Origin: Thiohalocapsa sp.
GTDB taxonomy: Bacteria > Pseudomonadota > Gammaproteobacteria > Chromatiales > Chromatiaceae
NCBI GenBank assembly: GCA_028277725.1
Contig: JANQFX010000049.1
Coordinates: 40,558-104,557 of the forward strand
Direction: 5' to 3'
Length of the DNA: 64,000 bases
In this document: piece by piece, positions 1 through 64,000 of the stretch
How the letters are laid out: each line of letters opens with the position of its first letter
Numbering within the stretch: the stretch's first letter is position 1
Translations under genes and position numbers: made by a program
The notes under the pieces: generated by a model
What the model was told of the DNA's origin: nothing
Database searches by the model: none
Seen by the model: only the letters and a program-made list of their open reading frames with translations

Positions 1-309
1 CTGGTGGCCGGCAAGTTCGCCATCCCGCCGGAGAACGCCTACACGCGCCCGACCTACCACGCCAAGCTCGCCATGGCCGGCTTCGATCGGATCGACATCG
101 AATCCATCCGCGAGCAGGTCTACGCGCCGCTGCACCGTTTCCTGGCCGAGCACCCGGACACCCTGGAACGCCTGCACCCGATGGCCCGACTGCCGGCCAG
201 GGTCGCGCTGCGCTTCGAGGCCACCAGTGTCTATCGTGGCCTCGACTATGTGCTCGCCAGCGCGGTGAAGCCCAAGCAACTGCTGGGGCCCGGCGGCCGG
301 CGGCCCTGA
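1..309 (+). CDS. C-terminal part of a protein truncated by the window edge; possibly a SAM-dependent methyltransferase
   Basis: Frame open from base 1 to a stop at 309; family guess from general similarity only. Confidence 0.4.
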   Translation: MVAGKFAIPPENAYTRPTYHAKLAMAGFDRIDIESIREQVYAPLHRFLAEHPDTLERLHPMARLPARVALRFEATSVYRGLDYVLASAVKPKQLLGPGGRRP

Positions 310-330
310 TCGGCGGCACTTTCGGCAACC

Positions 331-1056
331 ATGGACCGCTTCGCCTTCGAGCCCATCGGCGTCGCACGGACACCCTTCACGGACAAGTTCGGCATCCCGC
401 GCCAGCCGGGGCTCGCCGATGCGCCGGGGCGGATCCTGCTGAACCCGCCCTTCGCGCGCCCCGCGGCCTTCGCTGGGCTCGACGGCTTCAGCCACGTCTG
501 GCTGATCTGGGTGTTCCACGACGACTGCCTCACGGCGGGTTGGCGCCCGACGGTGCGCCCGCCACGACTCGGCGGACGCCGCAAGGTGGGCGTGTTCGCG
601 AGCCGAGCGCCCTATCGCCCGAACCCCATCGGCCTATCGGTGGTTGCACACCAGGGCCTCGTGGAGGGCGCGGATGGCCTGGCGCTGCGGGTCTCGGGCG
701 TCGATCTGCTGGACGGCACGCCCATCCTGGATATCAAGCCCTACGTTGCCTACGCCGACGCCCTGCCCGACGCCACCGGAGGCTTCGCACCACTGGAACC
801 CGAGGACCGATTCAGGGTGCGGTTCAGCGACTCGGCGACCGCGGCCATTGCCGAACGCGATCCCGACGGCGAGCTGGCACTGGCCCGACTCATACGTCAG
901 CTCATCGCCCAGGACCCGCGCCCCGGCTATATGGATCGGTACCCGGACCGCCGTCGCTTTGCGTTCCGGCTGTATGATTGCGACATCCGTTGGCGGCTCG
1001 ATGAAGACACGGCGACCGTCGAGGAATGCAAACGCGAGCCGGAGCCCCGACCATGA
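331..1056 (+). CDS. trmO: tRNA (N6-threonylcarbamoyladenosine(37)-N6)-methyltransferase TrmO
   Basis: Start FEPIGVARTPFTDKFGIPRQPGL and motif RAPYRPNPIGLSVV...DGTPILDIKPYVAYAD, typical of TrmO/TsaA. Confidence 0.93.
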   Translation: MDRFAFEPIGVARTPFTDKFGIPRQPGLADAPGRILLNPPFARPAAFAGLDGFSHVWLIWVFHDDCLTAGWRPTVRPPRLGGRRKVGVFASRAPYRPNPIGLSVVAHQGLVEGADGLALRVSGVDLLDGTPILDIKPYVAYADALPDATGGFAPLEPEDRFRVRFSDSATAAIAERDPDGELALARLIRQLIAQDPRPGYMDRYPDRRRFAFRLYDCDIRWRLDEDTATVEECKREPEPRP

Positions 1057-1199
1057 CCGCCGGCACCGACTGAACCGCCCGCACTGATGGTGGCCATCGG
1101 CCGCGGCGGTGAAATGGCCCGGCGCATGGGTTAGAGTGCTGGGCTGACTCTTTTTTCGAGCCGGCCGCAGCCCGCAAGCCGGCCACGCCCCACCGGAGA

Positions 1200-1901
1200 A
1201 TGCCGATGGCCGTAGAAGACCTGATCGCCCCGTCCATCCTGTCCGCCGACTTCGCGAAGCTCGGCGAAGAAGTCGACAACGTCCTGGCCGCCGGCGCCGA
1301 CATCGTCCACTTCGACGTCATGGACAACCACTACGTGCCGAACCTGACCATCGGCCCGCTGGTCTGCGAGGCCCTGCGCAAGCACGGCGTCACCGCACCC
1401 ATCGACGTCCACCTGATGGTCAAGCCCGTCGACCGGATCATCCCGGACTTCGCCAAGGCCGGCGCCACCTACATCACCTTCCACCCGGAGGCGAGCGAGC
1501 ACATCGACCGCACGCTGCAGCTGATTCACGGCGAGGGCTGCAAGGCCGGCCTAGTGTTCAACCCGGCCACGCCGCTGTCGCACCTGGAGTACGTCATGGA
1601 CAAGGTGGACATGATCCTGCTCATGTCCGTGAACCCAGGCTTCGGCGGCCAGAGCTTCATCCCGTCCGCGCTGGACAAGCTCAGAGAGGCGCGCAAGCTC
1701 ATCGACGCCTCGGGCCGTGACATCCGGCTGGAGATCGACGGCGGCGTGAAAGTCGACAATATCGCCGAGATCAAGGCCGCCGGCGCCGACACCTTCGTGT
1801 CCGGCTCCGGCATCTTCGGCAAGGGCCAGGACGGCGATCCGAACCGCTACGACAGCATCATCGGGCAGATGCGCGAGGCGCTTGGGTCGGCTGGCGGCTG
1901 A
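1200..1901 (+). CDS. rpe: ribulose-phosphate 3-epimerase
   Basis: [47 protein letters not shown] motifs. Confidence 0.97.
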
Positions 1902-2228
1902 ATCGCCGGCGCCCACATCGTGCAGAGCAGGGACGCTCCGTGGCTCCAAGATCAGGCCGACGCTGGAGGAGGCCATGCACCGAGGCGATGCGAGAGCACG
2001 ATCGCCGCCCCTGAAGCAGACCAGAGCGGCCGACCAAGCGCCGGCCAGGGAACGCCCCTAAGCACCAACCTCCATACGCGATGACAATGGTTTGCCCGGC
2101 CGGGTTTCGGCGGCGCTGAGGCGCCGACCCAGGGCGGCCGGATTGCGGACCAGCGGCACAGCAGCCGCGCCCGCCGATGCCAGCGCAGTATCACCCGCCC
2201 CCTCCCGGACCCTCGACGCAGCACCCGC

Positions 2229-2909
2229 ATGAAGTCAGTATTCACCCCCAAAATGGCCCTCTTGGACCTGGACGGCACCCTCGTGGACAGCGTGCCGGAC
2301 CTGGCCCGTAGCGTCGATCTGATGATGGCCGAGCTGGGTGGCCCGCCGCGCGGGGAGGCGGCCGTGCGCAACTGGGTCGGCAACGGCGTCGAGCGGCTGG
2401 TGCAGCGCGCGCTTGTCGGTTGCCTGGACGGCGAGCCGGATGCCGCAGACTACGCTCGGGCCTACCCGATCTTCGCCCAGCTCTACGCGACCCACAACGG
2501 CAAGAACTCACGACTCTATCCCGGCGTGCAAGAGGGTCTCGACGCCCTGGCGGCACGGGGTCTCAAGATCGGCTGCGTGACCAACAAGGCGGCGTGCTTC
2601 ACCGAGCCGCTGATCTCTTCCCTGGGCGTCGCGGAACGCTTTGCCATCGTCATCAGCGGCGATACCCTGCCCGAGAAGAAACCAAGCCCGCTACCGCTGC
2701 TGCACGCGGCCGAGTACTTCGGCGTCGCTCCGGCAGACGCGCTGATGGTGGGCGATTCCGTCAGCGACGTGAAGGCGGCCAGGGCGGCCGGATTTTCGAT
2801 TGTCTGCGTCAGCTATGGTTACAATCATGGCGTCGACATCCGCGAGGCGGAGCCGGACGCCGTCATCGACTCCCTGATGGAGCTGGACGGGCTACTGGCC
2901 CCGCCATAG
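2229..2909 (+). CDS. gph: phosphoglycolate phosphatase (HAD family)
   Basis: LLDLDGTLVDSVPDLARSVD, MVGDSVSDVKAARAAG; located between rpe and trpE as in the common rpe-gph-trpE order. Confidence 0.93.
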   Translation: MKSVFTPKMALLDLDGTLVDSVPDLARSVDLMMAELGGPPRGEAAVRNWVGNGVERLVQRALVGCLDGEPDAADYARAYPIFAQLYATHNGKNSRLYPGVQEGLDALAARGLKIGCVTNKAACFTEPLISSLGVAERFAIVISGDTLPEKKPSPLPLLHAAEYFGVAPADALMVGDSVSDVKAARAAGFSIVCVSYGYNHGVDIREAEPDAVIDSLMELDGLLAPP

Positions 2910-3071
2910 CGCCGAATCGGTCGACAGCACAGACGCGGCGCCCGAGCCAACCGCCACAAGCGAGCCGATGAACCAGAATCATCGAACAGAGCAGGCAACC
3001 CCCGGATGCCGATGGCGCAGCTGACGCCTCGCCCCCGAGCATCCAATGTCCGTTCGTCTGGAGCCCGTTCG

Positions 3072-4568
3072 ATGACACCCGAGAACTTCGCCGCCCTGGC
3101 CCGCCAGGGGCACAACCGCATCCCGTTCGTCTGTGAGGTCCTCGCCGACCTCGACACACCGCTGAGCTGTTATCTCAAACTCGCCGCGGGACCCTATTCC
3201 TATCTATTCGAGTCCGTTCAGGGCGGCGAGAAGTGGGGCCGTTACTCGATCATCGGCCTAGCGGCGCAGACGATCGTCAAGGTGTTCGGCCACCGCATCG
3301 TCGTGGAGCGCAACGGGCAGCTGATCGAGGCGGCCGAGGCCGAGGATCCGCTCGCCTGGATCGAGCAATTCCAGGCCCGGTATCGCGTTGCCGAACACCC
3401 GGATATGCCACGCTTCGCCGGCGGACTGGTAGGCTATTTCGGCTACGACACGGTGCGCTACATCGAACCGAAACTGGCCCACTGTCCAAACCCAGACCAA
3501 ATGGGCACCCCGGACATCCTGTTGATGCTCTCCGAGGAGGTCGTCGTCTTCGACAACCTGCGCGGGCGCATCTACATCATCGTGCACCTGGACCCGGAGG
3601 CCGGCGACACCCCCGCCACCGGACAGGCCCGCATCGACGCGTTGGTGGCAAAGATGCAGCGCGGCGCCCCGCGCAACCCGCGCGCCGTCGGTCGTCGCAT
3701 CGCCGAGACCGACTTCGTATCCGGTTTTAGCCAGGCCGGCTTCGAGGCCGCCGTGGATCGCATCAAGGAGTACATCCTCGCCGGCGACTGCATGCAGGTC
3801 GTGCTCTCGCAGCGCCTGTCGATCCCCTTCCAGGCCCCTCCGCTGGATCTGTACCGGGCGCTCCGCGGCCTCAACCCGTCGCCCTACATGTATTTCCTGG
3901 ATCTCGGCGAGTTCCAGGTGGTCGGCTCGTCGCCCGAGATCCTGACGCGCCTGGAGGATGGTGTGGTCACCGTGCGCCCCATCGCCGGCACCCGACGGCG
4001 CGGCTACACGGCGGAGGAGGACGCGGACCTGGAGGCGGAGCTACTTGCGGACCCGAAGGAACTCGCCGAGCACCTCATGCTCATCGACCTCGGCCGCAAC
4101 GATTGCGGGCGCGTCGCCGAGACCGGCAGCGTCCGGTTGACGGAGAAGATGATCGTCGAGCGCTATTCGCACGTCATGCACATCGTCAGCAACGTGATCG
4201 GAACCCTGGGCGAGGGCCTGAGTGCCATCGACGTGTTGCGCGCGACCTTCCCCGCCGGCACCGTATCGGGCGCGCCGAAGATCCGCGCCATGGAGATCAT
4301 CGACGAGTTGGAACCCGTAAAGCGTGGCGTCTATTCCGGCGCCGTCGGCTACCTGGCCTTCAACGGCAACATGGATACCGCCATCGCCATTCGCACGGCG
4401 GTGATCCAGGACGGCACGCTGCACATTCAAGCCGGCGCGGGCGTCGTGGCAGACTCGGTGCCGGAGCTGGAGTGGAAAGAGACCATGAACAAGGGCCGCG
4501 CCGTGTTCCGCGCCGTCGCCATGGCGGAGGCCGGAATCGAACGCCACCCCTGCGTCGGGGATGACTGA
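3072..4568 (+). CDS. trpE: anthranilate synthase component I
   Basis: Chorismate-binding domain motifs ([49 protein letters not shown]). ORF opens at 3006; ATG at 3072 preferred. Confidence 0.95.
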
Positions 4569-5047
4569 GCGCACAGGCTAGCGAACCGCGGACGCATCGA
4601 CGGAGGGCGTTTAGCTGCCCTCGGCTTCTCCTGCCTTGGCTGCAAGCGCACGCCTGGTCTGCAAGCCGCCCGGGCGTTGGCCAGCGTGTTTGCGATGTGC
4701 GCGGTTCGGAATTTCGATCTGGACATTCGAGAAACCGTCCTCGACATGCCCAGCCCGCGATCGGACGCCGACCGCAGGGCGAAACCAGACATGGCCAAGA
4801 CATCGCGCAAACCACGTCGGAACCTCGGGTTTTCACCTATAACTTGCAACATTTCAATGACATAGCGCAAACAATAAGGCACCGACAAGGCCAAGAATCG
4901 CCCCGTTCGTCGGACAAAAAGGAAAGAATTCGAAAAATGCGTTGCGCAGGGCCGGTCTTGCACTACCATGAAGCCAAGTCGGAATTGTCCAGCTTTTGCC
5001 GCAGGAACTTTCCGTTCAAAACCTGCTCGAAAACCCGGCGACCCGTG

Positions 5048-5076
5048 TTGTCAAAGCCGCGTCGGCTTGATAGCAT
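5048..5076 (+). promoter_or_regulatory. candidate sigma70 promoter of rpoH
   Basis: TTGTCA - 17 bp - TAGCAT; the spacer contains the palindrome AAGCCG-CGT-CGGCTT. Confidence 0.5.
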
Positions 5077-5109
5077 AATTTCCGAGAAAACTACTCAGGA
5101 ATAGAACCC

Positions 5110-5970
5110 ATGACTGACGCCACGACGCAAGACATCGCAAGCATCGGCTCTTTGTCGACGGGCACGATCGATGCTTACATCGCGAGTGCCTACCAGATTC
5201 CGGTTCTGACTCAGGAGGAAGAGCGCAGCCTGGCCCTACGCCTGCGCGACCAGGGCGACATGCTGGCTGCACGCCGGCTCGTGCTCTCGCACCTGCGCTT
5301 CGTCATCCGCATCGCCCGCGGTTACCTCGGCTACGGCCTGCCGCTGCCCGATTTGATCCAGGAGGGCACCGTCGGCCTGATGAAGGCGGTGCGCCGCTTC
5401 GAGCCCGACGTCGGCGTGCGGCTGGTGTCCTTCGCCGTGCACTGGATTCGCGCGGAGATCCACGAGTACATCCTGCGTAACTGGCGCATCGTGAAGGTCG
5501 CCACCACCAAGGCCCAGCGCAAGCTCTTCTTCAACCTCCGGAGCGCCAAGAAGCGCCTCGGCTGGTTTACCAAGCAGGAGGTGGACGACGTCGCCGCCGA
5601 CCTCGGCGTCAAGCCGGAGACCGTTCTGGAGATGGAGTCGCGCCTGGCGAGCCACGACATGGCCTTCGACGGTTACGATGACGACGATGACGAGGGCCCA
5701 TCCGCACCCTCGACCTATCTGCCTGACACACGCATGGAACCGGCCGCGAAACTAGAGCGCGAAGACCACGACGCACACCAGAAGAAGCGCCTGTTCGCCG
5801 CGCTGGAAGGGCTCGACGAGCGCAGCAAGACCATTCTGCGCGAACGCTGGCTCACCGAGAAGAAGCAAACCCTGCACGAATTGGCACAGCAGTTCGGCGT
5901 CTCCGCCGAGCGCATCCGGCAAATCGAGAAGAACGCCATGAACAAGCTGCGTGTTCAACTCGAGATGTAG
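5110..5970 (+). CDS. rpoH: RNA polymerase sigma-32 factor
   Basis: RpoH-like architecture: [64 protein letters not shown]. Confidence 0.96.
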
Positions 5971-6013
5971 TCCAGCCTGGCCGGCGGCCTTCCCCTGTGC
6001 CGCCCCGCCCCTG

Positions 6014-6040
6014 AAAGCCCGCCATCGTGCGGGCTTTTTT
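6014..6040 (+). terminator. Rho-independent terminator downstream of rpoH
   Basis: AAAGCCCGC-CATCGT-GCGGGCTTTTTT hairpin plus T-tract. Confidence 0.9.
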
Positions 6041-6320
6041 ACGCCTGCGCCCCGGATCGACTGTGCCAACACGCGGGGGCCGGGCAGCGCGCTCGCGGAC
6101 GCCGCCCGGATTGTCCACTGAGAGGCGGCAACCGACCTGTCCCGTTCGCCAGCCGATCACGAGACTGTGCCATCATCACCACCGAGGCTCCGTTCCTCGA
6201 CCACGCGTGCAACGCCAGCGTTCGGGTTTCCCGGCCGCCGCCGCGGCCCTGGATATCGGGCTCCGTGCTGGCGAACTCCGGCTTCATCGATTCAACACCA
6301 CGGGACCCTTTGCGCAGACC

Positions 6321-7850
6321 ATGCAACAGACTGTTCGATTCGCCCTCCAGCGCGCCCTGCTGGCAATCGCACTCTTCCTGCCAGTCGCCGCCCACGCCAT
6401 TCCGGCGGCACCGGTCATGACCCTGTACAAATTCAATGGCTCGCTGACGGTGCCGACCTACCGCATCGGCGCCAATGGACCCGGTGCCCAGGCCGGCAGC
6501 ATGACCCAGGGTACTGCCGTGATCCCCTGTCTGGTCATCAAGAACGGCCGCCCGCTCACCGACGGCAAGGGCACGCCCTACGTCGGCTTCGAGGTCGTGG
6601 TCGACTCGGCTCGGGCGTCGGACCAGTCCGCCACCCGCGCCTTCGAGCGCGCAGTGGCCGCGCAGAAGAACAAGCAGGTCCGTAACCACCACTGCGGGCC
6701 GGGCGTGAACCGCGTGGTCAGCGTGCGCGACCTCTACGCGCTCGAGAAGTCACCCTTCTTCGACCCACCGGGCCGCGGCGACCAAAAGGCCGCCGAGCGT
6801 GGGGGCAAGGGCACGCTGGACAGCATCGTGCGCAGCTTCCACAACTCGTCGCAATGCGCCTCCGTCAACAAGCGCATGCCCGGGCGCCGCGCCCGGCTCG
6901 CGTCCGCCTGGGACAATTTCATCTCACGCAACACGGGCAAGTGGGACAAACAGACCCTGGCCCAGGCCAAACACCTCGACTACAGCATGCGCACCGCCAT
7001 CTACGAGGGTCACCTCGACCGCGGCTGTTCCGCCTACGGCGCCTGCGAGCGCAACACCGTGGTGCTGTCGGTTCGCAATCGGGCCGTGGGCCAGTGCCTG
7101 AGCCGACAGGGCTGCCGCTTCCCGGGCGACTTCCAGGGCGTGGCCTCGGATGTGTCCCAGTACAACATCTGGGACGAGTACCTGACCATGATCTCCGGGC
7201 TCACGGCCTGCTACCTGCGCACGGACCTCGCCAACAAGGACTTCTACGACCGTATCCAGGCCATGTATGCCCAGAGCGTCGGCGACGCCGAGCGCCTGCT
7301 CTACGGCGGTGACTCCGCCCTGCGGGAGGTGTTTCCGGGCAATTCCCAGTCGGACCTGACCGCGATGCGCCACTACTATCACCCGCCAGCCATGGGCAAG
7401 TGCTTCCCGCAGCAAGACCGCATCGAGTACATGTCCGGCGCCGTGGCCAGCAAAGGCGGGGACCATGCCCTGATCGCCAATACCCGCATCGAGGTCGGCC
7501 GCAGGGTCGGCAACGGCTACGCGTTCAGGGAGTTCCGCTTCGACATGGAGGACTGGGGCGATGCCATTCGCGTCGAAGACAATTATCCGGGCTTCATCGT
7601 CGACGGCAGAAAGGTGCGGCTCGGCGGCGGCGGCGGCTGCACGGCCTATGGGGTCTCCCGCGGTTGCAGCTTCAGCAAGGTGGGCCGCTACCGCAAGACG
7701 CCGAGTTGGCTGACCGCCGGCAAGCCGGTCGCGCTGAACTGCCGCATCAAGGATCAGGGCGAGTCCTGTCGCGGCGGCGCTCGCATGACCCGCGTCAGCG
7801 TCGGCGGCGCCTGCGATGTCGACATGATGCCGGTGAGCGGCGTCCACTGA
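6321..7850 (+). CDS. secreted cysteine-rich hypothetical protein
   Basis: ATG 6321 followed by a signal-peptide-like stretch (MQQTVRFALQRALLAIALFLPVAAHA); many Cys in the mature part; no family recognised. Confidence 0.75.
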   Translation: MQQTVRFALQRALLAIALFLPVAAHAIPAAPVMTLYKFNGSLTVPTYRIGANGPGAQAGSMTQGTAVIPCLVIKNGRPLTDGKGTPYVGFEVVVDSARASDQSATRAFERAVAAQKNKQVRNHHCGPGVNRVVSVRDLYALEKSPFFDPPGRGDQKAAERGGKGTLDSIVRSFHNSSQCASVNKRMPGRRARLASAWDNFISRNTGKWDKQTLAQAKHLDYSMRTAIYEGHLDRGCSAYGACERNTVVLSVRNRAVGQCLSRQGCRFPGDFQGVASDVSQYNIWDEYLTMISGLTACYLRTDLANKDFYDRIQAMYAQSVGDAERLLYGGDSALREVFPGNSQSDLTAMRHYYHPPAMGKCFPQQDRIEYMSGAVASKGGDHALIANTRIEVGRRVGNGYAFREFRFDMEDWGDAIRVEDNYPGFIVDGRKVRLGGGGGCTAYGVSRGCSFSKVGRYRKTPSWLTAGKPVALNCRIKDQGESCRGGARMTRVSVGGACDVDMMPVSGVH

Positions 7851-8341
7851 GCCGATGTCGAAGCGGAGCCGACAAACGCCGGGCCGGCGAATGTCGGGCT
7901 CCGAAGGCAGTCGGACTTGGCGTGAGCGACTACCCTCCGGCCACTCTCCCCTGCCGAGACAGGACCGACCCCGTGCCACAGGCTTCCGTCCGGAGCCCGA
8001 GACTCCGAAGGGCACGGGAGCAGACCCGGCAAGCGATTCCGCTGATGCAGGACGTCGCTGCGCACAAACGGTGCAACCGCGACCCATCTGCTTGCACGGA
8101 CGTGCATGGAAGGCCGCGACCGCCACCGGACCGCGACCCTGCAGCCGACACAGTCCACGACGAGGCACACCGATAAAACCAAGCAGGTCAATAGGCTATT
8201 GGCCGTGTCGGTACGACCTCGCCATCTGGTGACCCAGTACGCATTGCTTTGGCACGGCGTTCGCTAAGGTCAGGACAGGCCCAAGGCGATGCGATCGCGC
8301 CGAGGCCCTCTGACAAGTTCATTTTTGCGGAGGAAACGACC

Positions 8342-8569
8342 ATGCGCTGCCTCTACGACCCGACCCTCGACACAGACGGCTACGCAGACAGCGTGCTGCA
8401 CTCCGGGGACGACCATGAGCCCTACGGCTACGCTTCCCCGACACACGGCTTCGACACACAGGCCCGCCTGCAGCCGATTGCAAGCGACCCGATCGAGCCG
8501 CGCAACCCCAGTTTCGACCGCGTCATCGAGGCGCAGATTCTCGCGGACAGCAGCATGGTGGGGTGCTGA
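8342..8569 (+). CDS. small hypothetical protein (75 aa)
   Basis: ATG preceded by GCGGAGGAAACGACC (strong SD). Confidence 0.6.
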   Translation: MRCLYDPTLDTDGYADSVLHSGDDHEPYGYASPTHGFDTQARLQPIASDPIEPRNPSFDRVIEAQILADSSMVGC

Positions 8570-8571
8570 AC

Positions 8572-8712
8572 ATGAAGCGCTACAATCGGACCCCCAGTCC
8601 CCGAGCCCGGGCCATTGCCCTGACCCGACGAGCCGATGCCGCACGAGAGGTGCAGGCGCTGGCCCTGTTCTCGGTGCTCTGCGGAGTCGGTGCCTGGCTA
8701 CTGAGCCTCTGA
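8572..8712 (+). CDS. small hypothetical membrane protein (46 aa)
   Basis: Starts 2 bp after the preceding stop; MKRYNRTPSPRARAIALTRRADAAREVQALALFSVLCGVGAWLLSL has a hydrophobic C-terminus. Confidence 0.45.
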   Translation: MKRYNRTPSPRARAIALTRRADAAREVQALALFSVLCGVGAWLLSL

Positions 8713-8754
8713 TCCGAGCAGTGACCGCGGGCCTGGCGTCGGCGGTCTGTTCAA

Positions 8755-8991
8755 CCTAGATGGAGCAGTTGATCGCTCAGTCCCGTGCGCAAATGTCTGT
8801 GCCGTCTGGAATTCATGCGTTCTTCGCAAATCACGCGCCGGATGAAGGCCGCTACGGCCGCCAGGGCACGCCCCGCGTGCCGCTGAGCTGCGTTACAACT
8901 CGTTGGAATAGAATGGCTATTCCGCCTCGCTGTGCCTTGCTCAGCACCCCGCGGAACGCACCCTGACGACCGTCCAACGACTCCATCTAGG
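8755..8991 (-). mobile_element. MITE-like element, copy A (237 bp)
   Basis: Terminal inverted repeats CCTAGATGGAG(CA/TC)GTTG at 8755-8771 and 8975-8991; flanked by direct repeat TTCAA (8750-8754 / 8992-8996); similar to the 28676-28912 copy. Confidence 0.88.
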
Positions 8992-9021
8992 TTCAAAGGC
9001 ACGCGACGGGAGGACAATCGA

Positions 9022-9603
9022 TTGAGCACCGATTCCAAGGTTCGCTGCGGTTGGGTGGGACTGAGCAAACCCCATACGCTCGCCTACCACGATGAAGAGT
9101 GGGGGGTACCTGTCCACGACGATCGCCGTCAGTTCGAGTTTCTGCTGCTCGAAGGCGCTCAGGCCGGGCTGAGCTGGGACACCGTGCTGCGCAAACGCGC
9201 GGGATACAGAAGGGCCTTCGATCAGTTCGATGCCGAGCGCATCGCAAGTTACGACCAGACGAAGATCGACGCACTCTTACGGGACCCGGGAATCGTCCGT
9301 AACCGGCTGAAGGTCCAGAGTGCCGTGCGCAATGCCAGGGTCTTCCTGGAGATCCAAGCGACGTTCGGAACCTTCGACCGCTATATCTGGGACTTCGTCG
9401 ACGGCCAGCCGATCATCAATTCCTGGAAAGACCTATCACATGTGCCGGCAACCAGTGCGGAGAGCGACCGCCTCTCCAAGGATCTGAAGAGACGCGGCAT
9501 GAGCTTCGTCGGAAGCACCATCGTCTATGCCCACATGCAGGCAACCGGCATGGTCATGGATCACACCACGGACTGTTTTCGTTATGCGGAACTGGCCCGA
9601 TGA
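9022..9603 (+). CDS. tag: DNA-3-methyladenine glycosylase I
   Basis: RCGWVGLSKPHTLAYHDEEWGVPVHDDRRQFEFLLLEGAQAGLSWDTVLRKR; TTG start at 9022 after GGGAGG; the longer ORF runs into the MITE. Confidence 0.94.
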   Translation: MSTDSKVRCGWVGLSKPHTLAYHDEEWGVPVHDDRRQFEFLLLEGAQAGLSWDTVLRKRAGYRRAFDQFDAERIASYDQTKIDALLRDPGIVRNRLKVQSAVRNARVFLEIQATFGTFDRYIWDFVDGQPIINSWKDLSHVPATSAESDRLSKDLKRRGMSFVGSTIVYAHMQATGMVMDHTTDCFRYAELAR

Positions 9604-9678
9604 CTGTGATCCGTCGGGCCGGTCCCCGTGATCACCACCCGGAGCGCCCAGGTCCTCCCGAGGCAGGCTCCGCCCGAT

Positions 9679-11163
9679 TCAGTCACGCCAGCCGCGCAGG
9701 ATGTCCAGGCAGATCCTGTTCATGTCGCGCGCGCGCTCGAAGCCGTCCGCCTCCGTGTAGGCGCGCAGTTCGGGTGCGTTGCCGGATGGGCGCAGGTGCG
9801 CGATCTCACCGCTGCTGAAGGTCACGCGCACGCCGTCGGTGTGATCCACCGACGCGACGTCGCCGAACGCGGCGCCGAACACAGCGGTGAGGGCACTTCG
9901 ATTCGCCGCGTCGTCATCGGAGCGAAAGGCCGCGAGCCGCTCCTCACTGAGCTCCGTCGGGAAGTCCTTGATGCGATCGCTGTAGGTGACACGGGCCGGC
10001 AGCTCGGCGCCGAGGGCGGACACCGGTAGGCCACGGCGGCGGGCGGCGGCAAGGATGCTCACGGCCACGATGAGGGCATCGCGGGTGGGCAGCGCCGGAA
10101 GGCGGCGGCCGTCGCGGTCGATGTCACTGTCGGTGAGGAACCCCCCATTGGCCTCGTAGCCGACCACGGGTGCGATGCCCTCCGCGCTCAGCGACTGCAT
10201 GCCGGCGATGACGTAGGGAGAACCGATGCGTGTGCGCAGGACCGCCTCGAACCAGCCGGAGCGCTCCACTGCCGTATTCGAACTCACCGGCGTCACGACA
10301 CCGCGGGCGCCGAGTTCGCGGGCACAGAGGATGCCAGCGACGTCTCCGCGTAGCCAGGTGCCCTGCTCATCCGCCACCAGCGGCCGGTCGCCGTCGCCGT
10401 CGGCGGACACCAGCGCATCGAAGCGCCCGTCGGCCGCCCAGTCGCGAGCCAGCTCGACGTCTTCCGGGCGGATCGCCTCGGTGTCCACGGGGATGAACCG
10501 ATCCGAGCGCCCGAGCGCCGTCACCTCTGCCCCGAGCCCGCTCAGGATGGTCACAAAGACATCGCGGGCAACGCTGGAGTGTTGATAGACACCGACCCGG
10601 AGCCCGGCCAGGCAGTCCGCCGGAAAGAACTCGAGATAGCGGGCCACGTACGCGGACAATGCCGCGTCATCCCGATCCGGCAGCAGCGGGGCGGTTCGGA
10701 ATCGCCCGTCGGCATCGAACGCGGCATCGGGCATGTCCACAAGCTCAGCTCGGATGGCTTGTTCGTCGTCCTTCAGGATCTCGCCGGTGGGCAGGTTGAA
10801 CTTGATCCCGTTGCGGTCTTCAGGGATGTGAGACCCCGTGATCATCAGCGTCGGCATGCCATGTGCAATGCCGTAGGCCGCGAGGGCCGGCGTCGGGATC
10901 TCGCCGAGGTAGCACGGCTCGCACTCCATCGCCCGAACCGCCGTGGCGCAGGCCGCCAGGATGCGCGGGCTGCTCGGGCGATGATCGCCGGCGATACCCA
11001 CTTGCGCGTGGCCGGACAGACCATGCCGGGCGCGCAGGTGCTGCAGGAACGCCAGGGTGTAGGCGTAGCAGACCCGATCGGTCATGTCGACGACGCGCCC
11101 GCGGGCACCGCTGGTGCCGAACTTGACACCGCTGTCGGTCATCAGGTCATCGATAGTCAGCAT
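9679..11163 (-). CDS. phosphomannomutase/phosphoglucomutase family protein
   Basis: VKFGTSGARGRV, active-site-like MITGSHIPEDRNGIKF, DGDGDRPL, GYEANGGFLTDSD. Confidence 0.9.
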   Translation of the reverse strand: MLTIDDLMTDSGVKFGTSGARGRVVDMTDRVCYAYTLAFLQHLRARHGLSGHAQVGIAGDHRPSSPRILAACATAVRAMECEPCYLGEIPTPALAAYGIAHGMPTLMITGSHIPEDRNGIKFNLPTGEILKDDEQAIRAELVDMPDAAFDADGRFRTAPLLPDRDDAALSAYVARYLEFFPADCLAGLRVGVYQHSSVARDVFVTILSGLGAEVTALGRSDRFIPVDTEAIRPEDVELARDWAADGRFDALVSADGDGDRPLVADEQGTWLRGDVAGILCARELGARGVVTPVSSNTAVERSGWFEAVLRTRIGSPYVIAGMQSLSAEGIAPVVGYEANGGFLTDSDIDRDGRRLPALPTRDALIVAVSILAAARRRGLPVSALGAELPARVTYSDRIKDFPTELSEERLAAFRSDDDAANRSALTAVFGAAFGDVASVDHTDGVRVTFSSGEIAHLRPSGNAPELRAYTEADGFERARDMNRICLDILRGWRD

Positions 11164-11611
11164 AGTGGGGTCGTCCAGATCAGCACGGCGGGCGCCGATT
11201 GTAGCAAGGCGAAACCGCGAACCCCGCTCGAGTCCGCGCAGATGCGGCGAGCACAGGCGATCCAGCCGGGGTCCCAGCCGCCAAGAGTATGTCGATGGCG
11301 GTCGAGTTTGAGTCAGGTCGTCATGGCGGGCCAGCGCGATCTTGGGATTGTTTTCTGCTTCGGCCTCTAGCGGCGGCACGTCACCGATGGGCGCGCCTCC
11401 CCCCACTCCGCAGCAGCTCATCCACGCGCGTATGCCCCTCCAGCACGGAGCGCCGCGGCGTTTTTTCCCTACACCAACCATGCTATGGTCCGCCTCGTTT
11501 CGCCCGTGGTGCATCCCCGTCGGTCGCCCGGGCGCAACGCGATTCGAACCGGCCGCGGATACCCCACCGCGATGAGTCGCCCCAACCACCATAAATCGAG
11601 GAGTGATCCGA

Positions 11612-12382
11612 ATGATCGACAGCAAACGTCAGCTGCTCTGTGCTTCGGCCGCCGTTCTCGGGCTTTGCCTGGGCCCCGTCCATGCCGAAACCGCCCCGGC
11701 AGCCGCACCAGCTGAAGCGGCACCGGCGCCTGCACCTGCTGCAGCCCCTGCACCTGCTGCGGCCCCCGCGGCTGCCCCCGAAGCGCCAGCAGACCCACGC
11801 GCAGCCATGGAGGCGCGATTCGAGGAGGCCATGGCCGAGCGCAACAAGCGCTATGAAGAGCTGCGCAACCGTGCCGAGGAGGTGGGCCTGGAACTCCCCG
11901 AGACACCGCCGTGGGCCCGCGGTGATGTACCGCAACCCCCGGCAATGCCTGAGGGCATGACGCCGCCCGCCGGCATGGAGCGCCCCGAACCGATGACCAA
12001 GGAAGAGTTCGAGGCCAAGCGCCTGGAGCGCTGGGAAGCCATGCGGGCCCGGGCTGCCGAGATGGGGCGTGAGTTGCCGGAGACTCCGCCCTGGGTGGCC
12101 GCCGAGGAGCGCCACAAGAAGATGATGGAGAAGTACGAGGAGTACCGTTCCACCATCGAGGCGATGACGGACGAGCAGAAGGAGGCCATTGCAGCCCTGT
12201 TCGGCAACCGCGCTCACCATGGCCAGATGCGCCCGCGTCATCACGGCATGATGCCCTACGGTATGGGGCCGGACATGCCCGCACCCATGCCGATGCCGGG
12301 CACCGGCGCAGAGCCCGAGGGCGCCGCCCCGGCCGCGCCTGCGGCACCGGCCCCCGCTCAGCAGCCCGAGCCGGCCGGCTGA
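11612..12382 (+). CDS. exported Ala/Pro-rich protein with duplicated ELPETPPW segment
   Basis: Signal peptide MIDSKRQLLCASAAVLGLCLGPVHA, Ala/Pro linker, two charged helical repeats. Confidence 0.75.
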   Translation: MIDSKRQLLCASAAVLGLCLGPVHAETAPAAAPAEAAPAPAPAAAPAPAAAPAAAPEAPADPRAAMEARFEEAMAERNKRYEELRNRAEEVGLELPETPPWARGDVPQPPAMPEGMTPPAGMERPEPMTKEEFEAKRLERWEAMRARAAEMGRELPETPPWVAAEERHKKMMEKYEEYRSTIEAMTDEQKEAIAALFGNRAHHGQMRPRHHGMMPYGMGPDMPAPMPMPGTGAEPEGAAPAAPAAPAPAQQPEPAG

Positions 12383-12465
12383 TGCGGCATGCGGTCGGCC
12401 CGGCCGGAGTCGGTGCCGGGCCGGCCGCATCCGCCGATCTACCCAACCGTCAACGGTAGGCAGAC

Positions 12466-13044
12466 ATGAACCTGATTCGCAATCTGCTCGCGGTCATCGG
12501 CCTGATCACACTCGTGGTCGTCGGCGTCGGTGCCGCGATGCTCGGCCCCAAACTCGCGGGCTTCGACCCCGGATTTCCCAAGGCCTATGCGCAGTTCGCC
12601 GGGCGCCTGTTGGAGACCGGGGACCCCGGCGTGGCAATGATGTGGGAGATCCCAGTCGAGGAAGGACTCAGCACCGACGACGTGGTCGAGTCGCTGAAGA
12701 GCCTGGCGACGTCCGACAACCTGCTCTTCGTCGGAGAATCGCCCTTTTATAAGCAGGTCCAGGCCATCACCGGCGAACCCTATCGGTACGTCAACTTCCT
12801 CTCCTTCTGCGACGCGCAGGTGGGCCGGATGATGCTCGAGTACCGCGACCATTACAGCGGTTTCATGCCCTGCCGAATTGCGTTGGTCGAGGACTCCGAG
12901 GGCAACCTGCGCCTCTACTCCATGAATCTCGACCTAATGATCCACGGCGGCCAGCCCCTGCCCCCGGAGCTCAAGTCGGAGGCGATGCGGGTACGCAACA
13001 GCATCCGCGCCATCATGCAAGGCGCCGCGGCCGGGGAATTCTGA
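12466..13044 (+). CDS. DUF302-like domain protein with N-terminal TM helix
   Basis: MNLIRNLLAVIGLITLVVVGVGA TM segment; DUF302-like VEESLKSLATSDNLLFVGE...FCDAQVGRMMLEYRDHYSGFMPCRIALVED. Confidence 0.7.
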   Translation: MNLIRNLLAVIGLITLVVVGVGAAMLGPKLAGFDPGFPKAYAQFAGRLLETGDPGVAMMWEIPVEEGLSTDDVVESLKSLATSDNLLFVGESPFYKQVQAITGEPYRYVNFLSFCDAQVGRMMLEYRDHYSGFMPCRIALVEDSEGNLRLYSMNLDLMIHGGQPLPPELKSEAMRVRNSIRAIMQGAAAGEF

Positions 13045-13093
13045 GCACCGCAACCGCTGGCTGGGCGGTCGTGCGGGCACCGCTCGCCGGGCC

Positions 13094-13735
13094 TCAGCCG
13101 AACTTGCTGCCTCGCACCGCCGAGGTCGGCTCGCGGTCCAGCAGCCCCAGCCAATACGCGAGCCTTGCCTGCACCTGCTCCACACCCAGGCCGCTTTCTG
13201 CCGAGAAAGGCATGACCTCGTACTCGACGCGCAGGGCCTGCAGCTGTTTCCGGGTCTCGGCTACCTGGCGCTGAATCGCGCCACGCTTGAGCTTGTCGGC
13301 CTTGGTCAGCAAGAGCAGCATGGGCAATTCCGCCTCCACGCCCCAGTCGACCATTTGCCGGTCGATGTCGGTGAGCGGATGGCGGATGTCCATCACCACC
13401 ACGAGCGCCTGCAGGCACTGGCGACGGCGTAGGTAGTCCCCCATCAGCGTCTGCCAACCGGTCTTGAGGGCGAGCGAGACCTTGGCGAAGCCGTAGCCCG
13501 GCAGGTCCACCAGCCGGCGTTCGTCATCGAGCCCGAAGAACACCAGCTGCTGCGTACGCCCCGGCGTGCGACTGGTCCGGGCCAATGCGCGCTGGTGGCA
13601 GAGCTTATTGATTGCGCTCGACTTGCCGGCGTTTGAGCGCCCGGCGAAGGCGACCTCAAAGCCCTCGTCCAGCGGCGTACCGGCGACCGAGACGGCGGCG
13701 GTCAGAAAGCGAGCCCGCTGGAAATCCGGATGCAT
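13094..13735 (-). CDS. engB: ribosome biogenesis GTP-binding protein YsxC/EngB
   Basis: FAGRSNAGKSSAINKLC, TPGRTQQLVFFGL, DLPGYGFAKV, LTKADKL. Confidence 0.95.
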   Translation of the reverse strand: MHPDFQRARFLTAAVSVAGTPLDEGFEVAFAGRSNAGKSSAINKLCHQRALARTSRTPGRTQQLVFFGLDDERRLVDLPGYGFAKVSLALKTGWQTLMGDYLRRRQCLQALVVVMDIRHPLTDIDRQMVDWGVEAELPMLLLLTKADKLKRGAIQRQVAETRKQLQALRVEYEVMPFSAESGLGVEQVQARLAYWLGLLDREPTSAVRGSKFG

Positions 13736-13814
13736 GAAGCTGTCCCTCAACGACCGATCAGATTCATCGACACCGACGCGGAGCGCCTTGCTCCACGAGA
13801 TGAAACACGTCGCT

Positions 13815-14294
13815 TCACTCCTGGCGCCGCCAATGACCGGAACGGCCGCCTGCCTTCTCGAGCAGGCGGACACCTTCCATGCTCATGCCGCGATCGACGG
13901 CCTTGCACATATCGTAGATGGTCAGCAACGCGATCTGCACCGCGCACAGTGCCTCCATCTCCACGCCGGTCTGGCCTCGCGTCTCGACGGTTGCGGTGCA
14001 GCGCACGCCCAAGGGCTCGCGACTGGGCGCCAGCGCGACCTCGACCCGTGACAAGGGCAAGGGGTGGCATAGGGGCACCAGGTCCGCCGTCCGCTTGGCG
14101 CCCATGATGGCTGCGATGCGGGCAATACCGAGCACATCGCCTTTGGCGTGCGTGCCGGCCTCGATCATCGCCAGCGTCTCCGGCTGCATCCGGATCTGCC
14201 CCTCGGCGAGGGCCCGGCGATGGGTGATTTCCTTGTGGCCGACATCGACCATGCGGGCGGCGCCGTCGGCGTCGAAATGGGTCAACTCTGACAT
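13815..14294 (-). CDS. moaC: cyclic pyranopterin monophosphate synthase MoaC
   Basis: [70 protein letters not shown]. Confidence 0.97.
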
Positions 14295-14397
14295 GGATGG
14301 AGTGCTCCTCTGGGCATCCGAGAGGTCCTTCGGACGTCGCGTCCGGATTGATGCCGCTCGGCACCTGCGCTGGTCTCAGCGCGGCAGCAAGGGCACA

Positions 14398-15399
14398 TCA
14401 GCCACGCAGTAACCGACGCGCTCGTTCGATGGCATCGTAGTCGCCGAGACCACCATCATAGACCTTGGCCGCGTCCTGGGGCCGACGCCGGAAGCGGCGA
14501 TAGGCCCAGAGATACTGCTCGGGACAGACGTCGATGCAACGCTCGATGCCCTCGTTCAGCGCACGTGCAGCGGTCGCGTCGTCGTCGCTGTCGATACCCT
14601 CCGGGGCGGGCAGGCAATGGATTCGGAAGCCCCGCGCGACCGGTAGGCGCTCAGCAAACATGAAGATCACGCGCGCACCGCTTTTTCGTGCCAGCCGATT
14701 CACCAGCACCATGGTCCAGGCGGGCATGCCGAACAGCGGCGCGAAGGCCGCCCCCTTGTCCGCGCGCGGTTCCTGGTCCGGCAGGATGCCGGCGTACTCG
14801 CCGGCCTCCAGCCCCTTGACCAGAGAGCGGATACCGCGTGCGGTGATGGGCGCCAGGGTCGCGCCGCTGCGACGGCGGGCGGCGACGATGAGGTCGTCCA
14901 GGCGTTTCTGCGGCTTGTAGAAAATCGTCGTCGGCCCCTGTTCGATCAGATAGAGCCCGGCGAGCTCCCAGGCACCGAGGTGCGGCGAGAGCACGATGAG
15001 ACCGCGACCGTCATCGCGCCGCAGCAGCTCGCCACCGCGAACGTCCCGGATCAGGCCGAGCACCTCGTCCGTCGGTCGCAGCCAGAGCCGGCCCATCTCG
15101 AAATAGGTTCGTCCGAAGGCCTCCATGGCGCGGTTGCGCAGGCGAATCAGCTCGCGCGTCCTCTCCCGGGGCCGGTACAGCGTCAGGTTGATCAGGGCGT
15201 TGCGGCGCTGGCGATTCGGCGTATGGGCAATCCACCAGCCGACAACCGTGCCCAGTTGGTGTAGCAACCAGAGCGGCCAGCCGGACAGGGTCTCGAGCAG
15301 GGCACGCAGGTAAGGCTCCTGCGCGGAACGGACACGATCGCGATCGTCCTTGCGGCGGGCGGCGGGCGACATGGGAAGGGAAGAATCGTTGGAGGTCAT
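14398..15399 (-). CDS. lipid A biosynthesis lauroyl acyltransferase (LpxL/HtrB family)
   Basis: LSPHLGAWELAGLYLIEQG, GILPDQEPRADKGAAFAPLFGMPAWTMVL, CIDVCPEQYLWAYRRFRRRP. Confidence 0.92.
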   Translation of the reverse strand: MTSNDSSLPMSPAARRKDDRDRVRSAQEPYLRALLETLSGWPLWLLHQLGTVVGWWIAHTPNRQRRNALINLTLYRPRERTRELIRLRNRAMEAFGRTYFEMGRLWLRPTDEVLGLIRDVRGGELLRRDDGRGLIVLSPHLGAWELAGLYLIEQGPTTIFYKPQKRLDDLIVAARRRSGATLAPITARGIRSLVKGLEAGEYAGILPDQEPRADKGAAFAPLFGMPAWTMVLVNRLARKSGARVIFMFAERLPVARGFRIHCLPAPEGIDSDDDATAARALNEGIERCIDVCPEQYLWAYRRFRRRPQDAAKVYDGGLGDYDAIERARRLLRG

Positions 15400-15458
15400 G
15401 CGATTGGCGACACTGCTAGACTCGGGTCCTGTTGCCGAGCATCGAGGAGACGATACCC

Positions 15459-15938
15459 ATGACCGAGCACGACCCCCAAACCGACGACCAGACCGGAATC
15501 CACGGCAGCGAGACCGGATCGCTGCCGCGCTCGGTGACGCCACAGGCCGCCCATGCGCTGCTGCAGGAGGACCCGACCGCCGTGTTGGTGGACATCCGTT
15601 CGACCATGGAGTTTCTGTTCGTCGGGCACCCGAGGGGCGCGGTGCACGTACCCTGGATCGACGAGCCGGAATGGACCGTCAATCCCGAGTTCGTCACAGA
15701 CATTCGCAAGCTGCTGCTCGGCGGGGCGACCTGCACGGCCGACGGCCCCTGCGCGCCCGTGGTGCTCATATGCCGTAGCGGTAAGCGGTCCCTGGAGGCC
15801 GGCAAGGCATTGCTCGCGGCGGGGCTCGGCAATGTGTATCACGTGGACGAGGGATTCGAAGGCGAACTGGACGAGGAGCATCACCGCAGCACCGTCGGCG
15901 GCTGGCGCTTCCGTGGACTCCCCTGGGAGCAATGCTGA
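15459..15938 (+). CDS. rhodanese-like domain protein
   Basis: VLVDIRSTMEFLFVGHPRGAVHVPW and active-site loop ICRSGKRSL. Confidence 0.9.
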   Translation: MTEHDPQTDDQTGIHGSETGSLPRSVTPQAAHALLQEDPTAVLVDIRSTMEFLFVGHPRGAVHVPWIDEPEWTVNPEFVTDIRKLLLGGATCTADGPCAPVVLICRSGKRSLEAGKALLAAGLGNVYHVDEGFEGELDEEHHRSTVGGWRFRGLPWEQC

Positions 15939-16080
15939 CGCCCGCTGTCTCCACCGGAACCAATTCGCCCGGTGGACCGGCGCGGGCCTAGGTGAGCGAC
16001 GACCGAACCCCGCGAGGCGGCGCCGGGCCTGCTCACCGTGGCGAGGGAGGCCCCGGCGAAGGGCCCGATTGGATGATCGA

Positions 16081-16578
16081 CTAGGAGCCCGCTTCCGCGG
16101 CGACCGCCCGCTCTGCGCCCTTGGACCGCGCGGCGGCGGGCTGGTCGCGATGGGTCTTGCAGTTCCCCGCGTGCTCCGGGCGCCGGTCCACGAGATCCTG
16201 GAGGCTGATATTGGTGAGGTAGCCGTGTATGCGCTCGCTCAAGTCCATCCAGAGGTCGTGGGTCAGGCAGGGATAGCCATCCTTGCAGTTGCCCTGGCCA
16301 CCGCAGCGGGTGGTGTCCAGGTGCTCATCCACCGCGGTGATGACCTCCGCGATGTGAATCGTCCCCGCCCCCCGCGCGAGATGGTACCCGCCGCCGGGCC
16401 CGCGGACACTGGAGACGATGCCGTTCTTGCGCAGCTTCGCGAACAGCTGCTCCAGATAGGACAGCGAGATGCCCTGGCGCTCTGCGATGTCCGCGAGCGC
16501 GATGGGGCCCTGCCCCTCATTGATGGCCAGATCGAGCACCGCGGTCACAGCGTATCGGCCTTTCGTTGTCAAACGCAC
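16081..16578 (-). CDS. iscR: Rrf2-family regulator IscR
   Basis: [51 protein letters not shown], three Cys in [22 protein letters not shown] start. Confidence 0.95.
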
Positions 16579-16622
16579 GGAACATCCTCCCGGTACGGTT
16601 CGTCTGTGGCTTGAATCCTACG

Positions 16623-16643
16623 ATAACCGAGTTTCACCATCAA
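16623..16643 (-). promoter_or_regulatory. candidate IscR type-1 binding site upstream of iscR
   Basis: Minus strand TTGATGGTGAAACTCGGTTAT fits the TTGA-N7-ACTCGG-N2-AT pattern of the E. coli iscR promoter region. Confidence 0.5.
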
Positions 16644-16674
16644 TTTCTTGGGGCAATATCAACGAATCGGGCCG

Positions 16675-17508
16675 TCAGGACTTCGACTGGTCGGCGACGA
16701 GGGGCGCGCGACCCGGGTCGGACACGTTCTGGTCGCCCGTCTCCGCCGTCGACTCGGGCGTGGCTGGGTCGATGGTGCAGCCATCGAGGTCGCACAGGTG
16801 CTCGAAGTGGCGAGTGATGCCATGCTCCTCCAGGGCAAGGGACATGGCCTCCATACGCCGGTCCATGATGTGGATGTGGTCCAGCATTCGATTGATCGCA
16901 TTGGCCACGGGGTCGGGCGCATCGCGCACCGCACCGTAGGCATCGAAGCCGATACGCTTGGCCGTGTCTGCACGGCGCCTGCTCATCGGGTCCACCGGTC
17001 GCTCGATCACCCGCCCGGGCACGCCGACCACGGTACCGCCCGGGGGCACGGCCTTGACCACTACCGCGTTCGAGCCGATGCGCGCGCCGTCGCCGACCTC
17101 GATGGGCCCGAGCACCTTGGCGCCTGCGCCGACGACCACATCCCGCCCCAGTGTCGGGTGCCGCTTGCCCTTCTGCCAGCTGGTACCCCCCAGTGTCACG
17201 CCGTGATAGAGCGTGCAATCGTCGCCGATCACGGCCGTCTCACCGATGACTACCCCCATGCCGTGGTCGATGAAGAAGCGCCGTCCGATGACCGCACCGG
17301 GGTGGATCTCGATACCGGTGAACAGCCGCGCGATGTTCGACAGTAGCCGAGCCATCCACTTCCAGCCGCGCTGCCAGAGGGCATGGGTCAGACGGTGTGT
17401 GATCACCGCGTGCAGCCCGGGGTAGGTGGTCAGAATCTCGAAGGTGTTGCGCGCCGCCGGGTCGCGCTCGAACACACAATGAATATCTTCCCGAAGCCTG
17501 TCGAACAT
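16675..17508 (-). CDS. cysE: serine O-acetyltransferase
   Basis: [64 protein letters not shown] hexapeptide repeats. Confidence 0.96.
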
Positions 17509-17711
17509 CTAACTGCTCCGTTGGGGGGCTCTGCGGAGACCGCGCCGGCGGCGTAGGCTGCTCGTCACGGCGGTCGAATTGGTCAGATTATCGCAAGCCG
17601 ATCCGCAACGGGATAACGACGCCCGACAAACCCATCGCCGTCTGGCTTACCTCCAAGACGCGGGACCCCATGCGCCAAGAGGCGCTGTGCAAACGCACCG
17701 CGCGGTTGGCC

Positions 17712-18623
17712 TCATCGGTCGGCCCCCAGTCCTTCGATCCGGTAGCCATTCGGATAGCTCGGATGCCGCTGGCGTGTCAGTAGCCGTGGACGCCGACGCG
17801 GCGGCAACCAGCGCAACGCCCGGCGGCGCAGGTCCATACCGCCCAACACCAGCGCGCGCACCGGTGCCGGCGCGGGGTCGAAGCCGACCGCGCGCAACAT
17901 GGGCTCGTCGAGCATCGCGTGGATGAAGGGCGCGGCCGCAGGCCAGATCGGGCGAGGCAGGAACCAGCCCAGCATCAGGTTGCGAGTCGCCTCCGCCAGG
18001 GCGCGGTTCTCTTCGCTATAGCGGAAGTTCGCTCGCTCGAACTCGATATTGAACCGCTCCAGTTCGTCGTAGTCGTCCGGGATGTCGCGAATACCCATGC
18101 GTGCGCCGATGCGCCGCCAGACATGGAAGGTGGCGAGTCGTTCGACCTCGCTCATGCGCCGCCAACCGAACCGAGCGTTCCAACGGATCGGCTCGAAGAC
18201 GAAGGTGGTCAGGGTGTACAGATACTCGTCCTGCGGGATGCCATAGCGCCCGTGCTGTTGGTTCATCCGCTTGAGGGCCGCGCGACCGCGGGGGTGGTCG
18301 ACGCCATTTTCCTGGATCTCGGCCAGGATCAGTGCCGTGTCGTCATAACGCTTCTGGGTGCGGCGAATGAGCTCCCCGGTGTCCACCAGCAGCGGCGTGC
18401 CCTTGGCGACGCCGAAGGTGCGCAACAGCGCGAGTTCCAGGGAGCGCGTCGTGTCCCAGGGGAACTCGCAGCTCGCCAGCAGGAAACCGATCTGCTCGCA
18501 GTCCCCTTGCGGATCCAGACCGGCAATATAGCGGGCACGGGCGAAGCGATCCCTCGGCGCCAGGACGTCCGGCGGAATCAGGGTCTGGAGGTAGGGGGGG
18601 TCAGACGCGTGAGTCGAGGTCAT
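17712..18623 (-). CDS. MpaB-family (DUF2236) oxygenase-like protein
   Basis: RTQKRYDDTALILAEIQENG...YGIPQDEYLYTLTTFVFEPIRWNARFGWR, typical of the family. Confidence 0.75.
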   Translation of the reverse strand: MTSTHASDPPYLQTLIPPDVLAPRDRFARARYIAGLDPQGDCEQIGFLLASCEFPWDTTRSLELALLRTFGVAKGTPLLVDTGELIRRTQKRYDDTALILAEIQENGVDHPRGRAALKRMNQQHGRYGIPQDEYLYTLTTFVFEPIRWNARFGWRRMSEVERLATFHVWRRIGARMGIRDIPDDYDELERFNIEFERANFRYSEENRALAEATRNLMLGWFLPRPIWPAAAPFIHAMLDEPMLRAVGFDPAPAPVRALVLGGMDLRRRALRWLPPRRRPRLLTRQRHPSYPNGYRIEGLGADR

Positions 18624-18673
18624 ATGACGTCCCGCTTTCCCATGGCGCATGTGCGACCAGGGGACCACAGCGC

Positions 18674-19186
18674 CTACCAGAGCTTCACCGTAGCGACGAT
18701 GAGAGCGCCGACGGTGGAGATGAAGCCGATCAGCCACAGGAAGTGACGGTCGTGTCGGCGGAGCGTCTCGTCGAAACGGGCGTCGACCCGCTCGAAGCGG
18801 CTGTCGATCTGATCGATGCGCTTGTCGATCTGCTCGATGCGCTTGTCGATCTGCTCGAAGCGCTTGTCGACCTGATCGAAGCGCTTATCGATCTGCTCGA
18901 TGCGCTTGGCGACCTGATCGAAGCGCTTGTCGACCTGATCGAAGCGCGCCAGTACATCCTGGCGCAACTCCTGGTGGCGTTGATCGGCCTGCTCGAAGCG
19001 CTTGTCCATGCGCACAAAGCCCTCGCGCATCAACTCACGCTGGTGCTTGAGCTCCTCCTCGACACGGACCATCCGTTCGCGCAGCTCGATCTCGTACACG
19101 GCCGTCGGCTTGCCGAGGCTCTGCTCGATCAGCCAGTCGGCCATGTTGGCCTTGATGAACTCGATGTCTTCCTGGGTCAGCGTCAT
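18674..19186 (-). CDS. coiled-coil protein with heptad repeats and C-terminal TM segment
   Basis: MTLTQEDIEFIKANMADWLIEQ...(RFDQVDK/RIEQIDK)n...FLWLIGFISTVGALIVATVKLW; ORF extension beyond 19186 enters hrpA antisense frame and was not used. Confidence 0.8.
   Translation of the reverse strand: MTLTQEDIEFIKANMADWLIEQSLGKPTAVYEIELRERMVRVEEELKHQRELMREGFVRMDKRFEQADQRHQELRQDVLARFDQVDKRFDQVAKRIEQIDKRFDQVDKRFEQIDKRIEQIDKRIDQIDSRFERVDARFDETLRRHDRHFLWLIGFISTVGALIVATVKLW
18806..18952. repeat. about 7 tandem 21-bp units encoding coiled-coil heptads
   Basis: Units like GATCTGCTCGATGCGCTTGTC / GACCTGATCGAAGCGCTTGTC repeated head to tail. Confidence 0.85.
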
Positions 19187-19311
19187 GTCGCGTCGAAACC
19201 GCTTGAGGGGCGCGTGTCGTGAAGGAAACGCCGATCCATCGGCGCCTCCCCTGCGGGGCAGAATGCCTCGCCGTGTTCGGTTGCTCCCTAGTCTAGCAGC
19301 CACTCCGGGCC

Positions 19312-22300
19312 TCAGAGCCCCAACTCCCGCCAGCGCCCCTGCACCCGTTTGACGGACACGGGGTAGGCGGTGCCGAGTTGCTGCGCGAATAGCGATACCC
19401 GCAGCTCCTCGAGCATCCAGCGAATCTCCTCCAGTCGCGGGTCGTCGCGCTCCGCGGCGCGGGCCGCGGCCTGACGCTCGGCGAGCTGTTCCAGCAGGGG
19501 CCCGAGCTCCGCCAGGCGCTGCTGATCGCGGCCGGCGGCATGCGAGAGCTTCTCGGTGCGCTGCTCGGCGGCGCGCAGATAGCGGGGATACTCCTTGAGA
19601 CGCTCGAAGGGCACCTGCTCCATGAAGCCGCGGAACACCAGGGCATCCAGCTGCGCGCGCAGATCCAGCACCGATGGCATCCAGTTGATCTGAGTGATGC
19701 CCGCCAAACGCTTGCGGAGTTGCTGATAGGCGTCGAGGATGCGCCCGGCCAGGGCCGAGACCTCGTTCGCGGTCGGCATGAGTCGCGCCTTGCAGGTCTG
19801 AATGCGGGCCTCGAAGGCGGATTGATCGCGAATCGGCGGCTGCCCCTCGGTGAAGGTCAGGTCGACGATCAGGGCCGCCAGCTCGTCCGCCAAGTCCGGC
19901 GGCGCATGGGCTTGGCCGCCCCCCGGCGTCGGCGCCTTGGCGTACTGCAGGCGCATGCGGTCGAGCCCCGGCAGGTTGCGCCGCAGGTAGCGCATCTCCT
20001 GCGATAGGCTCAACGTGATCAGTCGGCGCAACCCGGCGTGCATGGAGCGTGCGGCCGTGTGCTCCGCGTCGAGCACGCGGATCGCCACGCTGTCGCCCCG
20101 GTCCACCAGGGCCGGATAGCCGCGCAGCTCGATGCAACCGCCGCCCTTTCCTCCACCCTGGCCGCCGCCGAGCCTGCGATCGACGTGCTCCGGCAGCGCT
20201 CCGAAGTCCCAACGCGTGATGCCGTCGCGCTCGATGCCTGTACCTGAAACACCGGACACCGGCAGGGCTGCGGGCGCGGAGTCGGCGTGCTTGCGTTTGA
20301 GCGCCACCAGGTTCTCGCCACTCGCCACGGTGCGGCCGTCCCCGTCCACCAGGCGCACCTTCATCCGCAGGTGCGCCGGCAGCGCACCGATATCCCAGGC
20401 GTCCTCCGGCACATGCTCGCCGTAGAGCGCCCTCAGCTCCTCGGCGACGGCCTGGATCAGCGGGCGGTCGGAAGGCTTGAGCCTTGCTGCGATGCGCTCG
20501 GCCGTCTCGGGAATGGGCACGAAGGCCCTGCGCAGGGCCTTGGGCAGGCCGCGCAGCATGGCCGTGATGCGCTCCGCGAGCAGGCCGGGCACCAGCCAGT
20601 CGAGCCGCTCCGGCGCGACCTGATTCACCAGCGCCAGCGGCACCACTAGCGTGAGGCCGTCGGCCCGGTTGCCCGGATCGAACTGATACTCCAGCGGCAG
20701 GTCGGTGGCGCCGACGCGCAGGCTATCGGGGTAGCGCTGGGGCGTGATCTCGGCGGCCTCGCGGGCGAGCAGGTCCGTCAACTGCATGTGCAGGAGCTTC
20801 GGCTGCTGCTTGGTCGCCTTGCGCAACCACGGCTCGAACTGGGGCTTGGAGTAGACCCCCGTCGGCACGCGGGCGGCGTAGAAGGCGTAGATGGCCTCCT
20901 CGTCCACCAGAATATCCCGGCGCCGCGACTTGGCCTCCAACTGGTGGACCGAGTCGATCAGCTCCTGGTTGTGGCGCCAGAAGGGGGCGCGGGTGTCGAA
21001 GTCCCCCTGCGCCAGACCGAAGCGCAGAAAGACCTCCCGCGCCTCCGGCGGGTTGATGGGGCCGTAGTTGACCCGCCGCCGGCTCGCCAGCGTGACGCCG
21101 AACAGGGTCACGGTCTCGAAGGCTCCGACGTAGCCGCGCTCCGACTGCCAGTGCGGTTCGGCATAGCTGCGCTTGATCAGGTGCGCGCCGGCTTGCTCGA
21201 TCCACCCCGGCTGCACCTTGGCGACGATGCGACCATAGTCGCGGGTGGTCTCGACGCGCTCGGCGCAGATGATCCACTTCGGGCTCGCCTTGAACAGCCC
21301 GGAACTCGGGTGAACGTGAAAGCGCCCGCCGCGGGCGCCGAGGTATTCGCGCTGCTCTTCCTTGCGGCCGATGTTGCTGAGCAGGCCCGTCAGCAACGCC
21401 CGATGTGCTTCCTCGAAGGTCGCATCCGTCTCGCCCTCCATGAGCCCCAGCTCGGCGAGCTGCTCGCGGAGCTGGGTGTGCACATCGTGCCACTCCTGCA
21501 CCCGGTTCCACGACAGGAAGTGCCGCTTGCAGAGCTGCTGGAACTTGCGCCGCGACAGGTGCTTGCGCTCCTGCTCCAGGAAGCGCCACAGATTGAGGAA
21601 GGTCAGAAAGTCCGAGTCCGGGTGGTTGAAGGTCGCGTGGATCTCATCGGCGGACTGGCGCTGCTCCAATGGCCGCTCGCGCGGGTCCTGAACGCTCAGC
21701 GCGGCGGCGATGATCAGCACCTCACGCAGGCTCTTGTGCTCCCCGGCGGCCAGCAGCATGCGGGCAATGCGCGGGTCCACCGGCAGGCGGGCGAGCTTGC
21801 GGCCGATGTCCGTGAGCCGGCCCTCGCCGTCCAGCGCACCCAGTTCCTCGAGCGTCCGATAGCCGTCGGAGACCAGCTTCGGCTGCGGCGGGTCGATGAA
21901 CGGAAAGGTCTCGATGTCGCCGAAGCCGAGCTGCTTCATCTGCAGGATGACCGCCGCCAGGTTGGTGCGGCGGATCTCGGGCTCGGTAAATGCCGCCCGC
22001 GCCTGGAAGCCGTCCTCGTCGTAGAGACGAATGCAAACACCGGCGGCAACGCGCCCGCAGCGACCCTTGCGCTGGTCGGCGCTGGCCTGGCTGATGCGCT
22101 CCACCGGCAGGCGCTGCACCTTGCTGCGGTGGCTATAGCGGCTGATGCGCGCAAAGCCGGGGTCGACGACATAGTGGATACCGGGCACCGTCAGCGAGGT
22201 CTCGGCGACGTTGGTCGCCAGCACCACCCGGCGGCGTCCGTGCTGCTGGAACACCCGCGCCTGCTCCGCCGGCCCCTGGCGGGCGAACAGGGGCAGCACC

Positions 22301-23439
22301 TCGGTGCTCGGCGGGTGATGCTTGCGCAGGGTCTCCGCAGTCTCGCGGATCTCGCGCTCGCCGGACAGGAAGACCAGGACATCGCCGCGACCCTCCCGCG
22401 CCAGCTCGGCCACGGCATCGGAGATGGCCGTCTGCATGGCGTCGTCGCGCTCCCCGGCGGACGGCTCCTCGGGCGGGCGCCAACGCACCTCCACGGGATA
22501 GGTGCGACCGCTGATCTCGATGATCGGCGCATCGCCCGCCGGCCCGGAGAAGTGCTTGGCGAAGCGCTCGGGGTCGATGGTGGCCGAGGTGACGATCAGC
22601 TTCAGGTCCGGGCGCTTGGGCAGCAGCTGCTTCAGATAGCCGAGCAGGAAGTCGATATTGAGGCTGCGCTCGTGGGCCTCGTCGATGATCAGGGTGTCGT
22701 ACTCGGTGAGCAGCCGGTCATGCTGCAGCTCGGCCAGCAGGATGCCGTCGGTCATGAGCTTGACGGCCGTCTCGGGATGCACCCGGTCGTGGAAGCGCAC
22801 CTTGTAGCCGACCGTGGTGCCGAGTTCGGTGCCGAGTTCCTGGGAGACCCGGCTCGCCAGACTGCGGGCGGCGATGCGCCGGGGCTGCGTGTGGCCGATG
22901 CGCCCGAAGATGCCGCGCCCCTGACCCAGCCCCTGAACCAGTCCCTGACCGGCGCCGCCCAGCCCGAGGGCCGGGTCCAGGCACAGCTTCGGCAGCTGGG
23001 TGGATTTCCCCGAGCCGGTCTCGCCGCACAGGATCACCACCTGATGCGCGCGGATCAGCCGCGCCACCTCATCTCGGCGCTCGCTGACGGGCAGCTCCGG
23101 CGGGTACTGGACGCCTGGCACCGCCGCGCGGCGACGCTGCACCAGAGCCTGGGACTGGCCGATGGTCTCGACCACCGTCGCCAGGCCACGGTCCACCGGC
23201 AGCCCCTGCTCCGCGCGCCGACGCAGGCCGCGCAGCCGGCGACGCAGCTCGTGGCGGTCGCGGATCAGGCAGCCGGCGAGGTCGGCATCGCCGACGTCGA
23301 GGCCCGGTGTTGTCGCATTCGGGGATGCGGAGCGAGGCGCCGCCCCTGGCTTTCCGACGTCTGTGCGGGCTTGCGGTTGGGATTGGGCATGCGCCGACGC
23401 TGGTCGGGAGGCGTCGGGAGCCGAGTCGTTCTTCTGCAT
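19312..23439 (-). CDS. hrpA: ATP-dependent RNA helicase HrpA
   Basis: GETGSGKSTQLPKLC, DEAH box (LIIDEAHERSLNIDFLLGYLK), long HrpA C-terminal region. Confidence 0.96.
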   Translation of the reverse strand: MQKNDSAPDASRPASAHAQSQPQARTDVGKPGAAPRSASPNATTPGLDVGDADLAGCLIRDRHELRRRLRGLRRRAEQGLPVDRGLATVVETIGQSQALVQRRRAAVPGVQYPPELPVSERRDEVARLIRAHQVVILCGETGSGKSTQLPKLCLDPALGLGGAGQGLVQGLGQGRGIFGRIGHTQPRRIAARSLASRVSQELGTELGTTVGYKVRFHDRVHPETAVKLMTDGILLAELQHDRLLTEYDTLIIDEAHERSLNIDFLLGYLKQLLPKRPDLKLIVTSATIDPERFAKHFSGPAGDAPIIEISGRTYPVEVRWRPPEEPSAGERDDAMQTAISDAVAELAREGRGDVLVFLSGEREIRETAETLRKHHPPSTEVLPLFARQGPAEQARVFQQHGRRRVVLATNVAETSLTVPGIHYVVDPGFARISRYSHRSKVQRLPVERISQASADQRKGRCGRVAAGVCIRLYDEDGFQARAAFTEPEIRRTNLAAVILQMKQLGFGDIETFPFIDPPQPKLVSDGYRTLEELGALDGEGRLTDIGRKLARLPVDPRIARMLLAAGEHKSLREVLIIAAALSVQDPRERPLEQRQSADEIHATFNHPDSDFLTFLNLWRFLEQERKHLSRRKFQQLCKRHFLSWNRVQEWHDVHTQLREQLAELGLMEGETDATFEEAHRALLTGLLSNIGRKEEQREYLGARGGRFHVHPSSGLFKASPKWIICAERVETTRDYGRIVAKVQPGWIEQAGAHLIKRSYAEPHWQSERGYVGAFETVTLFGVTLASRRRVNYGPINPPEAREVFLRFGLAQGDFDTRAPFWRHNQELIDSVHQLEAKSRRRDILVDEEAIYAFYAARVPTGVYSKPQFEPWLRKATKQQPKLLHMQLTDLLAREAAEITPQRYPDSLRVGATDLPLEYQFDPGNRADGLTLVVPLALVNQVAPERLDWLVPGLLAERITAMLRGLPKALRRAFVPIPETAERIAARLKPSDRPLIQAVAEELRALYGEHVPEDAWDIGALPAHLRMKVRLVDGDGRTVASGENLVALKRKHADSAPAALPVSGVSGTGIERDGITRWDFGALPEHVDRRLGGGQGGGKGGGCIELRGYPALVDRGDSVAIRVLDAEHTAARSMHAGLRRLITLSLSQEMRYLRRNLPGLDRMRLQYAKAPTPGGGQAHAPPDLADELAALIVDLTFTEGQPPIRDQSAFEARIQTCKARLMPTANEVSALAGRILDAYQQLRKRLAGITQINWMPSVLDLRAQLDALVFRGFMEQVPFERLKEYPRYLRAAEQRTEKLSHAAGRDQQRLAELGPLLEQLAERQAAARAAERDDPRLEEIRWMLEELRVSLFAQQLGTAYPVSVKRVQGRWRELGL

Positions 23440-23623
23440 GCGCTTAACATGGGGGCAAAGGGGTCATTCCCGGAGATTGGCGGGCCCGAATCCACCTCGC
23501 GTCGGCGATGCACGCGCACCGCGGCGCGCACTGCGCCCGGAGCGCTCCATCGTTGCCGCTAGGGCGTCGAATCGGCAGGCGTGTCCAGCCGGCTTGCTCC
23601 GGCGACCGAGTCAGGGGGTACGT

Positions 23624-24106
23624 TCAGTTGGCGGAGCCGCGGCCCTGCGGGATGCGCACGGCCAGCAGGTCGCAGACCTCGTGCCGCAGGAGCGAGCGGG
23701 AGGTGGAGCCGAACAGCCTGCTGAGCCAGTTGTGATCCGGGGCGCCGACGACGATCAGGTCTACCTCCAGGTCCTTGGCGACGCTCTCAATGCTGCGACC
23801 GGTCGGGCCGAACTCGACGATCCGATCCTCCGGCGGCACGCCGATGCGCTCGCCGAGGGCATCCAGTTCCCGGCGCGCAACGTCCACCAACTCATGCTCC
23901 AGATCGAGATCCGACGGCAGCGTCGGCTCCGCCATGAAGGCACCACCGGCGAGCTCGGTCTCCGGCGAGACGTACTCGACGACATTGAGGATGCTGAGAC
24001 GCGCACCGAAGCGTTCGCGCATCTCGAGCGCGCGCTCCACGACCGCGTCGGACTCCGGCGCGAAGTCCACGGCGAGCAAGAGATGCCGATAGGTGTACTC
24101 GGACAT
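23624..24106 (-). CDS. universal stress protein (UspA family)
   Basis: YRHLLLAVDFAPESDAVVERA...DLIVVGAPDHNWLSRLFGSTSRSLLRHEVCDLLAVR. Confidence 0.93.
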   Translation of the reverse strand: MSEYTYRHLLLAVDFAPESDAVVERALEMRERFGARLSILNVVEYVSPETELAGGAFMAEPTLPSDLDLEHELVDVARRELDALGERIGVPPEDRIVEFGPTGRSIESVAKDLEVDLIVVGAPDHNWLSRLFGSTSRSLLRHEVCDLLAVRIPQGRGSAN

Positions 24107-24269
24107 GGCCTATCCCTCCAGCAGCATGGGGGTTCGATGGATGGTGCTGAGAGTATAGGCCCCGGAGCCCCCCTGCCCAGGCGCAATGCGCGGCTTCGCG
24201 CCTGCGTTTCGGCGGCACGCGTGCCGCTGGCTTAGAATGCGCGGCTCCAGATCGCTGCCCCGAGCCGAC

Positions 24270-25151
24270 ATGCCCAGCCACCTGATGCCCCTGTCCCTGA
24301 GCAACGCTGCCCCCTACCAACGCTGGCGGGACGCCAAACTCGCGGACCTGCCACGCAACCCGAGCGATCTGGTGGTCGAGGTGCGTGACCCGAGACACCT
24401 GAGCGACGCCGAGACAGAGGCCATCCGAGCACGCTGCAAACGCTGGAACATGGCCGTCTACGTGGCCGCCACCGGCGACGACCCGGACAAGGACATCCCC
24501 AGGCGACTGGGAGAGCGATTCGGCCTCAGGCGGCTGGATCACAACCCGGGGGCGGACGCCGATGCCATCACGTCCATCACCGTCCAATCCGATGCCCTGC
24601 ATCGGGGCTTCATCCCCTATACCGATCGGCCCATCGCCTGGCATACGGACGGCTACTACAACCCGCCGCTGCGTCAGATCCACGGTTTCATCCTGCATTG
24701 CGTGCACCCGGCCTCCGACGGCGGCGAGAACGCGCTGCTGGACCCTGAGATCGCCTATATCCGGCTACGCGACCGGGACCCGGAGCACATTCGGGCGCTG
24801 ATGCGCGCCGACGCCATGACCATCCCCGCGAACGTGGTCGATGGCGAAGAGCAGCGCCCGGCGAGCATCGGCCCCGTGTTCACGAGCGGCGAGCGCGGTC
24901 GGCTGGCCATGCGCTACACGGACCGCAAGCGCAATGTCGAATGGCGCGACGACGAGGCCACCACGACGGCCGTCGCGGCGCTACGGGCGGTCTTCGAGGC
25001 CGAGGACACCCCGATGATGCGGCTGCGCCTGCAGGCCGGCTGGGGCGTCATCTGCAACAACGTGCTGCACACCCGCACGCGCTTCAGCGACGCGGGCGAG
25101 CCTAGGCTCTTGTACCGGGCGCGATACTACGATCGCATCGAAGGGACCTGA
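24270..25151 (+). CDS. TauD/TfdA-family Fe(II)/2-oxoglutarate dioxygenase-like protein
   Basis: WHTDGYYNPPLRQIHGFILHC, GWGVICNNVLHTRTRFSD. Confidence 0.8.
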   Translation: MPSHLMPLSLSNAAPYQRWRDAKLADLPRNPSDLVVEVRDPRHLSDAETEAIRARCKRWNMAVYVAATGDDPDKDIPRRLGERFGLRRLDHNPGADADAITSITVQSDALHRGFIPYTDRPIAWHTDGYYNPPLRQIHGFILHCVHPASDGGENALLDPEIAYIRLRDRDPEHIRALMRADAMTIPANVVDGEEQRPASIGPVFTSGERGRLAMRYTDRKRNVEWRDDEATTTAVAALRAVFEAEDTPMMRLRLQAGWGVICNNVLHTRTRFSDAGEPRLLYRARYYDRIEGT

Positions 25152-25205
25152 GACGGATTGTCGGGCACCCTGTACACGGCCCGACCGATGCCGGAAACGG
25201 CCGGC

Positions 25206-26924
<1,719 letters not shown>

Positions 26925-27344
26925 TCAGTCGTCGAGGTTGTCGAGGGCCTTCTGGAATCGATTCGCGTGGGAACGCTCCGCCTTGGCGAGGGTTTCGAAC
27001 CAATCGGCGATTTCATGGAACCCTTCCTCGCGAGCGACCTTGGCCATACTCGGATACATGTCCGTGTACTCGTAGGTCTCGCTGGCGACGGCGGACTTCA
27101 GATTGTCGCTCGTTGTGCCGATGGGCAGCCCCGTCGCCGGGTCACCGACGGACTCGAGGTATTCCAAGTGGCCATGCGCATGGCCGGTCTCGCCGTCCGC
27201 GGTGGAGCGAAACACCGCGGCGACGTCGTTGTAGCCCTCGATGTCCGCCTTCTGCGCGAAGTACAGGTAACGGCGGTTCGCCTGGGACTCGCTGGCGAAG
27301 GCGTCCCTCAGACACCGCTCGGTCTTGCTGCCTTTGAGTTCCAT
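26925..27344 (-). CDS. rubrerythrin-like ferritin-superfamily protein
   Basis: [63 protein letters not shown]. Confidence 0.9.
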
Positions 27345-27770
27345 GCTGGGATCCTCTTTGGGTTGGCTGATGGGGGGCTGGAGTGCTGCCGCACGCCCTG
27401 AATGACTGCTTGCCGGATTGGCGCACTTGGGCGTTGCCTTAGGTCGAGCAAGAGGAGCCGACGAGCAACTCTGCCTGCCGCGATGCCCGAGCCAACTCGC
27501 CACGAAGCCCGTTCACGCAGGGGCGACCATACCCGCGCAAAAAGCAGGGCAGCAACCCCTAATCACATTGCATCGGGTGGGGCGCGAGGCGCCGAGCCGA
27601 TGCAATCGAGCCCGTGCCAACGCTGGCGCGACGGGTATCGGCGTCGCCGCGGCCTTGGGCGGAACGATAAATTCCCTGAAGCTCGCATATCCTGAATTGG
27701 TTTGCCGCCGGGCGCGGAACCTGATAGTAGTTGGTGAACGGACCCATGAATCGGCACGCCCAGGACTCCA

Positions 27771-28619
27771 ATGGCCGAGATCGATGCAGAGCGCACACCG
27801 GCTTCAGGCGCACACACACCGCCCGCGGCCGGGCCCGTGAGGCTGCTCCAGTTCACCGACCTGCACCTGTTCGCCGATCCGCATCGGCGCCTGCTCGGGC
27901 AGGACACCCGGGCAACCTTCGAATCGGTAGTGGCGCTTGCTAGGTCGCGGCATTGGCCACCGGACGCCCTGCTGCTCACCGGCGATCTGGTGCACGACGA
28001 GGTGACAGCAGGTTACCGGCTGCTGAGGGAACGCCTGGCGGCCCTGGGCATTCCCTATTTCTGCATACCGGGCAACCACGACCGACTCGACCTGCTCGTC
28101 GGCCATTTGGATAGCGGCGCGGCATCTGCAATGCGCGTGGTCGCCATGGGGGCCTGGGACCTGGTCCTGCTGGACTCCACCATCCCCGGCGAGGCAGGCG
28201 GACACCTCGATGCGAGCGTCCTGCGCGGGCTCGCCGAGCACGGAGCGGCCTCCGGCCGCCCGACCATGGTCTTCCTGCACCATCACCCGTTACCGGTGCA
28301 GAGCCGCTGGATCGACACCATGCGAGTGGACAATGGCACGGAGCTGCTCGAGACACTGCGACAACACCCGCAGCTTCGTGCGGTCGTCTTCGGCCACATC
28401 CACCAGGGATTCGAGCAGGCTTGGAGCGATAGTCGCCTGATCGGGACCCCGTCCACCTGCGTGCAGTTCCACCCTCGCAGCAGAGACTTCCAGCTCGATT
28501 CGGCCACACCTGGCTACCGTTGGATCGACCTCTATCCGGACGGCCAATTCGAGACGGGCATCGAGCGCACGGACACCTATCCCGAACCGCTCGACCTCGC
28601 CGAGATCGACGGCTACTAA
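27771..28619 (+). CDS. cpdA: 3',5'-cyclic-AMP phosphodiesterase CpdA-like metallophosphoesterase
   Basis: LQFTDLHLFADPHRRLLGQDT, LLTGDLVHDEV, IPGNHDRLD, VVFGHIHQGFE. Confidence 0.9.
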   Translation: MAEIDAERTPASGAHTPPAAGPVRLLQFTDLHLFADPHRRLLGQDTRATFESVVALARSRHWPPDALLLTGDLVHDEVTAGYRLLRERLAALGIPYFCIPGNHDRLDLLVGHLDSGAASAMRVVAMGAWDLVLLDSTIPGEAGGHLDASVLRGLAEHGAASGRPTMVFLHHHPLPVQSRWIDTMRVDNGTELLETLRQHPQLRAVVFGHIHQGFEQAWSDSRLIGTPSTCVQFHPRSRDFQLDSATPGYRWIDLYPDGQFETGIERTDTYPEPLDLAEIDGY

Positions 28620-28675
28620 GTGCACGCTGCACCGGTGGCCACTCGCCTGCCCCCGGTCGCGACCGCCGGCATCAT

Positions 28676-28912
28676 CCTAGATGGAGTCGTTGGACGGTCG
28701 TCAGGGTGCGTCCCGCGGGGCGTCCAGCAAGGCAAAACGACGCGGAATAGTCACGCTATTCCAAGGAGTTGTAACGATGCTGGGCGCTCCGCGGGGCGTG
28801 CCATGGCGACCGTAGCGCCCGTCACCCAATGGGTGATCTGCACTTCTCCGCGGAACCCGAAGCAACTCAGTGCCTTGCCTAGAAGTCGGCGCGGTCAACT
28901 GCTCCGTCTAGG
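28676..28912 (+). mobile_element. MITE-like element, copy B (237 bp)
   Basis: TIRs CCTAGATGGAGTCGTTG (28676-28692) and CAACTGCTCCGTCTAGG (28896-28912); direct repeat ATCAT at 28671-28675 / 28913-28917; same length as copy A. Confidence 0.88.
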
Positions 28913-28913
28913 A

Positions 28914-29687
28914 TCATGGGCCTTCGAGGTCGACCGGCACCAGGTCGGCGGCGACGATACCGTCGTCGAGGTGCCGCATGCGCACCGCCAGCAACTCCAC
29001 ACCCGCATCCGCCGCGGCGAGCAACGCCTCGCCATAGGCCGGATCGATGTCCCAGGCCGGAGCAAAGCACTCGCCCTCCGGTCGATTCAGCGCAAACAAC
29101 ATGACCCCGCGCAAGCCCGAGCGCACGGCATGTGCGAGTAGTGCCAGGTGCTTGCGACCGCGTTCGGTCTTCGCGTCCGGGAAGCGCAGCCGGTCGCCAT
29201 CCAGCAGCGTGACGTTCTTGACCTCCACCAGGGCGTCGGCCACATCATTACGGGAACCAGGTGCGAGACCATCGCCGAGACCTTCATCGGGAAGGTCGGA
29301 CGCGCGGCCGCCGTCCAACGCGATATCGACACGGCCGGAGTGCGGCCCGGCCGCGTAGGAGACCTCCCGCCGCAAGCGGTCATATCCGGCCAGGGGCGGG
29401 ATGCGGCCGGCCTCGATGCCCTCCGCCATGACCTGATTCGGGCGCTGGGTGTTGACGCCGATCCAGCCACCGCCCATGTCGGTTCGCTCCAGGGTCCAGC
29501 GCAGCTTGCGGCGCGGGTCGGGGGCAGGCGACACCTGCACCGGTACGCCGGTCGTCCAACAGCTCATGAGCGTGCCCGTGTTGGGCACGTGCGCATCGAC
29601 GCGCTGGCCGGTGGCCAGTTCAACCTGCGCAACGAACCGATTGGGTCGCGCCAGAATGCGTCCGTGATGGAGTTCGGGGAGTTGCAG
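28914..29687 (-). CDS. sfsA: sugar fermentation stimulation protein SfsA (start codon uncertain)
   Basis: LQLPELHHGRILARPNRFVAQVELATGQRVDAHVPNTGTLMSCWTTGVPVQVSPAPDPRRKLRWTLE; ORF opens to 29795, overlapping acyP; no clear ATG. Confidence 0.9.
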   Translation of the reverse strand: MQLPELHHGRILARPNRFVAQVELATGQRVDAHVPNTGTLMSCWTTGVPVQVSPAPDPRRKLRWTLERTDMGGGWIGVNTQRPNQVMAEGIEAGRIPPLAGYDRLRREVSYAAGPHSGRVDIALDGGRASDLPDEGLGDGLAPGSRNDVADALVEVKNVTLLDGDRLRFPDAKTERGRKHLALLAHAVRSGLRGVMLFALNRPEGECFAPAWDIDPAYGEALLAAADAGVELLAVRMRHLDDGIVAADLVPVDLEGP

Positions 29688-29701
29688 CGGACCGCCCCGC
29701 C

Positions 29702-29995
29702 TCAGCCCGTCGTGAAGCCCTTCATGGGGCTGTAGGGAATGGTCTCGCAGGCGACCCCCGTCACCTGTGCCTGCGGAGGCCCCCGCCGCAGCCACTCGCG
29801 CAGCCGGCCGATGGTCTCGGGCTCGCCGCAGGCGGTGACCTCCACGCGGCCGTCATCCAGATTGCGGGCGTGACCGGTGAGGCCGAGACGGAGGGCCTCC
29901 TCCCGCGTAGAGGCCCTGTAGAACACGCCCTGCACCTGTCCGGCGACGGTGCAACGGACGCAGACCAGGGTTTCGTTCGGTTTGGAGTCGTTCAT
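29702..29995 (-). CDS. acyP: acylphosphatase
   Basis: CTVAGQVQGVFYRASTREEALRLGLTGHARNLDDGRVEVTACGE. Confidence 0.95.
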   Translation of the reverse strand: MNDSKPNETLVCVRCTVAGQVQGVFYRASTREEALRLGLTGHARNLDDGRVEVTACGEPETIGRLREWLRRGPPQAQVTGVACETIPYSPMKGFTTG

Positions 29996-30005
29996 GGCGA
30001 TCTGG

Positions 30006-30584
30006 CTACTGCCCCGCGCCTTCCTGCTCGCGCTTGTACTTGGTGAAAGTCGTGTCCTGGTAGGCCCCCTCGACGATATAGCGCCCGAGCAGCATGAACT
30101 CCTCGGCGTTGCGGGTCGCCCCGGTGTAGCGCCCCACCATGTTGCCGTCGAGGTCGAAGAACGCGAATACGGGCGTGGCGCGCACGCGCAGCCCCTTCAG
30201 CGCAAAGTCCTTCTGCGGCATGGTGGTGCCCTCGAAGTCCGTGATCTCGATGTCGCCCTCCACATCCACCGGGAAGACCAGGAAGTGCTCCTTGTAATAG
30301 TCCTGCACCTCGGGCCGATTCAGCACCGTGGTCTTCATGCGATGACAGAAGGGGCACTCGTCCATTTCGAACATCAGCAGGACACCCCTCTTCCCCTCGT
30401 CACGGGCGGTCTGCAACTCCTCGCTGAAATCGCCGAAGGTCTGGTCGAAGAAGTACTCGCCCGGGTCGCGCGTGGCACTCGCCTGCGCTGTGGCCACCGC
30501 CATCGCGACCAGCACGACGATCAGAAGGACCAGTCGAAGGGACGGAGTGAATCCCCGGCCGAGGTCGTTTGTGAAACTCTGCAT
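30006..30584 (-). CDS. exported thioredoxin-fold protein (SoxW-like)
   Basis: Signal/TM N-terminus; LLMFEMDECPFCHRMKTTVLNRPEVQDYYKEHF with CxxC. Confidence 0.85.
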   Translation of the reverse strand: MQSFTNDLGRGFTPSLRLVLLIVVLVAMAVATAQASATRDPGEYFFDQTFGDFSEELQTARDEGKRGVLLMFEMDECPFCHRMKTTVLNRPEVQDYYKEHFLVFPVDVEGDIEITDFEGTTMPQKDFALKGLRVRATPVFAFFDLDGNMVGRYTGATRNAEEFMLLGRYIVEGAYQDTTFTKYKREQEGAGQ

Positions 30585-30770
30585 GATGCCACCTCGAGAC
30601 TCGAACACCCGGGATTGTCGTTTGCACGACGAACCTTTGCAACGCGTCGGCGTGCCTGATTCGGGCCAGCCCGCGAGACCCGGCGACGCCATGCTCCTGG
30701 CCAGCGGCTACACTGCCGATTTGCAATGGCATCGACCGGTGATGCGGACAATGGGGGCGGAGAGTACACA

Positions 30771-32030
30771 ATGGAACTTTTGATACAGCTACTGCGGGGG
30801 GCGCTCGGCATCGGCGCACTGCTGGCCCTCGCCTGGCTGATGAGCGAAAACCGACGCGGCATCGACCGCCGGCTGGTGGTCGGCGGATTGCTGCTGCAAC
30901 TCACGCTCGCCCTGTTGCTGCTGAAGCTCCCCGTGGCGCAGCAGTTGTTCGTCGCGGCCAACGAGCTGGTGCTGGCCTTGAGCCGCGCCACCGCGTCCGG
31001 CACCGGATTCGTCTTCGGCCACCTCGGCGGCGGCCCTGCGCCCTTCGACATCGCTCATCCGCAGAACAGCTTCGTGCTCGCCTTCCGCGCCCTGCCGCTG
31101 GTGCTGGTCATCGGCGCCCTGTCGTCGCTGCTGTTCCATTGGCGCGTGCTGCCGCTCGTGGTGCGCGGCTTCGCGCTCATGTTGCAACGCGGGCTCGGGG
31201 TGGGCGGCGCGCTCGGCCTCGGCGCGGCCGCCAATGTCTTCATAGGGATGGTCGAGGCGCCGCTCCTGGTGAAACCCTATGTGGCCGGCATGAGCCGGGG
31301 CACGTTGTTTGCACTCATGACCACGGGCATGGCGACCATCGCCGGCACCGTCATGGTGCTCTACGCAACGCTCATCGGCGACGCGGTGCCCAATGCCATC
31401 GGCCACATCCTGACCGCGTCGCTCATCAACGCCGCTGGCGCGCTCGTCGTCGCGGGCATCATGGTGCCGCAGCCCGCGAGCGCCCACGCAGACCCGCTCC
31501 CCCAGCTACCTCACCAGGATGGGAGCGCCATGGACGCCATCACCCGCGGCGCGCTCGACGCGATGCCGCTGCTGCTCAACATCGTCGCCATGCTCATCGT
31601 CATGGTGGCCTTCGTGAGTCTCGGCAACGAGCTGCTCGGCCTGCTGCCCGCGGTGAATGGCGCACCCCTGACCTTGGAGCGTGGGCTCGGCTGGGTCTTT
31701 GCACCGGTTGTCTGGCTGATCGGGATTCCGTGGCAGGAGGCAGCGGCGGCGGGGCAGCTGATGGGCATCAAGACCGTATTGAACGAGTTGCTGGCCTACG
31801 CCCAACTGGCGTCATTGCCGCAGGACGCCCTCGGCGAGCGTTCACGCCTGATCATGACCTACGCCCTGTGCGGCTTCGCCAACTTCGGCAGCCTCGGCAT
31901 CATGCTCGGCGGGCTCGGCGGTCTGGTGCCCGAACGGCGCGCGGAGATCGCCGGGCTCGGGCTTCGATCCATCGTCGCCGGCACCTTGGCGACCCTGATG
32001 ACCGGCGCCTGGGTGGGGATGCTGCTGTAG
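30771..32030 (+). CDS. NupC-family concentrative nucleoside transporter
   Basis: Multi-TM; FVFGHLGGG..FVLAFRALPLVLVIGALSSLLFHW, GMVEAPLLVKPYVAGMSRGTLFALMTTGMATIAGTVM. Confidence 0.92.
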   Translation: MELLIQLLRGALGIGALLALAWLMSENRRGIDRRLVVGGLLLQLTLALLLLKLPVAQQLFVAANELVLALSRATASGTGFVFGHLGGGPAPFDIAHPQNSFVLAFRALPLVLVIGALSSLLFHWRVLPLVVRGFALMLQRGLGVGGALGLGAAANVFIGMVEAPLLVKPYVAGMSRGTLFALMTTGMATIAGTVMVLYATLIGDAVPNAIGHILTASLINAAGALVVAGIMVPQPASAHADPLPQLPHQDGSAMDAITRGALDAMPLLLNIVAMLIVMVAFVSLGNELLGLLPAVNGAPLTLERGLGWVFAPVVWLIGIPWQEAAAAGQLMGIKTVLNELLAYAQLASLPQDALGERSRLIMTYALCGFANFGSLGIMLGGLGGLVPERRAEIAGLGLRSIVAGTLATLMTGAWVGMLL

Positions 32031-32088
32031 CCGCAGACGCGACGATCATGACGCGTCGGTCCGAGGCGAAGCCCCGCCGGAAATCCGC

Positions 32089-33003
32089 TCAGTCCAGGCG
32101 GGCCTTCGGCTCGTCGAGCACGAACATGGGCTTGCTCTCCGGTCCGGTGTCGTGCACCGAGGGGTCCAGGGCCCGATTCCTGAGCGAGGGGCTGACCTTC
32201 AGCGACAGCGTGGACAGGTCGACCCGGCGCATGCGGCGCGCCTGCTCCCGCGGCGACAACGCCCGCCCCATGCGGGCCTTGCGGGGGCCGGAAGGCCCGG
32301 CCCGCGCCATCTCGGGCGTCAGGGTCACGCCGGTGAGCTGACGGGCCTTGCTGGAGTAGATACCCACGCCCTTGCTGCGCAGATAGGAACTCAGCACGCT
32401 GTGGGTGTAGCGCTGGGTCTCGGCGTAGGTCACAAAGCCGCGGTGTCGTTCCAGCGCACCCTCGCCCGCGTTGTAGGCCATCACCGCCTTGCCGACGCCG
32501 TAGCGGGACACGAGCCTCTTCAGGTGGCGAGTGCCGACACGCATGTTGGTCTCCGCATCGAACAGATCGGACACGGAGCGCACGCCATAGTCTGCCGCGG
32601 TGGCCGGCATCAACTGCATCAGCCCGACGGCGCCCGCATGTGAGACCGCGTGCGAGTTGTAATTGGACTCGGCGCGGACCACCGCATGCACCAGCGACGA
32701 CTCCAGCCCGTAGCGCTTCGCATAACGGCTGATCAGCTTGTTGACGGTGCCGCGGCTCGCCCGGGCACGGCTGGGCGGGCGCGGCAGGGCGGGGCGCCGT
32801 GTTTCTTGTGAGGTGCCCTCGGGGGACGCGGAACCTCGGACCCCGATCTCCCCCGCGACGGCCAGTGCGCCCAAGGGACCACCTAGGGGTCCAACGAGGG
32901 GACCGATGGCGGCACAGATGCCGAACGCGAGTGCAACCAGTGGTCGCGCCGACCGGATGACGCAGCGACCCGACACCACCTCAAATGGCTCGACCTGTTG
33001 CAT
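32089..33003 (-). CDS. lytic transglycosylase (SLT domain)
   Basis: AKRYGLESSLVHAVVRAESNYNSHAVSHAGAVGLMQLMPATAADYGV, VMAYNAGEGALERHRG. Confidence 0.92.
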   Translation of the reverse strand: MQQVEPFEVVSGRCVIRSARPLVALAFGICAAIGPLVGPLGGPLGALAVAGEIGVRGSASPEGTSQETRRPALPRPPSRARASRGTVNKLISRYAKRYGLESSLVHAVVRAESNYNSHAVSHAGAVGLMQLMPATAADYGVRSVSDLFDAETNMRVGTRHLKRLVSRYGVGKAVMAYNAGEGALERHRGFVTYAETQRYTHSVLSSYLRSKGVGIYSSKARQLTGVTLTPEMARAGPSGPRKARMGRALSPREQARRMRRVDLSTLSLKVSPSLRNRALDPSVHDTGPESKPMFVLDEPKARLD

Positions 33004-33291
33004 AGAGGCAACTCATGCGATGTTTTTCTTGGACCAATCATAGCCCCTAACCGGGCAGTACCCAAGGTCTGTCAGCAGGTTGCACCAACAACCGAAGACA
33101 TCGTGGAAAGTTGCAAAGCCACACCCGCCGGGCGGAGAATAGCGGGGCCGGCGCGCGAAACCCGAGTCGCCCCCAACATCGCCGCCCAGCAGATCACCGC
33201 TCAGCGGGCCACGGATGTTCCGAACTGGCGGCGATACAGCACGCAACGCCAGCCCTCGCGGTCATCGCCAAGCCGGAGCCGACCTCCCGCC

Positions 33292-34245
33292 ATGCCATCG
33301 GAGCTCGAACAGCCGCCCCAGGCCCCCAGTCTCCCCGAAAACGGCACCATCGCGGAGGTCGACGGCCGCACCTGTATCCACTTGGACGGCTACTGGATCA
33401 AGTACTACGAGCCGCCGCCCGAAAGCTTGGCCGCCAAGAAGGCCCTGATCGAGGCCCTGACCCGACGATTGTTCAATCATGTCGAGCACGGCATCAATAT
33501 CCCCGGCATCAGGCTGGCGGAGGCCCGGGCCGCCTACGAACGCGAGACCGATCCCGACCGCAAGCGGGTCAACGGCGCCATGCTCGCCGGGGCGCTGTTC
33601 AACCGCGCGGCGACCATCTTCACCAAGCTCGTGGAGCTACAGGCGGACGGCGTCGAGATCGAGCCCGATGACGCCCTGATGCACGAGTGCGGGGACTACC
33701 TGCTTCAAGCCCTCGAGCTCGGACGGCTGGTGCGGCACCGCGGCGGCGACGAGGGCATCGACGAGCTCTGGGGGGAGCCCTTCAAGGCCTTCAGCCAGCC
33801 CATCGCGACCTTCTACCAGAGCCGCTATCTGAAGATCGCGCAGACCATGCGCGATATCGACCGCATCACCGCGACCCTCGCCACCACCTTCGAGGGCAGT
33901 CACCAGCTCCCGGCGCTGAAACCACTACTGGAGGAGCTCGGGGAGTGTGCCAAGCGCAAATGCGAGATCCTGCGCACGGACCCGGACGTCTTCTCGGTCT
34001 GGCCGGCCTTCGTCGTCACCAGCGAGAAGCTGCGCAACGTCCAACCGCGATTGCCCGCGGCGCCGACCCTCGCGCAGATCCACGAGGCCCAGGAGAGCAA
34101 TCGCATCCTCAAGGCCGGCACGGCACTGATCAAGCACATCGTGCGCGCCAGGGTGCCGATGCCGAAGAGCACGCGCGAACTCATCGATCGATGCGATCGA
34201 TTCCGCCGCACCTACCTCGAGCCAGGGCTGGCATCACATCCCTGA
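33292..34245 (+). CDS. hypothetical protein
   Basis: 318-codon ORF with plausible start MPSELEQPPQ; no family recognised. Confidence 0.6.
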   Translation: MPSELEQPPQAPSLPENGTIAEVDGRTCIHLDGYWIKYYEPPPESLAAKKALIEALTRRLFNHVEHGINIPGIRLAEARAAYERETDPDRKRVNGAMLAGALFNRAATIFTKLVELQADGVEIEPDDALMHECGDYLLQALELGRLVRHRGGDEGIDELWGEPFKAFSQPIATFYQSRYLKIAQTMRDIDRITATLATTFEGSHQLPALKPLLEELGECAKRKCEILRTDPDVFSVWPAFVVTSEKLRNVQPRLPAAPTLAQIHEAQESNRILKAGTALIKHIVRARVPMPKSTRELIDRCDRFRRTYLEPGLASHP

Positions 34246-34292
34246 GCGAACGCCCGACGCAGCGCCGGACCGATCCGCCTGCCCCACTCTGG

Positions 34293-35543
34293 TCAACCAG
34301 GCTTGGCGTTCGCCGTCGACTCGGGCTTGTGCCTGATGCGGGGACGCACCACCAGCACCCGAGGAGCCGACGCGCCCGATGGCTCCTGCGCCTGATCCGA
34401 AGGCGAATCGGGTCCAGGTTGCGATAGGGGTTCCGATAGAGGTTCCGCCGGGGGCTCCGATGGCGGCTCGGACACGAGCTTCGGCAGGGGCTCGCGCGAT
34501 GGCTCCGGCTCAGGCAAGGTGTCCGCTCCCGCGGGCGGCATGGCCTGCGCCCGATCGATCCCATCCGCGTCGTCATCCCCGGCGAGCATCCGACCGAGTT
34601 CGACGCGCTCGGTCACGTCCGTCGGCAGCGTCGACATCGCCTCGATGCGCTCGAGACGCCGCATCAGCCCGCACTGGTTGGCGATCTGGATGGCGAGCCC
34701 CGGCCGGGCGTTGACCTCCAGCATCATGGGTCCGCGCTGTTCGTCCAGCACCAGATCGACGCCGCAATAGCCGAGTCCGGTGAGATCGGCACAACGCGCA
34801 CCGATGACCAGCAGCTCATCCCACCCGGGAATTGCATGGCCGGACAGCCTGGTGCCGAAATCCGGGTGTTCGTCCACGATCTGGTCCCGCACCACCCCGT
34901 GCCCGGTCACACCGCTACCCAGTGCAATCCCGACACCAACCGCACCTTGGTGCAGATTGGCCTTGCCATCCGAGCCGCGGGTCGGCAGACGGACCATGGC
35001 CATGGCAGGGATACCGCGAAAGATCAGCAGCCGCACGTCCGGGACGCCGCGATAACTGATGGATTCGAACAGGCGGCTCGGCTGCACGCGATACTCGATC
35101 ATCGCCGCATCCGGCACGCCGCCGAGGGAATGCACGCCGCTCAGCACGTTGGAGACGAAGTACTCCAGATCGCGCAGCGACAGCGCCCGACCGTCGCCCT
35201 TGATGAACAGGTCCCGACGCCGGTCGGTCACCACCAGCACGCCGTCGCCGCCGCTTCCGTGCGCGGGTTTGATGACGAAGGAGCCCAATCCACGGAGCAG
35301 TCGGTCCAGGTGGACCAGCTCGCCCTGGAAGCGCACCGCTCCATACAACTGCGGCACGGCGAGGCCGGCCTCCAGGGCCAGACGCTTGGTGGTGAGCTTG
35401 TCGTCCACCAGCGGGTACTTGCTGCGCGCGTTGTAGCGCATGACGTAGCGCCGATTGCGCGCATTGATGCCGAGCACGCCGGCGTGCTTCAGTGCCGACC
35501 AGTGCCCGAGCCAACCAAGGCCGCCAAACCGGTCCTTGGCCAC
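34293..35543 (-). CDS. alpha-L-glutamate ligase-like (RimK-type ATP-grasp) protein
   Basis: YNARSKYPLVDDKLTTKRLALEAGLAVPQLYG, FVIKPAHGSGGDGVLVV, MMLEVNARPGLAIQIANQCGL; cassette context. Confidence 0.9.
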   Translation of the reverse strand: MAKDRFGGLGWLGHWSALKHAGVLGINARNRRYVMRYNARSKYPLVDDKLTTKRLALEAGLAVPQLYGAVRFQGELVHLDRLLRGLGSFVIKPAHGSGGDGVLVVTDRRRDLFIKGDGRALSLRDLEYFVSNVLSGVHSLGGVPDAAMIEYRVQPSRLFESISYRGVPDVRLLIFRGIPAMAMVRLPTRGSDGKANLHQGAVGVGIALGSGVTGHGVVRDQIVDEHPDFGTRLSGHAIPGWDELLVIGARCADLTGLGYCGVDLVLDEQRGPMMLEVNARPGLAIQIANQCGLMRRLERIEAMSTLPTDVTERVELGRMLAGDDDADGIDRAQAMPPAGADTLPEPEPSREPLPKLVSEPPSEPPAEPLSEPLSQPGPDSPSDQAQEPSGASAPRVLVVRPRIRHKPESTANAKPG

Positions 35544-35546
35544 GAC

Positions 35547-37085
35547 TCAGCGCGCCCCGCGCAGACCGGCGAAGCGCACCAGCTCCGTCAGCCGGTAACC
35601 GCTGTAGGCGCCCAGCATCAGGGTCGCCGACAGCACCACGAGCAACAACTCCGGGAAGTAGAACATCAGGTGATCCAAATGCGTCTGGTTCATCACGAAA
35701 TAACCGCAGACGGCCACGAACAGCGAGCCCATGGTCTCCTTCAAGGTCTCGCCAAATCCGCGCTCCTCCCAGACGATGGACATGCGCTCGATGGTCATGG
35801 CCAGGATCACCATCGGGAACAGGGCGATGGACAGCCCCTGCTCCAGCCCCAGCCGGAAACTCAATACCGTGATCCCGAGCATCAGACAGACCACGACCAC
35901 CAGGATCGCGGCCAGCCGTGGAACCAGCAGCAGCCGCAGCTGGGCGAGCATGAGCCGCAGCGACAGGCCGATCAGCACCAGTGTCAGGAACAGGGCCACA
36001 CCCCAGAGCAGCTGCGTCTCTCGGAATGCCAGGGCGATCAGGATCGGCATGAAGGTGCCGAAGGTGGGTACGCCGACGACGACGCGCAGGAAGGCGACCA
36101 CCAACGCGCCGAGCGGCAACATCAGGACCACGTGATACAGGTTCTGCACCGACACGGGCAGCCGCGACAGGCTGATTCCGAACGGCTCCACCCGGAAGTC
36201 CGCGCCGGTGAGCTCGGCGACGTCCATCTGCGGCACGCGCGTCTGCGTGGTCGAGAAGCTGCTGCCGACGTCACGCACGCCGCTGGTGCGTAAGAGATCG
36301 GCGCTGTCGTAGCGCCAGATGAAGAAGCCCGGCGGATAGCCGGGGGTGCCCGTGGCCGCGTCGTAGCCGCGCCACTGGTAACCGTTGTGCACCTCGAGCC
36401 AGGGAATCAGGCGCGCATCCACGCTCGGGCGCTCCAGCGGCAGGCCGTAGGCGATGCGCGCCGGGATGCGCGCGCCGGCGAGGATCTCAGCGACCAGATG
36501 CGCCCAGCTGCGGCGGTCGTCGACGTTGCGGATGACCTTGACGTTCTCGTCGTCGCCGTCGGCGAGCAGCAACAGGGTCTGCTCCGTGAACGAGAACACA
36601 TCCGCCGATTGCGCCCTGGCCTGCTTCAGCACGGCCTGGATGGCGGAGGCCAGGGGCTCCTTGTAGTCCGGCACCGGCGGAAACGGCGGCACCGAGGCAT
36701 CGGTGAGTACCTCGTCCCCCAGGACCTTGGCCTGGTAGTAGAGCGCCTGCTCGGTCCTCGGCGTGCGCCGCAGCGTCCAGGTCGCGGTGCGCGGCGAGCC
36801 GTTGGCGTCCAGGATGGCGAGTCCATAGCCTCGCGAGACAAAATTCTCGTCGATGACCCGCTGCATGGACACCGGTACGGGCAGCAGGAAGTCCACCTTC
36901 GAGCCGCTGCCCTCGCCCTCGAAGCCGATGCGCGCCTCCACGGTCCAAACCGAGGTGGTCAACTCCGGCAGCAGCGGCACCTGGTAGCGCCAGACCTTGA
37001 TGGCCGTCATGCCGAGCCCGACCGCGGCGAGCAGCAGCGCAATCATCGCCAGTGGCGACAACCGCGCGAAGAAGGATGGGTTCAT
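35547..37085 (-). CDS. inactive transglutaminase fused to 7 transmembrane helices
   Basis: Transglutaminase-like segment (LVAEILAGARIPARIAYGLPLE..WLEVHNGYQWRGYDAATG) plus multiple TM helices; flanked by ATP-grasp and aspartyl protease-like genes. Confidence 0.88.
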   Translation of the reverse strand: MNPSFFARLSPLAMIALLLAAVGLGMTAIKVWRYQVPLLPELTTSVWTVEARIGFEGEGSGSKVDFLLPVPVSMQRVIDENFVSRGYGLAILDANGSPRTATWTLRRTPRTEQALYYQAKVLGDEVLTDASVPPFPPVPDYKEPLASAIQAVLKQARAQSADVFSFTEQTLLLLADGDDENVKVIRNVDDRRSWAHLVAEILAGARIPARIAYGLPLERPSVDARLIPWLEVHNGYQWRGYDAATGTPGYPPGFFIWRYDSADLLRTSGVRDVGSSFSTTQTRVPQMDVAELTGADFRVEPFGISLSRLPVSVQNLYHVVLMLPLGALVVAFLRVVVGVPTFGTFMPILIALAFRETQLLWGVALFLTLVLIGLSLRLMLAQLRLLLVPRLAAILVVVVCLMLGITVLSFRLGLEQGLSIALFPMVILAMTIERMSIVWEERGFGETLKETMGSLFVAVCGYFVMNQTHLDHLMFYFPELLLVVLSATLMLGAYSGYRLTELVRFAGLRGAR

Positions 37086-37099
37086 ACGTCCTTATCCGG

Positions 37100-37594
37100 T
37101 CAAAGCGGGCACTCGTAGCGGAAGACGAAGGTCTCTGCCGAGTTGACCGTGAAATGGTCCTTCAGGAAACTCCGCCCCAACAACACCGGGTAGTTGAGGT
37201 TCGAGCGGTCGTCGAGGCTGAATTCCGCGTCCATCAGCTCGCCGTCGATGCAGAACGCGAGCTTCACCTTGATCCGCTCCTCCGGGGGCTTGCCCGGGCT
37301 GCGCTTGATGCGCACCTCACCCTCGATGGGCAGATCGTAGGTGAGTTTCGGCCCCTGCTGCTCCGTGTGGTCCCTATACAACGTGAACCGGACTCGCTCG
37401 ACACCGCCACGCTCGAAGCGCTCGACGTCGATGGCGTGGATCGCCGAGGACTTGGCACCGGTATCGAGCTTGGCCGTGACCCGCACCCGGTGCGGCTCGA
37501 GCCGAATGCTCTGCAACCAGCCAGCCTCACGCAGTTCGCCCGCGTTGGATAGCACGGGGAGAAAACCCAGAAACGACAGCAATAGAATGCGCAT
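37100..37594 (-). CDS. RimK-associated putative aspartyl ('ATP-dependent zinc') protease
   Basis: VTAKLDTGAKSSAIHA, RKYPVLLGRSFLKD-like motif (LNYPVLLGRSFLKDHFTVN). Confidence 0.88.
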   Translation of the reverse strand: MRILLLSFLGFLPVLSNAGELREAGWLQSIRLEPHRVRVTAKLDTGAKSSAIHAIDVERFERGGVERVRFTLYRDHTEQQGPKLTYDLPIEGEVRIKRSPGKPPEERIKVKLAFCIDGELMDAEFSLDDRSNLNYPVLLGRSFLKDHFTVNSAETFVFRYECPL

Positions 37595-38144
37595 GGGTGA
37601 CAGCCGTATGACTCAAGGGCATCTCGAACCTCTACGAGACGCCCGCGCGACGCGGAAACCGCGTCATGGCCAGAGCAGGGCTCTTCGCGTCTCGAAGACC
37701 GCCATGGAAGGCGCTAGTCGAGGTCCCCTCAAGGCGCGGCGCCCGCAGGAGGGCCGGACCGCGGTGGGATCGAGGGGGCAACCGCTTGTATTCGCTGGCT
37801 CGGCCGAGCACGGGGCACCGCGCCCAATGGCCCCAGACCCCTCGGGGATATGAGCCTATCCTCGATGTTGCTTTTCAGCAAGTGCGCTGAGGCCGAGTGT
37901 TGCATCCAGCTCAAGGCCCCTGTCGATTCGCACCCGCTCGACACCGGCGGATGAGCGATAATCGGCTCAATGGTCCAGCAACAGCCGCGCAGCCCGACAT
38001 GACCCCGAACGAGCCCGGGACCCCAACCCGACACCCCGCGCCCGCAAACACCCGCCAGGCACGGTATCTAGACACATCGGATCCTGCGCCTTCGCGCCCG
38101 GTGCCCCGTGCCCCGGCAACGGTGACGGCGGCACATCGGCGACC

Positions 38145-40580
38145 ATGAGCAGGGTCACGCTGACCACGCGCGCCCAGCGCAGCCTGGCCGCGCTGGGCGA
38201 CGCCCTGCCGAGGCTGCCGACGCTCTCCTGGCGCCGGCGCGGAGACGAGGGCATCGGTTCCGGCTTCGAGCGCCGCCCCAGCCTGCTCGAGGTGCTCACC
38301 CTCAGGCCCTACGGCCGCAGCATGCTGACGCCCGCGGCGGGCATCTGGCTCGGCTCCGCCTGGTTGATCATCCTGCTCATGGCGAGCATTGAGGGCTTCG
38401 TCTGGGGGGCCGTCGGCGCATCGCTGGTGCCCTCGGCCTCAGCCGCGTTGCGCTGGCCCGTCGCCGTGTTCATGTTCTTATTGTTGTTCTGCATCGTCTG
38501 GATCGTCGATGCATCCCTGATCATGTCCGAGCGACCGGAGTCGCGGCGCCGACGCGCGCTCGACGACGACAGCGTCAACCCCGTTGCACGCTGGTACATC
38601 GGCATCGTCGTGCGCATCGCCATCGTCGGCATCTCGCTCTACGTCACCGCGCCCTTCATCGAGAAACTGATCCGCGCCGACGACATCGCCAGCTGGCACC
38701 AGACCCAGGTGGAGCGCTACTACGAGACACGCGAGGCGACGCTGCGCAAGCAGATCAAGGAGCGTGCCGAACAGCGCGACGCGGGCCTGCTCGGCCGGGT
38801 GGACGCACTGGAACGCGACATCGAGCGCATCGAGGCATCGCTGGCCGCCGAGCGCGAGCGCCGCGCCGCCATCGAGGCGGAATTCACACCCCAGCTGGAC
38901 GTGCTGACACGCGACCTCGCCGACGCCCGCCAGCGGGTCGGCGACGAGGTGCTGGGCCGCGAGGGCCGGCCGGAGGGCTACGGCCCGGAGGCGCGCAAGT
39001 GGGACGCCCGCGCCCAGCTGCTGGAGGCGCAGCTCGCCGACATCCAGTCCCAGCGCGACGCACGCCTGTCCGGCATCGAGGCCGGCATCGTCGAGCTCAG
39101 CAACCGCCTCGGCGAGCGCACCGACGCGCTGCAGGACGTGCGCCGCGAACAGGCCGCCCTGGTGGCGGAGATCACGCGCGAGGTGGAGGCCGAGCAGCCC
39201 CCGGCGCTGCCGCCCAAGCTGACCTTTGCGGCCCGGTCCAAGGCCCTGAGCGCGCTGCGCAACAGCCCCGCCGAGGCCGGCGTGCCGCACTTCGAGACGG
39301 TGGAGGGCTTCGCGCAGGCGGCGCTCGGTATCCTGTTCTTCGCTTTGCTGGCGCTGAAGTTGTTCGAGCCGCCTGCCGTTCATGCCTATTTCAGCGAGGC
39401 GGTGCAACTCGCCTACCGCCGCTACCTCGACGGCGGACTGGCCCATCTCCCGGGATTCGATCAGCACCAGGACCCCGCCCGCCGTCTTGCGCCGGTCGGC
39501 TTCGCCGGGCTCTGGGAGCAATGGCAGCGCGACCCCCATGGCTTCGCCGCCCGCCAGCAGCACGTCCAGTCCGCGGAGTCACGCCTGCGCCGCCTGGGCG
39601 CCGATATCGACTACGAGTCCGAGCTGCTCGATCGGCGCCGCGACGATATCGACGCCCGGCTGGTCCTCGAACGCCGGCGCCAGGAGGCCGAGCTGCGCGC
39701 CCTGGAACAACAGCTCGACCTGGAACTGGCCGAGCACCAGCGGCGCCTGTCCGAGGAGACCGACGCCGAGCTGGAGCGGCTCACCCAGCAACGCGAGCAG
39801 GCCCGCAAGTCGCACGAGCTGGCGCTCGCGGAGCTGGACCAGCGCTTCGCGACAGAACGCGCGCGGCTCGACGACGAGCTCGCGCAGCGGCGCGCGGCCT
39901 GGCAACGGGAGCAGGCCGAGGCCGAGGCCGAGCTGGAGCAACGCAAGCGGGCCGTCGAATCCGCCGAGCGCCAGCAGCGCGAGCAGGTGCGACTCAAACA
40001 GCTCGCGCTGGACGATCGCCGCCGCCTGCGCGAGCGCGCACTGGAGCACCGCTCCGCCGCCGAGCGCGCCGAGCGCGACGTCGCCAGCCGGGAGCTGCGC
40101 ATCCGCGAGACCCGGGCCCTGCTGGAGCAGGAGCGCGAGGCCGAGGCGCGGCTGCGCGAGCAGCGCGGCGAGCTGCTGGCGAAGCGTAGCGAGCACGCCG
40201 ACCGCGCCGCAGCACTGGCGGCGGAACTGGAGCAGGGCGTGCTGCGGCAGTCGGAGCTCAGCGGTCGGGCCCGCGAGCTGCGCACGGCCATCTCGGACAT
40301 GGGCTCCACCGATGCGGGGGGGCTACCCTTCGGCGGCGGCGAGGACGGCCGCCGTCGGCGGCGCGTCGACAAGGAGCTGAAGCAGCTCGACCGCGCCATG
40401 GAGCAACTGCAGCTGCGCCGCGGCCGACTCGCGGTGGAGCGCGCCGGCGCCGATCAAGCGACGAGCGAGCTGGACGCCAGCATCGACGCCCTCGACCGCG
40501 ACATCGGCGACGCCGGCTCACGGGTCGGCCGCTACCGCGACACCCTGGATCGGCTACTGCTGGCGCGCGGCTCGACCTGA
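38145..40580 (+). CDS. DUF4407-like membrane protein with long coiled coil
   Basis: N-terminal TM helices, very long Arg/Glu-rich coiled coil. Confidence 0.75.
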   Translation: MSRVTLTTRAQRSLAALGDALPRLPTLSWRRRGDEGIGSGFERRPSLLEVLTLRPYGRSMLTPAAGIWLGSAWLIILLMASIEGFVWGAVGASLVPSASAALRWPVAVFMFLLLFCIVWIVDASLIMSERPESRRRRALDDDSVNPVARWYIGIVVRIAIVGISLYVTAPFIEKLIRADDIASWHQTQVERYYETREATLRKQIKERAEQRDAGLLGRVDALERDIERIEASLAAERERRAAIEAEFTPQLDVLTRDLADARQRVGDEVLGREGRPEGYGPEARKWDARAQLLEAQLADIQSQRDARLSGIEAGIVELSNRLGERTDALQDVRREQAALVAEITREVEAEQPPALPPKLTFAARSKALSALRNSPAEAGVPHFETVEGFAQAALGILFFALLALKLFEPPAVHAYFSEAVQLAYRRYLDGGLAHLPGFDQHQDPARRLAPVGFAGLWEQWQRDPHGFAARQQHVQSAESRLRRLGADIDYESELLDRRRDDIDARLVLERRRQEAELRALEQQLDLELAEHQRRLSEETDAELERLTQQREQARKSHELALAELDQRFATERARLDDELAQRRAAWQREQAEAEAELEQRKRAVESAERQQREQVRLKQLALDDRRRLRERALEHRSAAERAERDVASRELRIRETRALLEQEREAEARLREQRGELLAKRSEHADRAAALAAELEQGVLRQSELSGRARELRTAISDMGSTDAGGLPFGGGEDGRRRRRVDKELKQLDRAMEQLQLRRGRLAVERAGADQATSELDASIDALDRDIGDAGSRVGRYRDTLDRLLLARGST

Positions 40581-41696
40581 ACCGGCCGCGGCCTCGAATG
40601 CACGGCTCCGACTGACCCGCGCCTCGTCGCCGACGCGCTCGACGAACAGCGCCGCCAGCCCCAGCTCATCGGCCAATACCCTGCCCCGCTCCGGACCGAG
40701 CACCAGCAGCGCCGTGGCCCAGGCATCGGCGTCGGCGCAATGCTCGGCCAGCACGGTCACCGAGGCCAAGGCGTGATCCACCGGCCGGCCCGTGGCGGGG
40801 TCGATGGTGTGGGAGTACCGTCGGCCGCCCAGTTCGAAGAAGTTGCGATAGTCGCCGGAGGTGGCCATGGCGCGGTCTTGCAGCGACACCACGGTCAGCA
40901 CGGCGCGCCGGTCCACATCCGGGCGCTCGATGGCGATACGCCAGGGCTCCCCCGCGGCATTGAGCCCGTGCCCGCGCAGCTCGCCGCCGATCTCCGCCAG
41001 GTAGTGCTCGATGCCGGCCTCGGCCAGCAGATCGGCAATGCGATCGACGCCGTGGCCCTTGGCGATGGCGGACAGGTCGACATAGAGGTCGGGCGCGGCC
41101 TTGCGCAGCGCCGGCGGCGCCATGCGGGTCTCGACCTTGCGCCAGTCGACCCGTGCCAGGGCCGCGTCGATGTCCGCCTGGGCCGGGATCTGATCCGCCG
41201 TCACCTCCGGCCCGAAGCCCCAGAGGTTCACCAGCGGCCCGACGGTGACGTCGAAGGCGCCGTTGCTCTGCTCGCTCACGGAGCGGGCCTTGTCGGCCAG
41301 GCCGACGAGCTCCGGCGAGACCTCAAACCAGCCCGTGCCGTCCTCGGCATTGAAGCGCGACAGCTCCGAGTCCGGCTGGTAGGTGGACATGCGGTCGTTC
41401 ACCTCCGCCAGGGTCCGGGTGATGTCCGCGAGCAAGGCGTCCGGGTCCAGGGACTCCGGCGGCTGCGCGACCTGCACGCTCCAGGTGGTGCCCATGGTCG
41501 CGCCGGACAGGGACAGGGTCCGACCCTCGGAACCGCAACCGGCGAGCAGCACCAAGGCCAGCAGGAGCAGGACGGCGCCGAGTGACAAAGCGCCCGGCAA
41601 CCGGCCGGCGGGCGGGCACTGGACAGCGCGGGCGCCCTTGCCCATGCTGCGCGCGAAGGCAAAGGGCCCGGTGAAGGCACGACTCGACATGATCAA
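40554..41696 (-). CDS. apbE: FAD:protein FMN transferase (ApbE)
   Basis: Lipoprotein signal (LVLLAGCGSEG), GATMGTTWSVQV, FDVTVGPLVNLWGFG, HTIDPATGRPVDHALASVTV. Confidence 0.94.
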   Translation of the reverse strand: MIMSSRAFTGPFAFARSMGKGARAVQCPPAGRLPGALSLGAVLLLLALVLLAGCGSEGRTLSLSGATMGTTWSVQVAQPPESLDPDALLADITRTLAEVNDRMSTYQPDSELSRFNAEDGTGWFEVSPELVGLADKARSVSEQSNGAFDVTVGPLVNLWGFGPEVTADQIPAQADIDAALARVDWRKVETRMAPPALRKAAPDLYVDLSAIAKGHGVDRIADLLAEAGIEHYLAEIGGELRGHGLNAAGEPWRIAIERPDVDRRAVLTVVSLQDRAMATSGDYRNFFELGGRRYSHTIDPATGRPVDHALASVTVLAEHCADADAWATALLVLGPERGRVLADELGLAALFVERVGDEARVSRSRAFEAAAGSGRAARQQ

Positions 41697-42531
41697 ACTG
41701 GTGGTCTCCGACCTCGACGGAACACTTCTGACGCCGGAGCACCGGCTCGGCGATTATACGCGCGAGGTGCTGGCCCGCGTCCGCGCCGCCGGCGTCGAGT
41801 TGGTGCTCGCGTCCGGCCGACACGTCATGGATATCCGGGTGCTCGCGTCACAGGTCGCGGGCGAGTCCGACGCAAGAGACGGCGGCTGCCTGGTGAGCTG
41901 CAACGGCGCCGCCGTCAACGCCGGCGACGGCAGCCTGGTGCACTCCACCTGCCTGCCGCCGGAGATCGTGGAATTCCTGCTGCACGACCCGCTGTTCGAG
42001 ACCGTGCAGAAGAACGTCTTCCTCACCGACGGCTGGCTGGTGGAGCGCGAGGAGCCGAGCCTGCTGCGCTACCACCAGGAGTCCGGCTTCCGCTACCAGG
42101 TCGTCGACTTCGCCGACATCGACCGGACCGCCGTGCTGAAGGTCTTCTACTACGGCGAACAGGAGCAACTGCGGGTGCTGGAGCGGCAGCTGCTCGACCG
42201 CCACGGCGGGTGCATCAGCACCACCTTCTCGCTGCCCGTGACGCTCGAGGTCATGGCCGCAGGCGTCAGCAAGGGCGCCGCCCTCGCCCGGCTGCTGGCG
42301 ACGCGCGGGCTCGACGCCGCGGACGTCCTCTGCGTCGGCGACGGCATGAACGACCTCGACATGCTCCAGCTCATCGCCGAGGGCGGCGGCCGGGCGCTGG
42401 TTATGTCCAACGCCGACGAGCGCCTGCACGCCGCCCTGCCCGACCTGCCGCGCGCCGGACACAACAGCCAGGAGGCCGTCGCCCGGCGGCTGGCGCAGCT
42501 GCTCGACGACGGGCAACTCGGCAGCGGATAG
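41689..42531 (+). CDS. Cof-type HAD-IIB family hydrolase
   Basis: MIKLVVSDLDGTLLTPEHRL, LEVMAAGVSKGAALARLL, VLCVGDGMNDLDML. Confidence 0.92.
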   Translation: MIKLVVSDLDGTLLTPEHRLGDYTREVLARVRAAGVELVLASGRHVMDIRVLASQVAGESDARDGGCLVSCNGAAVNAGDGSLVHSTCLPPEIVEFLLHDPLFETVQKNVFLTDGWLVEREEPSLLRYHQESGFRYQVVDFADIDRTAVLKVFYYGEQEQLRVLERQLLDRHGGCISTTFSLPVTLEVMAAGVSKGAALARLLATRGLDAADVLCVGDGMNDLDMLQLIAEGGGRALVMSNADERLHAALPDLPRAGHNSQEAVARRLAQLLDDGQLGSG

Positions 42532-42604
42532 CCCGACGCCGGCGCGTGTCTCCAAACTGACACCCGGCCGGCACCACCCGCGCCGCCCGGAGGCGGCAGA
42601 CCAC

Positions 42605-43030
42605 ATGGCCCTTCAGATCACACCCAGCATCAGCATCGACGAGGACGAACTCCAGGAGCGCTTCGTGCGCGCCCCGGGCCCCGGCGGGCAAAACGTCAAC
42701 AAGGTCGCCACCGCGGTGCAGCTCAGCTTCGACGTGCGCAACTCCCCGTCCCTGCCCGCCGCCGTGCGCGCCCGGCTGGAGAAGCTCGGCGGCTCCCGCG
42801 TCGACAACGACGGCGTCCTCAACATCCAGGCCCACAGGCACCGCACCCGCGAGCGCAACCGCGCCGACGCCCGCGAACGCCTGGCGGAACTCATCGCCAA
42901 GGCCAGCCATGTCCCCAAGCCCCGCCGCCCCACCAAACCCTCCCGAGCGGCCAAGGCCCGCCGCATGGACGACAAGAAGCAACGCTCCCGGATCAAGCGG
43001 ATGCGCGGGCAGGTTCGGGGCGGGGACTAG
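42605..43030 (+). CDS. arfB: alternative ribosome rescue aminoacyl-tRNA hydrolase ArfB
   Basis: GGQ motif FVRAPGPGGQNVNKVATAVQL and basic C-terminal tail. Confidence 0.95.
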   Translation: MALQITPSISIDEDELQERFVRAPGPGGQNVNKVATAVQLSFDVRNSPSLPAAVRARLEKLGGSRVDNDGVLNIQAHRHRTRERNRADARERLAELIAKASHVPKPRRPTKPSRAAKARRMDDKKQRSRIKRMRGQVRGGD

Positions 43031-43105
43031 TTGGCAAATACCAACCGGCATCGAAGGGGTGTCGGCATGTGCGAGCGGCATTCCTGCCGCGACCGACTTC
43101 CAGAG

Positions 43106-44572
43106 CGGGTCAACGCCTTTCGGCATCACGGATGAGGGGCCGCATGAAGCGCGAGGACCACCTGGCGCCGGGGACGTGCTCAACGCCTTTCGGCATCACG
43201 GATGAGGGGACCGCGTGCCATAGCTCAGGCCGTCCGCACGCGCGGGTGCTCAACGCCTTTCGGCATCACGGATGAGGGGACAGGAACCCCGAAAGCACCC
43301 GATGTCTTGGTCGGCGGGTGCTCAACGCCTTTCGGCATCACGGATGAGGGGACCCGTCTGGGGGACGGTCACACCGCGTCGGGAATTCGTGCTCAACGCC
43401 TTTCGGCATCACGGATGAGGGGACAACATCATCGGGCAAACGGGCAATACGAACGGCGAGTGCTCAACGCCTTTCGGCATCACGGATGAGGGGACCTGAT
43501 CATCGTCAACGTGATTGGTGCCGGCGTTTTGTGCTCAACGCCTTTCGGCATCACGGATGAGGGGACTGGACGAGGAAGGCACGAAGCCCACGGTCACTAA
43601 GTGCTCAACGCCTTTCGGCATCACGGATGAGGGGACCCCGGATAACCGTCATCCTGGCCGCCACAAGGAACTGGTGCTCAACGCCTTTCGGCATCACGGA
43701 TGAGGGGACACTACCGTTCGTCGGACACTTGGTTAAAAGTATAGAGTGCTCAACGCCTTTCGGCATCACGGATGAGGGGACCCGCATCAATCCCTGCGAG
43801 CTGGGCTAGTGCGACTGGTGCTCAACGCCTTTCGGCATCACGGATGAGGGGACGTCTCGCGGTCGCGGTCGTTGCCTTGGCTCTGTTGTGCTCAACGCCT
43901 TTCGGCATCACGGATGAGGGGACCTGCGATCATGAGGAGACGGGGCAAGAGTGCATCGTGCTCAACGCCTTTCGGCATCACGGATGAGGGGACCGTGTCA
44001 ACCACGCCAAAGGGTTCAATCTCTATCGAGTGCTCAACGCCTTTCGGCATCACGGATGAGGGGACTCGTATACGAGCTCGACCAAGACCCGCCATGCAAA
44101 TGTGCTCAACGCCTTTCGGCATCACGGATGAGGGGACCCATCCTTGACGCCGAGGCGGCCTCGCCAAACACATGTGCTCAACGCCTTTCGGCATCACGGA
44201 TGAGGGGACAGGGAGGCCGAGTTCAGAGAGAACTCGGTTATAGAGTGCTCAACGCCTTTCGGCATCACGGATGAGGGGACACAGTCGTACTTCTTGGCGA
44301 TGTTTTCCGCCGTGACGCCGTGTGCTCAACGCCTTTCGGCATCACGGATGAGGGGACACACCCAGCCGCCCGAGCCCCGGTCCGCGCCAGCCATCTGGCT
44401 CAACGCCTTTCGGCATCACGGATGAGGGGACACGTGCTGCTGCTGCCTTTCGTCGATGCGATTTGGCAGCTCAACGCCTTTCGGCATCACGGATGAGGGG
44501 ACACGCGCCATCGATGCCGGCAATCAGCCGGTACAGATGCTCAACGCCTTTCGGCATCACGGATGAGGGGAC
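43106..44572 (-). CRISPR. CRISPR array: 21 repeats of 36 nt, 20 spacers (mostly 34-37 nt)
   Basis: + strand repeat GTGCTCAACGCCTTTCGGCATCACGGATGAGGGGAC; starts at 43106 (degenerate), 43176, 43246, 43318, 43389, 43460, 43531, 43601, 43674, 43746, 43818, 43888, 43958, 44030, 44102, 44174, 44245, 44322, 44396, 44467, 44537. Minus-strand transcription inferred from the leader boxA, the GAAA-loop hairpin with G-U pair on that strand, the TTGAGCAC handle, and the degenerate terminal repeat at the low-coordinate end. Confidence 0.98.
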
Positions 44573-44595
44573 ACACCGCGATTGTAACAGCCTGT

Positions 44596-44607
44596 TGTTA
44601 AAGAGCA
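44596..44607 (-). promoter_or_regulatory. boxA antitermination element in the CRISPR leader
   Basis: Minus strand TGCTCTTTAACA, matching boxA consensus (Y)GCTCTTTAACA, 24 bp from the last repeat. Confidence 0.8.
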
Positions 44608-44812
44608 TTCACGGACTTCTGCGGGCATGTCGACGACTCCGCGACAACCGTGCCGGTCGAATCGGGATCGATGCACAAAAACCTTGCTTTTTCAGTTTCT
44701 TACGGCACACATGGATGGCTGGATTGAAGACATCATCAGAGGTGGTTATCCGCGCGGGACATTCCGAGCCCGACGGCCGGCGGCAAGGCCGGCCAAGCGC
44801 TGATACCCGCAG

Positions 44813-45121
44813 TCACAGGATCTCATATCTGGGACGATGGGCATCCCAGCCGTTATCTTGGCCTTTGACCTGTACCCGACCCGCGCAACTGGGGCACAGG
44901 TGCACGAACATCAGGTCGTCCTCGTCGGCGAGGACGCGGTGCAGTTCCCAGCGCAGGCGTTCCATCTCCGTCTTGGATAGCCGGCAGCGGAACAGGGAGT
45001 ACTGGATGCGCTCTCCAGTGCCCTTGAGGACCTTATAGGCGTCACGCCAACGCGCTTGGTCGCGGATGTCGTAGCTGACCAAGTACCAGCGCTTCTCGGC
45101 ATGTTCGTGATCGTGGGACAT
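44813..45121 (-). CDS. cas2: CRISPR-associated endoribonuclease Cas2
   Basis: RWYLVSYDIRDQARWRDAYKVLKGTGERIQYSLFRCRLSKTEMERL. Confidence 0.95.
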   Translation of the reverse strand: MSHDHEHAEKRWYLVSYDIRDQARWRDAYKVLKGTGERIQYSLFRCRLSKTEMERLRWELHRVLADEDDLMFVHLCPSCAGRVQVKGQDNGWDAHRPRYEIL

Positions 45122-46761
45122 CAGCGAACCCTCATCCGCGCGAACAACCCAGGCGCGCCGCTCCATTCCTTTTCCAACAGCCGGACTTCGAGCTCGATGG
45201 CGCGCGCATAGCTCAGCGAGTATTCCAACACCGGGTGTTTCCACCGCTCCTGCTTGCGCTCTTCGTACAGTGCGATGGCGAGCTTGCGCCCCTCCGACGA
45301 GAGCCAGACCTGGGACGGCGCGATGGCGAAGTGCCCTTCGCTCCACTGACGCCGATTGACGGATGCCACCAGCGGCATATCCCAGAGCGTGGTGCGGAAG
45401 AGCTCCATCAGGTCCAGAGCCAAGGGGTAGGCCGCACTGCGCGCCGAGTGGAAGAATCCCAGCGCGGGGTCGAGCCCCACACAGAGCACCGCCGCCATGA
45501 CATCTCGATACAGGAGGCTGTAGCCGAAGCTGAGCGCGGCATTGAACGGGTCCTTCGGCGGGCGGCGATTACGCCCGCTGAAGCGCATGAGGGTCTGCTC
45601 CGAATCGAGCAATGCCCGCAGGCCGGCAAAGTAATGCCGCCCGGCCATGCCCTCGTGCCCACGATAGGCGGTATCCGAGTCGTCCCGCTCGATGCCGCGC
45701 AGTGCGGCTCGCAACCCTTGCAGCTGGCCTGAGATGGCTTCAGTGCACTTGCGGCTGCGCCCGCCGCGGATCAGGAAACCGAGCTGGTTCTCGATCTTGG
45801 CCTTGACCAATCGCTTGACGAGCTGTTCACGGAACGTCGTATCCGCGAGGCCGCGATACTGTCGCAAACGCCGCTGAACCCCAGGCGCCGGTGCTAGGGC
45901 GCCGATGTACGAACCGCCGCCGCTGAGCCAGTGCACGGCGATATCCCGCGACGCCGCGAACTGGATCAACTGCGCGCTGATCTGAACGGCGCCATGCAGC
46001 ACAATGGCCGCGACATCATGTGCCGGCAGGGCATGCTCCGCCCCCTCCCTTGGCTGAACCAGAATCTGCTCGCCCCGTTTGCCGACCCGAGTGCCTGGGT
46101 CCATGACGTGCAGGATGGTGCGCTCATCGTCCGCCGGGAACAGCCGTGGTGGCCTGCCCGCTGCACCTGTCGCGGCATCGGCCTGCGCCCGCAGCAGGCG
46201 CTCCTCCTCCGGCAGGCAGACGGGCGCCAGGGAGCAACGGGCACAGAGCCGCTCGTTGCTGGCAACGGGCGGGCGGTCGATACTGGCCCTGAGCGAGCGG
46301 GCCTGGCGCACGGCCGCGTGCACGGCCTGCTGCGCATACTCATCGACCGGAACGCGCACCGTCTTGTTGCTCGCGTGGTAGCGGATACGCGCCTGGGGTA
46401 TCGGCTGCTCCAAATGCTCGGCGAGCAACATAGCGTAGGCGACGACCTGAAGCCGGTCCGAGTCCCAGGCGTCATCGCCTCGGGCACGGCCGCGCTTGTG
46501 CTCGTAAGGACAAACGGCGCCATCGCGATAGCGCACATAGTCGAGTTTGCCCTTGATACCCAGGCGCCCGCTCTCGAGCGTCACGGTGGTCCACTCGCCA
46601 TCCTCGTCGATACCTTCGTGCAGGGTACGCCCCGCGTACACGCGGTGGTCGGCTACGCGGATTTCTTCGACCTCTTCGAGGTAGAACAGGCGCTCGCAAT
46701 AGGCGAGCGCATGCAGCGCCATGACCCGCAGCAGGGGTAGCTCTTCGGTTTGCGCTTGCAT
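45121..46761 (-). CDS. cas4-cas1: CRISPR-associated Cas4/Cas1 fusion
   Basis: N-terminal Cas4 (LAYCERLFYLEEVEE.., CARCSLAPVCLPEE Fe-S cysteines) followed by Cas1 (ALHGAVQIS..FAASRDIAVHWLSGGGSYIG, FNAALSFGYSLLYRDVMAAVLCVGLDPALGFFH). Confidence 0.96.
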   Translation of the reverse strand: MQAQTEELPLLRVMALHALAYCERLFYLEEVEEIRVADHRVYAGRTLHEGIDEDGEWTTVTLESGRLGIKGKLDYVRYRDGAVCPYEHKRGRARGDDAWDSDRLQVVAYAMLLAEHLEQPIPQARIRYHASNKTVRVPVDEYAQQAVHAAVRQARSLRASIDRPPVASNERLCARCSLAPVCLPEEERLLRAQADAATGAAGRPPRLFPADDERTILHVMDPGTRVGKRGEQILVQPREGAEHALPAHDVAAIVLHGAVQISAQLIQFAASRDIAVHWLSGGGSYIGALAPAPGVQRRLRQYRGLADTTFREQLVKRLVKAKIENQLGFLIRGGRSRKCTEAISGQLQGLRAALRGIERDDSDTAYRGHEGMAGRHYFAGLRALLDSEQTLMRFSGRNRRPPKDPFNAALSFGYSLLYRDVMAAVLCVGLDPALGFFHSARSAAYPLALDLMELFRTTLWDMPLVASVNRRQWSEGHFAIAPSQVWLSSEGRKLAIALYEERKQERWKHPVLEYSLSYARAIELEVRLLEKEWSGAPGLFARMRVR

Positions 46762-46820
46762 GATCGCATCCCTCCATTATCCTTCGATAGATGACTCAAA
46801 CGTCCTACAGAGGTGCCCTC

Positions 46821-47120
46821 ATGGACTTCGTCAACGTTCGTGAACTCCGCGTTCAACCGGGTGTGGTGTGGAAGCGGCTCGCCGAAGAAGGCGAACTCGT
46901 GCTGACCCGCAACGGCAAACCCTTCGCAATCCTCACCGGGACCACGCCAACCGGTCTGGAACAGGATTTGAATGCCCTTCGCGCCGCCCGTTTTGGCCGG
47001 GCGCTTGCGGCAGTGCGACGCAACGCCGCCGACACCGGCACGGACGAGCTGAGCATGGAGGAGATCGACGCGTTGATCCGGGACGCCCGGAGCGAGCGGC
47101 ACCATGCGGCTGGTGATTGA
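46821..47120 (+). CDS. Phd/YefM-like antitoxin
   Basis: MDFVNVRELRVQPGVVWKRLAEEGELVLTRNGKPFAILTG; overlaps the PIN gene start by 17 bp. Confidence 0.8.
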   Translation: MDFVNVRELRVQPGVVWKRLAEEGELVLTRNGKPFAILTGTTPTGLEQDLNALRAARFGRALAAVRRNAADTGTDELSMEEIDALIRDARSERHHAAGD

Positions 47121-47529
47121 TACCAACGTGCTGGTGTCCGGCCTGCTGTCGGCCGGCGGACCGCCCGGCGCGCTGCTGGATGCAGTGCGCGCAGGCGAGG
47201 TACGCCCGGCGGTGTGTGAGCCGATCCTCGCCGAATACCGCGATGTGCTGCGCCGCCCTCGACTGCGCATTGCGCCATCACTTGCCGATGAGCTTCTTGC
47301 GACATTGGACGACTACGCCCTCCATGTGCCACCGGCCGAGATAGACCCGGCGGGATTTCCAGACGCCGATGACGCACCCTTCTATGCCGCCGCCTTGGCC
47401 GCGCACTGCCCACTGGTTACCGGCAACCTGAAGCACTTCCCCCGCGCCGGCACGGTCGTCGTCATCACGCCGCGCGAGGCCATGCTGCTGCTGTCGGCTC
47501 GGGTGAAGGGAGCCAACAACGCCCCCTAG
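47104..47529 (+). CDS. PIN-domain toxin (putative TA toxin, PIN family)
   Basis: MRLVIDTNVLVSGLLSAGGPPGALLDAVRAGEVRPAVCEPILAEYRDVLRRPRL, DADDAPFYAAALAAHCPLVTGNLKHFP. Confidence 0.9.
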   Translation: MRLVIDTNVLVSGLLSAGGPPGALLDAVRAGEVRPAVCEPILAEYRDVLRRPRLRIAPSLADELLATLDDYALHVPPAEIDPAGFPDADDAPFYAAALAAHCPLVTGNLKHFPRAGTVVVITPREAMLLLSARVKGANNAP

Positions 47530-48212
47530 TCGTAGCCCACCGCGGTCCAGGCTGATGCCGGCACCGCCTCTGTCACCGCGGACGCGAACATGAACAGCCG
47601 ACTCTCGGTGCGCGACATGTCCGCCCGATCAATGCGGACGGTGAGCCGCATGGGCTCTGCCTCCATGGACATCGGCTCGTCCGTGCCCATCGGCACGAGC
47701 CAGCGCGCCGCTCGGGCGGCCGGCAGCGGCTCGATCCGATCCGGCAGAAAGCTGTTGTCCCCCAGAAACGGCAGACCATAACGAGACGGCCCGCGGCCTT
47801 CGAGACCGTCCACCACGGCCGCCGCCAGCGCATCGTTTCCGCGCAGTCCGATGCAGGCCGAGAGCCCGGACAGGAAGGCCCGCCGAGCCGGCGCGATGTT
47901 GTACTTACTGCCCCTGCAGGCCGGCGCGTGCGCCTTGCCACTGCTGCCCACGGGATAGTTGTGCAACTGCTGGTAAACACTGTGCCGATCCGGCATTTGC
48001 AGCGCACCGATGGCGAGTTCGGCGCAGGGCAGATCGGACCCGATCAGCGTCATGGCGGACTTGCCGTCGTCGCGGCGCATCTCGATGCCGGCCAGATTCA
48101 ACAACAGCCCATAGCAGGCGGACGGCGTCAGGAAGGGCGCTGTCGGCCTGAAACTGCCGGCGGAGAAGGTCCGAAAGGTCGCGAAGGGCGCTTGCAGGTA
48201 GAGCCAGAGCAT
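47526..48212 (-). CDS. cas5: Cas5 (DevS/Cmx5-like)
   Basis: N-terminal MLWLYLQAPFATFRTFSAGSFRPTAPFLTPSACYGLLLNLAGIE; located after DevR-like cas7. Confidence 0.88.
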   Translation of the reverse strand: MLWLYLQAPFATFRTFSAGSFRPTAPFLTPSACYGLLLNLAGIEMRRDDGKSAMTLIGSDLPCAELAIGALQMPDRHSVYQQLHNYPVGSSGKAHAPACRGSKYNIAPARRAFLSGLSACIGLRGNDALAAAVVDGLEGRGPSRYGLPFLGDNSFLPDRIEPLPAARAARWLVPMGTDEPMSMEAEPMRLTVRIDRADMSRTESRLFMFASAVTEAVPASAWTAVGYD

Positions 48213-48219
48213 GGCGGCG

Positions 48220-49152
48220 TCACCGCCTGGCGGGCGTAAGCCCAGCGCGATCCGCGACGGTCTCCAACAGGCGCTGCGGGCTGCGCTCCAGGGTTACTCC
48301 CTGCTTTTCGAGGGCGTCGCGCGTGGCGTCATCCATGTCCTTGACGATGCGCCCGCCGAGCAGGAACTCATCCCCCGGATAGTCTCCCTCCCGCAGGTCG
48401 GCCACCAGCTCTGGGAGGCGGTGCGTCTCGCCGTCGACGCGGAAGCCGTAGGTGTCGAAGCCAGCCACCAGGCGCTTGGTCAGTCGCACGACGATCGAGG
48501 CCGGCGCCATCTCGAAGTAGCTGCGCGCGTGGTTGCCCGCAACCTCGTTCAGCTCACCGATTACCTGCAGCAGGGTGCGCGTCCAGTCCTGGTGAGCCGC
48601 GCAATCATCGAGGTTGAGCGCGCACGGGTACTGATACGCGGTGTAGGTGGTCTCGCGGTGTAGAAGCTGACTCTTGTCGGCATTCTTCCAGGGGCTGCCC
48701 ACCTGCGCCGGCGACTGAGTGAAGACCGTGTCGTGCCGATAAGGCTCCAGAGCGACGGCCATGTTCATGCGAAGGATCGAGTCACGCCGGAAGCTGAAGC
48801 GCGCGGGATCGCGTCCCGCCGTCTGCAATGCCTTCGTAATCTTCTTCCGATCGGAATCGCCGGCCGCGACCAACCACCCCATGAAGAAGTCGTCTGCGAA
48901 CCGGTCTGGATCGGGGTAGTCATCGAACTTGACCGCAAGCTGATCTTCATCGCCCAGGCGCTCGCGGTTGCACGGCAATCCCATCCGCCGCAGGTGCTCG
49001 CGGATGGCGTTGCGAATCGCCTCCGGGCTGATGATTGCGTACTCCAAGTTCCCCTTTGCTATCTTCTGAATCACGGCCCGATTCTCGGCGGACTCCCCGC
49101 GATAATTCGCGCTGGGCGCGGCGTAGGTTAGTACAGTGGCGAATAGATTCAT
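48220..49152 (-). CDS. cas7: Cas7 (DevR/Cst2-like)
   Basis: MNLFATVLTYAAPSANYRGESAENRAVIQKI...YAIISPEAIRNAIREHLR. Confidence 0.9.
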   Translation of the reverse strand: MNLFATVLTYAAPSANYRGESAENRAVIQKIAKGNLEYAIISPEAIRNAIREHLRRMGLPCNRERLGDEDQLAVKFDDYPDPDRFADDFFMGWLVAAGDSDRKKITKALQTAGRDPARFSFRRDSILRMNMAVALEPYRHDTVFTQSPAQVGSPWKNADKSQLLHRETTYTAYQYPCALNLDDCAAHQDWTRTLLQVIGELNEVAGNHARSYFEMAPASIVVRLTKRLVAGFDTYGFRVDGETHRLPELVADLREGDYPGDEFLLGGRIVKDMDDATRDALEKQGVTLERSPQRLLETVADRAGLTPARR

Positions 49153-49171
49153 GATATGGGCTCCTTCCGGT

Positions 49172-50872
49172 TCAAGCAGAAACGGCCGAGGTGTCGTCCT
49201 TCGGCTTGGTTTCCGAGCCGTTGTCGCCTTGCGCACTCCAGGAGTGCGCTGAAAGCGCAAGCATTGCGAGGGTCTTGACTTGCTCGGGTTCGTTTAGAAG
49301 TCGATCCGCAAGCAGAAGAAAATCCGACTCTTTCAGGTGAAAACCCTGCGCGCACAGGGTGCCTGTGAAGTACTCGGCGACGTCCTGCGCGCGCCTTGCA
49401 CGCAGCGCCAGAAACGCGTTGCTCGCAACCTTCGGTTTAGCGTCTCGATACCGAGCAAATTCCGCGGGAACGAACTGATGGAAGTCCTTTCCGCTATTGA
49501 TACCCGCCCGATCTCGCGTGCGCTTCTCCACATAATTGCGCACGACCCGATAAATCAGGCTCTGTAGGGCTTTGTCACGGTCCTCATCAAACATGGATAA
49601 CTCCTCATCACAAATATCGGCAATGGTCGCCGAGAATTGCCTGCGCACGTCCGTGCCAAAGAAACGGCCCCTCGGGGTCTTGGGGCCGTGCACGAAATAT
49701 TCCGAAGGAAAGCACTCGAACAAATCGAAGGCGCCGGAATACCACGGACGGCCATCCAGCAGATTGCGTAGTTGCAGCCGTTTGAACAGCGGGTGCTTCT
49801 TGCCATCGCCGCGTACTCGTTCGTAGTCCGCCAGCAACTCCGCCCGCGGCACCAGCTTCTCGGCGGCGAGCTGGCGGACGTTGTTGCCCTGCTTGTGCTG
49901 GTGGTAGAGCTCCACGGCATGCAGACTGTCCGTCAGGTGCGATTTCCCAATACGGCGCTGAGCCAAGTGATATAGGAATTCGAGGCCGCCCTCCTCTGGC
50001 AGATCGACCAATGCCGACGCCGGCCGATAGCCGACCTTCTCGGCATCCAGGGATTTCCAATAGAACTCCATATCTTCGACGAAGGTTTGCAGGTCGGCGA
50101 CCTCCGGAATCGCCAGCAGAAACCCCTGATAGTCCCAAGTGCCCTTGCGCGGATCGATGACTCGCGGCACGAAAACGGGTGCCGCCCAGGGCCAGAAATG
50201 GAGCAGCAGATTGTGTTCCACGTGCCCCTCGAACCCAACCCGCTCGGCGTTCTTGTCCTGGGCGCCGATGAACAGCGACCCGGCGATGGACTCGACCACG
50301 AACTTGCCCTTGGCGCGGCCCGCTTCCGCCTTCGTCAAAGAACGCCAAAGTCTTTCAGTGAAGCCCACGGGTTGCCCGTCCGCCCGGTTCTGGTACTCGC
50401 CTCGGGTCTTGGGCTGCGCCCGCAGTACGCCCCAGAGCATCCCCTGCCACAAACGAAACCAGGGATCTTGCTTGCCCTGGGGGCGCCAGTGGGCAATGAC
50501 TTCGCACTGGGGCCGGAGGTCCTTGTACAAGAACAGCTTGACCTGCTCCTCCTTGCCGTTGCGTTGCACGGCGTCGGTCTTCTCAGCGAGCGGCGCCTTA
50601 CTCGGGTACTTGCTCCGCACCCGGTTGTCTTCCAACGCGCCGGCATAGAGGTCATCGAACAGGCATTGCAGCGAGTCCCGGCTGATGCGGATGCTTGCCT
50701 CCAACGCGTCCGCCCTCTCGAGGACCGGGCCGGCGGTGAGGTGCCGAGCCTCCAGGCTGCGCAGGTGCAACAGCAACCCGGCGAGGCCGGCCTTGTGCTG
50801 TGCGGTCGGCAGGTCGGTGAGGTTGTACTGGAGCAGCAGGCTCTGCTCCTCCGGCGTTTGTGTTGCGCTCAT
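49172..50872 (-). CDS. cas8: Cas8 large subunit (DevT/Cmx8-like)
   Basis: Position between cas3 and cas7, 567 codons; overlaps cas3 by 4 bp (ATGA-type); recognisable as type I-MYXAN Cmx8-like. Confidence 0.78.
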   Translation of the reverse strand: MSATQTPEEQSLLLQYNLTDLPTAQHKAGLAGLLLHLRSLEARHLTAGPVLERADALEASIRISRDSLQCLFDDLYAGALEDNRVRSKYPSKAPLAEKTDAVQRNGKEEQVKLFLYKDLRPQCEVIAHWRPQGKQDPWFRLWQGMLWGVLRAQPKTRGEYQNRADGQPVGFTERLWRSLTKAEAGRAKGKFVVESIAGSLFIGAQDKNAERVGFEGHVEHNLLLHFWPWAAPVFVPRVIDPRKGTWDYQGFLLAIPEVADLQTFVEDMEFYWKSLDAEKVGYRPASALVDLPEEGGLEFLYHLAQRRIGKSHLTDSLHAVELYHQHKQGNNVRQLAAEKLVPRAELLADYERVRGDGKKHPLFKRLQLRNLLDGRPWYSGAFDLFECFPSEYFVHGPKTPRGRFFGTDVRRQFSATIADICDEELSMFDEDRDKALQSLIYRVVRNYVEKRTRDRAGINSGKDFHQFVPAEFARYRDAKPKVASNAFLALRARRAQDVAEYFTGTLCAQGFHLKESDFLLLADRLLNEPEQVKTLAMLALSAHSWSAQGDNGSETKPKDDTSAVSA

Positions 50873-53202
50873 GCGTCAGCATCCTGGTTTGTCGTGAGCG
50901 GTTCCTTCATGAAGCCCAGTGCGGGCGAGTAATGGCTCGCGGGCGCCTGCCGCAGATGGCGCGGCAAGCCGGGGTTTGTGGTTAGCGGAAAGCTCCTCGG
51001 CACCGGCAGTACGAGGCCATCCGCTCCCGGACGCCAACGTGGGAGGTCTCGGTCCAACACGGCGCTCACGGTGAAGTCGTCCGTGTCGCGCAATCTGTTC
51101 GCGCCACCCCGCGCCCAGGGACCATCCACGAGGAAGGCGTTCAGCACATCACGCTCAGGCTGAGCATCCCGGGTCAGATCATCGAGTAGCTGTTCGAGGC
51201 GGGCTTGGCCCACCTGCCGCCCCTCTAGCGCGGCAATGAAGACCTCCGATCCGGCCAAGTCCTCGGCCTGGTACGGCCGTTCCTTGTCAGGCTCGTAGAT
51301 GAAGACCTCGCCCAACGGGCGACCCTGCCGGAGGTGACGATGACAGCGACCCATGCGCTGGATCAAGGACGTGACCGGCGCCCGCTCGGTGATGAGTACG
51401 TCGGCATCGAGGTCGAGGCTCATCTCGCAGACCTGGGTGGTGATGGCGATGCACCCTCCGACCTCATCGTGCGTCGCCGCGAAGCGAGCGACCACCTCGC
51501 GGTGGCGCTCCTTGCGGTCTTCGAGCCTGAATCGGCTGTGATAGCAGAGCGGCGACAGGGACCGCAGCGTTTGGGTCAGGGCCTGGCAGCGGTCCACGGT
51601 GTTGACCACCCAAAGAACGCGCTTGCCGTCGGCGACCGCCCGCCGCGCGATGTCGTAGGCCGCCTCTTGATCTGCGAGTGAGTCGACTTGGTAGCGCGGT
51701 GCCTTGGCCTGCGCCTCTAGCTCCGCGAATTCGGCAAGATCTCTCGGATAGACCTCAAACCCCAGGCCCTCCAGTCGCGCGCGCCGCTGGACCGGCAGGC
51801 TTGCGGTCATACAAAGAACGGGCAGATCGAAGGCCTCAAGAAAACTGGTCAGCACGGCGAACAGGCCGGCATCGAAGCTGTGGACCTCATCGATGACCAC
51901 AACGCTGTCGGCCAGCACCGGCAGCAGGCAAGCGCTTTTGTAGACCTGCTGCATGAAGCCCAGGAACTGGTCCACTGTGGCACTGAAAATGCGCTTCCGC
52001 CACAGACCAACGGCATACAGGCGTTCGTCCGTCTCGAAGCTGCGATCGCCGCGGGGATCGTCCGGGTTGCTGAACATGTCCTCCAGTTCAAAGGCGGCGG
52101 TAGCACTCAGCAACGCGGCGTCCGCCTCCGGTGCATGCGATACATAGTCCTTGAACCCCTCGCTGGCGGTGCCGCGCGTCGGGTAGAGGAAGATCGCCCG
52201 CCCGGCTGGGTTGGCATCCAGTTGGCTGGCGACCCAACGCCAAGCGGCGTAGGTCTTGCCGGTGCCGCAGCTTGCGATCAACAGGGCGCGTGCAGCGAGT
52301 TCCGTAGCGCGGCGTTGAAAATCCCGCTCTCGAAAGCCCTGAATCTGTTTGCGCCGGGGCGCAAGAATGCCGTTCTCGATCTCTTGCGCCTGCAATCGGG
52401 CCGCCGGGAAGGCTTGGGCTATCCAGCTGGGAATATCCTCGCCAGTGCGCGGGAGACCGGAACCCGCCGAATCCGCGACCAGCAATGCCGCCTTCAGGGC
52501 CGGGAGCATCAGGTCCGGTGCGGGACCGTTAGCCCGATACCGTCGAGCGGCGCGTTCCAGTGGCCGCAAGTCACGCTGCACCGCTTGCGCTGCCGACGGT
52601 ATCGACTCGCCCTTCTCTCCGTCGAAACTCCAAACCCGCGGTGGTTCGGGTGGCTCGGGCAGACCGAGCCTTTGCGCGGCCACGCGCAGTAGGGCGTGCA
52701 CTTCGTCCGTCTCGGCGATGCGGAGCACATTGCGCTCGGCACTCGGATACCGTCCGGCGAACTCAGGGTAGCCGACGAACGGCGGCGGACTCGGATGCGC
52801 CTTCAGGTGATGGCAGGCCACCACGCTGATCACGAACTTGGGCTCCAGCAGCGGGTTGTGTGCCAGCCAGTCGCGCATCGGCTGGTGTGCGAGCAGCAAG
52901 GCGCTCAGATGTTCATGCCGCATCAACTGGGCGTCCCGCTCGCCGTGCATGGCGGCCTGGAAGCCGTCGTTGGCCTTGCCCAGATCATGCAGCAGGGTGG
53001 CGGCGGCCAGGTTGGCCCCGAAGACCGACCAGCATTCTCGTCCGAGCCGAAAGAATCGCAACCATGCGATCCCGAGCGCGGTCGGCGCCTCTCCACTGCC
53101 GAATAAGGCTTCGGCCGCGGCGAGTACATCCTCGGAGTGGGCTCTCAAGCCCTTGGGCGGCAACCCCTCCTTGTGCCCCTTGGCGAGCAACATGCTGGTC
53201 AT
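50869..53202 (-). CDS. cas3: Cas3 helicase/HD nuclease
   Basis: HD domain (LLHDLGKANDGFQAAMHG), Walker A-like IASCGTGKTYAAWRW, DEVH box VVVIDEVHSFDAGLF; ATGA overlap with cas6. Confidence 0.95.
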   Translation of the reverse strand: MTSMLLAKGHKEGLPPKGLRAHSEDVLAAAEALFGSGEAPTALGIAWLRFFRLGRECWSVFGANLAAATLLHDLGKANDGFQAAMHGERDAQLMRHEHLSALLLAHQPMRDWLAHNPLLEPKFVISVVACHHLKAHPSPPPFVGYPEFAGRYPSAERNVLRIAETDEVHALLRVAAQRLGLPEPPEPPRVWSFDGEKGESIPSAAQAVQRDLRPLERAARRYRANGPAPDLMLPALKAALLVADSAGSGLPRTGEDIPSWIAQAFPAARLQAQEIENGILAPRRKQIQGFRERDFQRRATELAARALLIASCGTGKTYAAWRWVASQLDANPAGRAIFLYPTRGTASEGFKDYVSHAPEADAALLSATAAFELEDMFSNPDDPRGDRSFETDERLYAVGLWRKRIFSATVDQFLGFMQQVYKSACLLPVLADSVVVIDEVHSFDAGLFAVLTSFLEAFDLPVLCMTASLPVQRRARLEGLGFEVYPRDLAEFAELEAQAKAPRYQVDSLADQEAAYDIARRAVADGKRVLWVVNTVDRCQALTQTLRSLSPLCYHSRFRLEDRKERHREVVARFAATHDEVGGCIAITTQVCEMSLDLDADVLITERAPVTSLIQRMGRCHRHLRQGRPLGEVFIYEPDKERPYQAEDLAGSEVFIAALEGRQVGQARLEQLLDDLTRDAQPERDVLNAFLVDGPWARGGANRLRDTDDFTVSAVLDRDLPRWRPGADGLVLPVPRSFPLTTNPGLPRHLRQAPASHYSPALGFMKEPLTTNQDADA

Positions 53203-53819
53203 CCTCGCCACGGGATGAATACACCGCACCCCATCTTCCGGCGCCCGCCGAGCCCGCTCGCCTGTAGACGCAGCGAGTGGTCCGCGCTGAGCTCGCTGAC
53301 GAGCAGGGAGTGTCCAACGATCGTCTTGTCCTTGACTCTCACGACCCGCCGCTTACCACGAGTGGCCTTGGCTACGATGCCGAGCCGCTCCATCTGCGCG
53401 GCGATTTCGGCATCGAAGCGCGCCTCGTCGTCTCCGTTGCGCGTTGTCACGACATGGGCATAGAGCGCGACGGCGGGTCGGAGCAGCCTGGTTGTCGGCA
53501 CGCCGATGCACAGGCCGTGCCCGTCCAATCGGATGGACTGGCCTGCGAGGCCGAGCACGTACGGGAGGTCTTCCGCGGACAGCCGCATGCGCAGCCTACT
53601 CTTGTCCGTCAGCCGCAGTAGTCCAGTGGAGGCGTACTCGCCTCGGATGAGTTGAATCGCGGCCTGATCGGTCTCGTGGAGCCATGACCCCGTGGGCGCG
53701 GACGCGCAGAGCGCAGCGTACAAGGTATAGCCGTGGTCGAGCGGGATACGGTCGCCGCGCAGGCCGAAGGCGCAGTCGACGATACGGAGAGGGTGGTTGT
53801 CGGTGTGGCCACTCGGCAT
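53199..53819 (-). CDS. cas6: Cas6 (Cmx6-like) crRNA endoribonuclease
   Basis: ATG at 53819 preceded by AAGGAGG; C-terminal glycine-rich LQASGLGGRRKMGCGVFIPWRG. Confidence 0.88.
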   Translation of the reverse strand: MPSGHTDNHPLRIVDCAFGLRGDRIPLDHGYTLYAALCASAPTGSWLHETDQAAIQLIRGEYASTGLLRLTDKSRLRMRLSAEDLPYVLGLAGQSIRLDGHGLCIGVPTTRLLRPAVALYAHVVTTRNGDDEARFDAEIAAQMERLGIVAKATRGKRRVVRVKDKTIVGHSLLVSELSADHSLRLQASGLGGRRKMGCGVFIPWRG

Positions 53820-53931
53820 CCGGGTGCCTCCTTGTGGTCTCTGTTTGAGTGGAACCATCTCGACCCGAGCGAAAGCACGCGTGTCCGAGTGGCTACTTTT
53901 TAGCACGGTCGGTAGCTCAGAGAGTGAGCCT

Positions 53932-54039
53932 GTGCGTGGAGCGCCCGAAGGCATCAAAGATGATAAGTGTGTCGACGACGCCGTCGCGACGGGAAAGCAG
54001 GTAGTGCTCAACGCCTTTCGGCATCCAAGAGAAGGATCA
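53932..54039 (-). CRISPR. degenerate stand-alone mini-CRISPR (two diverged repeats, one 34-nt spacer-like segment)
   Basis: 54004-54025 is a 22/22 match to the repeat segment GTGCTCAACGCCTTTCGGCATC; second diverged repeat at about 53932-53969 (GCGCC-CGAA-GGCATCAAAGATGA); segment between is 53970-54003. Confidence 0.72.
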
Positions 54040-54378
54040 GACCGATGTCCCTAGGTTGGCCCGCGACCGACGATCTGCATCAAGAATGTCACTATCACGG
54101 ACCATAAGCCTAGACCGCCCGCGCGAGAGCGCCCGGTGTCGCGGCGGTCGACCGGTTGTGACTCGAAGGTTTCTTCGCAGGTTTGCGCCGCGATCCTGAG
54201 ACGACCGGCCTGATCGAAGACCTCGACGCCATCCGAGTAACGAGCGTACCGCACTGTTACGTCTTCTGTTCCGACGCGCGCGAGTTGCAGCAACCGGACA
54301 TGGCCTAAGCCGTGAGGTCGGGCAACGCTCGCCGCGCGCGCTAGACTGACGACTACGCCAAGCCGGACCGATCTCGCC

Positions 54379-55941
54379 ATGCCCACCCGCAAGAAGCTGC
54401 CCATCGGTATCCAGACCTTCCGCGAGATCCGCGAGGGCGGGTACTACTATGTCGACAAGACGGGCTTTGCGCTGCGACTGGATGACGAGGGCAAGTATTA
54501 CTTCCTGTCGCGCCCGCGGCGCTTTGGGAAATCTCTGTTCCTGGACACGCTGGCGGAGTTGTTCGCCGGCAACGAGGCGTTGTTCCGGGGCCTGGAGGCG
54601 GAGCGGCGTTGGGACTGGTCGCGGCGGTTTCCGGTGGTCCGGCTCAGTTTCGGCGCGGGGGTTGTGCAGAGCGCCGCCGCGCTTGAAGTGCGGTTTCGCG
54701 AACTGCTGCGCATCAATGCCGAGGCGCTCGGACTCGCGCTGCACCGGGAGTCGGACATCAGCGGTCAGTTTGCCGCTCTGATTCGGGGTGCGCACGCCAA
54801 GCATGGCGAGCCGGTCGTGATCTTGGTCGACGAGTACGACAAGCCGATCCTCGACAACCTGACCCGCCCAGAGGCCGCCCGCGAGATTCGCGACGGGCTG
54901 CGCGATCTCTACTCCGTGATCAAGGACAGCGACGCACACATCCGCTTCGCGTTCCTGACCGGGGTGTCGAAGTTCAGCAAGGTGAGCCTGTTCTCGGGGC
55001 TCAACAACCTGAACGACATCACCGTCGATCCGCCCTATTCGGCGCTATGTGGCTACACGGAGGCGGACCTGGACCAGGTCTTCGCGGCGGAGCTGGAAGG
55101 ACTCGACCGCGCCGAGCTCCGCGACTGGTATAACGGCTACAACTGGACCGGGGAGGCGGTCTATAACCCCTTCGATGTCTTGCTGCTGTTCCAGAAGCGC
55201 GACTTCCGCCCCTGGTGGTTCGAGACCGCGACGCCGACCTTTCTGGTGGATCTGCTCCTGCAGCGGGAGGTGTTTCTGCCGCGGCTCGGGCAGCTCCAGA
55301 GCGACGCGGCCCTGCTCTCGCGGTTCGATGTGGGTGACATCGCCACGGAGGCGTTGCTGTTTCAGACCGGTTACCTGACCATCGAGCGCGAGGAGCAGCG
55401 TTTCGGCGAGTATTGGTACCGGTTGCGCTACCCGAATCGCGAGGTCTATCAGAGTCTCAGCAACAGTCTGTTGAAGGCTTGGACGCCCAACGGCCAGAGC
55501 ATGCTCGGCAACAAACAGCGTCTGGGCGACTTGCTGCTCGCGAACGACTTCGCGGGCATGGAGGCGCTGTTCACTGCCTTCTTCGCGAGCATCCCGAACG
55601 ATTGGTATCGCAACAACCCGATTGCGCACTACGAGGGCTACTACGCCAGCGTGTTCTACGCCTACTTCGCCTCACTGGGTTTGGATTTGACGCCGGAGGC
55701 GTCCAGCAACGCCGGCCGGCTCGACCTGGCGCTACGCTTCAACGGCCAGCTGTATCTGTTCGAGTTCAAGGTGGTGGAGTTGGCGCCCGAGGGCCGTGCC
55801 TTGCAGCAGATCAAGGACCGGGGCTATGCGGACAAGTACCGCGGAGAAGGCATGCCGATCCATCTGATCGGCGTGGAGTTCAGCCGTGAGCGGCGTTCGG
55901 TGGTGGGGTTCGAGGTGGAAGAGTTCTCGTCGACAGGGTGA
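54379..55941 (+). CDS. AAA-ATPase-like / PD-(D/E)XK nuclease superfamily protein (DUF1703 type)
   Basis: KKLPIGIQTFREIREGGYYYVDKTGFALRL, FLSRPRRFGKSLFLDTLAELF, VILVDEYDKPILDN, C-terminal GRLDLALRFNGQLYLFEFKVVE nuclease motif. Confidence 0.92.
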   Translation: MPTRKKLPIGIQTFREIREGGYYYVDKTGFALRLDDEGKYYFLSRPRRFGKSLFLDTLAELFAGNEALFRGLEAERRWDWSRRFPVVRLSFGAGVVQSAAALEVRFRELLRINAEALGLALHRESDISGQFAALIRGAHAKHGEPVVILVDEYDKPILDNLTRPEAAREIRDGLRDLYSVIKDSDAHIRFAFLTGVSKFSKVSLFSGLNNLNDITVDPPYSALCGYTEADLDQVFAAELEGLDRAELRDWYNGYNWTGEAVYNPFDVLLLFQKRDFRPWWFETATPTFLVDLLLQREVFLPRLGQLQSDAALLSRFDVGDIATEALLFQTGYLTIEREEQRFGEYWYRLRYPNREVYQSLSNSLLKAWTPNGQSMLGNKQRLGDLLLANDFAGMEALFTAFFASIPNDWYRNNPIAHYEGYYASVFYAYFASLGLDLTPEASSNAGRLDLALRFNGQLYLFEFKVVELAPEGRALQQIKDRGYADKYRGEGMPIHLIGVEFSRERRSVVGFEVEEFSSTG

Positions 55942-56089
55942 CCGATGTGCCTTGCCCCGTCTGGTTGAGCAGGACTCGGGGGCACCCTGGCGAGGGTTGG
56001 CCTGCGCCATCTCGAATGACAACTCGGTGGCGCGCGCTCGGCAACGTCGGACTGCGCGCGCCGGGGTCGCGACGCCCTCGCTCCCAGGG

Positions 56090-56106
56090 GCCGGCAAAAT
56101 GCCGGC
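56090..56106. repeat. GC-rich hairpin between convergent genes (REP-like or bidirectional terminator)
   Basis: GCCGGCA-AAA-TGCCGGC perfect 7-bp stem followed by GCTCC. Confidence 0.5.
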
Positions 56107-56125
56107 GCTCCGGGGCGCAGTCCGA

Positions 56126-58387
56126 TCAGCGATTGGCCGAAAGCTCAGGGGTATCGGCGGGAGGGATGTCGGCGAAGTCCTCCTGCACCTCGTCGACGAT
56201 GTCCATGGACGAGAGCTCCTCGACGCGCTCGGGCGGGTAGCCGAGGGCGGCGTAGTCGAGGATGCCGTCGGGGCTGTGGCAGTCCTTGCAGGTGTGGCCC
56301 TGGCGCTGGATGCCGTGGTTGACCATGAGGGTGCCCATCTGGCGCATCCAGTTGGCCTCGACGTCGGGCATGCTGCCGTCGGCGGCGATGGGGTACTGGG
56401 TCTTCCAGCCGCCCTCGACGCCGAAATAGGCCATGAACTCGTCCATCATGTACAGCTTGAAGGGCTCCTGGTACATGCGTTTGACGATCTCGTCCTGGAT
56501 CGCGACCTTGACGGACTGCAGCGAGTCACCGGTCTGGTAATACACGTTGTAGTCGAAGGGCAGGATCATGGCGCCGAAGGGCCCCTGGTTGACCATGTCC
56601 TCGTACATCATGGCGTTGAAGCGTTTGAACGGGTAGATCTTGCTCTCGCCGTCGGCCATGGCCTGCTTGAGGTTCTTGTCGATCATCTCCCGGCGCTTGG
56701 CGAGCATCTCGGGCGAGAGCTGCGACAGGGGCTGTGTCGCGGCCTTGACATAGGCGTCGACGTCGATGCTCGGGTAGATTGCTTGAAGCTCCTCGGCCTT
56801 GGCGCGGACAGCGGCGATGACCTCGGGCTCGGTGATCTCGGCGATCTGGTGCATCAGCGGGTCGTAGCTGCCGTCGCCCTCGGGGTTGTCGCCTAGGGCG
56901 TTGGCGAGGAAGGTGCCGTTGCCGTTGAACCAGAGGTAGATCAGGCCTTCACCGGGCTTGCCGGAGCGGTAGACGTCGGTGAAGACCCATAGGCCCTCCT
57001 CCTCGTCCCAGGTGGGGTGCACCCAGTCGCGCAGGACGACATTGGTGTCCTCGAGCGCGGGGATGTGGCAGGTCTCGCAGGCGATGCGGGCGATGTGGCC
57101 GTTGAGCAGGGCGCGATGCTCGGAGGCGTTGTGCGGCGCCTCGCTGTGGCAGCCCTCGCAGGTGACCTCGCGATCCGGGAGGTCGTTGGCGACCAGGTCG
57201 ACGCCCTTGGTGCCGCGCGGGATCTTGTGCCCCTGGGGCACGTGGCAGTCGGTGCACTGGATGCCGGCCGCGGCGTGGGCGTCGCTCTCGGGGCTGAAGG
57301 GGTTCCCACGCTTGGCGCCGGTGTGCAGGATGCGCTGGTGCTTGTCGCCCAGGCTCTTGGCGGCGACGTTATTGACGTAGGCATCGCCACCCATGTTGTG
57401 CTGGTGGCAGTTGAGGCAGGTCTCCTTGCGGGTCTGTCCCACGCTCAGGGCCGCGCGCATGCTGCGGTCCTGGTTCCAGCGCTTGCCGTGCTCGTCCTCG
57501 ATGACGTAGCGCTGGTTCATGTCGTACTCGGCGGCATGGCAGATCAGGCAGTCGATGCCCTGCTTGGCCGTCTCGGGCACGTCGCCGACGGGCATCATCT
57601 TTTCGGTGGCCGGGTGGTAGTTGCCGCCGATGTGGCACTGGCCGCAGCCCTCGCTGCGCAGCACCACCTGGTCCTCCGGCAGCGCGGCGACGTCGTCGAC
57701 GGCCGCGGAGTGCGGCGCGCTCTTGACCAGCCTGGCCCAGCCGGTCCAGGAGAAGCTGCCGGGGATGCCGCAGGCGCGGTTGATCTTGCCGACGGGAATG
57801 GGCCGACTGCCCTCGGCGTTCACGCGGCGGCCGTCGTAGCCGAAGGTGGAAAAGGCGCCGCCCTCGGCGCTCTGGAACTTGAAGTGCACCGAGTTGACGA
57901 TGTCGTCCAGCGTGCCGACCGTCTTCAGGCTGCCGTCGGCGTGCTCCACCTGCATGGTCTCGTGGCAGGCGAGGCAGGTGGAAGGGCCTTCGTAACGGCG
58001 GATGCCCGCGTCGCGGAAATACTTGATGTGGCTGTACTCGACGCCCTGCATGTAGGAGGGCGTGTTCATCAGGATCTCGACCTTGAGGTCGCGTGCGAAG
58101 CGGTCCTCGTCCTCGGTGACCGCGGCCTCGGCCTTGTCCCGCCGGGCGGACTCGGTGAGTTCCAGCGCGAGTTGCTCGAACTCGGCATCGGACAGGGTCT
58201 GGCTGCTCGCGTAGCTCAGCGGCGCGTTGGTGACGCCGGTGTAGGCGTCGAAGACCAGCGGATAGACCAGCTTGTAGAGCAGGAACAACAGCACCGCGAC
58301 GGCGAACAGGATCACCGCGATGCGGCCTGGGTCGAAGCGTCTGGGTCGTGCCGGGCCTGTGGCTGGAGCTCCGGTGGGGGTGTTCAT
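56126..58387 (-). CDS. membrane-anchored octaheme c-type cytochrome
   Basis: Eight CxxCH motifs (CLACH, CGQCH, CLICH, CLNCH, CTDCH, CEGCH, CETCH, CKDCH) and an N-terminal TM helix. Confidence 0.9.
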   Translation of the reverse strand: MNTPTGAPATGPARPRRFDPGRIAVILFAVAVLLFLLYKLVYPLVFDAYTGVTNAPLSYASSQTLSDAEFEQLALELTESARRDKAEAAVTEDEDRFARDLKVEILMNTPSYMQGVEYSHIKYFRDAGIRRYEGPSTCLACHETMQVEHADGSLKTVGTLDDIVNSVHFKFQSAEGGAFSTFGYDGRRVNAEGSRPIPVGKINRACGIPGSFSWTGWARLVKSAPHSAAVDDVAALPEDQVVLRSEGCGQCHIGGNYHPATEKMMPVGDVPETAKQGIDCLICHAAEYDMNQRYVIEDEHGKRWNQDRSMRAALSVGQTRKETCLNCHQHNMGGDAYVNNVAAKSLGDKHQRILHTGAKRGNPFSPESDAHAAAGIQCTDCHVPQGHKIPRGTKGVDLVANDLPDREVTCEGCHSEAPHNASEHRALLNGHIARIACETCHIPALEDTNVVLRDWVHPTWDEEEGLWVFTDVYRSGKPGEGLIYLWFNGNGTFLANALGDNPEGDGSYDPLMHQIAEITEPEVIAAVRAKAEELQAIYPSIDVDAYVKAATQPLSQLSPEMLAKRREMIDKNLKQAMADGESKIYPFKRFNAMMYEDMVNQGPFGAMILPFDYNVYYQTGDSLQSVKVAIQDEIVKRMYQEPFKLYMMDEFMAYFGVEGGWKTQYPIAADGSMPDVEANWMRQMGTLMVNHGIQRQGHTCKDCHSPDGILDYAALGYPPERVEELSSMDIVDEVQEDFADIPPADTPELSANR

Positions 58388-58574
58388 GGTCTCGTGCTCG
58401 CGTTCAGGTGCGGGATCTGATAACCGCTGGGATATCGGCTGAGGGCTGGGTGTCGGTGCACTGGGGGCGAAGCGTCGGGGTGAATCGCCGACGGCGGTCG
58501 CCGCGGTGGTCCTCCGTGCACCCCTACCGGATTCGACCGGCCGCTTTGCCCGGAGTTGCGGCGCCCACCGGTGG

Positions 58575-59219
58575 TCACCCCGACCCGGTGGCGGAGCCGC
58601 CGGTCGCGTCCCCGCCCTCGCGGTGCCAGCCCGTGATCATGGCCTTGAGGTTCGTCGTCGGCGTCTCGCCGGTGGTGATGATGTACAGGTGCACCACGAT
58701 GAACAGCAGCATCATCCAGGCAAGCAGCAAATGTGCCATGGCGACCACCCAAATGCTGCCGATGCCGAACAGAGTCTCCGGCAACTCCGCCGAAAACAGG
58801 AACGCCCAACCGCTGAGGATCAGCAAGGGCATCAGGCCGTACATGACGCCGACGTAGCTCAGGGTCTGCAGGGCGTTGAGCTTGTGGTCGGCACTGACGT
58901 GGAAGGGGTGCGGCTCGTCCACGAAGATGCCGTAGACGTAGTAGCGCACCTGCCGAACCAGGTCCATCGGCAGGGTGCGGAAGTTGATCAGATAGTGCTT
59001 GCCGTTGCCGCCGATGACGTTTCCCACCAGAAAGGCGAGCCAGGACAGCGTCAGCAGGATGCCGCTGACGTTGTGCGTCGGCACGGCGACGTCGAACGGG
59101 ATCAACCAGCCCAACGAAAAGTGCATGCTGATGCCGGTGGCCAGCAGCGCGAAGAACAGCAGCGCATTCAGCCAATGCCAAAGGCGCAGCCAGACGGGAT
59201 AGAGATAGAGCTCGCTCAT
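58575..59219 (-). CDS. di-heme cytochrome b (b561/thiosulfate reductase b subunit type)
   Basis: YLYPVWLRLWHWLNALLFFALLATGISMHFS, multiple TM helices with His; ATGA overlap with the upstream multiheme gene. Confidence 0.85.
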   Translation of the reverse strand: MSELYLYPVWLRLWHWLNALLFFALLATGISMHFSLGWLIPFDVAVPTHNVSGILLTLSWLAFLVGNVIGGNGKHYLINFRTLPMDLVRQVRYYVYGIFVDEPHPFHVSADHKLNALQTLSYVGVMYGLMPLLILSGWAFLFSAELPETLFGIGSIWVVAMAHLLLAWMMLLFIVVHLYIITTGETPTTNLKAMITGWHREGGDATGGSATGSG

Positions 59220-60268
59220 TGGGATGCTCGCTTGCGCTTGTGGGCCAAGTAGCGGCCGACGCCATGGGCGGCGACGCCGAGGATCATGAGTCCGACCACG
59301 GCGAGCCCGATGCGGTCGATGGTGGGGCTGCGGCTCATGCCGATGATGTAGGCGTCGTTGTAGACGGCGTGCGCCAAGAAGCCCTGCTGTTCGCGTTCCT
59401 CGCCGGCACGATGCACATAGAGCTGCGACAACAACTCGCCGCCCTGGCTGTGGCACTCGACGCAGTTCTGGTTGCTCTCGGCGGCGCCCAACAACTGGTG
59501 GGACGGCGCATACAGGTGGCGGCCTTCCAACGGCGTGTGGCAATCCAGGCAACGCACGGCGCCCCAGTGCTGCCTCGGGCGCGGCAGCCACTCATGCCCC
59601 TTCGGCACCGGCGCATCGAGCTCCGTGTGGCAATCCAGGCACAGCTGATTGTTGGCCGCGACCACCTCCGGCACCGGCGTATCGTCCGGCAGCGGCCGGA
59701 AACTGTGCGGGTTGTGACAGGAGAAGCAGCTGAACGCCGCGCCGCTCTCGGGCTTGGCCTCCAGGGCGTGCACGCTGTGCTGGTACTGGATATCGAAGCC
59801 GGCGAGATCCGGTGGGCTGACGTCCGCGTCGCCCTGGTGCTCTTCATGGCAACCGACACAGGTGAGGCCCTCGTCGGCGCTGCTCGTGCGATGTGGGTAG
59901 TGCCTGTAGCCGCGGGCGTGGCACTCGCTGCAGGCGAGATCGTGATGCACCGAGTGCTCGTAGGCGTCCCGGTCGATGGACAGGTCCACGATCTGCCGCG
60001 TCTCCGAGTCGCGGTAGGCCATGGTCTCCATCCAGTGGCAACGCATGCACTCCGCGCTATCGCCCTTGGTGAGACCGGAGCCGCCCGCATCACCATGGGG
60101 CGCGACCTGCTGGGGTTGCGCACCGACCACCGCGCCGGGTAGACCGATGAACAGGAGCAACACGAGGTGCACCAGGGCAAGCGACTTGGTCGGTGTCGGT
60201 GGTGACGCACCGGCGTTCGGGGCAGGGGGGCCGCCGGCGCGGCTGAGGGGGTTCGACATGCCGTTCAT
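59216..60268 (-). CDS. heptaheme c-type cytochrome with N-terminal signal and C-terminal TM anchor
   Basis: Seven CxxCH motifs (CMRCH, CSECH, CVGCH, CFSCH, CLDCH, CLDCH, CVECH). ORF opens to 60409; ATG at 60268 chosen. Confidence 0.85.
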   Translation of the reverse strand: MNGMSNPLSRAGGPPAPNAGASPPTPTKSLALVHLVLLLFIGLPGAVVGAQPQQVAPHGDAGGSGLTKGDSAECMRCHWMETMAYRDSETRQIVDLSIDRDAYEHSVHHDLACSECHARGYRHYPHRTSSADEGLTCVGCHEEHQGDADVSPPDLAGFDIQYQHSVHALEAKPESGAAFSCFSCHNPHSFRPLPDDTPVPEVVAANNQLCLDCHTELDAPVPKGHEWLPRPRQHWGAVRCLDCHTPLEGRHLYAPSHQLLGAAESNQNCVECHSQGGELLSQLYVHRAGEEREQQGFLAHAVYNDAYIIGMSRSPTIDRIGLAVVGLMILGVAAHGVGRYLAHKRKRASQ

Positions 60269-60597
60269 CTGCGTCTCGTTGGCTTCGCGGACATCTTGCG
60301 TTTGGAGACGGGGCCGCGCCCGCGGCCTGTTTGGGTTGGTTGCAACAACAGGATCGACGGAGGCCGCAACGCCCCGGACGGGCGCCTCGACCCTTGGTTC
60401 GCGCTCCACGGGTCAAGCTACGCGGCAACGCGGTTCGCGTTAATGACTTGCCGCAATGGTGCCGCCGGAAGCGGGACTTGATTGCCCTGAAGGAACCGAG
60501 AGAGCGTGTCGGCGTTGCCCGACGCCGGGAGCGGCGTTGACCGGGAGGTCGACACGCAGGTCGAAGGCTACCCATTTGAAACGTCACACCTCGAACT

Positions 60598-61395
60598 TCA
60601 GACTTTCCCGACCTCGCTCTCCCGCCGCCGCCGAACGCGCCGCCGCCGGCGTTGCACCAAGGTCAACGCGGGGCCGGACAGGGCGTAGCCGATGAACATG
60701 AGGAAGAGCACGATCGGCGGGTCCAGCACCACGAGTGCGAAGCCCAGCATCACCGCCACCAGCGCGACGAAGGGGACGCGTCCGTACAATTCCAGCATCT
60801 TGAAGCTGTGATAGCGGAAGTTGCTGACCATCAGCAGCCCGGCGCCCGCGGTGAACAGCGCGATCAGCAGACCGACGTCACCGCCGGCGATGCCGTTGTC
60901 CACACCGATCCAGACCGAGCCGGCGATGATGGCCGCCGCCGACGGGCTGGGCAGGCCCTGGAAGTAGCGTTTGTCGGCGATGCCGATCTGGGTATTGAAC
61001 CGCGCCAGGCGCAGCGCCGCACCCGCGGTGTAGACGAAGGCCGCGAGCCAGCCGAGTTTGCCCAGATCCGTCAACGCCCACTGGTAGGCCACCAATGCCG
61101 GCGCGACACCGAAGGCGACCATGTCCGACAGGCTGTCGAACTCGGCGCCGAAGTCGGTCTGGGTGTTGGTCATGCGAGCGATGCGCCCGTCGAAACCATC
61201 GAGGATCATCGCCGCGAAGATGGCCAGCGCGGCCGCCTCGAAACGCCCGGCGTTGGCCGAGAGCACGGCATAGAAGCCCGCGAACAGGGCCGCCGTGGTG
61301 ACCAGGTTGGGCAACAGATAGATGCCGCGCGGGCGCCCGGGGTGCTTCGGGGCTTGACTCGGGCTCGGTTCTGACTGATCCGCTGGGCTGTACAT
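60598..61395 (-). CDS. pssA: CDP-diacylglycerol--serine O-phosphatidyltransferase
   Basis: GIYLLPNLVTTAALFAGFYAVL, AAMILDGFDGRIARMTNTQTDFGAEFDSLSDMVAFGVAPALV. Confidence 0.95.
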   Translation of the reverse strand: MYSPADQSEPSPSQAPKHPGRPRGIYLLPNLVTTAALFAGFYAVLSANAGRFEAAALAIFAAMILDGFDGRIARMTNTQTDFGAEFDSLSDMVAFGVAPALVAYQWALTDLGKLGWLAAFVYTAGAALRLARFNTQIGIADKRYFQGLPSPSAAAIIAGSVWIGVDNGIAGGDVGLLIALFTAGAGLLMVSNFRYHSFKMLELYGRVPFVALVAVMLGFALVVLDPPIVLFLMFIGYALSGPALTLVQRRRRRVRRRRESEVGKV

Positions 61396-61741
61396 CGGTC
61401 CTCAAGGGTGCGGGGCAAGGCTGCGGGTAGCGGGTGGGCGCAGGGTACCAGCGGCGGCGGTTGGCGGCTCGGCGTCTCTCGGCCGAAGTATAGTCCCAAC
61501 CTCGGCGCCGCCGCCTGGGACGGCCGCCCAATGACTCGCCTTGCATGGGGTTTTCGCCTGCCGCAAGATCACGAAATCTTCGCTTTGACTTCTCGGCCCA
61601 GCACGCTTTAATTGGGGCCAGCGTGACGGGCCGAGGACAAGGGCCGCACCGACCCGGTCCAGCACCGACCTTCGCCAATCCATCCTGGCACCGGTGCAAT
61701 CAGCGCCAGCCCACCCAGTGCCAGCCCAGGAGGCCAGCCGT

Positions 61742-62236
61742 ATGCAGCGAACGCGACCGGACCTGCCCAGCAGCGACAAACGTTGGAAGCTGGTCAACGC
61801 CACCATGCGCCGCAACGGCTATGCCGGCCACGCGCTCATCGAGGCACTGCACAGCGTGCAGGATGCCTTCGGCTACCTCGACGAGGTAGCCATGACCTTC
61901 GTCGCCGACTCCCTCGACCTGCCGCTGAGCAAGGTCTACGGCGTCGCGACCTTCTACCACCTGTTCATGCTCAAGCCCCAGGGCCGTCACGCCTGCGTGG
62001 TGTGCACCGGCACGGCCTGTTACATCAAAGGGGCCGGCGCACTCATCGAGGGCATCGAGCAGCGCTTCGGCGCCGCGCCCGGCGAGACCACCGCGGACAA
62101 GTCCCTATCCGTGCTCACCGCACGCTGCGTCGGTGCCTGCGGCCTGGCGCCCGCGGTGGTGCTGGACGGCAACGTCATCGGCAAACAGGCCACCGAACAG
62201 CTCATCGACCGCATCGAACAGGAGATTGCCGAATGA
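61742..62236 (+). CDS. hoxE: NuoE-like / HoxE diaphorase subunit
   Basis: [54 protein letters not shown]. Confidence 0.88.
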
Positions 62237-63864
62237 ACCTCGACGATCTCGAAGAGCTCGCCGGCAAGTTCCGCGCCGAGACCGCGGACGCCGAGACCGA
62301 GGTCCGCGTCTGCATGGCCGCAAGCTGCCAGTCCTCCGGCGCGGAGCCGGTGATCAAGGGGCTGACCGACGCCTGCGCCGCCGCCGACCCCACCGGAGAC
62401 AGCAAAGGCAGCGCCTGTAAGGTGAAGGCCGTCGGCTGCATGGGACTCTGCTCCGCCGGGCCGCTGGTCGCGGTGGCGGCCCCGACGGCCGGGCTCGACG
62501 AGGCTGTGATCTACCGTGACGTCACCGCCGACGACGCCGCCGACATCATGCAGGGCGCGGCGCCCGGCGGCACGCCGGTGGAGCGTCTGCGCATCCCGAG
62601 CGACATGCCCTTCTTCGCGCGCCAGCACAAGATCGTGCTGGAGAACGCCGGTGTCGTCGACCCCGACAGCTTCAGGGGCTATGTGGCCATCGGCGGCTAC
62701 GCGGCCATGGTGCGCGCGCTGAGCGAGATGACGCCGCAGGAGGTCATCGCGGAGGTCACCGCCAGCGGCCTGCGCGGACGCGGCGGCGGCGGATACCCAA
62801 CCGGGCTCAAGTGGTCGACGGTGGCAAAGATGCCGTCGACCCAGAAGTACGTGATCTGCAACGCCGATGAGGGTGACCCCGGCGCCTTCATGGACCGCGC
62901 CATCCTGGAATCGGACCCGCACCGCGTGCTGGAAGGCATGGCCATCGCCGCCTACGCCATCGGCGCGAGCAAGGGGTACGTCTACGTCCGCGCCGAGTAC
63001 CCATTGGCCGTGGAGCGGCTCAAGACTGCCATCCGCAAGGCCAAGCGCCAGGGCTTCCTCGGCCACAGCGTCTGCGAGTCGCAGTTCAGCTTCGACGTCG
63101 AGATCCGCCTCGGCGCCGGCGCCTTCGTCTGCGGCGAGGAGACGGCGCTGATGGCTTCCATCGAGGGCGGCCGCGGACAGCCCCGCCCGCGCCCGCCCTA
63201 CCCCGCCGAATACGGGCTCTGGGGCCACCCGACGCTGATCAACAACGTCGAGACCTACGCCAACATCGCCCCCATCGTCGACAACGGCGGGAGCTGGTTC
63301 GCGGGCGTCGGCACGGACAAATCCAAGGGCACCAAGGTCTTCGCCCTGGCGGGCACCATCGTCAACACCGGCCTCATCGAGGTCGACATGGGCACCAGCC
63401 TGCGCGACATCATTTTCGAGATCGGCGGCGGCATCCCGGACGGCAAGGGCTTCAAGGCGGTGCAGACCGGCGGCCCGTCCGGCGGCTGCGTGCCGGCGGA
63501 GCACCTGGACATCCCGGTCGACTACGACAGCCTGAAGACGCTCGGCACCATGATGGGCTCCGGCGGCATGATCGTCATGGACGAGACCAGCAACATGGTC
63601 GATGTGGCCCGCTTTTTCATGGAGTTCTGTATGGACGAGTCCTGCGGCAAGTGCGTGCCCTGCCGCACCGGCACCCAGCAGATGCACGGCCTGCTCGACC
63701 GGATCGCCAAGGCCGAGGCGAGCCGCGCCGATCTGGAACTCCTGGAAGAACTCTGCGAGGTGGTGCAAGCCACCAGCCTCTGCGGTCTGGGCCAGACCGC
63801 GCCCAATCCGGTGATGTCGACCTTGCGCTACTTCCGCAATGAGTACGAGGAGAAGCTGGGATGA
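62233..63864 (+). CDS. hoxF: NuoF-like / HoxF diaphorase subunit with N-terminal [2Fe-2S] thioredoxin-like domain
   Basis: [65 protein letters not shown] overlap with hoxE. Confidence 0.88.
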
Positions 63865-63869
63865 CAGCC

Positions 63870-63886
63870 GGTCCGCATGGCGGACC
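63870..63886 (+). terminator. hairpin just after hoxF
   Basis: GGTCCGC-ATG-GCGGACC perfect 7-bp stem starting 6 nt after the stop; no U-tract. Confidence 0.4.
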
Positions 63887-64000
63887 CCAACGGCCTAGGT
63901 TCTCGTAGATACTCTGTTCGCGCGCAAGTCCAAAGTGCCTCCAATCCATCGATTTGCTTTATGGCTCGCGCCTTGCACCCCTCCCGTGTGGGGGAGTGGA

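Follow-up and report, generated by a model that had tools for sequence, protein, structure and literature searches.

The window, by which we mean the whole stretch of 64,000 nucleotides of Thiohalocapsa sp. DNA that we have analysed, contains a complete type I-B (MYXAN/Cmx8) CRISPR-Cas locus. All its cas genes are full-length and lie on the minus strand, where their order is cas6, cas3, cas8, cas7, cas5, a fused cas4-cas1 and cas2, followed by the array. Between cas5 and cas4-cas1 there is an antisense pair of genes for a Phd-like antitoxin and a PIN toxin, so that the interference genes are parted from the adaptation genes. The features are the following, in positions of the window:

43106–44572, minus strand: CRISPR array, 21 repeats
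44813–45121, minus strand: cas2 (PF09827, TIGR01573)
45121–46761, minus strand: cas4-cas1 fusion (MYXAN), divergent from phd (TIGR03983, 455.6 bits; Cas4 PF01930)
46762–46820, no strand: divergent gap of 59 nt from the cas4-cas1 start to the phd start, putative shared operator/promoter region
46778–46789, plus strand: box TATCCTTCGATA, putative Phd operator; related boxes lie upstream of phd in G561 and G562a
46802–46810, plus strand: box GTCCTACAG, second putative operator box; related boxes in G561, G562a and G563
46821–47120, plus strand: Phd-like antitoxin gene, 99 aa (PF02604, 22.5 bits over residues 1–38; alignment of seven homologues)
47104–47529, plus strand: PIN_3 toxin gene, 141 aa (PF13470, TIGR00305; alignment of nine homologues)
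47526–48212, minus strand: cas5 (Cmx5/DevS), tail-to-tail with the toxin gene (TIGR02586, 119.7 bits)
48220–49152, minus strand: cas7 (DevR-like; TIGR02585, 47.2 bits, below the cut-off of that model)
49172–50872, minus strand: cas8 (Cmx8; TIGR04413, 418 bits)
50869–53229, minus strand: cas3 (TIGR01587, PF18019)
53199–53819, minus strand: cas6 (Cmx6; TIGR02807, 202.5 bits)

The gene pair and its cas neighbours

The initial annotation had described two overlapping plus strand genes of this kind inside a cas operon which is entirely on the minus strand, and had seen that they split interference from adaptation genes. Open reading frames, profile matches and gene order agree with it on all these points. 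The phd gene runs from the ATG at 46821 to the TGA at 47118–47120, with a possible alternative ATG upstream at 46791; the toxin gene runs from the ATG at 47104 to the TAG at 47527–47529. They have the same orientation and overlap by 17 nt, as they also do in two homologous pairs, G561 and G562a. On the other side the stop codons of the toxin gene and of cas5 (the latter the complement of 47526–47528) have the tetranucleotide CTAG in common, as it had been claimed.

The toxin belongs to PIN_3: it reaches 70.4 bits with PF13470 (cut-off 27) and 36.8 bits with TIGR00305, "putative TA toxin, PIN family" (cut-off 29.15). Among the Pfam profiles it matches PIN_3 only, with no match to the classical PIN family PF01850. 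The acidic residues D6, E44, D87 and D90 are invariant in nine homologues, as is N108, and the PIN active site is intact. The antitoxin is less obvious, since its 22.5 bits with PhdYeFM (PF02604) are below the cut-off of 29.8. It was aligned with seven homologues, one of which, from G014, exceeds the cut-off of TIGR01552 phd_fam (27.7 vs 20.8). By its families, region 46821–47529 is a pair of the type II toxin-antitoxin (TA) kind, with a predicted toxicity and a predicted neutralisation. No sequence relative was found in the PDB, PADLOC gave no match and Rfam found nothing in positions 40000–55000 of the window.

Chromosomal type II systems with PIN_3/TIGR00305 (COG1569-type) toxins and Phd/YefM antitoxins are the nearest known relatives: the families, the antitoxin-toxin order, the 17-nt overlap and the invariant acidic residues are alike. 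The pair in the window differs from them because its family is embedded in cas operons or diverges from them, and because its antitoxin falls below the Pfam cut-off.

Upstream of cas6 there is a mini-CRISPR on the minus strand, at 53934–54039, whose two degenerate repeats are spaced by exactly 70 nt and enclose a 34-nt spacer. It looks like CreR, which regulates cas genes. G487 and G480 have similar units with different spacers before their cas6, and G561 has a single repeat there. For the spacer of the window no target was found in the promoters of the TA and of cas6. The regions upstream of cas6 in the window and in L103–L106 (five out of five) also contain a palindrome similar to GGCTCANTCTSTGAGCC and, after it, a TGNTA-type box; from their sequence they are likely to be a common cas promoter or operator. 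Elsewhere the genome of the window has a second Cmx6-type cas6 (G000:C113, L111 8060–8668) and a second cas4-cas1 locus, type I-G-like and with its own array (G000:C63, L112 6339–8021). At these two loci we detected no PIN-Phd pair belonging to this family.

The divergent gap

The gap between cas4-cas1 and phd, 59 nt long, has an identical length in the I-B locus of G561. Its first box begins 16 nt from the cas4-cas1 start codon, and the putative operator abuts the ribosome-binding site of that gene. The second box overlaps the ribosome-binding site of phd, so its conservation may reflect this site instead of an operator. Boxes of the form TCCTWC are repeated upstream of phd in the TA clade of the window, and in G562a there are four of them at 11-nt steps; the expectation is about 0.01–0.07 per 75 nt. 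G562b has no TCCTWC box upstream of phd. In G014 the gap to cas1 is 41 nt long and contains two TGTACA-type boxes. Such boxes have been reported for YefM operators. A scan of 46762–46820 recognised no sigma-70-like promoter in the gap, and a terminator scan of the junction found none.

The family at other loci

We have surveyed the cas5/cas4-cas1 junction in other I-B loci, where the pair may be present, decayed or absent. An intact antisense pair occupies it in G561, which is another genus of the same family. Its antitoxin (L103 12570–13061) has 163 aa, and the C-terminal part, presumably the one that binds the toxin, looks duplicated. In the SURF_13 MAG (L004) there is a PIN pseudogene, with residues 88–118 in one frame and 119–133 after a frameshift. 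This relic is the best profile match in its locus (17.2 bits, E 1.3e-4, while 200 shuffles gave at most 4.7): the toxin has decayed and the cas genes are still full-length. The reciprocal case is G091, from another family, where the cas genes have decayed and the TA is intact. Its pair lies inside a gutted I-B locus, flanked by a cas5 remnant and by the start of cas4-cas1 fused to the end of cas2, and one CRISPR repeat is retained. The recurrence in G561, SURF_13 and G091 excludes an accident of a single genome.

The three closest cas relatives of the window (G487, G480 and G548) have no TA at this junction, and in the alphaproteobacterial MAG L005 there is no room for one. The closest of all, G487, with 69% identity in the concatenated Cas proteins, has an empty site in which 38 nt separate cas5 from cas4-cas1. 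When it is compared with the window, the ribosome-binding site of cas4-cas1 is kept and the TA DNA amounts to about 750 bp, from ~46776 to 47527. In G548 (L106 8824–10629) cas7 is cleanly split after codon 136 by an insert of 1.8 kb, which carries a transposase-like ORF of 375 aa, IS110-like by eye.

The family is also found at other CRISPR subtypes. G014 has a complete type I-C operon with an array of its own; here cas4 and cas1c flank the pair, which is antisense to them, and phd lies 41 nt from the cas1 start. G561 has a second phd, divergent, 137 nt upstream of a type I-G cas4g-cas1g: here phd is intact, PIN ends prematurely at about 40 codons and an RHH-MazF pair follows. In G381 some 1.1 kb separate the pair from a type I-G cas4g-cas1g, and an RHH-MazF pair borders it on the opposite side. 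At the I-G loci the pair is placed at the 5' edge of the operon, outside it; the RHH-MazF pairs adjoin the PIN-Phd module at both of them (L152 10470–11128 and L107 234–1015). In all seven cas-associated cases, which cover I-B, I-C and I-G, the TA strand diverges from the gene that bears cas1. The gaps between phd and this gene are 59, 59, 92, 41 and 137 nt, and about 1.1 kb in G381. Free copies, away from cas loci, are present in G562 (two copies), G563 and G247. Upstream of phd in G563, a candidate gutted MYXAN locus, a repeat-like stretch (23/36) is no better than shuffles.

Other cargo is found in MYXAN loci of cyanobacterial plasmids: a classical PIN pair, which matches PF01850, between cas7 and cas5 in Synechococcus NIES-970 (L035 9847–10460), a HicBA pair directly before cas6 in Synechocystis (L037 4798–5209) and a Uma2 nuclease at the cas5/cas4-cas1 junction in Gloeothece (L120 9192–9833).

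An unbiased set of ten homologues from outside the window was chosen by PIN similarity alone (E ≤1e-18). Three of them are inside cas operons and one more is about 1.1 kb from cas4-cas1; the copies of G562 (two), G563, G247, G040 and G676 are not at cas loci. Another 25 PIN_3 relatives, weaker ones from the same taxonomic order, were examined with Cas queries of types I-B and I-C only, and at a distance of up to about 1.5 kb no Cas neighbour was detected for any of them. The association with cas genes seems to exceed chance, in a small sample which includes any background of defence islands.

The tree of the cas genes joins the window to the TA-less G487, with G561 and SURF_13 outside. In the TA tree two clades are supported: the I-B copies group with the free ones of genus g324, and the I-C copy groups with G381 and G247. 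A single clade of I-B-embedded TAs (window, G561 and G091) is rejected with p-AU 0.0007. It follows that the module has shifted between sites inside and outside cas loci, or inserted at the I-B junction on more than one occasion. The window and G561 alone as a clade are rejected too (p-AU 0.03), while a clade of the window with the three closest g324 copies is unrejected (p-AU 0.31). One ancestral insertion common to all I-B loci is rejected on the first two of these values and on the pairing of the window with G487 in the cas tree. We also considered phages and plasmids as a source of the module and discarded them: it has no match in phages and a single, distant one in plasmids. Viral contigs contain 13 weaker PIN relatives, with no cas genes detected nearby. 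In G561, G562 and G563 the dN/dS of PIN and Phd is about 0.16–0.29, so they are conserved as proteins; these ratios indicate purifying selection on the homologues in the three genomes.

Role of the pair

Protein TA pairs in cas cassettes have already been proposed to maintain CRISPR: in Sulfolobales vapBC pairs are interspersed among cas genes and such a role was suggested for them (PMC4390879). They are likewise protein pairs with PIN toxins. However they are archaeal, in type III-D for example, while the present family is bacterial and found in I-B, I-C and I-G; it is a single Phd-PIN_3 family, which time and again lies antisense and points away from the gene that carries cas1. Makarova et al. 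2012 (PMC3506569) described toxin-type genes in immunity loci, with typical antitoxins lacking. A toxin-type nuclease within a cas operon is also what we find here, but only here is the pair full. A literature search which covered few subscription papers found no published description of a PIN_3-Phd family beside cas1.

The initial annotation had proposed that the pair may guard the CRISPR locus, since a deletion would remove the antitoxin and could kill or arrest the cell. In such a lock the toxin that survives would act on the cell, and CRISPR-Cas would be kept. The pair is indeed flush against cas5 and cas4-cas1, it recurs inside cas operons and the Sulfolobales proposal is a precedent, but we find this reading quite unlikely. 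In SURF_13 the toxin is dead with cas intact, in G091 cas is dead with the TA intact, the closest relatives G487, G480 and G548 live without the TA and free copies exist elsewhere; furthermore, a protein TA guards adjacent DNA only and cannot sense a loss of Cascade function. The annotation had also drawn an analogy with CreTA, which breaks down at the mechanism. CreTA, CreR and CrePA are RNA-guided (PMC12737573): in CreTA/CrePA, as in the window, a toxin module is linked to a cas locus (PMC12737573, PMC9458426), but a crRNA-like antitoxin RNA and Cascade repress the toxin, which is released when Cascade is lost. The mini-CRISPR with its two degenerate repeats upstream of cas6 would be the candidate for such an RNA. 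However it is about 6.5 kb away from the TA, the TA promoter offers no seed match to its spacer and the TA has a protein antitoxin of its own. No crRNA-like antitoxin gene is found beside the toxin, the sole degenerate repeats found being those at 53934–54039, and there is no guide seed match in 46762–46820, with only chance-level 6-nt runs nearby. A mechanism of this type is highly improbable.

The pair could also be a mere passenger, an ordinary TA inserted where it is least harmful and functionally unrelated to CRISPR. Its patchy presence, its relics and free copies, and the unrelated cargo of other MYXAN loci (Uma2, HicBA, the classical PIN pair) are in favour of it, but orientation and neighbour are identical across three CRISPR subtypes, and the three cas-embedded homologues out of ten stand against none in 25 weaker relatives: we hold it to be rather doubtful. 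A closer bond with adaptation would arise if Phd were a repressor common to the toxin and cas4-cas1-cas2, whose degradation in infection would bring dormancy and spacer acquisition. The divergence from a cas1-bearing gene in seven out of seven cases, the putative operator boxes inside the gap and the I-G locus of G561, where Phd is intact next to a truncated PIN, are in favour of such a switch, and PMC3506569 had suggested that dormancy may "buy time" for adaptation. On the other hand the closest relatives have no TA, no promoter was recognised in the gap and the site upstream of cas1 may merely be the one that tolerates insertion best. We consider the switch unlikely, and equally unlikely that the Phd-PIN_3 family has been repeatedly recruited beside cas1 for the sake of one divergent operator over toxin and spacer-acquisition genes. 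If that were true, a loss of Phd during infection would set off dormancy and spacer capture together.

The probable explanation, in our opinion, is an autonomous type II addiction module which has repeatedly settled beside cas1, protects itself and probably also shapes the transcription of cas4-cas1-cas2. Its autonomy is apparent in the free copies of G562, G563 and G247 and in G091, where the TA outlived the cas genes. Judging from the families, the Phd-like antitoxin would restrain a PIN_3 ribonuclease and would repress a promoter common to phd and the PIN_3 gene. Members of the family would have repeatedly ended up head-to-head with the cas1-bearing gene, antisense to the cas operon. Such a pair would be kept mainly because its loss frees the toxin: it would protect its own DNA and the cas genes only incidentally, and protection of the locus is possible as a side effect of the TA. 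Since the putative operator sits in a short divergent gap and abuts the ribosome-binding site of cas4-cas1, binding of Phd to it may also lower or shape the transcription of cas4-cas1-cas2. Against this explanation stand the score of the antitoxin, below the Pfam cut-off, the negative promoter scan of the gap, the searches for the module in phages and plasmids with their single distant plasmid match, and the intact Phd at the I-G locus of G561, which next to a truncated PIN is superfluous in a purely selfish, toxin-driven account.

The coupling of dormancy toxins with CRISPR adaptation is an old proposal, for which there are few concrete gene arrangements to examine. This family supplies several: an empty site, a toxin pseudogene, cas genes dead around a TA and an orphan antitoxin beside cas4-cas1. 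It also calls for caution, as a TA inside a cas operon need not be a CRISPR guard.
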